In this document: piece by piece, positions 1 through 64,000 of the stretch
Layout of the letters: the number at the start of each line of letters is the position of its first letter
How positions within the stretch are numbered: the stretch's first letter is position 1
Source: Setophaga petechia
Lineage: Eukaryota; Chordata; Aves; Passeriformes; Parulidae
Length of the DNA stretch: 64,000 bases
Assembly (NCBI GenBank): GCA_024362935.1
Contig: JANCRA010000178.1
Coordinates: forward strand, 1-64,000
Direction of reading: 5' to 3'
The notes under the pieces: generated by a model
The model's input: only the letters and a program-made list of their open reading frames with translations
What the model was told of the DNA's origin: nothing
Database searches by the model: none
Translations under genes and position numbers: made by a program

Positions 1-3000
1 AAGGCCCTGGTGCTTCCCCAGCACAGGAAACTGAGGAGGTGGTGCCATTCCATGCACCGCAGAAGGGTGAGTGCCAGAGCTGCCAGAGCTGGAGCCTGCA
101 GCCAACTGGGCCCCATGCCATGCCATGCCATGCCATGCCATGCCATGCCATGCCATGCCATTTCATCCCCTGGGGAAATGCCCACGGACAGGCCGGAAGA
201 GGGCCCGGGCAGACACCCCGCAGGGGCCGTGCTCCATCCCCTGGGCAATCCCGGGGCTCTCCCTGCCTGGGCAGCGCAGGGCTGGCCTGTGTTCTCCGGC
301 CTCTCCCGCAGCCCCTCAGCTCTGGCTGCGCTCGCTCTTTGCCAGATGCAGCCCTGGAGCGCACACAGGAGCAGGAACCCAGCCGTGGCCGCTTCCGCAG
401 CACAGCGCAGGTACCTGCAGCCACCCCCACCTGGGCTGGGCCTGCTGTCCCTGCTCAGCCCGGCACCGTGTGTGCAGCACTCCATGCAACATCCCCGGCT
501 TCCTGCCCTTCTCCTACAGTTTGTCTGCAAATTCATGAGGAGAATTCTGGAGGATGAAAACAGCACCATGGGCACAGGGCTCAGACCCTACGCTCCCATC
601 TTCCTAACTAAGACCAGCGCTGCCCTCCTGTGTATGCTTGTAGAGGAAGATTTTTACTATCCAACCCAAGTAAGCAGCCCGTGGGCAGGGCTTGATCCTC
701 CCAGGAATTGCGTGGCCTCCCAAGCCACGCATGCTGGTTGCTGTGAACCTTTGAGGCCACTTGGCAGTGCAGTGGGAAGGGCAGCACTTCTCTGGGGAAG
801 CTGGGAACATTGCTCCCTCTGGCAGCTTTCCAAGTCTCCCTGTGCCTTCTCCAGGTGCCCGCCATGGTGAGGTTCATCCACCAGTGGCTCGTGGCCAATG
901 ATTGTGCTGAGCACAGGCTGGACGAGGCCCTGCTGGATCTCACGGAAGCACAGCCAGATGACACAGTCATGGCGCTCCTGCGTGTGGCCCCGTCCTGTGA
1001 CAGGTATGGGGCCCAGCTGCCCAGAGGGCTCCCCAGCCCATCACCCAGTAGAGCCTGGCCCAGGTATCTGACCAACAGAGACTTCCAGGGCCCTCTGGCT
1101 GCTGCCTTTCCCAGCCCTGGCACGTCAGCCCCTGAGCCTGCTGCTATGCTCCCTCCCTGCCCCTCAGGGCTCTGTCCCCACCGGCCTGGGCGGCCTGGCT
1201 GCTGCTGGCCAGGGCCAGTGGGCAGAGGCAGAACTGGCAGCCAGCTCAGCTCCCCCCGGTGCTGTGTCTCAGACCCGCCCTGAGACACAGCTCTGACCTC
1301 ACAGAGCTGCCATGGCCATGTGGAAGACCATCATGGGCTCAGCCAGGACTGCGGAGCTGGCACAGATGATCCTCCTGGATGTGCTGGGGAGCTGGCCAGA
1401 GCGCAGCACGTGCACCTCCGATGGGGACAAAACGGGTGTCTTTGCCCTGGCTGTGAGTTTCTGCAACGAGCCTTTGCTGGCCCCAAGGCCGCCTTTCCAG
1501 CAGCTCTCCATCCTCCTTCCCCCACGGCATCTCCCTGCCTCAGGCGCTGGCCTGAAATCTGGCCCGGGGGCAGCTTCAGGCCCACCAGGCCGTGTGCTCC
1601 CCCTGCCTCTCTCCAGGCCTCTCCCTGCCACGCTCGCGCCCTGCCACACGGACACCTGGGCACTGAGCGCTGTCTCGGGGGGCTTTGTCCTTTGCAGGCA
1701 ACCGTGGTGATGTGGAAGATCCTCCAGGTGCCCTGTCTGCCACGGATACTGAAGGTGTATTTCCCCCGCCTCTTTGTGCATCTGCTTTTCCAAGTGTTCT
1801 TCAGCACTCTGCATATGCCAGAGGAGGTCGATACCTTCTGGAAGGGATGCCAGGAAGAGCACGGCCTTGCCACCAGCCCCAACAGGTGCTCCATCCCACT
1901 CCTCCTGTCCCTGCCACGTGGCCTGCCAAGGAGCCAGTGCTGCCAGCCTGACCTGGGCTTTGCTGTGCACACAGCTTTGCAGTGCGCACCCTGAAGTCCC
2001 TGCTGTGCCTTCTGCGCTATGAGGATGTGGTGGTGGCAATGGAACGCAGGTGTGGCTGGGACACGCTGCTCTCTCCTGACACCCACCACTTTGCCGTGGC
2101 TCTGCTGGCCAGGTGAGACCCCCTTCTCCCCACTGCCTCTGACATTTGTGCTCTGTGCCCAGGTGTCCCACACAAAGTCCCCGTGCTCATGAGCCAGAGG
2201 GCCTTGTCACTGAGGGAAGGCCAAGCACACTGGTAAAGGCTGGCAGAGGAGGGAGGCCATGAGCAACCAACTCCCAAATGGCCCAGGTCCCCTTGCTGGA
2301 AGGCTGGTGGGGAAACATGAGAACTCTGTGAGTCATTCCTGGGAGAGGTTTGCCCCACTGGCTCAGGGACTTGTTTTCTTTTTCCTCTCCTCAGGATAAT
2401 TTCCCATTCAGCCATACACTTTTGTTCCGGGATTGCATTCTACCTGCTCGCCCTGCTCAAAGAAGAGATGCCATACTGGGATTTCCCTGCCCTGGCATTC
2501 GTGTGGAGGTGAGCCTCAAGGCCAGCGCTGCCTGCCTGAGCTGCCTCCCAGCTCTCTGCCCTCTCGTAGGCACAGCTGCCAGGACGGTGCCCGTGCCCTG
2601 TGCTGCTGCCTGGGCCCAGCCCTGTGCGGCTCCGGGCTCCTGCCGGCCGGCTCCCTGTCACTGCCCTGTGCCTTTCAGGTCCTCGAGTGCCTGGATTTGA
2701 GGGAATGCAGTGACAGTGTTCTGGAGATCATGGCACAGAACCTGCAGAGCGAGCACAGGGCCGAGCGTTACTTGGCACTCAGAGGCCTCGTAGCGCTTGG
2801 CAAGAATCCCTGCATGGTGAGAAGGGGGCAGTGGCTGAAGCCGTGCAGGCAGCGTGGGGCTGGGCAAGGCACTCGCTTGGCCTTGCCTGAGCTTGGGGCG
2901 CTGGGGCAGCTGCTCCCAGCTCTCCTGCCTCCCGCTTCAGCTGCCCCAGTGCTTCGCGACGGGCCTTTGGCCTCTGGGCCCTGCGGCAGCAAGGTGGCCT

Positions 3001-5051
3001 TTCACAAACTTGTGTTCCACACAGGTGGAAAAAATGTGGAGCCTGAGTGAAAGTCTTGTGGAGCTCCTGCAAGAAGATGACAGTGACATGATCAGGATGA
3101 CCATTCTTCTATTCAGATACTTGCTCCTGGATACTGGTGCCCCAATACCCACGCCCATCGCCCTGCAGCTGGCTGAGGCGCTCCTGCCACTCTTTGACCA
3201 TGTAAGGCTCTGTGCCCACAGCCACGGCCACTGGCTGCTGCCCGGACACTTGGTGCCCTGTGGAGGTGCAGGCCTGTGCCCTGTGGGGTCTGAAGCAGCT
3301 GATGCTGAGGTCTTTTGCCCTTCCTTTCATACAGGATGATAGCCAGGTGCAGCTAAGCTCCATGTGTGTCTTTCAAGAGATGCTGGACTTATTAACAGAA
3401 GATGGAAGAAAGGCCCTGAAGCCCCCCGTGCGCCAGAGCCTGGTACCACTCTACTTGCACTGCTGTGATGAGAATCAGATTGTTGCTGAGGTGAGGACTT
3501 GTGGCCACCTGCTGCTCCCTGGGAGGGGGCTGGGCTGCCTCCTGCCCTGGCACCTTGCAGGCTGCAGCCTCCTCCAGGCTGTGGCACTGGGATGCTCCTG
3601 TGCCCTGGCCTGTGGGGCCATCTGTGCCTCTCTGCTTCTCTCCAGGCCTCCCGGGAAACGCTGCATTGTGCAGCCAGGTTCCTAAAGAAGAGGAATCTTG
3701 AGCAAATGCTTCAGGTGGATCACACATGGAGGTTCGCTGAGAGCCTGGTAAGGACTGCCAAGAATCCTCAGCCTGGAGAAAGTCCCTGAGGGCGGTGCTC
3801 AGTGTGCGGGGCTGGCAGCTGTGCCCCTGCCCGCTGCTGCAGCCACAGGCCGCGCGGGCTCTTCTCCAGGCTCCTGCGGGTCCGAGCCGGGTGCCCATGG
3901 AGCCCCCGCCCGGCGGGGCTGCGGCCCGGCACCGCGGCTCCCCGGGCAGCAGCCGGCCCTCTGCCCCCTGCCCTCAGGAGCCCTTGGCCAGCGGCTGCTG
4001 GCCGCGCCTCGGGGCTGTGCGGCCAGGGGAGTTCGGGGCTGGGCGCAGGCAGCGCCCGGCCCAGGGGCGGAGCCCGCGTTAACCCTTCCCTCCGTCCGCT
4101 CTCCCCAGCTGGCAGACGACAGGAGCAGAGCGGCCGAGCACCTGCGCCGGGCCCTGCCCTACCTGGAGAGCCCACAGGAGCCCCTGCGAGAGGCGGCCGT
4201 CAGCTTCATGGGTGAGCCCCGAGCCCGTGCTCCCTCCCCGGCCCGGCCCGGCCCGGCCCGCGGCAGCTCGGCCCCAGCCCCGCCTGCTGCCCCGGCAGCG
4301 CCAGCCGGGCGCGGCGCCGTAGAGCCCTGTGGGAATCCTAAAAATCAGAGGGTTTTAAGAAAGGAAAAATCAGGCCTCAGACAGTAAGACAGTGAAATGC
4401 TAAAGCGTGCGCCAAGGGCCGGGCTGAGCCCTGCCGGGCCAGCAGCCCGTGTGGCCACAGCGCCGGCAGCGCCGCTGGCAGGGAGCTGTGCCGCCGGCGC
4501 CGTGACAGGCTCTGTGTTCACAGGCATGGCCGGGCGGCACCTGAGGGGGCAGCGGCAAGAGCTGCAGCTGATCTGCACCGGTGAGCGAGGGCAGCGGGCT
4601 GACCGCGGGGGCTGCCGGGGGGAGCTGCAAGCCCCGCCCCGGCTGCGGAGGGCTCTGCTCCCGGGGCCAGAGCACACTGAGATTTCAGGGCCACGTGGGC
4701 CATTCGTGGCCAGCAGCTTTGGGCTGATCCCCTTGCTCCCTGCTCCCTCCTGGCCGTGGCAAGAGCCGGCTGGCATGGCCCTTGCTGGGGGCTCTCCTCG
4801 GCTCCCCGCAGATGCAGGATCTGACCGTGATTCTGTTCTTGTCTCTTGCAGCCCTGGAACGCCTGACGGAGGACATGAGCAGTGCCGTGTGCGAGCTGGC
4901 AATTCAAACACTGCGTGTCCTCCGGCCAATACAGCGAGGGCCATATTCCATCTTCCAGAGGCTGCACGATCAGCTGCGCAGGGCATGGATCGCTCAGCCT
5001 TGTCTGTCGCGGCTCGGCTGGCTGCCCTGCCGAAGCTCTGTGGAGAGCTGA
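1..5051 (+). pseudogene. MROH-like gene copy 1, 5'-partial, frameshifted
   Basis: Exons by GT-AG splicing and by match to the complete copies: <1-66, 346-410, 520-669, 855-1003, 1305-1452, 1698-1885, 1975-2112, 2395-2508, 2679-2816, 3025-3201, 3335-3490, 3646-3747, 4109-4211, 4524-4580, 4852-5051 (TGA). The first 61 bases of exon 1, including the ATG, lie before the window. Exon 8 is 114 nt instead of the 115 nt seen in copies 4-7: its end reads TTCGTGTGGAG where copy 4 has TTCCTGGTGGAG. Splicing to exon 9 then shifts frame and meets TGA seven codons later, so the predicted product stops at residue 366 of a 670-residue design. The remaining exons keep their frame and splice sites, so the lesion looks recent. 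A truncated product cannot be excluded. Family assignment is as described for copy 7. Confidence 0.75.
115..160 (+). repeat. CCATG pentanucleotide microsatellite, intron 1 of copy 1
   Basis: Nine consecutive ATGCC units in intron 1, about 50 bp after the exon 1 donor. The same tract in other copies has 3 to 13 units. Confidence 0.95.
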
Positions 5052-7400
5052 TATGGGAGGCTCTCTTTGCTGGGGCAACCTAAGCCAGCGAGGTTTTTTT
5101 TTTTTTTTTTTTAAGATTTTTCTTTTCTTTTCTTCCTTTCAATATTTTATCCCATGTAAATATAGAATGTGTTAAAATACACAGACTCCCAGGATCTTTC
5201 TTTTGCTGCCCAGGGTCCGCAAGGGGTCGGGGAGGAGGGGGAAAACACTGCCTGTGCTCAGCCAGCTGCCGTGCAGTGCTGCAGGGGAAATGGCCAGAAG
5301 CCCCTTGGCCTTTGCTGGTTCTGCTGAAGCCTTTGTGCTGCCCACAGAGCGGCTGGGCAGGGGCCGGAGCTGCGGGGATCCCTGCCAAGGCGATGCCTGG
5401 AGATGGCCACAAGCCCTGTGCCAGGCAGGAAGCGCCATCCGTGTCCTCCTGCCCGTGTGCTGCCGGCTGCCTTGCTGAGGGCTCCCAGGTGCCCCTGCAT
5501 GGGGCTGCTCTGCAGCTGCTGTGGGGCTGCGGCGCTGCTGCCGGGCAGCTTGGCCGGGCTGGGGCAGCCCCTGAGGGGCTGGGGCGCTGGCAAGCCCTGA
5601 GCAATGGGCTCTCAGAGGCCACAAGCAGCCCCCTGGCAGCCGCCTTGATCCTGCCAGAGTTGACTTGCAAGAGGGATCCCGGGCACTCTGCAGCTAACAG
5701 CATCAGTGTTGTTGGAAACCCAAATGCGGGAGGTCTCAGATCTTTGGGCCTGGAAGCCAAGGCTTAGAATTAAACACAGGATTTGTGCTGAGACCTTGAA
5801 AAGGGCTTCCAAATTCAGGTGCTACAAGTGAGAAGGTGGATTTGTAGTATAAAGCAGACACCCAAAGCTAAGTGGAGGAAAGTTTAGCATTTTGGAGTTT
5901 AAGATCTAGAAACAATAAAAGTAGTTACAACTGTAAACACCAAGTTTACACTGCAGTGCTGTAGTTTTGTGTGTCAGAACAGAATTGGCTGAGAAAGCTT
6001 ACACTGTAGCACGAGTTCATGAGATGAAATACTGCAGGATTGGGTCAGAAACAGAAATAAACTTGTTGGCAATGTTTTATTGGCCAAGAAATCCTTCAAA
6101 GTTGTTGTAAGTACAAGTCTTGCGACGTTGTGAGCCATGTAATGGAGATGTGAGCCAAACTCAGCCGTCCTGTCTATGCAGAAGAGAAGAAAAAGCAATG
6201 GCATCATCTAAAAAACTCAGAGGTCCGCTCTCTAGCTCCTTCCAAATGCCTTGAAATCCCCCACAGTGGGATTTCATAGATGACAGGGATTTAAATAGAT
6301 GACAGGGACTCTTAGTGCTGGCTCTTTGACTCCAGAGCGGCTGCTTTAGAATCTTTCCCATAACCCTGTGTAGTTATGTGCCAGCAACGGATCATTTGAA
6401 GAAACTTTCCCAACTGACTTGCATGGAGGCTTGTTTGAAGGGTATTTGAGGAGAAAGGCTCCTGCAAGAGATCTGGGCTTTGCATTTTGGCCTAGCTGTG
6501 TCCCCTGCTGATTGTGAAGTGTGGCATCAGCAGCAGGGCTATCTGGGCTAAAAATATCATCAAGTCACTTGCCCTTGCTCTTTTTGGCCTCTAAAAGCTG
6601 GACCCACTTTCGGGGCAAATTTGGAGACCTCGTCCATGGGTGGAGGGACCAGCTAGGATCTTGCCAGTTGCTGGGAATGGTTCTCCAGGTCCCTGGTGTA
6701 AAACGGGGCTGCCCAGCAACTGCGCATCTGCAAGATGATAAACAATTGTCTTGGTTTGAAGAGAGACGTGTCTGCTCAGGAAGGCAGAAGGCTTCTCTGA
6801 AATGGAAAATGTCAATCCCCTCCTTTCAAATGATTCTCATTTAAAAATTCAAATGCTCTCAGGGAAAGATATGGGGATAGGACTGAGCCCGCTAAGCCGG
6901 GCGGCGTTTGCTGATGCTCTGAGCCCTTCCTAAAGATCCTGTCGGGCTGCCTTAGACACCTGGGGCCAGGGATTCCTTCCAAGCTGGGCCACTTTGGCTG
7001 GGCTGGGGGCGGCCCCAAGGCGGCAGGCAGTGTGTGCAAGGGCTCTGGGTGGCACGCTGCAGCACGGTCACTGTGCCATGGAACGGAACCTGGTCTCCAA
7101 GGCCCCTTTGTGACACGTGGGAAACAGAAGCTCTCCCGGGTGCTGGGAACACGCAACGGGGCACAACGGGACAGAGCAGTGCTGTGAGGAGCCCCCGCAC
7201 AGTGCACTCGTTTCCGTCTGACCCGCAGCTTTTCCACAGCGTTGGTCCGGCAGCTGAGCTCGAGGCCAGAGCACGGGACTCGGTGACCCGCGGCCTTCCG
7301 AGGCGTCTGTTCTGCAGCTGCCCTCAAGGGCAGAGCGTGGGACTTGGTGCCCCGGAGCTTTCCCTAAGCATCCCTCCTGCAAGTAGCTCCAGTCAGCGGC
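5052..7400 (+). other. 3' flank of copy 1 and upstream region of copy 2
   Basis: About 2.35 kb with no convincing coding exon. A poly-T tract lies about 45 bp after the stop. Candidate polyadenylation signals are ATTAAA at 5769-5774 and AATAAA at 5914-5919 and 6056-6061. The half nearer copy 2 presumably holds its promoter. The position that is a TATA-like box in B units here reads CCTCTAAAAG (6589-6597), so the box is absent. A pyrimidine-rich CTTTTCCACAG about 180 bp before the copy 2 ATG could be the acceptor of a 5' untranslated exon, but this is unproven. Confidence 0.6.
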
Positions 7401-10400
7401 ATGGAGCAGAGACCCCTGAGCGTGCCCAAGATGGCCTGGGGGGAGGAGGAGCAGGAGGAAGAAGGCCCTGGTGCTTCCCCAGCACAGGAAACTGAGGAGG
7501 TGGTGCCATTCCATGCACCGCAGAAGGGTGAGTGCCAGAGCTGCCAGAGCTGGAGCCTGCAGCCAACTGGGCCCCATGCCATGCCATGCCATGCCATGCC
7601 ATGCCATGCCATGCCATGCCATGCCATTTCATCCCCTGGGGAAATGCCCACGGACAGGCCGGAAGAGGGCCCGGGCAGACACCCCGCAGGGGCCGTGCTC
7701 CATCCCCTGGGCAATCCCGGGGCTCTCCCTGCCTGGGCAGCGCAGGGCTGGCCTGTGTTCTCCGGCCTCTCCCGCAGCCCCTCAGCTCTGGCTGCGCTCG
7801 CTCTTTGCCAGATGCAGCCCTGGAGCGCACACAGGAGCAGGAACCCAGCCGTGGCCGCTTCCGCAGCACAGCGCAGGTACCTGCAGCCACCCCCACCTGG
7901 GCTGGGCCTGCTGTCCCTGCTCAGCCCGGCACCGTGTGTGCAGCACTCCATGCAACATCCCCGGCTTCCTGCCCTTCTCCTACAGTTTGTCTGCAAATTC
8001 ATGAGGAGAATTCTGGAGGATGAAAACAGCACCATGGGCACAGGGCTCAGACCCTACGCTCCCATCTTCCTAACTAAGACCAGCGCTGCCCTCCTGTGTA
8101 TGCTTGTAGAGGAAGATTTTTACTATCCAACCCAAGTAAGCAGCCCGTGGGCAGGGCTTGATCCTCCCAGGAATTGCGTGGCCTCCCAAGCCACGCATGC
8201 TGGTTGCTGTGAACCTTTGAGGCCACTTGGCAGTGCAGTGGGAAGGGCAGCACTTCTCTGGGGAAGCTGGGAACATTGCTCCCTCTGGCAGCTTTCCAAG
8301 TCTCCCTGTGCCTTCTCCAGGTGCCCGCCATGGTGAGGTTCATCCACCAGTGGCTCGTGGCCAATGATTGTGCTGAGCACAGGCTGGACGAGGCCCTGCT
8401 GGATCTCACGGAAGCACAGCCAGATGACACAGTCATGGCGCTCCTGCGTGTGGCCCCGTCCTGTGACAGGTATGGGGCCCAGCTGCCCAGAGGGCTCCCC
8501 AGCCCATCACCCAGTAGAGCCTGGCCCAGGTATCTGACCAACAGAGACTTCCAGGGCCCTCTGGCTGCTGCCTTTCCCAGCCCTGGCACGTCAGCCCCTG
8601 AGCCTGCTGCTATGCTCCCTCCCTGCCCCTCAGGGCTCTGTCCCCACCGGCCTGGGCGGCCTGGCTGCTGCTGGCCAGGGCCAGTGGGCAGAGGCAGAAC
8701 TGGCAGCCAGCTCAGCTCCCCCCGGTGCTGTGTCTCAGACCCGCCCTGAGACACAGCTCTGACCTCACAGAGCTGCCATGGCCATGTGGAAGACCATCAT
8801 GGGCTCAGCCAGGACTGCGGAGCTGGCACAGATGATCCTCCTGGATGTGCTGGGGAGCTGGCCAGAGCGCAGCACGTGCACCTCCGATGGGGACAAAACG
8901 GGTGTCTTTGCCCTGGCTGTGAGTTTCTGCAACGAGCCTTTGCTGGCCCCAAGGCCGCCTTTCCAGCAGCTCTCCATCCTCCTTCCCCCACGGCATCTCC
9001 CTGCCTCAGGCGCTGGCCTGAAATCTGGCCCGGGGGCAGCTTCAGGCCCACCAGGCCGTGTGCTCCCCCTGCCTCTCTCCAGGCCTCTCCCTGCCACGCT
9101 CGCGCCCTGCCACACGGACACCTGGGCACTGAGCGCTGTCTCGGGGGGCTTTGTCCTTTGCAGGCAACCGTGGTGATGTGGAAGATCCTCCAGGTGCCCT
9201 GTCTGCCACGGATACTGAAGGTGTATTTCCCCCGCCTCTTTGTGCATCTGCTTTTCCAAGTGTTCTTCAGCACTCTGCATATGCCAGAGGAGGTCGATAC
9301 CTTCTGGAAGGGATGCCAGGAAGAGCACGGCCTTGCCACCAGCCCCAACAGGTGCTCCATCCCACTCCTCCTGTCCCTGCCACGTGGCCTGCCAAGGAGC
9401 CAGTGCTGCCAGCCTGACCTGGGCTTTGCTGTGCACACAGCTTTGCAGTGCGCACCCTGAAGTCCCTGCTGTGCCTTCTGCGCTATGAGGATGTGGTGGT
9501 GGCAATGGAACGCAGGTGTGGCTGGGACACGCTGCTCTCTCCTGACACCCACCACTTTGCCGTGGCTCTGCTGGCCAGGTGAGACCCCCTTCTCCCCACT
9601 GCCTCTGACATTTGTGCTCTGTGCCCAGGTGTCCCACACAAAGTCCCCGTGCTCATGAGCCAGAGGGCCTTGTCACTGAGGGAAGGCCAAGCACACTGGT
9701 AAAGGCTGGCAGAGGAGGGAGGCCATGAGCAACCAACTCCCAAATGGCCCAGGTCCCCTTGCTGGAAGGCTGGTGGGGAAACATGAGAACTCTGTGAGTC
9801 ATTCCTGGGAGAGGTTTGCCCCACTGGCTCAGGGACTTGTTTTCTTTTTCCTCTCCTCAGGATAATTTCCCATTCAGCCATACACTTTTGTTCCGGGATT
9901 GCATTCTACCTGCTCGCCCTGCTCAAAGAAGAGATGCCATACTGGGATTTCCCTGCCCTGGCATTCGTGTGGAGGTGAGCCTCAAGGCCAGCGCTGCCTG
10001 CCTGAGCTGCCTCCCAGCTCTCTGCCCTCTCGTAGGCACAGCTGCCAGGACGGTGCCCGTGCCCTGTGCTGCTGCCTGGGCCCAGCCCTGTGCGGCTCCG
10101 GGCTCCTGCCGGCCGGCTCCCTGTCACTGCCCTGTGCCTTTCAGGTCCTCGAGTGCCTGGATTTGAGGGAATGCAGTGACAGTGTTCTGGAGATCATGGC
10201 ACAGAACCTGCAGAGCGAGCACAGGGCCGAGCGTTACTTGGCACTCAGAGGCCTCGTAGCGCTTGGCAAGAATCCCTGCATGGTGAGAAGGGGGCAGTGG
10301 CTGAAGCCGTGCAGGCAGCGTGGGGCTGGGCAAGGCACTCGCTTGGCCTTGCCTGAGCTTGGGGCGCTGGGGCAGCTGCTCCCAGCTCTCCTGCCTCCCG

Positions 10401-12517
10401 CTTCAGCTGCCCCAGTGCTTCGCGACGGGCCTTTGGCCTCTGGGCCCTGCGGCAGCAAGGTGGCCTTTCACAAACTTGTGTTCCACACAGGTGGAAAAAA
10501 TGTGGAGCCTGAGTGAAAGTCTTGTGGAGCTCCTGCAAGAAGATGACAGTGACATGATCAGGATGACCATTCTTCTATTCAGATACTTGCTCCTGGATAC
10601 TGGTGCCCCAATACCCACGCCCATCGCCCTGCAGCTGGCTGAGGCGCTCCTGCCACTCTTTGACCATGTAAGGCTCTGTGCCCACAGCCACGGCCACTGG
10701 CTGCTGCCCGGACACTTGGTGCCCTGTGGAGGTGCAGGCCTGTGCCCTGTGGGGTCTGAAGCAGCTGATGCTGAGGTCTTTTGCCCTTCCTTTCATACAG
10801 GATGATAGCCAGGTGCAGCTAAGCTCCATGTGTGTCTTTCAAGAGATGCTGGACTTATTAACAGAAGATGGAAGAAAGGCCCTGAAGCCCCCCGTGCGCC
10901 AGAGCCTGGTACCACTCTACTTGCACTGCTGTGATGAGAATCAGATTGTTGCTGAGGTGAGGACTTGTGGCCACCTGCTGCTCCCTGGGAGGGGGCTGGG
11001 CTGCCTCCTGCCCTGGCACCTTGCAGGCTGCAGCCTCCTCCAGGCTGTGGCACTGGGATGCTCCTGTGCCCTGGCCTGTGGGGCCATCTGTGCCTCTCTG
11101 CTTCTCTCCAGGCCTCCCGGGAAACGCTGCATTGTGCAGCCAGGTTCCTAAAGAAGAGGAATCTTGAGCAAATGCTTCAGGTGGATCACACATGGAGGTT
11201 CGCTGAGAGCCTGGTAAGGACTGCCAAGAATCCTCAGCCTGGAGAAAGTCCCTGAGGGCGGTGCTCAGTGTGCGGGGCTGGCAGCTGTGCCCCTGCCCGC
11301 TGCTGCAGCCACAGGCCGCGCGGGCTCTTCTCCAGGCTCCTGCGGGTCCGAGCCGGGTGCCCATGGAGCCCCCGCCCGGCGGGGCTGCGGCCCGGCACCG
11401 CGGCTCCCCGGGCAGCAGCCGGCCCTCTGCCCCCTGCCCTCAGGAGCCCTTGGCCAGCGGCTGCTGGCCGCGCCTCGGGGCTGTGCGGCCAGGGGAGTTC
11501 GGGGCTGGGCGCAGGCAGCGCCCGGCCCAGGGGCGGAGCCCGCGTTAACCCTTCCCTCCGTCCGCTCTCCCCAGCTGGCAGACGACAGGAGCAGAGCGGC
11601 CGAGCACCTGCGCCGGGCCCTGCCCTACCTGGAGAGCCCACAGGAGCCCCTGCGAGAGGCGGCCGTCAGCTTCATGGGTGAGCCCCGAGCCCGTGCTCCC
11701 TCCCCGGCCCGGCCCGGCCCGGCCCGCGGCAGCTCGGCCCCAGCCCCGCCTGCTGCCCCGGCAGCGCCAGCCGGGCGCGGCGCCGTAGAGCCCTGTGGGA
11801 ATCCTAAAAATCAGAGGGTTTTAAGAAAGGAAAAATCAGGCCTCAGACAGTAAGACAGTGAAATGCTAAAGCGTGCGCCAAGGGCCGGGCTGAGCCCTGC
11901 CGGGCCAGCAGCCCGTGTGGCCACAGCGGCGGCAGCGCCGCTGGCAGGGAGCTGTGCCGCCGGCGCCGTGACAGGCTCTGTGTTCACAGGCATGGCCGGG
12001 CGGCACCTGAGGGGGCAGCGGCAAGAGCTGCAGCTGATCTGCACCGGTGAGCGAGGGCAGCGGGCTGACCGCGGGGGCTGCCGGGGGGAGCTGCAAGCCC
12101 CGCCCCGGCTGCGGAGGGCTCTGCTCCCGGGGCCAGAGCACACTGAGATTTCAGGGCCACGTGGGCCATTCGTGGCCAGCAGCTTTGGGCTGATCCCCTT
12201 GCTCCCTGCTCCCTCCTGGCCGTGGCAAGAGCCGGCTGGCATGGCCCTTGCTGGGGGCTCTCCTCGGCTCCCCGCAGATGCAGGATCTGACCGTGATTCT
12301 GTTCTTGTCTCTTGCAGCCCTGGAACGCCTGACGGAGGACATGAGCAGTGCCGTGTGCGAGCTGGCAATTCAAACACTGCGTGTCCTCCGGCCAATACAG
12401 CGAGGGCCATATTCCATCTTCCAGAGGCTGCACGATCAGCTGCGCAGGGCATGGATCGCTCAGCCTTGTCTGTCGCGGCTCGGCTGGCTGCCCTGCCGAA
12501 GCTCTGTGGAGAGCTGA
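7401..12517 (+). pseudogene. MROH-like gene copy 2, full extent, exon 8 frameshift
   Basis: Exons: 7401-7527, 7812-7876, 7986-8135, 8321-8469, 8771-8918, 9164-9351, 9441-9578, 9861-9974, 10145-10282, 10491-10667, 10801-10956, 11112-11213, 11575-11677, 11990-12046, 12318-12517. All 14 introns have GT-AG ends and run from 89 to 361 bp. The start is ATG in [10 protein letters not shown], chosen because it opens the frame that splices through every exon. Exon 8 is 114 nt, one short of the in-frame 115 nt of copies 4-7, so exon 9 is read out of frame and a TGA follows (predicted 366 aa). Exons 9-15 are otherwise undamaged. It is either a very young pseudogene or a gene for a truncated protein with only the N-terminal HEAT-like helices. 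Confidence 0.78.
7576..7625 (+). repeat. CCATG microsatellite, intron 1 of copy 2
   Basis: Ten ATGCC units in intron 1. Confidence 0.95.
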
Positions 12518-14867
12518 TATGGGAGGCTCTCTTTGCTGGGGCAACCTAAGCCAGCGAGGTTTTTTTTTTTTTTTTTTTAAGATTTTTCTTTTCTTTTCTT
12601 CCTTTCAATATTTTATCCCATGTAAATATAGAATGTGTTAAAATACACAGACTCCCAGGATCTTTCTTTTGCTGCCCAGGGTCCGCAAGGGGTCGGGGAG
12701 GAGGGGGGAAAACACTGCCTGTGCTCAGCCAGCTGCCGTGCAGTGCTGCAGGGGAAATGGCCAGAAGCCCCTTGGCCTTTGCTGGTTCTGCTGAAGCCTT
12801 TGTGCTGCCCACAGAGCGGCTGGGCAGGGGCCGGAGCTGCGGGGATCCCTGCCAAGGCGATGCCTGGAGATGGCCACAAGCCCTGTGCCAGGCAGGAAGC
12901 GCCATCCGTGTCCTCCTGCCCGTGTGCTGCCGGCTGCCTTGCTGAGGGCTCCCAGGTGCCCCTGCATGGGGCTGCTCTGCAGCTGCTGTGGGGCTGCGGC
13001 GCTGCTGCCGGGCAGCTTGGCCCGGCTGGGGCAGCCCCTGAGGGGCTGGGGCGCTGGCAAGCCCTGAGCAATGGGCTCTCAGAGGCCACAAGCAGCCCCC
13101 TGGCAGCCGCCTTGATCCTGCCAGAGTTGACTTGCAAGAGGGATCCCGGGCACTCTGCAGCTAACAGCATCAGTGTTGTTGGAAACCCAAATGCGGGAGG
13201 TCTCAGATCTTTGGGCCTGGAAGCCAAGGCTTAGAATTAAACACAGGATTTGTGCTGAGACCTTGAAAAGGGCTTCCAAATTCAGGTGCTACAAGTGAGA
13301 AGGTGGATTTGTAGTATAAAGCAGACACCCAAAGCTAAGTGGAGGAAAGTTTAGCATTTTGGAGTTTAAGATCTAGAAACAATAAAAGTAGTTACAACTG
13401 TAAACACCAAGTTTACACTGCAGTGCTGTAGTTTTGTGTGTCAGAACAGAATTGGCTGAGAAAGCTTACACTGTAGCACGAGTTCATGAGATGAAATACT
13501 GCAGGATTGGGTCAGAAACAGAAATAAACTTGTTGGCAATGTTTTATTGGCCAAGAAATCCTTCAAAGTTGTTGTAAGTACAAGTCTTGCGACGTTGTGA
13601 GCCATGTAATGGAGATGTGAGCCAAACTCAGCCGTCCTGTCTATGCAGAAGAGAAGAAAAAGCAATGGCATCATCTAAAAAACTCAGAGGTCCGCTCTCT
13701 AGCTCCTTCCAAATGCCTTGAAATCCCCCACAGTGGGATTTCATAGATGACAGGGATTTAAATAGATGACAGGGACTCTTAGTGCTGGCTCTTTGACTCC
13801 AGAGCGGCTGCTTTAGAATCTTTCCCATAACCCTGTGTAGTTATGTGCCAGCAACGGATCATTTGAAGAAACTTTCCCAACTGACTTGCATGGAGGCTTG
13901 TTTGAAGGGTATTTGAGGAGAAAGGCTCCTGCAAGAGATCTGGGCTTTGCATTTTGGCCTAGCTGTGTCCCCTGCTGATTGTGAAGTGTGGCATCAGCAG
14001 CAGGGCTATCTGGGCTAAAAATATCATCAAGTCACTTGCCCTTGCTCTTTTTGGCCTCTAAAAGCTGGACCCACTTTCGGGGCAAATTTGGAGACCTCGT
14101 CCATGGGTGGAGGGACCAGCTAGGATCTTGCCAGTTGCTGGGAATGGTTCTCCAGGTCCCTGGTGTAAAACGGGGCTGCCCAGCAACTGCGCATCTGCAA
14201 GATGATAAACAATTGTCTTGGTTTGAAGAGAGACGTGTCTGCTCAGGAAGGCAGAAGGCTTCTCTGAAATGGAAAATGTCAATCCCCTCCTTTCAAATGA
14301 TTCTCATTTAAAAATTCAAATGCTCTCAGGGAAAGATATGGGGATAGGACTGAGCCCGCTAAGCCGGGCGGCGTTTGCTGATGCTCTGAGCCCTTCCTAA
14401 AGATCCTGTCGGGCTGCCTTAGACACCTGGGGCCAGGGATTCCTTCCAAGCTGGGCCACTTTGGCTGGGCTGGGGGCGGCCCCAAGGCGGCAGGCAGTGT
14501 GTGCAAGGGCTCTGGGTGGCACGCTGCAGCACGGTCACTGTGCCATGGAACGGAACCTGGTCTCCAAGACCCCTTTGTGACACGTGGGAAACAGAAGCTC
14601 TCCCGGGTGCTGGGAACACGCAACGGGGCACAACGGGACAGAGCAGTGCTGTGAGGAGCCCCCGCACAGTGCACTCGTTTCCGTCTGACCCGCAGCTTTT
14701 CCACAGCGTTGGTCCGGCAGCTGAGCTCGAGGCCAGAGCACGGGACTCGGTGACCCGCGGCCTTCCGAGGCGTCTGTTCTGCAGCTGCCCTCAAGGGCAG
14801 AGCGTGGGACTTGGTGCCCCGGAGCTTTCCCTAAGCATCCCTCCTGCAAGTAGCTCCAGTCAGCGGC
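12518..14867 (+). other. 3' flank of copy 2 and upstream region of copy 3
   Basis: Near-identical to 5052-7400. It holds the poly-T tract, AATAAA signals at 13381-13386 and 13523-13528, and A-type upstream DNA with CCTCTAAAAG instead of a TATA-like box. No coding exon is seen. Confidence 0.6.
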
Positions 14868-17800
14868 ATGGAGCAGAGACCCCTGAGCGTGCCCAAGATG
14901 GCCTGGGGGGAGGAGGAGCAGGAGGAAGAAGGCCCTGGTGCTTCCCCAGCACAGGAAACTGAGGAGGTGGTGCCATTCCATGCACCGCAGAAGGGTGAGT
15001 GCCAGAGCTGCCAGAGCTGGAGCCTGCAGCCAACTGGGCCCCATGCCATGCCATGCCATGCCATGCCATGCCATGCCATGCCATGCCATGCCATTTCATC
15101 CCCTGGGGAAATGCCCACGGACAGGCCGGAAGAGGGCCCGGGCAGACACCCCGCAGGGGCCGTGCTCCATCCCCTGGGCAATCCCGGGGCTCTCCCTGCC
15201 TGGGCAGCGCAGGGCTGGCCTGTGTTCTCCGGCCTCTCCCGCAGCCCCTCAGCTCTGGCTGCGCTCGCTCTTTGCCAGATGCAGCCCTGGAGCGCACACA
15301 GGAGCAGGAACCCAGCCGTGGCCGCTTCCGCAGCACAGCGCAGGTACCTGCAGCCACCCCCACCTGGGCTGGGCCTGCTGTCCCTGCTCAGCCCGGCACC
15401 GTGTGTGCAGCACTCCATGCAACATCCCTGGCTTCCTGCCCTTCTCCTACAGTTTGTCTGCAAATTCATGAGGAGAATTCTGGAGGATGAAAACAGCACC
15501 ATGGGCACAGGGCTCAGACCCTACGCTCCCATCTTCCTAACTAAGACCAGCGCTGCCCTCCTGTGTATGCTTGTAGAGGAAGATTTTTACTATCCAACCC
15601 AAGTAAGCAGCCCGTGGGCAGGGCTTGATCCTCCCAGGAATTGCGTGGCCTCCCAAGCCACGCATGCTGGTTGCTGTGAACCTTTGAGGCCACTTGGCAG
15701 TGCAGTGGGAAGGGCAGCACTTCTCTGGGGAAGCTGGGAACATTGCTCCCTCTGGCAGCTTTCCAAGTCTCCCTGTGCCTTCTCCAGGTGCCCGCCATGG
15801 TGAGGTTCATCCACCAGTGGCTCGTGGCCAATGATTGTGCTGAGCACAGGCTGGACGAGGCCCTGCTGGATCTCACGGAAGCACAGCCAGATGACACAGT
15901 CATGGCGCTCCTGCGTGTGGCCCCGTCCTGTGACAGGTATGGGGCCCAGCTGCCCAGAGGGCTCCCCAGCCCATCACCCAGTAGAGCCTGGCCCAGGTAT
16001 CTGACCAACAGAGACTTCCAGGGCCCTCTGGCTGCTGCCTTTCCCAGCCCTGGCACGTCAGCCCCTGAGCCTGCTGCTATGCTCCCTCCCTGCCCCTCAG
16101 GGCTCTGTCCCCACCGGCCTGGGCGGCCTGGCTGCTGCTGGCCAGGGCCAGTGGGCAGAGGCAGAACTGGCAGCCAGCTCAGCTCCCCCCGGTGCTGTGT
16201 CTCAGACCCGCCCTGAGACACAGCTCTGACCTCACAGAGCTGCCATGGCCATGTGGAAGACCATCATGGGCTCAGCCAGGACTGCGGAGCTGGCACAGAT
16301 GATCCTCCTGGATGTGCTGGGGAGCTGGCCAGAGCGCAGCACGTGCACCTCCGATGGGGACAAAACGGGTGTCTTTGCCCTGGCTGTGAGTTTCTGCAAC
16401 GAGCCTTTGCTGGCCCCAAGGCCGCCTTTCCAGCAGCTCTCCATCCTCCTTCCCCCACGGCATCTCCCTGCCTCAGGCGCTGGCCTGAAATCTGGCCCGG
16501 GGGCAGCTTCAGGCCCACCAGGCCGTGTGCTCCCCCTGCCTCTCTCCAGGCCTCTCCCTGCCACGCTCGCGCCCTGCCACACGGACACCTGGGCACTGAG
16601 CGCTGTCTCGGGGGGCTTTGTCCTTTGCAGGCAACCGTGGTGATGTGGAAGATCCTCCAGGTGCCCTGTCTGCCACGTATACTGAAGGTGTATTTCCCCC
16701 GCCTCTTTGTGCATCTGCTTTTCCAAGTGTTCTTCAGCACTCTGCATATGCCAGAGGAGGTCGATACCTTCTGGAAGGGATGCCAGGAAGAGCACGGCCT
16801 TGCCACCAGCCCCAACAGGTGCTCCATCCCACTCCTCCTGTCCCTGCCACGTGGCCTGCCAAGGAGCCAGTGCTGCCAGCCTGACCTGGGCTTTGCTGTG
16901 CACACAGCTTTGCAGTGCGCACCCTGAAGTCCCTGCTGTGCCTTCTGCGCTATGAGGATGTGGTGGTGGCAATGGAACGCAGGTGTGGCTGGGACACGCT
17001 GCTCTCTCCTGACACCCACCACTTTGCCGTGGCTCTGCTGGCCAGGTGAGACCCCCTTCTCCCCACTGCCTCTGACATTTGTGCTCTGTGCCCAGGTGTC
17101 CCACACAAAGTCCCCGTGCTCATGAGCCAGAGGGCCTTGTCACTGAGGGAAGGCCAAGCACACTGGTAAAGGCTGGCAGAGGAGGGAGGCCATGAGCAAC
17201 CAACTCCCAAATGGCCCAGGTCCCCTTGCTGGAAGGCTGGTGGGGAAACATGAGAACTCTGTGAGTCATTCCTGGGAGAGGTTTGCCCCACTGGCTCAGG
17301 GACTTGTTTTCTTTTTCCTCTCCTCAGGATAATTTCCCATTCAGCCATACACTTTTGTTCCGGGATTGCATTCTACCTGCTCGCCCTGCTCAAAGAAGAG
17401 ATGCCATACTGGGATTTCCCTGCCCTGGCATTCGTGTGGAGGTGAGCCTCAAGGCCAGCGCTGCCTGCCTGAGCTGCCTCCCAGCTCTCTGCCCTCTCGT
17501 AGGCACAGCTGCCAGGACGGTGCCCGTGCCCTGTGCTGCTGCCTGGGCCCAGCCCTGTGCGGCTCCGGGCTCCTGCCGGCCGGCTCCCTGTCACTGCCCT
17601 GTGCCTTTCAGGTCCTCGAGTGCCTGGACTTGAGGGAATGCAGTGACAGTGTTCTGGAGATCATGGCACAGAACCTGCAGAGCGAGCACAGGGCCGAGCG
17701 TTACTTGGCACTCAGAGGCCTCGTAGCGCTTGGCAAGAATCCCTGCATGGTGAGAAGGGGGCAGTGGCTGAAGCCGTGCAGGCAGCGTGGGGCTGGGCAA

Positions 17801-19984
17801 GGCACTCGCTTGGCCTTGCCTGAGCTTGGGGCGCTGGGGCAGCTGCTCCCAGCTCTCCTGCCTCCCGCTTCAGCTGCCCCAGTGCTTCGCGACGGGCCTT
17901 TGGCCTCTGGGCCCTGCGGCAGCAAGGTGGCCTTTCACAAACTTGTGTTCCACACAGGTGGAAAAAATGTGGAGCCTGAGTGAAAGTCTTGTGGAGCTCC
18001 TGCAAGAAGATGACAGTGACATGATCAGGATGACCATTCTTCTATTCAGATACTTGCTCCTGGATACTGGTGCCCCAATACCCACGCCCATCGCCCTGCA
18101 GCTGGCTGAGGCGCTCCTGCCACTCTTTGACCATGTAAGGCTCTGTGCCCACAGCCACGGCCACTGGCTGCTGCCCGGACACTTGGTGCCCTGTGGAGGT
18201 GCAGGCCTGTGCCCTGTGGGGTCTGAAGCAGCTGATGCTGAGGTCTTTTGCCCTTCCTTTCATACAGGATGATAGCCAGGTGCAGCTAAGCTCCATGTGT
18301 GTCTTTCAAGAGATGCTGGACTTATTAACAGAAGATGGAAGAAAGGCCCTGAAGCCCCCCGTGCGCCAGAGCCTGGTACCACTCTACTTGCACTGCTGTG
18401 ATGAGAATCAGATTGTTGCTGAGGTGAGGACTTGTGGCCACCTGCTGCTCCCTGGGAGGGGGCTGGGCTGCCTCCTGCCCTGGCACCTTGCAGGCTGCAG
18501 CCTCCTCCAGGCTGTGGCACTGGGATGCTCCTGTGCCCTGGCCTGTGGGGCCATCTGTGCCTCTCTGCTTCTCTCCAGGCCTCCCGGGAAACGCTGCATT
18601 GTGCAGCCAGGTTCCTAAAGAAGAGGAATCTTGAGCAAATGCTTCAGGTGGATCACACATGGAGGTTCGCTGAGAGCCTGGTAAGGACTGCCAAGAATCC
18701 TCAGCCTGGAGAAAGTCCCTGAGGGCGGTGCTCAGTGTGCGGGGCTGGCAGCTGTGCCCCTGCCCGCTGCTGCAGCCACAGGCCGCGCGGGCTCTTCTCC
18801 AGGCTCCTGCGGGTCCGAGCCGGGTGCCCATGGAGCCCCCGCCCGGCGGGGCTGCGGCCCGGCACCGCGGCTCCCCGGGCAGCAGCCGGCCCTCTGCCCC
18901 CTGCCCTCAGGAGCCCTTGGCCAGCGGCTGCTGGCCGCGCCTCGGGGCTGTGCGGCCAGGGGAGTTCGGGGCTGGGCGCAGGCAGCGCCCGGCCCAGGGG
19001 CGGAGCCCGCGTTAACCCTTCCCTCCGTCCGCTCTCCCCAGCTGGCAGACGACAGGAGCAGAGCGGCCGAGCACCTGCGCCGGGCCCTGCCCTACCTGGA
19101 GAGCCCACAGGAGCCCCTGCGAGAGGCGGCCGTCAGCTTCATGGGTGAGCCCCGAGCCCGTGCTCCCTCCCCGGCCCGGCCCGGCCCGGCCCGCGGCAGC
19201 TCGGCCCCAGCCCCGCCTGCTGCCCCGGCAGCGCCAGCCGGGCGCGGCGCCGTAGAGCCCTGTGGGAATCCTAAAAATCAGAGGGTTTTAAGAAAGGAAA
19301 AATCAGGCCTCAGACAGTAAGACAGTGAAATGCTAAAGCGTGCGCCAAGGGCCGGGCTGAGCCCTGCCGGGCCAGCAGCCCGTGTGGCCACAGCGGCGGC
19401 AGCGCCGCTGGCAGGGAGCTGTGCCGCCGGCGCCGTGACAGGCTCTGTGTTCACAGGCATGGCCGGGCGGCACCTGAGGGGGCAGCGGCAAGAGCTGCAG
19501 CTGATCTGCACCGGTGAGCGAGGGCAGCGGGCTGACCGCGGGGGCTGCCGGGGGGAGCTGCAAGCCCCGCCCCGGCTGCGGAGGGCTCTGCTCCCGGGGC
19601 CAGAGCACACTGAGATTTCAGGGCCACGTGGGCCATTCGTGGCCAGCAGCTTTGGGCTGATCCCCTTGCTCCCTGCTCCCTCCTGGCCGTGGCAAGAGCC
19701 GGCTGGCATGGCCCTTGCTGGGGGCTCTCCTCGGCTCCCCGCAGATGCAGGATCTGACCGTGATTCTGTTCTTGTCTCTTGCAGCCCTGGAACGCCTGAC
19801 GGAGGACATGAGCAGTGCCGTGTGCGAGCTGGCAATTCAAACACTGCGTGTCCTCCGGCCAATACAGCGAGGGCCATATTCCATCTTCCAGAGGCTGCAC
19901 GATCAGCTGCGCAGGGCATGGATCGCTCAGCCTTGTCTGTCGCGGCTCGGCTGGCTGCCCTGCCGAAGCTCTGTGGAGAGCTGA
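14868..19984 (+). pseudogene. MROH-like gene copy 3, full extent, exon 8 frameshift
   Basis: Exons: 14868-14994, 15279-15343, 15453-15602, 15788-15936, 16238-16385, 16631-16818, 16908-17045, 17328-17441, 17612-17749, 17958-18134, 18268-18423, 18579-18680, 19042-19144, 19457-19513, 19785-19984. It has the same one-base loss at the end of exon 8 as copies 1 and 2, with a stop seven codons into the shifted frame. It differs from copy 2 at few sites, for example GATACT to TATACT in exon 6 (Asp/His-frame neighbours aside, the encoded Arg-Ile is kept) and GAT to GAC in exon 9. Sharing one lesion across three copies means it was duplicated, not acquired three times. Confidence 0.78.
15043..15092 (+). 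repeat. CCATG microsatellite, intron 1 of copy 3
   Basis: Ten ATGCC units in intron 1. Confidence 0.95.
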
Positions 19985-22333
19985 TATGGGAGGCTCTCTT
20001 TGCTGGGGCAACCTAAGCCAGCGAGGTTTTTTTTTTTTTTTTTTTAAGATTTTTCTTTTCTTTTCTTCCTTTCAATATTTTATCCCATGTAAATATAGAA
20101 TGTGTTAAAATACACAGACTCCCAGGATCTTTCTTTTGCTGCCCAGGGTCCGCAAGGGGTCGGGGAGGAGGGGGAAAACACTGCCTGTGCTCAGCCAGCT
20201 GCCGTGCAGTGCTGCAGGGGAAATGGCCAGAAGCCCCTTGGCCTTTGCTGGTTCTGCTGAAGCCTTTGTGCTGCCCACAGAGCGGCTGGGCAGGGGCCGG
20301 AGCTGCGGGGATCCCTGCCAAGGCGATGCCTGGAGATGGCCACAAGCCCTGTGCCAGGCAGGAAGCGCCATCCGTGTCCTCCTGCCCGTGTGCTGCCGGC
20401 TGCCTTGCTGAGGGCTCCCAGGTGCCCCTGCATGGGGCTGCTCTGCAGCTGCTGTGGGGCTGCGGCGCTGCTGCCGGGCAGCTTGGCCGGGCTGGGGCAG
20501 CCCCTGAGGGGCTGGGGCGCTGGCAAGCCCTGAGCAATGGGCTCTCAGAGGCCACAAGCAGCCCCCTGGCAGCCGCCTTGATCCTGCCAGAGTTGACTTG
20601 CAAGAGGGATCCCGGGCACTCTGCAGCTAACAGCATCAGTGTTGTTGGAAACCCAAATGCGGGAGGTCTCAGATCTTTGGGCCTGGAAGCCAAGGCTTAG
20701 AATTAAACACAGGATTTGTGCTGAGACCTTGAAAAGGGCTTCCAAATTCAGGTGCTACAAGTGAGAAGGTGGATTTGTAGTATAAAGCAGACACCCAAAG
20801 CTAAGTGGAGGAAAGTTTAGCATTTTGGAGTTTAAGATCTAGAAACAATAAAAGTAGTTACAACTGTAAACACCAAGTTTACACTGCAGTGCTGTAGTTT
20901 TGTGTGTCAGAACAGAATTGGCTGAGAAAGCTTACACTGTAGCACGAGTTCATGAGATGAAATACTGAAGGATTGGGTCAGAAACAGAAATAAACTTGCT
21001 GGCAATGTTTTATTGGCCAAGAAATCCTTCAAAGTTGTTGTAAGTACAAGTCTTGCGACGTTGTGAGCCATGTAATGGAGATGTGAGCCAAACTCAGCCG
21101 TCCTGTCTATGCAGAAGAGAAGAAAAAGCAATGGCATCATCTAAAAAACTCAGAGGTCCGCTCTCTAGCTCCTTCCAAATGCCTTGAAATCCCCCACAGT
21201 GGGATTTCATAGATGACAGGGATTTAAATAGATGACAGGGACTCTTAGTGCTGGCTCTTTGACTCCAGAGCGGCTGCTTTAGAATCTTTCCCATAACCCT
21301 GTGTAGTTATGTGCCAGCAACGGATCATTTGAAGAAACTTTCCCAACTGACTTGCATGGAGGCTTGTTTGAAGGGTATTTGAGGAGAAAGGCTCCTGCAA
21401 GAGATCTGGGCTTTGCATTTTGGCCTAGCTGTGTCCCCTGCTGATTGTGAAGTGTGGCATCAGCAGCAGGGCTATCTGGGCTAAAAATATCATCAAGTCA
21501 CTTGCCCTTGCTCTTTTTGGCCTCTAAAAGCTGGACCCACTTTCGGGGCAAATTTGGAGACCTCGTCCATGGGTGGAGGGACCAGCTAGGATCTTGCCAG
21601 TTGCTGGGAATGGTTCTCCAGGTCCCTGGTGTAAAACGGGGCTGCCCAGCAACTGCGCATCTGCAAGATGATAAACAATTGTCTTGGTTTGAAGAGAGAC
21701 GTGTCTGCTCAGGAAGGCAGAAGGCTTCTCTGAAATGGAAAATGTCAATCCCCTCCTTTCAAATGATTCTCATTTAAAAATTCAAATGCTCTCAGGGAAA
21801 GATATGGGGATAGGACTGAGCCCGCTAAGCCGGGCGGCGTTTGCTGATGCTCTGAGCCCTTCCTAAAGATCCTGTCGGGCTGCCTTAGACACCTGGGGCC
21901 AGGGATTCCTTCCAAGCTGGGCCACTTTGGCTGGGCTGGGGGCGGCCCCAAGGCGGCAGGCAGTGTGTGCAAGGGCTCTGGGTGGCACGCTGCAGCACGG
22001 TCACTGTGCCATGGAACGGAACCTGGTCTCCAAGGCCCCTTTGTGACACGTGGGAAACAGAAGCTCTCCCGGGTGCTGGGAACACGCAACGGGGCACAAC
22101 GGGACAGAGCAGTGCTGTGAGGAGCCCCCGCACAGTGCACTCGTTTTCGACTGACCCGCAGCTTTTCCACAGCGTTGGTCCGGCAGCTGAGCTCGAGGCC
22201 AGAGCACGGGACTCGGTGACCCGCGGCCTTCCGAGGCGTCTGTTCTGCAGCTGCCCTCAAGGGCAGAGCGTGGGACTTGGTGCCCCGGAGCTTTCCCTAA
22301 GCATCCCTCCTGCAAGTAGCTCCAGTCAGCGGC
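19985..22333 (+). other. 3' flank of copy 3 and upstream region of copy 4
   Basis: Same organisation as the other A-type intergenic stretches: poly-T tract, late AATAAA signals and A-type promoter region without a TATA-like box. It has single-base features otherwise seen in later units (ACTGAAGG for ACTGCAGG near 20970, and TTTTCGACTG for TTTCCGTCTG near 22145), which suggests patchy gene conversion. No coding exon is seen. Confidence 0.6.
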
Positions 22334-25300
22334 ATGGAGCAGAGACCCCTGAGCGTGCCCAAGATGGCCTGGGGGGAGGAGGAGCAGGAGGAAGAAGGCC
22401 CTGGTGCTTCCCCAGCACAGGAAACTGAGGAGGTGGTGCCATTCCATGCACCGCAGAAGGGTGAGTGCCAGAGCTGCCAGAGCTGGAGCCTGCAGCCAAC
22501 TGGGCCCCATGCCATGCCATGCCATGCCATGCCATGCCATGCCATGCCATGCCATGCCATGCCATGCCATTTCATCCCCTGGGGAAATGCCCACGGACAG
22601 GCCGGAAGAGGGCCCGGGCAGACACCCCGCAGGGGCCGTGCTCCATCCCCTGGGCAATCCCGGGGCTCTCCCTGCCTGGGCAGCGCAGGGCTGGCCTGTG
22701 TTCTCCGGCCTCTCCCGCAGCCCCTCAGCTCTGGCTGCGCTCGCTCTTTGCCAGATGCAGCCCTGGAGCGCACACAGGAGCAGGAACCCAGCCGTGGCCG
22801 CTTCCGCAGCACAGCGCAGGTACCTGCAGCCACCCCCACCTGGGCTGGGCCTGCTGTCCCTGCTCAGCCCGGCACCGTGTGTGCAGCACTCCATGCAACA
22901 TCCCCGGCTTCCTGCCCTTCTCCTACAGTTTGTCTGCAAATTCATGAGGAGAATTCTGGAGGATGAAAACAGCACCATGGGCACAGGGCTCAGACCCTAC
23001 GCTCCCATCTTCCTAATTAAGACCAGCGCTGCCCTCCTGTGTATGCTTGTAGAGGAAGATTTTTACTATCCAACCCAAGTAAGCAGCCCGTGGGCAGGGC
23101 TTGATCCTCCCAGGAATTGCGTGGCCTCCCAAGCCACGCATGCTGGTTGCTGTGAACCTTTGAGGCCACTTGGCAGTGCAGTGGGAAGGGCAGCACTTCT
23201 CTGGGGAAGCTGGGAACATTGCTCCCTCTGGCAGCTTTCCAAGTCTCCCTGTGCCTTCTCCAGGTGCCCGCCATGGTGAGGTTCATCCACCAGTGGCTCG
23301 TGGCCAATGATTGTGCTGAGCACAGGCTGGACGAGGCCCTGCTGGATCTCACGGAAGCACAGCCAGATGACACAGTCATGGCGCTCCTGCGTGTGGCCCC
23401 GTCCTGTGACAGGTATGGGGCCCAGCTGCCCAGAGGGCTCCCCAGCCCATCACCCAGTAGAGCCTGGCCCAGGTATCTGACCAACAGAGACTTCCAGGGC
23501 CCTCTGGCTGCTGCCTTTCCCAGCCCTGGCACGTCAGCCCCTGAGCCTGCTGCTATGCTCCCTCCCTGCCCCTCAGGGCTCTGTCCCCACCGGCCTGGGC
23601 GGCCTGGCTGCTGCTGGCCAGGGCCAGTGGGCAGAGGCAGAACTGGCAGCCAGCTCAGCTCCCCCCGGTGCTGTGTCTGAGACCCGCCCTGAGACACAGC
23701 TGAGACAGAGTAAAAATCCTCCCTAAGTAAAAATCTCTTTTGAATTAAGTTAAAAGTCTAAAAAGGGTGAAAAGTCTGTAAGCCAAAGCTGAAGGGAAAA
23801 CTGCAAAACAAAAGATTATGGGCAGACTGATAAAGTAATCAGAGACATGAAGCAAGGCCAGAACAACCTGACCTAAGAATTCCTTTTGATAAAGAGAACT
23901 AGCAGCAAATGTCATGCTGAAGTCCACAAAAATGAATATGTATGAACCTATTGTGAAACTGTATGCATATGCATGTAGAGAAGGGATAAAAGGAGACCTG
24001 AAATTCTCGGGAGTACGCATGCCTTTTGGTACCTTTGTGGTACGCATGCGTCCAGCGCTGCAATAAATACATACCGGATCTTCGGCTCTTAACAACTTTT
24101 ACCAAGTTGTGTGAGTTTTTCTTTTTTCTCCGCAAAACATTCTGGCGAGCCGAGGCAGGAGAGGAGACACCTTCCGTCTCCGTCTCTGTCCCCGCAGGGG
24201 CAGGGGGGAACAGACGGACTCCTAGGGCGCTCCCAGGACTTTCCTGGAGGAGCCGCTTGTCTCAGCTTGCCTCCTGCGAGGACAGACAAGACCTGCTGGT
24301 GTGCGGAAGAAGATACGGTATGTATTGAGGGGCCCCGGGGCAGTAGAAGGGAGTAAATTCACTCAGAGACGTCTGAGTACAGCTGATAGAGCAGCCAGTT
24401 AGAGACGGGGGTTCATTGTTCCGATAGAGCGGCCGCAAGCGATCCTGAGGGTAAGTCGAATGAACCCGTGTGTGTTTGCGTGTGTGTGTGTGTGGTGTCC
24501 GGACACTGTATGACTGTATAGTTAAAGCATTGCCTGATCAGTACATTGTGTTTTGTGTTTATAATCGTGCAAGTGTGTAAGCGTATGGTGTAAAAAAGAG
24601 AGTATATTTACAGTGCAGTGCTCTGCCGTGCGGGGGGGGGAGTTTCCTACCCGCAACTGAGGGGGCCGAGCAAGCGCCGACTGGGACAAGCTGTGGGGGC
24701 GGAGAGCGCCCGGCAGAAAAAAACAAAGCAAGCAGAAAAGCGTGAGTGAATAAAGGTTGTAAATTGTGGTGTAAATTGTGCACGCTTTCACCGTGGCTAG
24801 ACGAACCCAAGGGGTTCCTCTGCCCCGGTGGTTTGGACTCGACCCCTGGGAGTTTGTGAATCCTGTGAATTACTGGATAGATAGAGGAGACGAACGAGTT
24901 TATTTAGAAGGGCTCTATCGGACTTCAGCTAGTGCTATAGTAGGTTTGGATTAAGAACAGCCTGCTGTAGAAGAATTAGAATTCCCTGTGGTAAACAGGA
25001 TAGCCTGCATTTGCGGGCGATTCCTGAGAACTCCTGGATCAAGAGGCTGGCACACTGCGTAGGTATTATTGCAGTGCAGTGTTTGTGAGAGACGCTGGTA
25101 TTGTTGTTCTAGTAAGCGTCAGAGCATATGCCGCGAGTGTGAAATAAAAGTTTCTGATCAAGCTGATTCAGAACCTAAGATCTTAAAACTTGTGTGTAGG
25201 AAATCACATCTGATACCTGCCGCCTGGAACTGTGTGTGGGAGGAGGACTGAGAAACTACTGTAGAGCTTTGTGAAAGAAGGTTCGGGTGGAAGCGAGACA

Positions 25301-28300
25301 AGCGAGACGGGGCAAGGAGAAGGAGATAATGGGAACTAACCAGAGTAAGGAAGTTCCCCGGGCAAGCCCCTTGGGGTGCATCTTGGCCCACTAGAAGGAA
25401 GTCACCAGCAAAGGGAGCTCTGAGAATAAAAAGGATCTAATCCAATATTGCACACGCTAGTGGCCACTGTACAGGTTGAGGGACGGAGCGAAGTGGCCAC
25501 CCACTGGAACTTTAGATTATAATACTTTGCTGCAGCTGATGTTGTTTTTAAGACGGGAAGGCCAATAGGATGAAGTTTCGTATGCTGACATGTTCTTTGT
25601 TTTAAGAAATCATCAAGAATGGCAAAAGGACTGTAGGATTAAACCGCCCTCAGATCCACTAGTCTTGGCCCTCGAAAAAGACAATAAAGCAAAAGGAAAA
25701 CAAATCAAACGTTGTTGTTCAGCATGTAGTATAAGACAACAGTGTATAAAATCAGATAAAGTGTATCATTCTGAGGAGCAAGAACGGGATGCATTTGAAT
25801 AAGTTAAAGCTGCTCCTAGAAAGAGGCAGGTGAAGCAAGCTAAGACTGAAACGGAAGAAGAAGATGAAGGGGAAGAGAACTTCCCCAAAAAGGAAGAAGA
25901 CTCAGGAGAGGAAGGCACATCCACTAGAACCCACCCCACCCCTGGTAGTCCAGTTGCATCTAGAACTAGGAAGCAAGCAGTGCTGCAAGCCCCTCTGCGA
26001 GAGGCAGTAGGGCCAGAAAGAAGGAAAGTAATGATTAAAGTGCCATTTACCACTCTTGATTTAGAGGCATAAGAAAGGATTGCTAGGAATTATCGTGTTG
26101 ATCCATTACTTACTGCCAAACGCCTACGATATGTTATCAAACAACACAATCCAGATTGGGCTGACATCCAGCTACTGCTGGATGCTTTCACTGAAACAGA
26201 AAAACAGCTGATCTTAAAAACAGCAAGGACTTTGGCAGAAGATTACTGTAAGGCCACACAGGAAGATGTAAAAGAACATTTCCCCCTCCAGGACCCTGAG
26301 TGGAATCCTAATATAACAGCAGAAGTAAAGAAATTAACAGACTATCAAGAGTAGATAGCAATAAGGGTGGAAAGAGCTATTCCAAAAACCATAAACTGGT
26401 CTGCCTTATATTCCCTTAAGCAGAGGCCTTCTGAGACCCCATCTGAATTTCTGGAGCGTTTAAGGGATACTATGCGTCGTCATACATCATTAGATCCGGA
26501 ATCTGAGATAGGGATAAATCAACTAGTTAATTCATTCCTGGGACAGTCTGCTGAGGATATTAGACGCAAGCTTCAGAAAATTCGGGGGCCAGATAGGAGA
26601 AATCTTGAAGTCTTGCTAGAAGAGGCCTGGAGAATATTTAGTAATCAGGAGGAAGAATACAGACGAAGAATGAAAAAGTTGGTAGCCGTAGTACAAGAAG
26701 AAAGGCAGAGAAAATACAACCAAGGACCACCGAGACAAGGACCACCTCGGTTAGGCCGGAACCAGTGTGCAATCTGCAAAAGAATTGGTCACTGGAAAGA
26801 TCAATGCCCAGAACGGAAACGGAGTGACCAACAAATGGCTGCACATGTACAAAACAACTGAAGGGGACCAGAGGATTCTGCCCCAGCGAATCCACTAGTT
26901 ATAACAATGAAGCTAGGAGAAGAAAAGAAAAAAGTAGAATTCTTAGTTGATACAAGAGCTACGTATTCAGTTTTAAATAAAGCTCTAGTACCTGTGGAAA
27001 ATGATTATGTTATAGTGCAAGGAGCAACTGGCCAGTCTGAAAAAGCATATTTTTGCAAACCTTTGAAGTATAAATTGAGAAAACAGTAGAGTATTCATAA
27101 ATTCTTGTATATGCCCAATTCGCCAAAGGCACTTTTAAGCAGAGATCTATTGGAGCAGTTACAAGCAACTATTATATTCAAAAATGGAAAAGTTACTCTA
27201 GAAGTGAATGATCAAAAGTACATAGAAGTATTAAGTTTAACCCTAACAGCTATTGAAATTAAAGAAGAAATTGATGAAGAAGTGTTGAGTCAAGTATTTC
27301 CTGAGGTATGAGCCTCTGATGTACCAAGTAAGGCTAAAAATGCCTCCCCTATAGTAATTAAACTTAAGGAAGAGGCACAACCAGTGAGAGTTAAACAGTA
27401 CCCTCTAAAAAAAGAAGACAGAGAAGGAATCAGCCCAATAATCGAAAATTTTCTGCAGTTAAGTTTACTGAAGGAATGCCAATCTGATTTCAATACTCCT
27501 ATTTTACCTGTTCGGAAACCTGATAGGTCATACCAGATAGTGCAAGACTTGAAAGCTGTCAACAAAATAACAGAAGATTTGTACCCAGTAGTAGCCAATC
27601 CGTATACTTTATTAACTTGTCTGACACCTGAGCTAACCTGGTTTACTGTGTTAGATTTAAAAGATGCCTTCTTTTGCCTCCCCATCCATGAAGCCAGCCA
27701 GAAAATTTTCGCATTCGAATAGGAAAGCCCTAAAAGTGGGCGCAAAACCCAGCTCACATAGTCCAGATTGCCTCAAGGCTACAAAAATGCCCCCACTCTG
27801 TTTAGAGAGCAACTTGCAAAAGATCTGGAGTCCTGAGAAGCCCCACAAGAAGAAGGAAGGCTTTTGCAGTATGTAGATGATCTTCTGGTAGCCACTCAAA
27901 CGAGAGAAGCGTGTGTAGCCTGGACGGTAAGCCTTTTGAATTTCCTAGGACTCCAAGGATACAGAGTATCAAAAAAAAAGGCACAAGTAATAAAACAGAA
28001 AGTGATCTACCTAGGGTACGAGGTGAGTGCTAAGCAACAGACTTTGGGGCAGGCTCGCAAGAAAGCCATTTGCCAAACCCCAAAACCCCAGACAATAAAA
28101 GAACTCCGAACCTTCTTAGGCATGGCAGGGTGGTGCCAGCTGTAAGTTTATAATTATAGACTGCTCGTCAGACCCCTCTATGCTCTTATTGACAATGGAA
28201 ATAAGGATCTCCAGTGGACAAAAGAAGCCACACAAGCCTTTCACCAGCTGAAGAGTGCCCTCATGTCAGCTCCAGCTTTGGGACTTCCGGATGTAAGTAA

Positions 28301-31300
28301 ACCATTCTTCCTATTTTCCCATGAAAGACAGGGAATTGCCCTAGGAATACTAGCTCAGGACTTAGGTCCATACCGAAGGGCAGTTGCTTACTTCTCTAAG
28401 CAACTAGATACAACAGCCAAAAGATAGCCAGAGTGCCTTAGAGCTGTAGCAGCAGTTGTGCTGAATATTCAAGAAGCACGTAAGTTTACCCTGAGACAAA
28501 AAATGACTGTGCTAGTGTCCCACACAGTGTCCACAGTACTAGAAGTAAAAAGTAGCCACTAGCTTTCACCACAGAGGTTCCTGAAATACCAGGCCATCAT
28601 GGTAGAGCAAGATGATGTAGAGATAGTAGTGACTAATATTGTCAACCCAGCTTCCTTTCTCAGTGGAAATCAAGGAGAAGCAGTATACCACGATTGTCTG
28701 GAGACCATTGAAGCTACTTACTCCAGCCGCCCAGACTTAAAGGACACTCCTTTGGACGATGCAGAGACCTAGTTCACTAACAAGAGCAGCTACGTTGCCA
28801 ATGGGAAGCGACATGCTGGGTATGCAGTGACCACCTGCAGAGAAGTAATCAAATCCAGACCCTTACCAACAGGTACCTCTGCACAGAAGGCTGAAATAAT
28901 TGCCCTGACCCGTGCCTTGGAAATGGCAAAAAGAAAGAGAATAAACATCTACACAGACTCGAAGTATGCATTTAGAGTTGTGCATGCACATGAAGCCATT
29001 TAGAAAGAGAAGAGACTGCTGACCTCACAGGGAAAGAACATCAAACATGCACAAGAGATAATCCAGCTGCTTGAAGCAGTCCAGCTGCCTGAGAAGGTAG
29101 CAATTATGCACATTAAAGCACACCAAAGAGTGAGCTCAGAATTAGAAGAAAGAAATGAGCTAGCGGATAGAGAGGCAAAAGAAGCAGCAAAAGGTGAGAT
29201 AACTACTGAAAGAGCCCTAATTCCAGATGGACAAATTTCCTTTGAAGGTAAGCCAGAATATAATAAGAAAGATAGAAAATTAATTGAAGATCAAAAAAGA
29301 ACGTATAACCAAGAAGGGTAAGCTACTATTGAAGAGAAGCTAGTGATCCCTTCCCATTTATTGTGGTCATTAGTAAAGGAAGAACACCAGAAAACACACT
29401 GAGGAATAGATGCCTTATACACCTATCTAATTGAGAGAATTGTTGCTAGAAATTTATATGCTACTATTGTTCAAGTGGCGCGACAGTGTGATCTTTGCCT
29501 CCAGACTAACCCCAAAAATACCCCCAAGCCAAAACTTAGTCAGATTGAGAGAGGCCATGGGCCCAGACAGCAGTGGCAAATTGACTTTTCAGAACTCCCA
29601 AGGAAAGCGGGGTATCGATATTTGCTAGTATTGACAGATACGTTTTCAGAGTAGCCAGAAGCATTCCCTACTAGAACTGTCAAAGCTAGAGAAGTGACCA
29701 AGGTATTATTGCAAGAAATAATACCACGCTTCGGAGTTCCAGCCACAATTTCCTCAGATAGAGGATCACATTTCATTTCTAAAATAGTGCAACAGATTAG
29801 TAGTCATCTGAGCATAGACTGAGAACTCCACACTCCATATCACCCCCAATCAAGCAGCCAGGTGGAGAAGATGAATCATTTGATTAAGCAGCAGATTATA
29901 AAGCTGGAGCAGGAAGTGAATCTACCCTAGCCCCAAGCTCTTCCACTAGCACTATTACGAATTCGAACTAAACCTCGAGCAAAAGAAAAGTTGAGCCCAT
30001 TTGAAATACTCTATAGGAGACCATATGGAATACAAAAAGGAATATCTACCCATATTAAAAAAGTAACACTGGCCACCTATATGGTAGCTTTAAGCAAACA
30101 GCTCAGAGAAATTGAGAAACACGTGGCTGGAACTCGGAGCAGAGAGTTAGATAGGCCAGTACATGACATACAACCTAGAGATTATGTATATGTTAAGTCT
30201 CTTGCAGAGAAGACTTTAGAACCACAGTGAGAAAGACCGTTCCAAGTGCTTCTCACCACCTTCACTGCAATCAAAATCAAAGAGCAGAGCGCCTGGATCC
30301 ATCACTCTCGAGTGAAGAAAGCCCAGAAGCCCATTGAAGAGTGATACCAGAAGGCAATGAACTGAGACTAAAACTTATTCAGGCAAAATGAGTATATTGC
30401 AGTCGAAGTTAGTTCATACCTAAGTTCACAGAATTGTTCTATATGTAATTATAATTGAAGCTTTAGAACTAGAGAGCACCTCTATTCAAAGCAATATTGG
30501 ATAGCCTTAGTCCCAGGCGTTTAATCAGTATACTGGATCCATGAAAGAACCTTCTGAAATAAAAGATTTAAACTTATCCACTGTAGTAATTCACGGAGAT
30601 CAAGTGTATAAAGAGCAAGAATGGCAAGAACAAGAACTGTGGACACTTCAAAGAATTAAAAGAGAAGAAATTAAAGTAGAGTGCCAGATAGTTAATGAGA
30701 CAGTTTATGAGAGACCAGATGAAATTAGTGTTGTAACTTCTCCCGGTGTATATGAACACCAAGAAATTTGTGATAACCTAAGTGAATCAGACTGTTAGTG
30801 TAATTTCACCTTGATACAGCCTATAGAAGTAACCTGCCTGTAAGCTCAAGATGTTATCAAGCTTTCATTTAAATTCAGAGTAGACGTTGCACCTTTTACA
30901 ACAGAACCTCATACAGCCTATACTAGGACACAAATAGCTAAGACACAGCCCAAACTTGAACCTGAAGTGTATGAAATAGGCCCCTATGTAGTGAGAAATG
31001 TGAGTGAGCAACAACTATTGTTCAATCCAGAATAGTCTCTCAAACGTGTTGAATTGCTAATGCAAGTTAACATCTCAGAAATCCAACCAGCCTGCTCCTC
31101 CTTCTTAAAAACATCCTTTGAAGGCTAGACAACATAGTTACAGAGACAAGTATATCTCAAGAGCAGAATAAAAAAAGATCTAACTAAGATATTAAAGACA
31201 AGATTAAGAGTTTTAAATAGAATTGATTCAGAAATACTGATGAATAAACTAGCCACCGCAGCAAGTAGCCTAACCAAATTGAAGCAGCCTTTACAGTCAT

Positions 31301-34300
31301 CTCTATTGGCATTAAGAACTAGCCAGTGGCAGATTTCAAAAGTACTGCCTAAATTAGAAATGGCCGAAGACCAAGACCACAAGTTAATAGTAGATGCACT
31401 TAGTACAGTTCAAGATAATGTGTCTTTAGCTTTCAGTTGTATACAAGCACAGTTATAGATGCAAGCAACAGCAACCTTGATCATACGAGAAGGGGGTGAA
31501 AGTAATTTTCCAACTGAAATTCAGAAAATTGTCTAGGATAATGCAATTGATTTTGAAAAAAAGTTTCAGTCCTGGTAGACTATAGTAAATTTCACCTATA
31601 ATCCTGCTTCTAATGTAGCCACTGCCTTTGTGCTTACCATACGTAATACCACTGTTTATGTTATTCATCCTATCATTGCATTAAGATTAAACCATAAAAA
31701 AACAATACTCTACCCTTCAGAACATAGAATGTGAGCACGAAAAGTGAATGAGAAGTAGCAAACAGTAAACTTAGAATCCTGCATTACTAAAGAACAGCTG
31801 AGATTCATCTGTGAAAGCAATACTATTAATGCCCAGGATGTGTGTTTAGACACTGAACAGAGTATTTGCCACTTTGAAGTTCATCCAGTCACTGACCACA
31901 AAACTGTGCTCGTATATACTGGAAAAAGATGTGTGTGCCTGAAAACTGCCTGTGCTACTGTAAAAATTGATAGCAATGATGTTATTTTGTCTAGTAGAAA
32001 TCATTCTAATTTCTGTATTTGTAACTTTGTAAATACTGTCGAGTGTGATTTTTCGTACTTAGCTCCAGTGACATCCCACCAGCTGATTAAAACCAATTAT
32101 ACAATGTATCACCAACTATCACCTACACCTATTAGAATAAGCCTTACATTAGTGAAACAATTGATTAAGCACCAAGACCTACTAGAAATCTTAAAAGAAA
32201 TCCAAAAAAATAGAAAGAAAACCTTAATTACTGTCCAACATGATACAAGAGAAATAACCAGAGTTCTACAAAGAGTAAAACAGAATGTAGATCATCACTA
32301 GTAAGATGTGATATTTGAGTAGTCGCCAACTGCAAATAGAATCTTTAACAAGCTGTGTCACCCCATTGTAGTTTTGCTAATATTAATTAGAATAAGTTTA
32401 AGATTATCTGTTATATTGCTAATTTAAAATTAGATAATACTACGACGAATAGCTGTGCTAACCTCTTTATCAAATGTACATAGTAAAGCATTAAGAGACA
32501 CTTATTACCGTAAGAGTTTGCATTAAGTAAAAGAATTTACTTATTTTCTAGGAAAGGGGGGAATGAGACAGAGTAAAAATCCTCCCCAAGTAAAAATCCC
32601 TTTTGAATTAAGTTAAAAGTCTAAAAAGGGTGAAAAGTCTGTAAGCCAAAGCTGAAGGGAAAACTGCAAAACAAAAGATTATGGGCAGACTGATAAAGTA
32701 ATCAGAGACATGAAGCAAGGCCAGAACAACCTGACCTAAGAATTCCTTTTGATAAAGAGAACTAGCAGTAAATGTCATGCTGAAGTCCACAAAAATGAAT
32801 ATGTATGAACCTATTGTGAAACTGTATGCATATGCATGTAGAGAAGGGATAAAAGGAGACCTGAAATTCTCGGGAGTACGCATGCCTTTTGGTACCTTTG
32901 TGGTACGCATGCGTCCAGCGCTGCAATAAATACATACCGGATCTTCGGCTCTTAACAACTTTTACCAAGTTGTGTGAGTTTTTCTTTTTTCTCCGCAAAA
33001 CACAGCTCTGACCCCACAGAGCTGCCATGGCCATGTGGAAGACCATCATGGGCTCAGCCAGGACTGCGGAGCTGGCACAGATGATCCTCCTGGATGTGCT
33101 GGGGAGCTGGCCAGAGCGCAGCACGTGCACCTCCGATGGGGACAAAACGGGTGTCTTTGCCCTGGCTGTGAGTTTCTGCAACGAGCCTTTGCTGGCCCCA
33201 AGGCCGCCTTTCCAGCAGCTCTCCATCCTCCTTCCCCCACGGCATCTCCCTGCCTCAGGCGCTGGCCTGAAATCTGGCCCGGGGGCAGCTTCAGGCCCAC
33301 CAGGCCGTGTGCTCCCCCTGCCTCTCTCCGGGCCTCTCCCTGCCACGCTCGCGCCCTGCCACACGGACACCTGGGCACTGAGCGCTGTCTCGGGGGGCTT
33401 TGTCCTTTGCAGGCAACCGTGGTGATGTGGAAGATCCTCCAGGTGCCCTGTCTGCCACGGATACTGAAGGTGTATTTCCCCCGCCTCTTTGTGCATCTGC
33501 TTTTCCAAGTGTTCTTCAGCACTCTGCATATGCCAGAGGAGGTCGATACCTTCTGGAAGGGATGCCAGGAAGAGCACGGCCTTGCCACCAGCCCCAACAG
33601 GTGCTCCATCCCACTCCTCCTGTCCCTGCCACGTGGCCTGCCAAGGAGCCAGTGCTGCCAGCCTGACCTGGGCTTTGCTGTGCACACAGCTTTGCAGTGC
33701 GCACCCTGAAGTCCCTGCTGTGCCTTCTGCGCTATGAGGATGTGGTGGTGGCAATGGAACGCAGGTGTGGCTGGGACACGCTGCTCTCTCCTGACACCCA
33801 CCACTTTGCCGTGGCTCTGCTGGCCAGGTGAGACCCCCTTCTCCCCACTGCCTCTGACATTTGTGCTCTGTGCCCAGGTGTCCCACACAAAGTCCCCGTG
33901 CTCATGAGCCAGAGGGCCTTGTCACTGAGGGAAGGCCAAGCACACTGGAAAAGGCTGGCAGAGGAGGGAGGCCATGAGCAACCAACTCCCAAATGGCCCA
34001 AGGTCCCCTTGCTGGAAGGCTGGTGGGGAAACATGAGAACTCTGTGAGTCACTCCTGGGAGAGGTTTGCCCCACTGGCTCAGGGACTTGTTTTCTTTTTC
34101 CTCTCCTCAGGATAATTTCCCATTCAGCCATACACTTTTGTTCCGGGATTGCATTCTACCTGCTCGCCCTGCTCAAAGAAGAGATGCCATACTGGGATTT
34201 CCCTGCCCTGGCATTCCTGGTGGAGGTGAGCCTCAAGGCCAGCGCTGCCTGCCTGAGCTGCCTCCCAGCTCTCTGCCCTCTCGTAGGCACAGCTGCCAGG

Positions 34301-36768
34301 ACGGTGCCCATGCCCTGTGCTTCTGCCTGGGCCCAGCCCTGTGCGGCTCCGGGCTCCTGCCGGCCGGCTCCCTGTCACTGCCCTGTGCCTTTCAGGTCCT
34401 CGAGTGCCTGGATTTGAGGGAATGCAGTGACAGTGTTCTGGAGATCATGGCACAGAACCTGCAGAGCGAGCACAGGGCCGAGCGTTACTTGGCACTCAGA
34501 GGCCTCGTAGCGCTTGGCAAGAATCCCTGCATGGTGAGAAGGGGGCAGTGGCTGAAGCCGTGCAGGCAGCGTGGGGCTGGGCAAGGCACTCGCTTGGCCT
34601 TGCCTGAGCTTGGGGCGCTGGGGCAGCTGCTCCCAGCTCTCCTGCCTCCCGCTGCAGCTGCCCCAGTGCTTCGCGACGGGCCTTTGGCCTCTGGGCCCTG
34701 CGGCAGCAAGGTGGCCTTTCACAAACTTGTGTTCCACACAGGTGGAAAAAATGTGGAGCCTGAGTGAAAGTCTTGTGGAGCTCCTGCAAGAAGATGACAG
34801 TGACATGATCAGGATGACCATTCTTCTATTCAGATACTTGCTCCTGGATACTGGTGCCCCAATACCCACGCCCATCGCCCTGCAGCTGGCTGAGGCGCTC
34901 CTGCAACTCTTTGACCATGTAAGGCTCTGTGCCCACAGCCACGGCCACTGGCTGCTGCCCGGACACTTGGTGCCCTGTGGAGGTGCAGGCCTGTGCCCTG
35001 TGGGGTCTGAAGCAGCTGATGCTGAGGTCTTTTGCCCTTCCTTTCATACAGGATGATAGCCAGGTGCAGCTGAGCTCCATGTGTGTCTTTCAAGAGATGC
35101 TGGACTTATTAACAGAAGATGGAAGAAAGGCCCTGAAGCCCCCCGTGCGCCAGAGCCTGGTACCACTCTACTTGCACTGCTGTGATGAGAATCAGATTGT
35201 TGCTGAGGTGAGGACTTGTGGCCACCTGCTGCTCCCTGGGAGGGGGCTGGGCTGCCTCCTGCCCTGGCACCTTGCAGGCTGCAGCCTCCTCCAGGCTGTG
35301 GCACTGGGATGCTCCTGTGCCCTGGCCTGTGGGGCCATCTGTGCCTCTCTGCTTCTCTCCAGGCCTCCCGGGAAACGCTGCATTGTGCAGCCAGGTTCCT
35401 AAAGAAGAGGAATCTTGAGCAAATGCTTCAGGTGGATCACACATGGAGGTTCGCTGAGAGCCTGGTAAGGACTGCCAAGAATCCTCAGCCTGGAGAAAGT
35501 CCCTGAGGGCGGTGCTCAGTGTGCGGGGCTGGCAGCTGTGCCCCTGCCCGCTGCTGCAGCCAGAGGCCGCGCGGGCTCTTCTCCAGGCTCCTGCGGGTCC
35601 GAGCCGGGTGCCCATGGAGCCCCCGCCCGGCGGGGCTGCGGCCCGGCACCGCGGCTCCCCGGGCAGCAGCCGGCCCTCTGCCCCCTGCCCTCGGGAGCCC
35701 TTGGCCAGCGGCTGCTGGCCGCGCCTCGGGGCTGTGCGGCCAGGGGAGTTCGGGGCTGGGCGCAGGCAGCGCCCGGCCCAGGGGCGGAGCCCGCGTTAAC
35801 CCTTCCCTCCGTCCGCTCTCCCCAGCTGGCAGACGACAGGAGCAGAGCGGCCGAGCACCTGCGCTGGGCCCTGCCCTACCTGGAGAGCCCACAGGAGCCC
35901 CTGCGAGAGGCGGCCGTCAGGTTCATGGGTGAGCCCCGAGCCCGTGCTCCCTCCCCGGCCCGGCCCGGCCCGGCCCACGGCAGCTCGGCCCCAGCCCCGC
36001 CTGCTGCCCCGGCAGCGCCAGGCGGGCGCGGCGCCGTAGAGCCCTGTGGGAATCCTAAAAATCAGAGGGTTTTAAGAAAGGAAAAATCAGGCCTCAGACA
36101 GTAAGACAGTGAAATGCTAAAGCGTGCGCCAAGGGCCGGGCTGAGCCCTGCCGGGCCAGCAGCCCGTGTGGCCACAGCGCCGGCAGCGCCGCTGGCAGGG
36201 AGCTGTGCCGCCGGCGCCGTGACAGGCTCTGTGTTCACAGGCATGGCCGGGCGGCACCTGAGGGGGCAGCGGCAAGAGCTGCAGCTGATCTGCACCGGTG
36301 AGCGAGGGCAGCGGGCTGACCGCGGGGGCTGCCGGGGGGAGCTGCAAGCCCCGCCCCGGCTGCGGAGGGCTCTGCTCCCGGGGCCAGAGCACACTGAGAT
36401 TTCAGGGCCACGTGGGCCATTCGTGGCCAGCAGCTTTGGGCTGATCCCCTTGCTCCCTGCTCCCTCCTGGCCGTGGCAAGAGCCGGCTGGCATGGCCCTT
36501 GCTGGGGGCTCTCCTCGGCTCCCCGCAGATGCAGGATCTGACCGTGATTCTGTTCTTGTCTCTTGCAGCCCTGGAACGCCTGACGGAGGACATGAGCAGT
36601 GCCGTCTGCGAGCTGGCAATTCAAACACTGCGTGTCCTCCGGCCAATACAGCGAGGGCCATATTCCATCTTCCAGAGGCTGCACGATCAGCTGCGCAGGG
36701 CATGGATCGCTCAGCCTTGTCTGTCGCGGCTCGGCTGGCTGCCCTGCCGCAGCTCTGGGGAGAGCTGA
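22334..36768 (+). CDS. MROH-like protein, copy 4; open frame, provirus in intron 4
   Basis: Exons: 22334-22460, 22755-22819, 22929-23078, 23264-23412, [provirus 23701-33002 in intron 4], 33020-33167, 33413-33600, 33690-33827, 34111-34225, 34396-34533, 34742-34918, 35052-35207, 35363-35464, 35826-35928, 36241-36297, 36569-36768. Joined, they give 2013 nt, or 670 aa. Exon 8 is 115 nt, so the frame that is broken in copies 1-3 is kept here, and exon 10 has TGG where copies 5 and 6 have TGA. Private changes include Thr to Ile in exon 3 (FLIKT) and Pro to Gln at the end of exon 10 (LLQLFDH). Intron 4 has grown from about 300 to about 9600 bp and now holds two retroviral polyadenylation signals. 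Full-length mRNA requires the spliceosome to skip them, and truncation after exon 4 (163 codons) is a plausible alternative. Function is as for copy 7. Confidence 0.75.
22509..22568 (+). repeat. CCATG microsatellite, intron 1 of copy 4
   Basis: Twelve ATGCC units in intron 1. Confidence 0.95.
23697..23700 (+). repeat. Target-site duplication, left copy (CAGC)
   Basis: CAGC directly before the 5' LTR matches CAGC at 33003-33006 after the 3' LTR. Removing the element and one CAGC restores the empty-site sequence seen in the other copies. A 4 bp duplication is typical of gammaretrovirus-like integrases. Confidence 0.9.
23986..23991 (+). promoter_or_regulatory. LTR TATA-like box
   Basis: ATAAAA in GGATAAAAGG, about 75 bp before the LTR polyadenylation signal. 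It is the likely core promoter of the provirus; the start site itself is not visible from sequence. Confidence 0.55.
24062..24067 (+). terminator. 5' LTR polyadenylation signal
   Basis: AATAAA within the R region of the 5' LTR. It lies in intron 4 of gene copy 4 on the sense strand, so it could cut host transcripts short after exon 4. Confidence 0.65.
24143..24160 (+). other. Primer-binding site
   Basis: TGGCGAGCC begins 3 bp after the LTR end and has the TGG expected opposite a tRNA CCA end. From memory of tRNA 3' ends, an arginine tRNA fits best, with a mismatch and a one-base shift; that identity is tentative. Confidence 0.6.
24161..24774 (+). other. Retroviral leader, non-coding part
   Basis: Untranslated leader between the primer-binding site and the upstream reading frame. 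It is GC-rich at its start, then carries a (TG)n run at 24481-24494 and a G-run near 24632-24640. No open frame of note is present. It presumably holds the packaging signal and splice donor; a GTAAG at about 24450 and a GTAAG at about 24577 are candidate donors, not proven. Confidence 0.5.
24775..25329 (+). pseudogene. Pre-gag Cys-rich reading frame of the provirus, broken
   Basis: A frame different from gag that is open except for TAA at 24952, TAG at 25060 and TGA at 25249, each followed by G, the signature of the Trp-to-stop changes elsewhere in this element. It ends at TAA 25327-25329, overlapping the gag ATG as TAATG. About 180 codons. Visible features are many surviving Trp residues, CIC near 25000, then [11 protein letters not shown] and CREC around 25075-25150 (C-x2-C-x5-CC-x7-C-x2-C), which may bind zinc, and a very basic C-terminus ending RRRR. 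No in-frame ATG precedes 25069, so the start may be spliced, non-AUG or lost by mutation. It is not a glyco-Gag extension because the frame differs. Some complex fish retroviruses have a leader gene in this place; I do not recognise homology. Function unknown. Confidence 0.55.
25329..26861 (+). pseudogene. gag: gag remnant (matrix, capsid, nucleocapsid), stop-riddled
   Basis: Starts ATG GGA ACT, giving MGTNQS, a typical N-myristoylation signal for membrane targeting of matrix. A long acidic and Pro-rich stretch (about 25830-26000) follows, then a gamma-type capsid region (about 26070-26700) containing [10 protein letters not shown] and a late highly charged region. The nucleocapsid has one CCHC knuckle, [14 protein letters not shown] (26766-26807, C-x2-C-x4-H-x4-C). 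In-frame stops: TAG 25392, 25458, 25566 and 26352; TAA 25800 and 26070. TGA 26859-26861 may be the true gag terminator, which in this virus class is read through to make pol. There is no frameshift in about 1.5 kb. The structural protein cannot be made in full. Confidence 0.85.
26862..30344 (+). pseudogene. pol: pro-pol remnant (protease, RT, RNase H, integrase), stop-riddled
   Basis: Continues in the gag frame. Protease: FLVDTRA (Asp at 26949), where the third residue of the normally Gly-bearing active-site motif is Arg (26955), a G-to-A type change. Reverse transcriptase: LDLKDAF (27651-27671) and YVDD (27870-27881). RNase H: catalytic-type Asp in YTDSK (28956) and [10 protein letters not shown]. 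Integrase: His pair about 29360-29400, CDLC (29487-29498), Asp 29583, Asp 29757 and Glu 29865, with exactly 35 residues between the last two (DD35E). In-frame stops: TAG 27087, 27720, 27759, 28425, 28560, 28770, 29001, 29652, 29928; TGA 27309, 27834, 29400, 29820, 30228, 30342; TAA 28143, 29319. No frame-shifting indel is seen. The 3' end is uncertain because stops cluster at 30342-30370. Confidence 0.9.
30388..32526 (+). pseudogene. env: env remnant, stop-riddled, unusual type
   Basis: Frame +1 relative to gag-pol. The ATG at 30388 is followed by a hydrophobic stretch ([11 protein letters not shown]) suiting a signal peptide; ATG 30541 is an alternative start. Several N-glycosylation sequons are present (for example NVS and NHS). 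A Cys-rich part spans about 31840-32070, followed by a helical stretch. A hydrophobic segment at about 32365-32425 ([11 protein letters not shown]) suits the membrane anchor, then a short tail ends at TAA 32524-32526. Internal stops: 30421, 30502, 30508, 30796, 30841, 31033, 31126, 31135, 31456, 31534, 31576, 31732, 31756, 32299, 32302, 32317, 32425, 32431; most fit G-to-A change of Trp codons, including the adjacent TAG-TAA at 32299. I did not find the CX6CC motif usual in gamma-type transmembrane subunits. Identity as env rests on position and topology. Confidence 0.7.
32550..32563 (+). other. Polypurine tract
   Basis: AGGAAAGGGGGGAA directly before the 3' LTR, the usual plus-strand primer site in reverse transcription. 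Confidence 0.9.
32564..33002 (+). repeat. 3' LTR of the provirus
   Basis: 439 bp, same ends and signals as the 5' LTR, with three C/T differences. It ends only 17 bp before exon 5 of gene copy 4. Its last 40 bp are T-rich (GTTTTTCTTTTTTCTCC) and probably serve as the polypyrimidine tract for that exon, since the native upstream intron sequence has been moved 9.3 kb away. Its promoter could also drive transcription straight into exon 5. Confidence 0.95.
33003..33006 (+). repeat. Target-site duplication, right copy (CAGC)
   Basis: Matches 23697-23700. Confidence 0.9.
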
Positions 36769-39111
36769 TATGGGAGGCTCTCTTTGCTGGGGCAACCTAA
36801 GCCAGCGAGGTTTTTTTTTTTTTTTTTTTAAGATTTTTCTTTTCTTTTCTTCCTTTCAATATTTTATCCCATGTAAATATAGAATGTGTTAAAATACACA
36901 GACTCCCAGGATCTTTCTTTTGCTGCCCAGGGTCCGCAAGGGGTCGGGGAGGAGGGGGGAAAACACTGCCTGTGCTCAGCCAGCTGCCCAGGTGTGCAGT
37001 GCTGCAGGGGAAATGGCCAGAAGCCCCTTGGCCTTTGCTGGTTCTGCTGAAGCCTTTGTGCTGCCCACAGAGCGGCTGGGCAGGGGCCGAAGCTGCGGGG
37101 ATCCCTGCCAGGGCGGTGCCTGGAGATGGCCACAAGCCCTGTGCCAGGCAGGAAGCGCCATCCGTGTCCTCCTGCCCGTGTGCTGCTGGCTGCCTTGCTG
37201 AGGGCTCCCAGGTGCCCCTGCATGGGGCTGCTCTGCAGCTGCTGTGGGGCTGCGGCGCTGCTGCCGGGCAGCTTGGCCGGGCTGGGGCAGCCCCTGAGGG
37301 GCTGGGGCGCTGGCAAGCCCTGAGCAATGGGCTCTCAGAGGCCACAAGCAGCCCCCTGGCAGCCGCCTTGATCCTGCCAGAGTTGACTTGCAAGAGGGAT
37401 CCCGGGCACTCTGCAGCTAACAGCATCAGTGTTGTTGGAAACCCAAATGCGGGAGGTCTCAGATCTTTGGGCCTGGAAGCCAAGGCTTAGAATTAAACAC
37501 AGGATTTGTGCTGAGACCTTGAAAAGGGCTTCCAAATTCAGGTGCTACAAGTGAGAATGTGGATTTGTAGTATAAAGCAGACACCCAAAGCTAAGTGGAG
37601 GAAAGTTTAGCATTTTGGACTTTAAGATCTAGAAACAATAAAAGTAGTTACAACTGTAAACACCAAGTTTACACTGCAGTGCTGTAGTTTTGTGTGTCAG
37701 AACAGAATTGGCTGAGAAAGCTTACACTGTAGCACGAGTTCATGAGATGAAATACTGAAGGATTGGGTCAGAAACATAAATAAACTTGTTGGCAATGTTT
37801 TATTGGCCAAGAAATCCTTCAAAGCTGTTGTAAGTACAAGTCTTGCGACGTTGTGAGCCATGTAATGGAGATGTGAGCCAAACTCAGCCATCCTGTCTAT
37901 GCAGAAGAGAAGAAAAAGCAATGGCATCATCTAAAAAACTCAGAGGTCCGCTCTCTAGCTCCTTCCAAATGCCTTGAAATCCCCCACAGTGGGATTTAGC
38001 TACAAATAGATGACAGGGACTCTTAGTGCTGGCTCTTTGACTCCAGAGCGGCTGCTTTAGAATCTTTCCCATAACCCTGTGTAGTTATGTGCCAGCAACG
38101 GATCATTTGAAGAAACTTTCCCAACTGACTTGCATGGAGGCTTGTTTGAAGGGTATTTGAGGAGAAAGGCTCCTGCAAGAGATCTGGGCTTTGCATTTTG
38201 GCCTAGCTGTGTCCCCTGCTGATTGTGAAGTGTGGCATCAGCAGCAGGGCTATCTGGGCTAAAAATATCATCAAGTCACTTGCCCTTGCTCTTTTTGGCC
38301 TCTAAAAGCTGGACCCACTTTCGGGGCAAATTTGGAGACCTCGTCCATGGGTGGAGGGACCAGCTAGGATCTTGCCAGTTGCTGGGAATGGTTCTCCAGG
38401 TCCCTGGTGTAAAACGGGGCTGCCCAGCAACTGCGCATCTGCAAGATGATAAACAATTGTCTTGGTTTGAAGAGAGACGTGTCTGCTCAGGAAGGCAGAA
38501 GGCTTCTCTGAAATGGAAAATGTCAATCCCCTCCTTTCAAATGATTCTCATTTAAAAATTCAAATGCTCTCAGGGAAAGATATGGGGATAGGACTGAGCC
38601 CGCTAAGCCGGGCGGCGTTTGCTGATGCTCTGAGCCCTTCCTAAAGATCCTGTCGGGCTGCCTTAGACACCTGGGGCCAGGGATTCCTTCCAAGCTGGGC
38701 CACTTTGGCTGGGCTGGGGGCGGCCCCAAGGCGGCAGGCAGTGTGTGCAAGGGCTCTGGGTGGCACGCTGCAGCACGGTCACTGTGCCATGGAACGGAAC
38801 CTGGTCTCCAAGACCCCTTTGTGACACGTGGGAAACAGAAGCTCTCCCGGGTGCTGGGAACACGCAACGGGGCACAACGGGACAGAGCAGTGCTGTGAGG
38901 AGCCCCCGCACAGTGCACTCGTTTTCGACTGACCCGCAGCTTTTCCACAGCGTTGGTCCGGCAGCTGAGCTCGAGGCCAGAGCACGGGACTCGGTGACCC
39001 GCGGCCTTCCGAGGCGTCTGTTCTGCAGCTGCCCTCAAGGGCAGAGCGTGGGACTTGGTGCCCCGGAGCTTTCCCTAAGCATCCCTCCTGCAAGTAGCTC
39101 CAGTCAGCGGC
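36769..39111 (+). other. 3' flank of copy 4 and upstream region of copy 5 (A/B mosaic)
   Basis: No coding exon. The first part carries B-type variants (CTGCCCAGGTGTGCAG near 36985, GAGAATGTGG near 37555, ACATAAATAAAC near 37775, TTTAGCTACAAATAG near 37995), while the part closer to copy 5 is A-type, with CCTCTAAAAG in place of the TATA-like box. A conversion or crossover junction therefore lies between about 38010 and 38270. Confidence 0.6.
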
Positions 39112-39286
39112 ATGGAGCAGAGACCCCTGAGCGTGCCCAAGATGGCCTGGGGGGAGGAGGAGCAGGAGGAAGAAGGCCCTGGTGCTTCCCCAGCACAGGA
39201 AACTGAGGAGGTGGTGCCATTCCATGCACCGCAGAAGGGTGAGTGCCAGAGCTGCCAGAGCTGGAGCCTGCAGCCAACTGGGCCCC

Positions 39287-39351
39287 ATGCCATGCCATGC
39301 CATGCCATGCCATGCCATGCCATGCCATGCCATGCCATGCCATGCCATGCC
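39287..39351 (+). repeat. CCATG microsatellite, intron 1 of copy 5
   Basis: Thirteen ATGCC units, the longest tract in the window. Confidence 0.95.
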
Positions 39352-42300
39352 ATTTCATCCCCTGGGGAAATGCCCACGGACAGGCCGGAAGAGGGCCCGG
39401 GCAGACACCCCGCAGGGGCCGTGCTCCATCCCCTGGGCAATCCCGGGGCTCTCCCTGCCTGGGCAGCGCAGGGCTGGCCTGTGTTCTCCGGCCTCTCCCG
39501 CAGCCCCTCAGCTCTGGCTGCGCTCGCTCTTTGCCAGATGCAGCCCTGGAGCGCACACAGGAGCAGGAACCCAGCCGTGGCCGCTTCCGCAGCACAGCGC
39601 AGGTACCTGCAGCCACCCCCACCTGGGCTGGGCCTGCTGTCCCTGCTCAGCCCGGCACCGTGTGTGCAGCACTCCATGCAACATCCCTGGCTTCCTGCCC
39701 TTCTCCTACAGTTTGTCTGCAAATTCATGAGGAGAATTCTGGAGGATGAAAACAGCACCATGGGCACAGGGCTCAGACCCTACGCTCCCATCTTCCTAAC
39801 TAAGACCAGTGCTGCCCTCCTGTGTATGCTTGTAGAGGAAGATTTTTACTATCCAACCCAAGTAAGCAGCCCGTGGGCAGGGCTTGATCCTCCCAGGAAT
39901 TGCGTGGCCTCCCAAGCCACGCATGCTGGTTGCTGTGAACCTTTGAGGCCACTTGGCAGTGCAGTGGGAAGGGCAGCACTTCTCTGGGGAAGCTGGGAAC
40001 ATTGCTCCCTCTGGCAGCTTTCCAAGTCTCCCTGTGCCTTCTCCAGGTGCCCGCCATGGTGAGGTTCATCCACCAGTGGCTCGTGGCCAATGATTGTGCT
40101 GAGCACAGGCTGGACGAGGCCCTGCTGGATCTCACGGAAGCACAGCCAGATGACACAGTCATGGCGCTCCTGCGTGTGGCCCCGTCCTGTGACAGGTATG
40201 GGGCCCAGCTGCCCAGAGGGCTCCCCAGCCCATCACCCAGTAGAGCCTGGCCCAGGTATCTGACCAACAGAGACTTCCAGGGCCCTCTGGCTGCTGCCTT
40301 TCCCAGCCCTGGCACGTCAGCCCCTGAGCCTGCTGCTATGCTCCCTCCCTGCCCCTCAGGGCTCTGTCCCCACCGGCCTGGGCGGCCTGGCTGCTGCTGG
40401 CCAGGGCCAGTGGGCAGAGGCAGAACTGGCAGCCAGCTCAGCTCCCCCCGGTGCTGTGTCTGAGACCCGCCCTGAGACACAGCTCTGACCTCACAGAGCT
40501 GCCATGGCCATGTGGAAGACCATCATGGGCTCAGCCAGGACTGCGGAGCTGGCACAGATGATCCTCCTGGATGTGCTGGGGAGCTGGCCAGAGCGCAGCA
40601 CGTGCACCTCCGATGGGGACAAAACGGGTGTCTTTGCCCTGGCTGTGAGTTTCTGCAACGAGCCTTTGCTGGCCCCAAGGCCGCCTTTCCAGCAGCTCTC
40701 CATCCTCCTTCCCCCACGGCATCTCCCTGCCTCAGGCGCTGGCCTGAAATCTGGCCCGGGGGCAGCTTCAGGCCCACCAGGCCGTGTGCTCCCCCTGCCT
40801 CTCTCCGGGCCTCTCCCTGCCACGCTCGCGCCCTGCCACACGGACACCTGGGCACTGAGCGCTGTCTCGGGGGGCTTTGTCCTTTGCAGGCAACCGTGGT
40901 GATGTGGAAGATCCTCCAGGTGCCCTGTCTGCCACGGATACTGAAGGTGTATTTCCCCCGCCTCTTTGTGCATCTGCTTTTCCAAGTGTTCTTCAGCACT
41001 CTGCATATGCCAGAGGAGGTCGATACCTTCTGGAAGGGATGCCAGGAAGAGCACGGCCTTGCCACCAGCCCCAACAGGTGCTCCATCCCACTCCTCCTGT
41101 CCCTGCCACGTGGCCTGCCAAGGAGCCAGTGCTGCCAGCCTGACCTGGGCTTTGCTGTGCACACAGCTTTGCAGTGCGCACCCTGAAGTCCCTGCTGTGC
41201 CTTCTGCGCTGTGAGGATGTGGTGGTGGCAATGGAACGCAGGTGTGGCTGGGACACGCTGCTCTCTCCTGACACCCACCACTTTGCCGTGGCTCTGCTGG
41301 CCAGGTGAGACCCCCTTCTCCCCACTGCCTCTGACATTTGTGCTCTGTGCCCAGGTGTCCCACACAAAGTCCCCGTGCTCATGAGCCAGAGGGCCTTGTC
41401 ACTGAGGGAAGGCCAAGCACACTGGTAAAGGCTGGCAGAGGAGGGAGGCCATGAGCAACCAACTCCCAAATGGCCCAGGTCCCCTTGCTGGAAGGCTGGT
41501 GGGGAAACATGAGAACTCTGTGAGTCACTCCTGGGAGAGGTTTGCCCCACTGGCTCAGGGTCTTGTTTCCTTTGTCCCGCCTTTAGAGAAATTTCCCATT
41601 CAGCCATACACTTTTGTTCCGGGATTGCATTCTACCTGCTCGCCCTGCTCCAAGAAGAGATGCCATACTGGGATTTCCCTGCCCTGGCATTCCTTGTGGA
41701 GGTGAGCCTCAAGGCCAGCGCTGCCTGCCTGAGCTGCCTCCCAGCTCTCTGCCCTCTCGTAGGCGCAGCTGCCAGGACGGTGCCCGTGCCCTGTGCTGCT
41801 GCCTGGGCCCAGCCCTGTGCGGCTCCAGGCTCCTGCCGGCCGGCTCCCTGTCACTGCCCTGTGCCTTTCAGGTCTTCGAGTGCCTGGACTTGAGGGAATG
41901 CAGTGACAGTGTTCTGGAGATCATGGCACAGAACCTGCAGAGCGAGCACAGGGCCAGGCGTTACTTGGCACTCAGAGGCCTCGTAGTGCTGGGCAAGAAT
42001 CCCTGCATGGTGAGAAGGGGGCAGTGGCTGAAGCCGTGCAGGCAGCGTGGGGCTGGGCAAGGCACTCGCTTGGCCTTGCCTGGGCTTGGGGCGCTGGGGC
42101 AGCTGCTCCCAGCTCTCCTGCCTCCCGCTGCAGCTGCCCCAGTGCTTCGGGACGGGCCTTTGGCCTCTGGGCCCTGCGGCAGCAGGGTGGCCTTTCACAA
42201 ACTTGTGTTCCACACAGGCGGAAAAAATGTGAAGCCTGAGTGAAAGTCTTGTGGAGCTCCTGCAAGAGGATGATAGTGACATGATCAGGATGACCATTCT

Positions 42301-44003
42301 TCTATTCAGATACTTGCTCCTGGATACTGGTGCCCCAATACCCACACCCATCGCCCTGCAGCTGGCTGAGGCGCTCCTGCCACTCTTTGACCATGTAAGG
42401 CTCTGTGCCCACAGCCACGGCCACTGGCTGCTGCCCGGAAACTTGGTGCCCTGTGGAGGTGCAGGCCTGTGCCCTGTGGGGTCTGAAGCAGCTGATGCTG
42501 AGGTCTTTTGCCCTTCCTTTCATACAGGATGATAGCCAGGTGCAGCTGAGCTCCATGTGTGTCTTTCAAGAGATGCTGGACTTATTAACAGAAGATGGAA
42601 GAAAGGCCCTGAAGTCCCACGTGCGCCAGAGCCTGGTACCACTCTACTTGCACTGCCATGATGAGAATCAGATTGTTGCTGAGGTGAGGACTTGTGGCTG
42701 GCTGCTGCCCCCTGGGAGGGTGCTGGGCTGCCTCCTGCCCTGGCACCTTGCAGGCTGCAGCCTCCTCCAGGCTGTGGCACTGGGATGCTCCTGTGCCCTG
42801 GACTGTGGGGCCATCTGTGCCTCTCTGCTGCTCTCCAGGCCTCCCGGGAAACGCTGCATTCTGCAGCCAGGTTCCTAAGGAGGAGGGATCTCGAAAAAAT
42901 GCTTCCGGTGGATCCGACATGGAAGTTTGCCGAGAGCCTGGTAAGGACTGCCAAGAATCCTCAGCCTGGAGAAAGTCCCTGAGGGCGGTGCTCAGTGTGC
43001 GGGGCTGGCAGCTGTGCCCCTGCCCGCTGCTGCAGCCAGAGGCCGCGCGGGCTCTTCTCCAGGCTCCCGCGGGCCCGAGCCGGGTGCCCATGGAGCCCCG
43101 GCAAGGCGGGGTTGCGGGCGGGCACCGCGGCTCCCCGGGCAGCAGCCGGCCCTCTGCCCCCTGCCCTCGGGAGCCCTTGGCCAGCGGCTGCTGGCCGCGC
43201 CTCAGGGCTGTGCGGCCAGGGGAGGCCGGGGCTGGGCGCAGGCAGCGCCCGGCCCAGGGGCGGAGCCGCTGAACCCTTCCCTCCGTCCGCTCTCCCCAGC
43301 TGGCAGAGGACAGGAGCAGAGCGGCCGAGCACCTGCGCCGGGCCCTGCCCTACCTGGAGAGCCCACAGGAGCCCCTGCGAGAGGCGGCCGTCAGCTTCAT
43401 GGGTGAGCCCCGAGCCCGTGCTCCCTCCCCGGCCCGGCCCGGCCCGGCCCGCGGCAGTTACGCCCCAGCCCCGCCTGCTGCCCCGGCAGCGCCGGCCGGG
43501 CCCGGCGCCGCGGAGCCCCGCCTGGCCTGGCCATTGCTGCTGCCGCCCTCTGGCAGCCGCGCCCTTGGGCGGCAGCGTGCGCCAAGGGCCGGGCTGAGCC
43601 CTGCCGGGCCAGCAGCCCGTGTGGCCACAGCGCCGGCAGCGCCGCTGGCAGGGAGCTGTGCCGCCGGCGCCGTGACAGGCTCTGTGTTCACAGGCATGGC
43701 CGGGCGGCACCTGAGGGGGCAGCGGCAAGAGCTGCAGCTGATCTGCACCGGTGAGCGAGGGCAGCGGGCTGACAGCAGGGGCTGCCGGGGGGAGCTGCAA
43801 GCCCTGCCCCGGCTGCGGAGGGCTCTGCTCCCGGGGCCAGAGCACACTGAGATTTCAGGGCCACGTGGGCCATTCCTGGCCAGGAGCATCAGGCTGATCC
43901 CCTTGCTCCCTGCTCCCTCCTGGCCGTGGCAAGAGCTGGCTGGCATGGCCCTTGCTGGGGGCTCTCCTCGGCTCCCCACAGATCCGGGATCTGACCTTGG
44001 CTC

Positions 44004-44763
44004 TGTTATCTTTGCCCATCATAAAAAATCAAATCCCATGATAAAAAACCAAACAATATTTGAGATAGCTGCAATTTTAATTGAATAGTTTAGAAAATAT
44101 ATCTTGACAATATCATTTGATTAAAAATATGGGATAATTTGGTTCCAATAATCGTGCATAAACACAGGATAACCGCGGGGTATGGAGTGCAGGGTTCTGG
44201 AGCCTTGCCACCTCACGTATGAGCTTGCCAAGTGAAGATTCCCCCTTTTATGCCATGTGTCAATGTCATCCACTCCCATTTTCAATTCATCACACTTCTA
44301 CCTCTGCCCTCAACACCACCTTTACCACCGATGCTCCACCATTTGTTTTGGTTGTCACACAAGTCTTTGGTGGGCGTCGTTTTTTTATGAAGGCATCTCT
44401 TCTTTCTATTTGTCCTTTAATTCATGTTTGGGTTACACACGCGCACCAAGCCAATACAATGTAATCCAAAACGAACATATTTCTACATTTAAAAATCAAA
44501 GCAATAAATCTCCTATAGCTAGCATTTTCCTGAGACCCAACCACATTTTTCCTTCTTTCTGTTTTTTTTAGTAACTGTTATCTCTTGCTTTTTCCTCCTG
44601 TCATGGAACACCTGCAGGGAGGGGAGGGTGGAACCCCTCCTCTCCCTTTTTTCTTGGCATTATAACTTTTACCTGTTTTATTATGATTTCCAAATATTAA
44701 TTCCTGCATCAATAATGATTAATGTTTCAATTTTGTCAGCACCAATCATACCTACTTACCACA
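44004..44763. mobile_element. Solo-LTR-like insertion in intron 14 of copy 5
   Basis: A 760 bp AT-rich block that is absent from the same intron in copies 1-4. It starts TGTTATC, ends CCACA and is flanked by GCTC on both sides (44000-44003 and 44764-44767). Removing it and one GCTC gives an intron end that aligns with the empty copies. TG...CA ends with a 4 bp duplication suggest a solo LTR of a different retrovirus; an AATAAA lies at about 44503. No internal viral genes are present. It is unrelated to the 439 bp LTR of copy 4. Confidence 0.7.
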
Positions 44764-44985
44764 GCTCTGTTCCTCTCTCTTGCAGCCCTCGAAAGCCTGA
44801 CGGAGGACATGAGCAGTGCTGTGTCAGAGCTGGCATTTCAAACACTGCATGTCCTCCGAGCAACAGCGAGTAGGCGATATTCCATCTTCCAGAGGCTGCA
44901 CGATCAGCTGCGCAGGGCGTGGATGACTTGGCCTCGTCTGTCACGGCTCGGCTGGCTGCACTGCACGAGCTCGGAGGAGAGCTAA

Positions 44986-47324
44986 TCCAAGAGGCTCTCT
45001 TTGATGGGGCAACCTGAGCCAGCAGGGATTTTTACTTTTCTTTAAATTTTTTTAATGTTTTCTTCCATTCTTTTTTTTACTATATGTAAATATAGACTGT
45101 GTTATAATAGACAGTAACTCAAGAGATTTTTTTTTGCTGTCCAGGGTCCGTAGTGGATAGGGGAAGAGGGGAAAAGGGTGCTTGTGCTCAGCCAGCTGCC
45201 CAGGCGTGCAGTGCTGCAGGGGAAATGGCCAGAAGCCCCTTGGCCTTTGGTGGTTCTGCTGAAGCCTTTGTGCTGCCCACAGAGCGGCTGGGCAGGGCCC
45301 GGAGCTGCGGGGATCCCTGCCAGGGCGGTGCCTGGAGATGGCCACAAGCCCTGTGCCAGGCAGGAAGCACCATCCGTGTCCTCCTGCCCGTGTGCTGCCG
45401 GCTGCCTTGCTGAGGGCTCCCAGGTGCCCCTGCATGGCGCTGCTCTGCAGCTGCCGTGGGGCTGCGGCGCTGCTGCCGGGCAGCTTGGCCCGGCTGGGGC
45501 AGCCCCTGAGGGGCTGCTGGGCGCTGGCAAGCCCTGAGCGATGGGCTCTCAGAGGCCACAAGCAGCCCCCTGGCAGCCGCCTTGATCCTGCCAGAGTTGA
45601 CTTGCAAGAGGGATCCCGGGCACTCTGCAGCTAACGGCATCAGTGTTGTTGGAACCCCAAATGCAGGGAGGTCTCAGATCTTTGGGCCTGGAAGCCAAAG
45701 CTTAGAATTAAACACAGGATTTGTGCTGAGACCTTGAAAAGGGCTTCCAAATTCAGGTGCTACAAGTGAGAATGTGGATTTGTAGTATAAAGCAGACACC
45801 CATAGTTAAGTGGAGGAAAGTTTAGCATTTTAGAGTTTAAGATCTAGAAAAAATAAAAGGAGTTACAACTGTAAACACCAAGTTTACACTGCAGTGCTGT
45901 AGTTTTGTGTGTCAGAACAGAATTGGCTGAGAAAGCTTACACTGTAGCACGAGTTCATGAGATGAAATACTGAAGGATTGGGTCAGAAACATAAATAAAC
46001 TTGTTGGCAATGTTTTATTGGCCAAGAAATCCTTCCAAGTTCTTGTAAGTACAAGTCTTGCGACGTTGTGAGCCATGTAATGGAGATGTGAGCCAAACTC
46101 ACCTGTCCTGTCTATGCAGAAGAGAAAGAAAAAGCAATGACATCATCTAAAAAACTCAGAGGTCCGCTCTCTAGCTCCTTCCAAATGCCTTGAAATCCCC
46201 CACAGTGGGATTTAGCTACAAATAGATGACAGGGACTCTTAGTGCTGGCTCTTTGACTCCAGAGCGGCTGCTTTAGAATCTTTCCCATAACCCTGTGTAG
46301 TTATGTGCCAGCAATGGATCATTTGAAGAAACTTTCCCAACTGACTTGCATGGAGGCTTGTTTGAAGGGTATTTGAGGAGAAAGGCTCCTGCAAGAGATC
46401 TGGGCTTTGCATTTTGGCCTAGCTGTGTCCCCTGCTGATTGTGAAGTGTGGCATCAGCAGCAGGGCTATCTGGGCTAAAAATATCACGTCACTTGCCCTT
46501 GCTCTTTTTGGCCTATAAAAGCTGGACCCACTTTCGGGGCAAATTTGGAGACCTCATCCATGGGTGGAGGGACCAGCTAGGATCTTCCCAGTTGCTGGGA
46601 ATGGTTCTCCAGGTCCCTGGTGTAAAACGGGGCTGCCCAGCAACTGCGCATCTGCAAGATGAGAAACAATTGTCTTGGTTTGAAGAGAGACGTGTCTGCT
46701 CAGGAAGGCAGAAGGCTTCTCTGAAATGGAAAATGTCAATCCCCTCCTTTCAAATGATTCTCATTTAAAAATTCAAATGCTCTCAGGGAAAGATATGGGG
46801 ATAGGACTGAGCCCGCTAAGCCGGGCGGCGTTTGCTGATGCTCTGAGCCCTTCCTAAAGATCCTGTCTGGCTGCCTTAGACACCTGGGGCCAGGGATTCC
46901 TTCCAAGCTGGGCCACTTTGGCTGGGCTGGGGGCGGCCCCAAGGCGGGAGGCAGTGTGTGCAAGGGCTCTGGGTGTCACGCTGCAGCACGGTCACTGTGC
47001 CATGGAACGGAACCTGGTCTCCAAGGCCCCTTTGTGACACGTGGGAAATAGAAGCTTGCCCGGGTGCTGGGAACAGGCAAAGGGGCGCAACGGGAGAGAG
47101 GAGTGCTGTGAGGAGCCCCCGCACAGTGCACTCGTTTTCGACTGACCCGCAGCTTTTCCACAGCGTTGGTCCGGCAGCTGAGCTCGAGGCCAGAGCACGG
47201 GACTCGGTGACCCGCGGCCTTCCGAGGCATCTGTCCTGCAGCTGCCCTCAAGGGCAGAGCGTGGGACTTGGTGCCCCGGAGCTTTCCCTAAGCATCCCTC
47301 CTGCAAGTAGCTCCAGTCAGCGGC
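44986..47324 (+). other. 3' flank of copy 5 and B-type upstream region of copy 6
   Basis: No coding exon. Poly-T-rich DNA follows the stop, then candidate polyadenylation signals (ATTAAA near 45709, AATAAA near 45851), then a B-type promoter region with a TATA-like box at 46514. A CTTTTCCACAG acceptor-like site about 165 bp before the copy 6 ATG could join a 5' untranslated exon. Confidence 0.6.
46514..46520 (+). promoter_or_regulatory. TATA-like box upstream of copy 6
   Basis: TATAAAA in GGCCTATAAAAGCTGG. A units have TCTAAAA here. Twenty-odd bases upstream, B units read ATCACGTCAC, a CRE-like sequence absent from A units. The ATG is about 810 bp downstream, so this would be the promoter only if a 5' untranslated exon is spliced on. 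Confidence 0.45.
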
Positions 47325-47502
47325 ATGGAGCAGAGACCCCTGAGTGTGCCCAAGATGGCCTGGGGGGAGGAGGAGCAGGAGGAAGAAGGCCCTGGAGCTT
47401 CCCCAGCCCAGGAGACTGAGGAGGTGGTGCCATTCCATGCACCGCAGAAGGGTGAGTGCCAGAGCTGGGCTGCAGGGCTGGAGCTGCAGCCAACTGGGCC
47501 CC

Positions 47503-47517
47503 ATGCCATGCCATGCC
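47503..47517 (+). repeat. CCATG microsatellite, intron 1 of copy 6
   Basis: Three ATGCC units, the short B-type form. Confidence 0.85.
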
Positions 47518-50500
47518 ATGCAATCCCCTGGGGAAATGCCCACGGACAGGCCGGAAGAGGGCCCAGGCAGACACCCCGCAGTGGCCGTGCTCCATCCCCT
47601 GGGCCATCCCGGGGCTCTCCCTGCCTGGGCAGCGCAGGGCTGGCCTGCGTTCTCTGGCCTCTCCCGCAGCCCCTCAGCTCTGGCTGCGCTCGCTCTTTGC
47701 CAGATGCAGCCCTGGAGCGCACACAGGAGCAGGAACCCAGCCGTGGCCGCTTCCGCGGCACAGCGCAGGTACCTGCAGCCACCCCCTCCTGGGCTGGGCC
47801 TGCTGTCCCTGCTCAGCCCAGCACCGTGTGTGCAGCACTTCACGCAACATCCCCGGCTTCCTGCCCTTCTCCTACAGTTTGTCTGCAAATTCATGAGGAG
47901 AATTCTGGAGGAAGAGAACAGCACCATGGGCACAGGGCTCAGACCCTACGCTCCCATCTTCCTAACTAAGACCAGCGCTGCCCTCCTGTGTATGCTTGTA
48001 GAGGAAGACTTTTACTATCCAAACCAAGTAAGCAGCCTGTGGGCAGGGTTTGATCCTCCCAGGAATTGCTTGGCCTCCCAAGCCACGCGTGCCGGTCCCT
48101 GTGAGCCTTTGAGGCCACTTGGCAGTGCAGTGGGAAGGGCAGCACTTCTCTGGGGAAGCTGGGGACATTGCTCCCTCTGGCAGCTTTCCAAGTCTCCCTG
48201 TGCCTTCTCCAGGTGCCCGCCATGGTGAGGTTCATCCACCAGTGGCTCGTGGCCAATGATTGTGCTGAGCACAGGCTGGACGAGGCCCTGCTGGATCTCA
48301 CGGAAGCACAGCCAGATGACACAGTCATGGCGCTCCTGCGTGTGGCCCCGTCCTGTGACAGGTATGGGGCCCAGCTGCCCAGAGGGCTCAGGCCTCCCCA
48401 GCCCATCACCCAGTAGAGCCTGGCCCAGGTATCTGACCAACAGAGACTTCCAGGGCCCTCTGGCTGCTGCCTTTCCCAGCCCTGGCACGTCAGCCCCCGA
48501 GCCTGCTGCCATGCTCCCTCCCTGCCCCTCAGGGCTCTGTCCCCACCGGCCTGGGCGGCCTGGCTGCTGCTGGCCAGGGCCAGTGGGCAGAGGCAGAACT
48601 GGCAGCCAGCTCAGCTCCCCCCGGTGCTGTGTCTGAGACCCGCCCTGAGACACAGCTCTGACCCCACAGAGCTGCCATGGCCATGTGGAAGACCATCATG
48701 GGCTCAGCCAGGACTGCGGAGCTGGCACAGATGATCCTCCTGGATGTGCTGGGGAGCTGGCCAGAGTGCAGCACGTGCACCTCCGATGGGGACAAAACGG
48801 GTGTCTTTGCCCTGGCTGTGAGTTTCTGCAACGAGCCTTTGCTGGCCCCAAGGCCGCCTCTCCAGCAGCTCTCCATCCTCCTTCCCCCACTGCCTCTCCC
48901 TGCCTCAGGCGCTGTCCTGAAACCTGGCCCGGGGGCAGCTTCAGGCCCACCAGGCCGTGTGCTCCCCCTGCCTCTCTCCGGGCCTCTCCCTGCCACGCTC
49001 GGGCCCTGCCACACGGACACCTGGGCACTGAGCGCTGTCTCGGGGGGCTTTGTCCTTTGCAGGCAACCGTGGTGATGTGGAAGATCCTCCAGGTGCCCTG
49101 TCTGCCACGGATACTGAAGGTGTATTTCCCCCGCCTCTTTGTGCATCTGCTTTTCCAAGTGTTCTTCAGCACTCTGCATATGCCAGAGGAGGTCGATACC
49201 TTCTGGAAGGGATGCCAGGAAGAGCACGGCCTTGCCACCAGCCCCAACAGGTGCTCCATCCCACTCCTCCTGTCCCTGCCACGTGGCCTGCCAAGGAGCC
49301 AGTGCTGCCAGCCTGACCTGGGCTTTGCTGTGCACACAGCTTTGCAGTGCGCACCCTGAAGTCCCTGCTGTGCCTTCTGCGCTATGAGGATGTGGTGGTG
49401 GCAATGGAACGCAGGTGTGGCTGGGACACGCTGCTCTCTCCTGACACCCACCACTTTGCCGTGGCTCTGCTGGCCAGGTGAGACCCCCTTCTCCCCACTG
49501 CCTCTGACATTTGTGCTCTGTGCCCAGGTGTCCCACACAAAGTCCCCGTGCTCATGAGCCAGAGGGCCTTGTCACTGAGGGAAGGCCAAGCACACTGGTA
49601 AAGGCTGGCAGAGGAGGGAGGCCATGAGCAACCAACTCCCAAATGGCCCAGGTCCCCTTGCTGGAAGGCTGGTGGGGAAACATGAGAACTCTGTGAGTCA
49701 CTCCTGGGAGAGGTTTGCCCCACTGGCTCAGGGTCTTGTTTCCTTTGTCCCGCCTTTAGAGAAATTTCCCATTCAGCCATACACTTTTGTTCCGGGATTG
49801 CATTCTACCTGCTCGCCCTGCTCCAAGAAGAGATGCCATACTGGGATTTCCCTGCCCTGGCATTCCTTGTGGAGGTGAGCCTCAAGGCCAGCGCTGCCTG
49901 CCTGAGCTGCCTCCCAGCTCTCTGCCCTCTCGTAGGCGCAGCTGCCAGGACGGTGCCCGTGCCCTGTGCTGCTGCCTGGGCCCAGCCCTGTGCGGCTCCA
50001 GGCTCCTGCCGGCCGGCTCCCTGTCACTGCCCTGTGCCTTTCAGGTCTTCGAGTGCCTGGACTTGAGGGAATGCAGTGACAGTGTTCTGGAGATCATGGC
50101 ACAGAACCTGCAGAGCGAGCACAGGGCCAGGCGTTACTTGGCACTCAGAGGCCTCGTAGTGCTGGGCAAGAATCCCTGCATGGTGAGAAGGGGGCAGTGG
50201 CTGAAGCCGTGCAGGCAGCGTGGGGCTGGGCAAGGCACTCGCTTGGCCTTGCCTGGGCTTGGGGCGCTGGGGCAGCTGCTCCCAGCTCTCCTGCCTCCCG
50301 CTGCAGCTGCCCCAGTGCTTCGGGACGGGCCTTTGGCCTCTGGGCCCTGCGGCAGCAGGGTGGCCTTTCACAAACTTGTGTTCCACACAGGCGGAAAAAA
50401 TGTGAAGCCTGAGTGAAAGTCTTGTGGAGCTCCTGCAAGAGGATGATAGTGACATGATCAGGATGACCATTCTTCTATTCAGATACTTGCTCCTGGATAC

Positions 50501-52176
50501 TGGTGCCCCAATACCCACACCCATCGCCCTGCAGCTGGCTGAGGCGCTCCTGCCACTCTTTGACCATGTAAGGCTCTGTGCCCACAGCCACGGCCACTGG
50601 CTGCTGCCCGGAAACTTGGTGCCCTGTGGAGGTGCAGGCCTGTGCCCTGTGGGGTCTGAAGCAGCTGATGCTGAGGTCTTTTGCCCTTCCTTTCATACAG
50701 GATGATAGCCAGGTGCAGCTGAGCTCCATGTGTGTCTTTCAAGAGATGCTGGACTTATTAACAGAAGATGGAAGAAAGGCCCTGAAGTCCCACGTGCGCC
50801 AGAGCCTGGTACCACTCTACTTGCACTGCCATGATGAGAATCAGATTGTTGCTGAGGTGAGGACTTGTGGCTGGCTGCTGCCCCCTGGGAGGGTGCTGGG
50901 CTGCCTCCTGCCCTGGCACCTTGCAGGCTGCAGCCTCCTCCAGGCTGTGGCACTGGGATGCTCCTGTGCCCTGGACTGTGGGGCCATCTGTGCCTCTCTG
51001 CTGCTCTCCAGGCCTCCCGGGAAACGCTGCATTCTGCAGCCAGGTTCCTAAGGAGGAGGGATCTCGAAAAAATGCTTCCGGTGGATCCGACATGGAAGTT
51101 TGCCGAGAGCCTGGTAAGGACTGCCAAGAATCCTCAGCCTGGAGAAAGTCCCTGAGGGCGGTGCTCAGTGTGCGGGGCTGGCAGCTGTGCCCCTGCCCGC
51201 TGCTGCAGCCAGAGGCCGCGCGGGCTCTTCTCCAGGCTCCCGCGGGCCCGAGCCGGGTGCCCATGGAGCCCCGGCAAGGCGGGGTTGCGGGCGGGCACCG
51301 CGGCTCCCCGGGCAGCAGCCGGCCCTCTGCCCCCTGCCCTCGGGAGCCCTTGGCCAGCGGCTGCTGGCCGCGCCTCAGGGCTGTGCGGCCAGGGGAGGCC
51401 GGGGCTGGGCGCAGGCAGCGCCCGGCCCAGGGGCGGAGCCGCTGAACCCTTCCCTCCGTCCGCTCTCCCCAGCTGGCAGAGGACAGGAGCAGAGCGGCCG
51501 AGCACCTGCGCCGGGCCCTGCCCTACCTGGAGAGCCCACAGGAGCCCCTGCGAGAGGCGGCCGTCAGCTTCATGGGTGAGCCCCGAGCCCGTGCTCCCTC
51601 CCCGGCCCGGCCCGGCCCGGCCCGCGGCAGTTACGCCCCAGCCCCGCCTGCTGCCCCGGCAGCGCCGGCCGGGCCCGGCGCCGCGGAGCCCCGCCTGGCC
51701 TGGCCATTGCTGCTGCCGCCCTCTGGCAGCCGCGCCCTTGGGCGGCAGCGTGCGCCAAGGGCCGGGCTGAGCCCTGCCGGGCCAGCAGCCCGTGTGGCCA
51801 CAGCGCCGGCAGCGCCGCTGGCAGGGAGCTGTGCCGCCGGCGCCGTGACAGGCTCTGTGTTCACAGGCATGGCCGGGCGGCACCTGAGGGGGCAGCGGCA
51901 AGAGCTGCAGCTGATCTGCACCGGTGAGCGAGGGCAGCGGGCTGACAGCAGGGGCTGCCGGGGGGAGCTGCAAGCCCTGCCCCGGCTGCGGAGGGCTCTG
52001 CTCCCGGGGCCAGAGCACACTGAGATTTCAGGGCCACGTGGGCCATTCCTGGCCAGGAGCATCAGGCTGATCCCCTTGCTCCCTGCTCCCTCCTGGCCGT
52101 GGCAAGAGCTGGCTGGCATGGCCCTTGCTGGGGGCTCTCCTCGGCTCCCCACAGATCCGGGATCTGACCTTGGCTC

Positions 52177-52936
52177 TGTTATCTTTGCCCATCATAAAAA
52201 ATCAAATCCCATGATAAAAAACCAAACAATATTTGAGATAGCTGCAATTTTAATTGAATAGTTTAGAAAATATATCTTGACAATATCATTTGATTAAAAA
52301 TATGGGATAATTTGGTTCCAATAATCGTGCATAAACACAGGATAACCGCGGGGTATGGAGTGCAGGGTTCTGGAGCCTTGCCACCTCACGTATGAGCTTG
52401 CCAAGTGAAGATTCCCCCTTTTATGCCATGTGTCAATGTCATCCACTCCCATTTTCAATTCATCACACTTCTACCTCTGCCCTCAACACCACCTTTACCA
52501 CCGATGCTCCACCATTTGTTTTGGTTGTCACACAAGTCTTTGGTGGGCGTCGTTTTTTTATGAAGGCATCTCTTCTTTCTATTTGTCCTTTAATTCATGT
52601 TTGGGTTACACACGCGCACCAAGCCAATACAATGTAATCCAAAACGAACATATTTCTACATTTAAAAATCAAAGCAATAAATCTCCTATAGCTAGCATTT
52701 TCCTGAGACCCAACCACATTTTTCCTTCTTTCTGTTTTTTTTAGTAACTGTTATCTCTTGCTTTTTCCTCCTGTCATGGAACACCTGCAGGGAGGGGAGG
52801 GTGGAACCCCTCCTCTCCCTTTTTTCTTGGCATTATAACTTTTACCTGTTTTATTATGATTTCCAAATATTAATTCCTGCATCAATAATGATTAATGTTT
52901 CAATTTTGTCAGCACCAATCATACCTACTTACCACA
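52177..52936. mobile_element. Solo-LTR-like insertion in intron 14 of copy 6
   Basis: Same 760 bp insert, boundaries and GCTC flanks as in copy 5; no difference seen. It was copied with the unit rather than inserted again. Confidence 0.7.
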
Positions 52937-53158
52937 GCTCTGTTCCTCTCTCTTGCAGCCCTCGAAAGCCTGACGGAGGACATGAGCAGTGCTGTGTCAG
53001 AGCTGGCATTTCAAACACTGCATGTCCTCCGAGCAACAGCGAGTAGGCGATATTCCATCTTCCAGAGGCTGCACGATCAGCTGCGCAGGGCGTGGATGAC
53101 TTGGCCTCGTCTGTCACGGCTCGGCTGGCTGCACTGCACGAGCTCGGAGGAGAGCTAA

Positions 53159-55497
53159 TCCAAGAGGCTCTCTTTGATGGGGCAACCTGAGCCAGCAGGG
53201 ATTTTTACTTTTCTTTAAATTTTTTTAATGTTTTCTTCCATTCTTTTTTTTACTATATGTAAATATAGACTGTGTTATAATAGACAGTAACTCAAGAGAT
53301 TTTTTTTTGCTGTCCAGGGTCCGTAGTGGATAGGGGAAGAGGGGAAAAGGGTGCTTGTGCTCAGCCAGCTGCCCAGGCGTGCAGTGCTGCAGGGGAAATG
53401 GCCAGAAGCCCCTTGGCCTTTGGTGGTTCTGCTGAAGCCTTTGTGCTGCCCACAGAGCGGCTGGGCAGGGCCCGGAGCTGCGGGGATCCCTGCCAGGGCG
53501 GTGCCTGGAGATGGCCACAAGCCCTGTGCCAGGCAGGAAGCACCATCCGTGTCCTCCTGCCCGTGTGCTGCCGGCTGCCTTGCTGAGGGCTCCCAGGTGC
53601 CCCTGCATGGCGCTGCTCTGCAGCTGCCGTGGGGCTGCGGCGCTGCTGCCGGGCAGCTTGGCCCGGCTGGGGCAGCCCCTGAGGGGCTGCTGGGCGCTGG
53701 CAAGCCCTGAGCGATGGGCTCTCAGAGGCCACAAGCAGCCCCCTGGCAGCCGCCTTGATCCTGCCAGAGTTGACTTGCAAGAGGGATCCCGGGCACTCTG
53801 CAGCTAACGGCATCAGTGTTGTTGGAACCCCAAATGCAGGGAGGTCTCAGATCTTTGGGCCTGGAAGCCAAAGCTTAGAATTAAACACAGGATTTGTGCT
53901 GAGACCTTGAAAAGGGCTTCCAAATTCAGGTGCTACAAGTGAGAATGTGGATTTGTAGTATAAAGCAGACACCCATAGTTAAGTGGAGGAAAGTTTAGCA
54001 TTTTAGAGTTTAAGATCTAGAAAAAATAAAAGGAGTTACAACTGTAAACACCAAGTTTACACTGCAGTGCTGTAGTTTTGTGTGTCAGAACAGAATTGGC
54101 TGAGAAAGCTTACACTGTAGCACGAGTTCATGAGATGAAATACTGAAGGATTGGGTCAGAAACATAAATAAACTTGTTGGCAATGTTTTATTGGCCAAGA
54201 AATCCTTCCAAGTTCTTGTAAGTACAAGTCTTGCGACGTTGTGAGCCATGTAATGGAGATGTGAGCCAAACTCACCTGTCCTGTCTATGCAGAAGAGAAA
54301 GAAAAAGCAATGACATCATCTAAAAAACTCAGAGGTCCGCTCTCTAGCTCCTTCCAAATGCCTTGAAATCCCCCACAGTGGGATTTAGCTACAAATAGAT
54401 GACAGGGACTCTTAGTGCTGGCTCTTTGACTCCAGAGCGGCTGCTTTAGAATCTTTCCCATAACCCTGTGTAGTTATGTGCCAGCAATGGATCATTTGAA
54501 GAAACTTTCCCAACTGACTTGCATGGAGGCTTGTTTGAAGGGTATTTGAGGAGAAAGGCTCCTGCAAGAGATCTGGGCTTTGCATTTTGGCCTAGCTGTG
54601 TCCCCTGCTGATTGTGAAGTGTGGCATCAGCAGCAGGGCTATCTGGGCTAAAAATATCACGTCACTTGCCCTTGCTCTTTTTGGCCTATAAAAGCTGGAC
54701 CCACTTTCGGGGCAAATTTGGAGACCTCATCCATGGGTGGAGGGACCAGCTAGGATCTTCCCAGTTGCTGGGAATGGTTCTCCAGGTCCCTGGTGTAAAA
54801 CGGGGCTGCCCAGCAACTGCGCATCTGCAAGATGAGAAACAATTGTCTTGGTTTGAAGAGAGACGTGTCTGCTCAGGAAGGCAGAAGGCTTCTCTGAAAT
54901 GGAAAATGTCAATCCCCTCCTTTCAAATGATTCTCATTTAAAAATTCAAATGCTCTCAGGGAAAGATATGGGGATAGGACTGAGCCCGCTAAGCCGGGCG
55001 GCGTTTGCTGATGCTCTGAGCCCTTCCTAAAGATCCTGTCTGGCTGCCTTAGACACCTGGGGCCAGGGATTCCTTCCAAGCTGGGCCACTTTGGCTGGGC
55101 TGGGGGCGGCCCCAAGGCGGGAGGCAGTGTGTGCAAGGGCTCTGGGTGTCACGCTGCAGCACGGTCACTGTGCCATGGAACGGAACCTGGTCTCCAAGGC
55201 CCCTTTGTGACACGTGGGAAATAGAAGCTTGCCCGGGTGCTGGGAACAGGCAAAGGGGCGCAACGGGAGAGAGGAGTGCTGTGAGGAGCCCCCGCACAGT
55301 GCACTCGTTTTCGACTGACCCGCAGCTTTTCCACAGCGTTGGTCCGGCAGCTGAGCTCGAGGCCAGAGCACGGGACTCGGTGACCCGCGGCCTTCCGAGG
55401 CATCTGTCCTGCAGCTGCCCTCAAGGGCAGAGCGTGGGACTTGGTGCCCCGGAGCTTTCCCTAAGCATCCCTCCTGCAAGTAGCTCCAGTCAGCGGC
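53159..55497 (+). other. 3' flank of copy 6 and B-type upstream region of copy 7
   Basis: No coding exon. Same content as 44986-47324: T-rich tract, late polyadenylation signals and B-type promoter region. Confidence 0.6.
54687..54693 (+). promoter_or_regulatory. TATA-like box upstream of copy 7
   Basis: TATAAAA with the same B-type surroundings as at 46514, including the CRE-like ATCACGTCAC just upstream. Confidence 0.45.
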
Positions 55498-58400
55498 ATG
55501 GAGCAGAGACCCCTGAGTGTGCCCAAGATGGCCTGGGGGGAGGAGGAGCAGGAGGAAGAAGGCCCTGGAGCTTCCCCAGCCCAGGAGACTGAGGAGGTGG
55601 TGCCATTCCATGCACCGCAGAAGGGTGAGTGCCAGAGCTGGGCTGCAGGGCTGGAGCTGCAGCCAACTGGGCCCCATGCCATGCCATGCCATGCAATCCC
55701 CTGGGGAAATGCCCACGGACAGGCCGGAAGAGGGCCCAGGCAGACACCCCGCAGTGGCCGTGCTCCATCCCCTGGGCCATCCCGGGGCTCTCCCTGCCTG
55801 GGCAGCGCAGGGCTGGCCTGCGTTCTCTGGCCTCTCCCGCAGCCCCTCAGCTCTGGCTGCGCTCGCTCTTTGCCAGATGCAGCCCTGGAGCGCACACAGG
55901 AGCAGGAACCCAGCCGTGGCCGCTTCCGCGGCACAGCGCAGGTACCTGCAGCCACCCCCTCCTGGGCTGGGCCTGCTGTCCCTGCTCAGCCCAGCACCGT
56001 GTGTGCAGCACTTCACGCAACATCCCCGGCTTCCTGCCCTTCTCCTACAGTTTGTCTGCAAATTCATGAGGAGAATTCTGGAGGAAGAGAACAGCACCAT
56101 GGGCACAGGGCTCAGACCCTACGCTCCCATCTTCCTAACTAAGACCAGCGCTGCCCTCCTGTGTATGCTTGTAGAGGAAGACTTTTACTATCCAAACCAA
56201 GTAAGCAGCCTGTGGGCAGGGTTTGATCCTCCCAGGAATTGCTTGGCCTCCCAAGCCACGCGTGCCGGTCCCTGTGAGCCTTTGAGGCCACTTGGCAGTG
56301 CAGTGGGAAGGGCAGCACTTCTCTGGGGAAGCTGGGGACATTGCTCCCTCTGGCAGCTTTCCAAGTCTCCCTGTGCCTTCTCCAGGTGCCCGCCATGGTG
56401 AGGTTCATCCACCAGTGGCTCGTGGCCAATGATTGTGCTGAGCACAGGCTGGACGAGGCCCTGCTGGATCTCACGGAAGCACAGCCAGATGACACAGTCA
56501 TGGCGCTCCTGCGTGTGGCCCCGTCCTGTGACAGGTATGGGGCCCAGCTGCCCAGAGGGCTCAGGCCTCCCCAGCCCATCACCCAGTAGAGCCTGGCCCA
56601 GGTATCTGACCAACAGAGACTTCCAGGGCCCTCTGGCTGCTGCCTTTCCCAGCCCTGGCACGTCAGCCCCCGAGCCTGCTGCCATGCTCCCTCCCTGCCC
56701 CTCAGGGCTCTGTCCCCACCGGCCTGGGCGGCCTGGCTGCTGCTGGCCAGGGCCAGTGGGCAGAGGCAGAACTGGCAGCCAGCTCAGCTCCCCCCGGTGC
56801 TGTGTCTGAGACCCGCCCTGAGACACAGCTCTGACCCCACAGAGCTGCCATGGCCATGTGGAAGACCATCATGGGCTCAGCCAGGACTGCGGAGCTGGCA
56901 CAGATGATCCTCCTGGATGTGCTGGGGAGCTGGCCAGAGTGCAGCACGTGCACCTCCGATGGGGACAAAACGGGTGTCTTTGCCCTGGCTGTGAGTTTCT
57001 GCAACGAGCCTTTGCTGGCCCCAAGGCCGCCTCTCCAGCAGCTCTCCATCCTCCTTCCCCCACTGCCTCTCCCTGCCTCAGGCGCTGGCCTGAAACCTGG
57101 CCCGGGGGCAGCTTCAGGCCCACCAGGCCGTGTGCTCCCCCTGCCTCTCTCCGGGCCTCTCCCTGCCACGCTCGCGCCCTGCCACACGGACACCTGGGCA
57201 CTGAGCGCTGTCTCGGGGGGCTTTGTCCTTTGCAGGCAACCGTGGTGATGTGGAAGATCCTCCAGGTGCCCTGTCTGCCACGGATACTGAAGGTGTATTT
57301 CCCCCGCCTCTTTGTGCATCTGCTTTTCCAAGTGTTCTTCAGCACTCTGCATATGCCAGAGGAGGTCGATACCTTCTGGAAGGGATGCCAGGAAGAGCAT
57401 GGCCTTGCCACCAGCCCCGACAGGTGCTCCATCCCACTCCTCCTGTCCCTGCCACGTGGCCTGCCAAGGAGCCAGTGCTGCCAGCCTGACCTGGGCTTTG
57501 CTGTGCACACAGCTTTGCAGTGCGCACCCTGAAGTCCCTGCTGTGCCTTCTGCGCTGTGAGGATGTGGTGGTGGCAATGGAACGCAGGTGTGGCTGGGAC
57601 ACGCTGCTCTCTCCTGACACCCACCACTTTGCCGTGGCTCTGCTGGCCAGGTGAGACCCCCTTCTCCCCACTGCCTCTGACATTTGTGCTCTGTGCCCAG
57701 GTGTCCCACAAAGTCCCCGTGCTTATCAGCCAGAGGGCCTTGTCACTGAGGGAAAGCCAAACACACTGGAAAAGGCTGGGAGAGGAGGGAGGCCATGAGC
57801 AACCAACTCCCAAATGGCCCAGGTCCCCTTGCTGGAAGGCTGGTGGGGAAACATGAGAACTCTGTGAGTCACTCCTGGGAGAGGTTTGCCCCACTGGCTC
57901 AGGGTCTTGTTTCCTTTGTCCCGCCTTTAGAGAAATTTCCCATTCAGCCATACACTTTTGTTCCGGGATTGCATTCTACCTGCTCGCCCTGCTCCAAGAA
58001 GAGATGCCATACTGGGATTTCCCTGCCCTGGCATTCCTTGTGGAGGTGAGCCTCAAGGCCAGCGCTGCCTGCCTGAGCTGCCTCCCAGCTCTCTGCCCTC
58101 TCGTAGGCGCAGCTGCCAGGACGGTGCCCGTGCCCTGTGCTGCTGCCTGGGCCCAGCCCTGTGCGGCTCCGGGCTCCTGCCGGCCGGCTCCCTGTCACTG
58201 CCATGTGCCTTTCAGGTCCTCGAGTGCCTGGATTTGAGGGAATGCAGTGACAGTGTTCTGGAGATCATGGCACAGAACCTGCAGAGCGAGCACAGGGCCA
58301 GGCGTTACTTGGCACTCAGAGGCCTCGTAGTGCTGGGCAAGAATCCCTGCATGGTGAGAAGGGGGCAGTGGCTGAAGCCGTGCAGGCAGCGTGGGGCTGG

Positions 58401-61329
58401 GCAAGGCACTCGCTTGGCCTTGCCTGGGCTTGGGGCGCTGGGGCAGCTGCTCCCAGCTCTCCTGCCTCCCGCTGCAGCTGCCCCAGTGCTTCGGGACGGG
58501 CCTTTGGCCTCTGGGCCCTGCGGCAGCAGGGTGGCCTTTCACAAACTTGTGTTCCACACAGGCGGAAAAAATGTGGAGCCTGAGTGAAAGTCTTGTGGAG
58601 CTCCTGCAAGAGGATGATAGTGACATGATCAGGATGACCATTCTTCTATTCAGATACTTGCTCCTGGATACTGGTGCCCCAATACCCACACCCATCGCCC
58701 TGCAGCTGGCTGAGGCGCTCCTGCCACTCTTTGACCATGTAAGGCTCTGTGCCCACAGCCACGGCCACTGGCTGCTGCCCGGAAACTTGGTGCCCTGTGG
58801 AGGTGCAGGCCTGTGCCCTGTGGGGTCTGAAGCAGCTGATGCTGAGGTCTTTTGCCCTTCCTTTCATACAGGATGATAGCCAGGTGCAGCTGAGCTCCAT
58901 GTGTGTCTTTCAAGAGATGCTGGACTTATTAACAGAAGATGGAAGAAAGGCCCTGAAGTCCCACGTGCGCCAGAGCCTGGTACCACTCTACTTGCACTGC
59001 CATGATGAGAATCAGATTGTTGCTGAGGTGAGGACTTGTGGCTGGCTGCTGCCCCCTGGGAGGGTGCTGGGCTGCCTCCTGCCCTGGCACCTTGCAGGCT
59101 GCAGCCTCCTCCAGGCTGTGGCACTGGGATGCTCCTGTGCCCTGGACTGTGGGGCCATCTGTGCCTCTCTGCTGCTCTCCAGGCCTCCCGGGAAACGCTG
59201 CATTCTGCAGCCAGGTTCCTAAGGAGGAGGGATCTCGAAAAAATGCTTCCGGTGGATCCGACATGGAAGTTTGCCGAGAGCCTGGTAAGGACTGCCAAGA
59301 ATCCTCAGCCTGGAGAAAGTCCCTGAGGGCGGTGCTCAGTGTGCGGGGCTGGCAGCTGTGCCCCTGCCCGCTGCTGCAGCCAGAGGCCGCGCGGGCTCTT
59401 CTCCAGGCTCCCGCGGGCCCGAGCCGGGTGCCCATGGAGCCCCGGCAAGGCGGGGTTGCGGGCGGGCACCGCGGCTCCCCGGGCAGCAGCCGGCCCTCTG
59501 CCCCCTGCCCTCGGGAGCCCTTGGCCAGCGGCTGCTGGCCGCGCCTCAGGGCTGTGCGGCCAGGGGAGGCCGGGGCTGGGCGCAGGCAGCGCCCGGCCCA
59601 GGGGCGGAGCCGCTGAACCCTTCCCTCCGTCCGCTCTCCCCAGCTGGCAGAGGACAGGAGGAGAGCGGCCGAGCAGCTGCGCCGGGCCCTGCCCTACCTG
59701 GAGAGCCCACAGGAGCCCCTGCGAGAGGCCGCCGTCAGCTTCATGGGTGAGCCCCGAGCCCGTGCTCCCTCCCCGGCCCGGCCCGGCCCGGCCCGCGGCA
59801 GTTACGCCCCAGCCCCGCCTGCTGCCCCGGCAGCGCCGGCCGGGCCCGGCGCCGCGGAGCCCCGCCTGGCCTGGCCATTGCTGCTGCCGCCCTCTGGCAG
59901 CCGCGCCCTTGGGCGGCAGCGTGCGCCAAGGGCCGGGCTGAGCCCTGCCGGGCCAGCAGCCCGTGTGGCCACAGCGCCGGCAGCGCCGCTGGCAGGGAGC
60001 TGTGCCGCCGGCGCCGTGACAGGCTCTGTGTTCACAGGCATGGCCGGGCGGCACCTGAGGGGGCAGCGGCAAGAGCTGCAGCTGATCTGCACCGGTGAGT
60101 GAGGGCAGCGGGCTGACAGCGGGGGCTGCCGGGGGGAGCTGCAAGCCCTGCCCCGGCTGCGGAGGGCTCTGCTCCCGGGGCCAGAGCACACTGAGATTTC
60201 AGGGCCACGTGGGCCATTCCTGGCCAGGAGCATCAGGCTGATCCCCTTGCTCCCTGCTCCCTCCTGGCCGTGGCAAGAGCTGGCTGGCATGGCCCTTGCT
60301 GGGGGCTCTCCTCGGCTCCCCACAGATCCGGGATCTGACCTTGGCTCTGTTATCTTTGCCCATCATAAAAAGTCAAATCCCATGATAAAAAACCAAACAA
60401 TATTTGAGATAGCTGCAATTTTAATTGAATAGTTTAGAAAATATATCTTGACAATATCATTTGATTAAAAATATGGGATAATTTGGTTCCAATAATCGTG
60501 CATAAACACAGGATAACCGCGGGGTATGGAGTGCAGGGTTCTGGAGCCTTGCCACCTCACGTATGAGCTTGCCAAGTGAAGATTCCCCCTTTTATGCCAT
60601 GTGTCAATGTCATCCACTCCCATTTTCAATTCATCACACTTCTACCTCTGCCCTCAACACCACCTTTACCACCGATGCTCCACCATTTGTTTTGGTTGTC
60701 ACACAAGTCTTTGGTGGGCGTCGTTTTTTTATGAAGGCATCTCTTCTTTCTATTTGTCCTTTAATTCATGTTTGGGTTACACACGCGCACCAAGCCAATA
60801 CAATGTAATCCAAAACGAACATATTTCTACATTTAAAAATCAAAGCAATAAATCTCCTATAGCTAGCATTTTCCTGAGACCCAACCACATTTTTCCTTCT
60901 TTCTGTTTTTTTTAGTAACTGTTATCTCTTGCTTTTTCCTCCTGTCATGGAACACCTGCAGGGAGGGGAGGGTGGAACCCCTCCTCTCCCTTTTTTCTTG
61001 GCATTATAACTTTTACCTGTTTTATTATGATTTCCAAATATTAATTCCTGCATCAATAATGATTAATGTTTCAATTTTGTCAGCACCAATCATACCTACT
61101 TACCACAGCTCTGTTCCTCTCTCTTGCAGCCCTCGAAAGCCTGACGGAGGACATGAGCAGTGCTGTGTCAGAGCTGGCATTTCAAACACTGCATGTCCTC
61201 CGAGCAACAGCGAGTAGGCGATATTCCATCTTCCAGAGGCTGCACGATCAGCTGCGCAGGGCGTGGATGACTTGGCCTCGTCTGTCACGGCTCGGCTGGC
61301 TGCACTGCACGAGCTCGGAGGAGAGCTAA
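55498..61329 (+). CDS. MROH-like HEAT-repeat protein, copy 7, intact
   Basis: Exons: 55498-55624, 55877-55941, 56051-56200, 56386-56534, 56843-56990, 57236-57423, 57513-57650, 57931-58045, 58216-58353, 58562-58738, 58872-59027, 59183-59284, 59644-59746, 60038-60094, 61130-61329. They join to 2013 nt, 670 aa, with no stop or shift; all introns are GT-AG. Residues 1-42 are acidic and Glu-rich. From about residue 65 on there are repeated amphipathic helices, Leu-rich, as in HEAT-type solenoids. [13 protein letters not shown] (about 302-314) resembles a conserved stretch of maestro heat-like repeat (MROH) proteins, which bird genomes carry in many copies. No signal peptide, membrane span or catalytic motif is seen. 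The molecular role of this family is poorly known; scaffold-like protein binding is inferred from the fold. It is the only B-type copy here with an open exon 10. Family call from memory of the motif. Confidence 0.82.
55676..55690 (+). repeat. CCATG microsatellite, intron 1 of copy 7
   Basis: Three ATGCC units. Confidence 0.85.
60348..61107. mobile_element. Solo-LTR-like insertion in intron 14 of copy 7
   Basis: Same 760 bp insert and GCTC flanks as in copies 5 and 6, with one visible change (AAAAAGTC for AAAAAATC near 60370). Confidence 0.7.
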
Positions 61330-63668
61330 TCCAAGAGGCTCTCTTTGATGGGGCAACCTGAGCCAGCAGGGATTTTTACTTTTCTTTAAATTTTTTTAAT
61401 GTTTTCTTCCATTCTTTTTTTTACTATATGTAAATATAGACTGTGTTATAATAGACAGTAACTCAAGAGATTTTTTTTTGCTGTCCAGGGTCCGTAGTGG
61501 ATAGGGGAAGAGGGGAAAAGGGTGCTTGTGCTCAGCCAGCTGCCCAGGCGTGCAGTGCTGCAGGGGAAATGGCCAGAAGCCCCTTGGCCTTTGGTGGTTC
61601 TGCTGAAGCCTTTGTGCTGCCCACAGAGCGGCTGGGCAGGGCCCGGAGCTGCGGGGATCCCTGCCAGGGCGGTGCCTGGAGATGGCCACAAGCCCTGTGC
61701 CAGGCAGGAAGCACCATCCGTGTCCTCCTGCCCGTGTGCTGCCGGCTGCCTTGCTGAGGGCTCCCAGGTGCCCCTGCATGGCGCTGCTCTGCAGCTGCCG
61801 TGGGGCTGCGGCGCTGCTGCCGGGCAGCTTGGCCCGGCTGGGGCAGCCCCTGAGGGGCTGCTGGGCGCTGGCAAGCCCTGAGCGATGGGCTCTCAGAGGC
61901 CACAAGCAGCCCCCTGGCAGCCGCCTTGATCCTGCCAGAGCTGACTTGCAAGAGGGATCCCGGGCACTCTGCAGCTAACGGCATCAGTGTTGTTGGAACC
62001 CCAAATGCAGGGAGGTCTCAGATCTTTGGGCCTGGAAGCCAAAGCTTAGAATTAAACACAGGATTTGTGCTGAGACCTTGAAAAGGGCTTCCAAATTCAG
62101 GTGCTACAAGTGAGAATGTGGATTTGTAGTATAAAGCAGACACCCATAGTTAAGTGGAGGAAAGTTTAGCATTTTAGAGTTTAAGATCTAGAAAAAATAA
62201 AAGGAGTTACAACTGTAAACACCAAGTTTACACTGCAGTGCTGTAGTTTTGTGTGTCAGAACAGAATTGGCTGAGAAAGCTTACACTGTAGCACGAGTTC
62301 ATGAGATGAAATACTGAAGGATTGGGTCAGAAACATAAATAAACTTGTTGGCAATGTTTTATTGGCCAAGAAATCCTTCCAAGTTCTTGTAAGTACAAGT
62401 CTTGCGACGTTGTGAGCCATGTAATGGAGATGTGAGCCAAACTCACCTGTCCTGTCTATGCAGAAGAGAAAGAAAAAGCAATGACATCATCTAAAAAACT
62501 CAGAGGTCCGCTCTCTAGCTCCTTCCAAATGCCTTGAAATCCCCCACAGTGGGATTTAGCTACAAATAGATGACAGGGACTCTTAGTGCTGGCTCTTTGA
62601 CTCCAGAGCGGCTGCTTTAGAATCTTTCCCATAACCCTGTGTAGTTATGTGCCAGCAATGGATCATTTGAAGAAACTTTCCCAACTGACTTGCATGGAGG
62701 CTTGTTTGAAGGGTATTTGAGGAGAAAGGCTCCTGGAAGAGATCTAGGCTTTGCATTTTGGCCTAGCTGTGTCCCCTGCTGATTGTGAAGTGTGGCATCA
62801 GCAGCAGGGCTATCTGGGCTAAAAATATCACGTCACTTGCCCTTGCTCTTTTTGGCCTATAAAAGCTGGACCCACTTTCGGGGCAAATTTGGAGACCTCA
62901 TCCATGGGTGGAGGGACCAGCTAGGATCTTCCCAGTTGCTGGGAATGGTTCTCCAGGTCCCTGGTGTAAAACGGGGCTGCCCAGCAACTGCGCATCTGCA
63001 AGATGAGAAACAATTGTCTTGGTTTGAAGAGAGACGTGTCTGCTCAGGAAGGCAGAAGGCTTCTCTGAAATGGAAAATGTCAATCCCCTCCTTTCAAATG
63101 ATTCTCATTTAAAAATTCAAATGCTCTCAGGGAAAGATATGGGGATAGGACTGAGCCCGCTAAGCCGGGCGGCGTTTGCTGATGCTCTGAGCCCTTCCTA
63201 AAGATCCTGTCTGGCTGCCTTAGACACCTGGGGCCAGGGATTCCTTCCAAGCTGGGCCACTTTGGCTGGGCTGGGGGCGGCCCCAAGGCGGGAGGCAGTG
63301 TGTGCAAGGGCTCTGGGTGTCACGCTGCAGCACGGTCACTGTGCCATGGAACGGAACCTGGTCTCCAAGGCCCCTTTGTGACACGTGGGAAATAGAAGCT
63401 TGCCCGGGTGCTGGGAACAGGCAAAGGGGCGCAACGGGACAGAGCAGTGCTGTGAGAAGCCCCCGCACAGTGCACTCGTTTTCAACTGACCCGCAGCTTT
63501 TCCACAGCGTTGGTCCGGCAGCTGAGCTCGAGGCCAGAGCACGGGACTCGGTGACCCGCGGCCTTCCGAGGCGTCTGTCCTGCAGCTGCCCTCAAGGGCA
63601 GAGCGTGGGACTTGGTGCCCCGGAGCTTTCCCTAAGCATCCCTCCTGCAAGTAGCTCCAGTCAGCGGC
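61330..63668 (+). other. 3' flank of copy 7 and B-type upstream region of copy 8
   Basis: No coding exon. Same layout as the other B-type intergenic stretches. A few positions near 63440-63490 (GGGACAGAGCAG) return to the A-type reading, another small conversion patch. Confidence 0.6.
62858..62864 (+). promoter_or_regulatory. TATA-like box upstream of copy 8
   Basis: TATAAAA with B-type surroundings as at 46514. Confidence 0.45.
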
Positions 63669-64000
63669 ATGGAGCAGAGACCCCTGAGCGTGCCCAAGAT
63701 GGCCTGGGGGGAGGAGGAGCAGGAGGAAGAAGGCCCTGGAGCTTCCCCAGCCCAGGAGACTGAGGAGGTGGTGCCATTCCATGCACCGCAGAAGGGTGAG
63801 TGCCAGAGCTGGGCTGCAGGGCTGGAGCTGCAGCCAACTGGGCCCCATGCCATGCCATGCCATGCAATCCCCTGGGGAAATGCCCACGGACAGGCCGGAA
63901 GAGGGCCCAGGCAGACACCCCGCAGTGGCCGTGCTCCATCCCCTGGGCCATCCCGGGGCTCTCCCTGCCTGGGCAGCGCAGGGCTGGCCTGCGTTCTCCG
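63669..64000 (+). CDS. MROH-like gene copy 8, 3'-partial (exon 1 only)
   Basis: Exon 1 at 63669-63795 starts [10 protein letters not shown] and ends at a GTGAGT donor, as in the other copies. The rest of the window is intron 1. Exon 2 would begin about 48 bp beyond the window edge, so nothing can be said of its coding state. Its sequence is B-type, with three CCATG units in the intron. Confidence 0.8.
   Translation, partial: MEQRPLSVPKMAWGEEEQEEEGPGASPAQETEEVVPFHAPQKGECQSWAAGLELQPTGPHAMPCHAIPWGNAHGQAGRGPRQTPRSGRAPSPGPSRGSPCLGSAGLACVL
63847..63861 (+). repeat. CCATG microsatellite, intron 1 of copy 8
   Basis: Three ATGCC units. Confidence 0.85.

Follow-up and report, generated by a model that had tools for sequence, protein, structure and literature searches.

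According to the sources cited here, the strongest editing signals in LTR elements come from birds, above all from oscine passerines and the zebra finch (PMC6497032, PMC6523648). Where APOBEC3 (A3) enzymes act, the editing gradients described reach their maximum immediately 5' of the polypurine tract, PPT (PMC6395001), and hypermutated HIV is described as keeping the G runs of its PPT intact (PMC3909203); the "gradient" treated in PMC2657108 is one of DNA versus RNA and does not run along the genome. Published work already documents such editing in bird LTR elements, and the provirus presented below adds one clean case.

The window, i.e. the whole stretch of DNA that was analysed, comprises 64,000 nt of Setophaga petechia contig JANCRA010000178.1 (positions 1 to 64,000, forward strand) and contains a full-length provirus at 23701-33002. 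We regard it as nearly certain that this provirus was edited at GG by a host AID/APOBEC-family deaminase during reverse transcription, and that its edits are private to the insertion. The features are the following:

23697..23700, no strand: left target site duplication CAGC, a 4-bp match of both flanks
23701..24139, + strand: 5' LTR, TG...CA, 439 bp, 436/439 identity with the 3' LTR
24143..24160, + strand: putative primer binding site by sequence, starting TGGCGAGCC
24161..25328, + strand: leader, G-rich and lightly edited (GG/(GG+AG) 0.47 over 24140-25328)
25329..26861, + strand: gag frame with stops and a Gag_p30 match, ending at the likely native TGA 26859
26862..30344, + strand: pro-pol with stops, same frame as gag, with RVP, RVT_1 and RNase H matches
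30388..32427, + strand: env frame with 16 internal stops, start set by inspection
31922..32550, + strand: stretch without any GG start, directly before the PPT (GG at 31836 and 31921, next from 32551)
32550..32563, + strand: polypurine tract by sequence, AGGAAAGGGGGGAA, intact
32564..33002, + strand: 3' LTR, without net editing compared to sister copies at the DNA level
33003..33006, no strand: right target site duplication CAGC, a 4-bp match of both flanks

The insertion and its virus class

The provirus is a recent single insertion. Its LTRs are 99.3% identical, all three differences being C/T, and it occupies one unit in a tandem array of the host, six other units of which carry the empty site. 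Seven host frames near the junction, which we take to resemble maestro-heat-like genes, were scanned and gave no credible Pfam match (one match, E 0.058). The primer binding site TGGCGAGCC is presumably tRNA-Arg-like.

The traits of a class I element are present: Gag_p30, a common frame for gag and pro-pol that are separated by a stop, an MLV-like reverse transcriptase (RT), the 4-bp target duplication and the TG...CA LTRs. Among solved structures the RT piece finds its best matches in the MLV RT group (E 2e-40), and the integrase (rve) match of pro-pol scores below the cut-off. For a gammaretroviral Env we would assume TLV_coat to be the expected Pfam family. The one env piece scanned (C-terminal half) had no Pfam match, and six relatives of env, all covering the C-terminal half, had no match to a retroviral Env, so the filing as gammaretrovirus-like is based on gag-pol only. 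A PDB profile search with the env relatives yielded three hits, none of them credible; the best (E 3.6e-5) was to PCNA, and no stretch passed by itself. AlphaFold modelled one env relative poorly (pLDDT 54). Neither the viral-contig scans nor the one genome-contig scan revealed relatives.

Differences from sister copies and the candidate enzymes

A Hypermut-style test was run at the DNA level against sister copies of the same genome. The earlier note had named three outcomes that would speak against GG-context hypermutation, namely no excess of G-to-A over C-to-T, no enrichment of GG over GC and GT, and closest relatives with the same stops; none of them was seen. Pooled over the copies there are 4367 copy-G/window-A differences compared to 490 copy-C/window-T, further 1373 copy-A/window-G, 520 copy-T/window-C and 555 transversions, whereby one must keep in mind that pairwise cells are not independent and that the chosen copies are the window's closest matches. 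The window carries A at 3212/7674 copy GG sites (edited fraction 0.42), at 851/11367 GA sites (0.075), at 145/6257 GC sites (0.023) and at 155/7553 GT sites (0.021). As GA lies above GC and GT (0.02), the preference may be looser, or a second enzyme may have taken part. Compared to one single copy over 3597 bp, 147 of the 174 differences are copy-G/window-A, no indels occur, and A stands in the window at 127/256 of the copy GG sites.

For the leader and early gag, 17 to 19 of 20 fetched copies were aligned; most of pol was compared with 6 or 7 copies, 29000-29600 with 38, and env and LTR with 26 to 29 of 29. The comparison covers the provirus outside 26051-27519. The copies were chosen as the top matches to a query that is itself edited, with 40 scored out of 178 and out of 269 candidates, and show about 96-97% identity over the 601-base query. 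The union-site measure uses 38 sister copies from 40 matches scored, one of which is the window, with duplicates kept; it is not free of background, with CC to CT at 157/1520 for the integrase piece.

A PF08210 profile search of the host genome, exon by exon, returned six matches in four genes, which we read as APOBEC2, AID and two genes of APOBEC1 type. By this one search, whose reach is limited, neither APOBEC3 nor APOBEC4 was found. The two APOBEC1-type genes are 38% identical to each other and adjoin AID. That AID, and not an enzyme of APOBEC1 type, edited the cDNA is improbable: a gene in the same cluster does have AID as its best solved-structure match, but AID is described as preferring WRC (PMC4864454), by which the plus-strand G would be followed by C or T, and GC and GT are the least edited contexts. 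The editor is more probably one of the host's two APOBEC1-type genes.

Sharing of edits and the broken reading frames

The closest copies do not carry the same set of stops. At 35 of the 38 stops tallied, with duplicates removed in env only, the copies have TGG in 436/607 cells, a stop in 168 and something else in 3. At 31/35 sites the majority of copies have TGG; at 3/35 sites the majority have a stop, and these we read as shared hotspots. These three sites, and three groups of copies with nearly all edits in common, would agree with stops inherited from an edited lineage that spread in trans via helper proteins, its old edits being common to the copies. Two of the groups, however, have a common 3' flank and the third is 98.7-99.2% identical over 3.7 kb, past its truncated LTR, so that each group consists of copies duplicated from one insertion. 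Copies at different insertions share edits at the level that hotspots predict: of the 231 pairs formed by edited copies, 12 belong to the same insertion and reach z 3.1-6.0, the 219 others reach at most 1.5 and the window 1.1 in its best pair (flanks from 27 of 30 copies, window included). Inheritance of the stops is thus very unlikely, and beyond hotspots the edits are private to each insertion. At an arbitrary cut of 0.20, 16/23 insertions sampled in env are edited (one lies exactly on the cut, and 13/23 reach 0.29), which is not a genome-wide rate as the sample is biased to the edited query.

The gag-pol frame 25329-30344 contains 24 stops (13 TAG, 7 TGA, 4 TAA), as had been counted before, compared to 141 and 127 in the remaining two forward frames. 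G comes next after 4/4 TAA and 5/7 TGA. The earlier claim that each of these can stem from TGG stands; 22/24 stops overall fit TGG edited in GG context. The misfit TGA+A at 26859 lies after the zinc-knuckle piece and before the protease piece, where gag usually ends in class I elements, and TGA+T at 30342 is the end of pol. Since both misfits sit where gag and pol should end, 22/22 of the remaining stops fit. In-frame TAA or TGA is followed by G in 13/15 cases, compared to 81/309 in any frame (p about 2e-6). For env the earlier note gave 18 internal stops; we count 16 (30421 to 32320), all of them compatible with GG, as 18 would need TAA 32425 and TAG 32431, which are probably at or past the native end.

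The position of the stops is a further argument. Trp is the commonest residue of the relatives at 21/22 covered stops, as expected from the earlier observation that many stops sit at Trp positions, and the one exception is the presumed native gag stop; the reported Arg in place of Gly in the protease motif (26955) was also seen by inspection. Judged by protein relatives, the first G of Trp and Gly codons is edited in 47/87 cases and Pro CC in 2/59. The three nearest of 14 tallied relatives show 23 residue differences (initial Met excluded), of which 22 are of G>A type in either copy, one is multi-step and none is C/T or a transversion. No frameshift appears in the protein-relative alignments, which stay in one frame (165 in gag-pol, 43 in env) and cover the regions where relatives exist, parts of pol and env being without any. 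Over 27.5-31.1 kb a single pairwise indel occurs among six aligned copies; indels are more frequent in the leader and the LTR and few elsewhere.

Neutral decay after insertion, including methyl-CpG loss, would agree with the CpG depletion of the provirus, which the host flank shows likewise. As the cause of the broken frames it can practically be set aside: with 436/439 identical LTR positions about 0.3 Trp-to-stop changes are expected compared to 38 seen, C-to-T does not equal G-to-A, indels are nearly missing over the same 27.5-31.1 kb, and strand asymmetry and GG context are found. GG/(GG+AG) falls along the provirus and G declines before A, C and T too, so composition alone is no proof of editing, but a GG-poor family trait without editing is hardly credible when sister copies retain GG at about half of the window-A sites and the Trp and Gly codons of relatives agree with editing.

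Position of the edits and relation to known systems

Behind the primer site the edited fraction is 0.16-0.17, and from there it climbs, unevenly, to 0.95 ahead of the PPT (successive bins.17.16.26.25.43.53.35.47.46.47.51.70.74.65.74.95). The leader has A at 0.16-0.26 of copy GG sites, and env is the most heavily edited part of the provirus. The rise is non-monotonic, with dips at 28001-28500 and 31401-31800, and at the protein level the first gag bin (6/11 edited) runs counter to a smooth increase. At the PPT, whose G6 is intact, editing stops abruptly; the 3' LTR has no excess (window A at copy GG 0.26/0.21, copy A at window GG 0.24/0.23). The PPT pattern is matched at 17/29 sister loci: 15 agree with the window, another carries an additional G and the last has a changed G run. 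The rise to the PPT, its sparing and the loss in the LTR are the traces that deamination of the minus strand leaves during reverse transcription. That a single event during this process struck the element, as the earlier note proposed, is supported by the rise, its abrupt end and the private edits.

We propose that a virus of this family was reverse transcribed alongside a host AID/APOBEC-family cytidine deaminase preferring CC. The enzyme would act on the single-stranded minus-strand cDNA and thereby change G to A in GG on the plus strand, most strongly just 5' of the PPT, where the minus strand may stay single-stranded longest, most weakly behind the primer site, and would spare the RNA-primed PPT itself. 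The edited cDNA would then have integrated into one unit of the host array, dead on arrival. A more far-reaching reading, which we consider possible without leaning towards it, is that in this lineage one of the two diverged APOBEC1-type genes is a dedicated germline restriction factor against retroviruses, which independently gained an APOBEC3G-like CC specificity and damaged most germline insertions of one young ERV family at birth.

The provirus and its sisters are naturally produced hypermutants, each from a single round, in a genome without detected APOBEC3, and every insertion records one deaminase exposure, including how intense it was, in which context it acted and how it varied with position. 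It can now be tested which bird-type deaminase fills the role of primate APOBEC3G, and what share of germline insertions is disabled.

G-to-A hypermutated LTR elements of birds were described by Knisbacher and Levanon 2016, as summarised in PMC6497032 and PMC6523648. Compared to that work as the summaries present it, the present case consists of one full-length provirus with empty sites, the rise to and sparing of the PPT, and a test for private edits. With the HIV-1 hypermutants of APOBEC3G, as described in PMC3909203 and PMC2657108, it shares the GG context and the spared G runs of the polypurine tract. GGGG is described as disfavoured there, and here the only G run of at least four left in env is one G5. 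The candidate enzymes differ, being of APOBEC1 type in a genome in which one family search found no APOBEC3. The endogenous MLV and MMTV proviruses edited by mouse APOBEC3 (PMC2041998, PMC12548423) are reported to carry G-to-A damage like the one seen here, and the editing gradient of A3 is reported to peak 5' of the PPT (PMC6395001), as it does in this provirus, in another class of host and presumably by another enzyme.

The provirus and its host site

The element under study lies within a host tandem array as follows:

23701-33002: provirus, inside a single array unit, the units being about 7.5-8.2 kb long

Its two LTRs (439 bp) are identical at 436 of 439 positions, all three differences being C/T, and its target duplication is CAGC, with the empty site present in six other array units within the window. 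Pfam assigns the pieces between the stops to Gag_p30, retroviral protease, reverse transcriptase and RNase H above its cut-off and to integrase below it, and the nearest solved structures to the reverse transcriptase piece are MLV reverse transcriptases. Protein relatives with a named source come from birds (Turdus, Hirundo, Grus, Lonchura, Corvus and others); Klebsiella, Acinetobacter, a turtle and a mole-rat are among the other labels. For Env (30388-32427) no recognised retroviral Env match was obtained in Pfam with one window piece and six of the protein relatives P0044-P0085, nor in a PDB profile search, despite many Env relatives, and the quality of the AlphaFold model was too poor for use.

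The host array extends over window positions 1-64000 in units of about 7.5 and 8.2 kb, which are 97-100% identical in the compared blocks. Its exons, which may resemble maestro-heat-like genes, have no credible Pfam match. Judged by eye, the splice acceptor-like CCACAG of a host exon lies 17 bases downstream of the 3' LTR end (33003-33020), and the insertion has probably parted the branch region from the exon of this unit.

Stop codons and substitutions relative to sister copies

The earlier note had attributed the inactivation of the provirus to G-to-A hypermutation in GG context. We counted the 24 stops it gave for the gag-pol frame, of which 22 are compatible with an edited TGG, the other two standing where gag and pol would be expected to end. 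In env the type of change was as claimed, the number was not: instead of 18 internal stops 16 were found, all compatible with TGG edited in GG context. The placement of many stops at Trp positions of class I pol proteins is borne out by the protein relatives, in which Trp is the commonest residue at 21 of 22 covered stops; the exception is the presumed native gag stop. Protein databases hold open reading frames, in which stops cannot appear, and the test at the DNA level is therefore the stronger one.

For this test the host genome (1.22 Gb, 687 contigs) was searched for copies of the same family; at least 39 other matches were scored for one piece (identity 89-97%) and at least 39 for another (92-97%). 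Copies were aligned pairwise with the window in short pieces, and the differences pooled. Among the matches listed, 4367 differences have G in the copy and A in the window and 1373 the reverse; a further 490 are copy-C/window-T, 520 are copy-T/window-C, and 555 are transversions. All of these are pairwise cells that are not independent because the copies share ancestry. The base 3' of the changed G agrees with the claim as well: among the same matches, the window reads A at 3212 of 7674 copy GG sites, at 851 of 11367 GA sites, and at only 145 of 6257 GC and 155 of 7553 GT sites. One copy differs from the window at 174 positions in 3597 bp, 147 of which are copy-G/window-A (127 in GG), and a second copy carries private G-to-A changes in similar number on both sides (82 in the copy, 79 in the window).

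Independent editing and candidate deaminases

The closest relatives do not generally carry the same stops. For 35 of the 38 window stop sites there are 607 cells in the copies: 436 have TGG, 168 a stop and 3 another codon. Counting the window, env pieces from 30 copies sort into 23 insertions, namely 22 distinct 3' flanks from 27 copies and one three-copy group (98.7-99.2% identity across 3.7 kb). With an arbitrary cut of 0.20 of GG sites reading A, 16 of the 23 insertions are edited, 13 reach at least 0.29 and the five lowest show 0.06-0.11. In the integrase piece, among the matches listed (window included, duplicates kept), 17 of 39 copies show 0.08-0.15 and 22 show 0.21-0.56, the CC control being 0.03-0.18. 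These shares should not be read as rates for the whole genome, the copies being the top matches to a query that is itself edited.

The 22 env copies above 0.2 form 231 pairs, which were scored against a site-hotspot prediction. The 12 same-insertion pairs share edits far beyond this prediction (z 3.1-6.0), whereas the 219 different-insertion pairs do not (highest z 1.5, best for the window 1.1). The family was therefore edited again and again, every insertion on its own.

Three insertions were met three to four times each on several contigs (loci L010/L011/L012/L015, L019/L021/L023 and L018/L020/L022), with common edits and a common flank within each group; they are either segmental duplicates or separately assembled haplotypes.

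A PF08210 search of the whole host genome gave six matches in four genes, with no APOBEC3 among them by this model. The gene on contig C92 has APOBEC2 as top Pfam match, and the other three are clustered:

C9:21872765-21899335 (L096-L098): AID and two APOBEC1-type genes within 27 kb

The AID gene has AID as best solved-structure match (E 5.5e-53), the other two APOBEC-1 (E 6e-36 and 9e-19). In Pfam, APOBEC4_like (2e-48) nearly equals APOBEC1 (2e-47) for the first of these, and SNAD4 (6e-36) precedes APOBEC1 (3e-23) for the second. We use the label "APOBEC1-type" because of these matches, their mutual identity of 38% and the HxE...PCxxC motif kept in both. The two APOBEC1-type genes are candidate editors, and their specificities may differ; we infer that one of them edited the window's provirus. 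APOBEC1 homologues are recorded in lizard and zebra finch, the lizard one with DNA mutator activity, as stated in PMC3880073.

Position along the element and known systems

Copy GG sites read A in the window at fractions of 0.17, 0.16, 0.26 and 0.25 in the successive bins between primer site and early gag. The following gag bin has 0.43, pol 0.35-0.53, most of env 0.65-0.74, and the final 345 bases 5' of the polypurine tract (PPT) 0.95 (207/217). The climb is uneven, with dips within pol and env, and the LTR values (0.26, 0.21) are not above the reverse direction there (0.24, 0.23). Along the element GG/(GG+AG) drops from 0.49 to 0.03, CC/(CC+CT) stays at 0.37-0.55, and 31922-32550 holds zero GG starts; as G also declines before A, C and T, though less than before G, composition alone is not proof of editing. 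Edited first Gs in Trp and Gly codons number 19 of 51 in gag-pol versus 28 of 36 in env (p 2e-4), with 6 of 11 in the first gag bin speaking against a simple rise.

For APOBEC3 gradients, PMC6395001 places the maximum just 5' of the PPT, and in hypermutated HIV the G runs of the PPT stay intact according to PMC3909203; the six Gs of the PPT are intact in the window's element. Among 17 sister copies, one (L016) has G-to-A changes inside this normally protected G run.

Among the titles and abstract beginnings listed, we recognised no study that resolves positional editing together with private edits in a provirus of a bird, which is weak evidence of absence. Knisbacher and Levanon, as summarised in PMC6497032 and PMC6523648, found LTR-element editing among vertebrates to be strongest in birds, and within birds in oscine passerines and zebra finch. 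As such editing is already published, the window's provirus is a further case and not the first.
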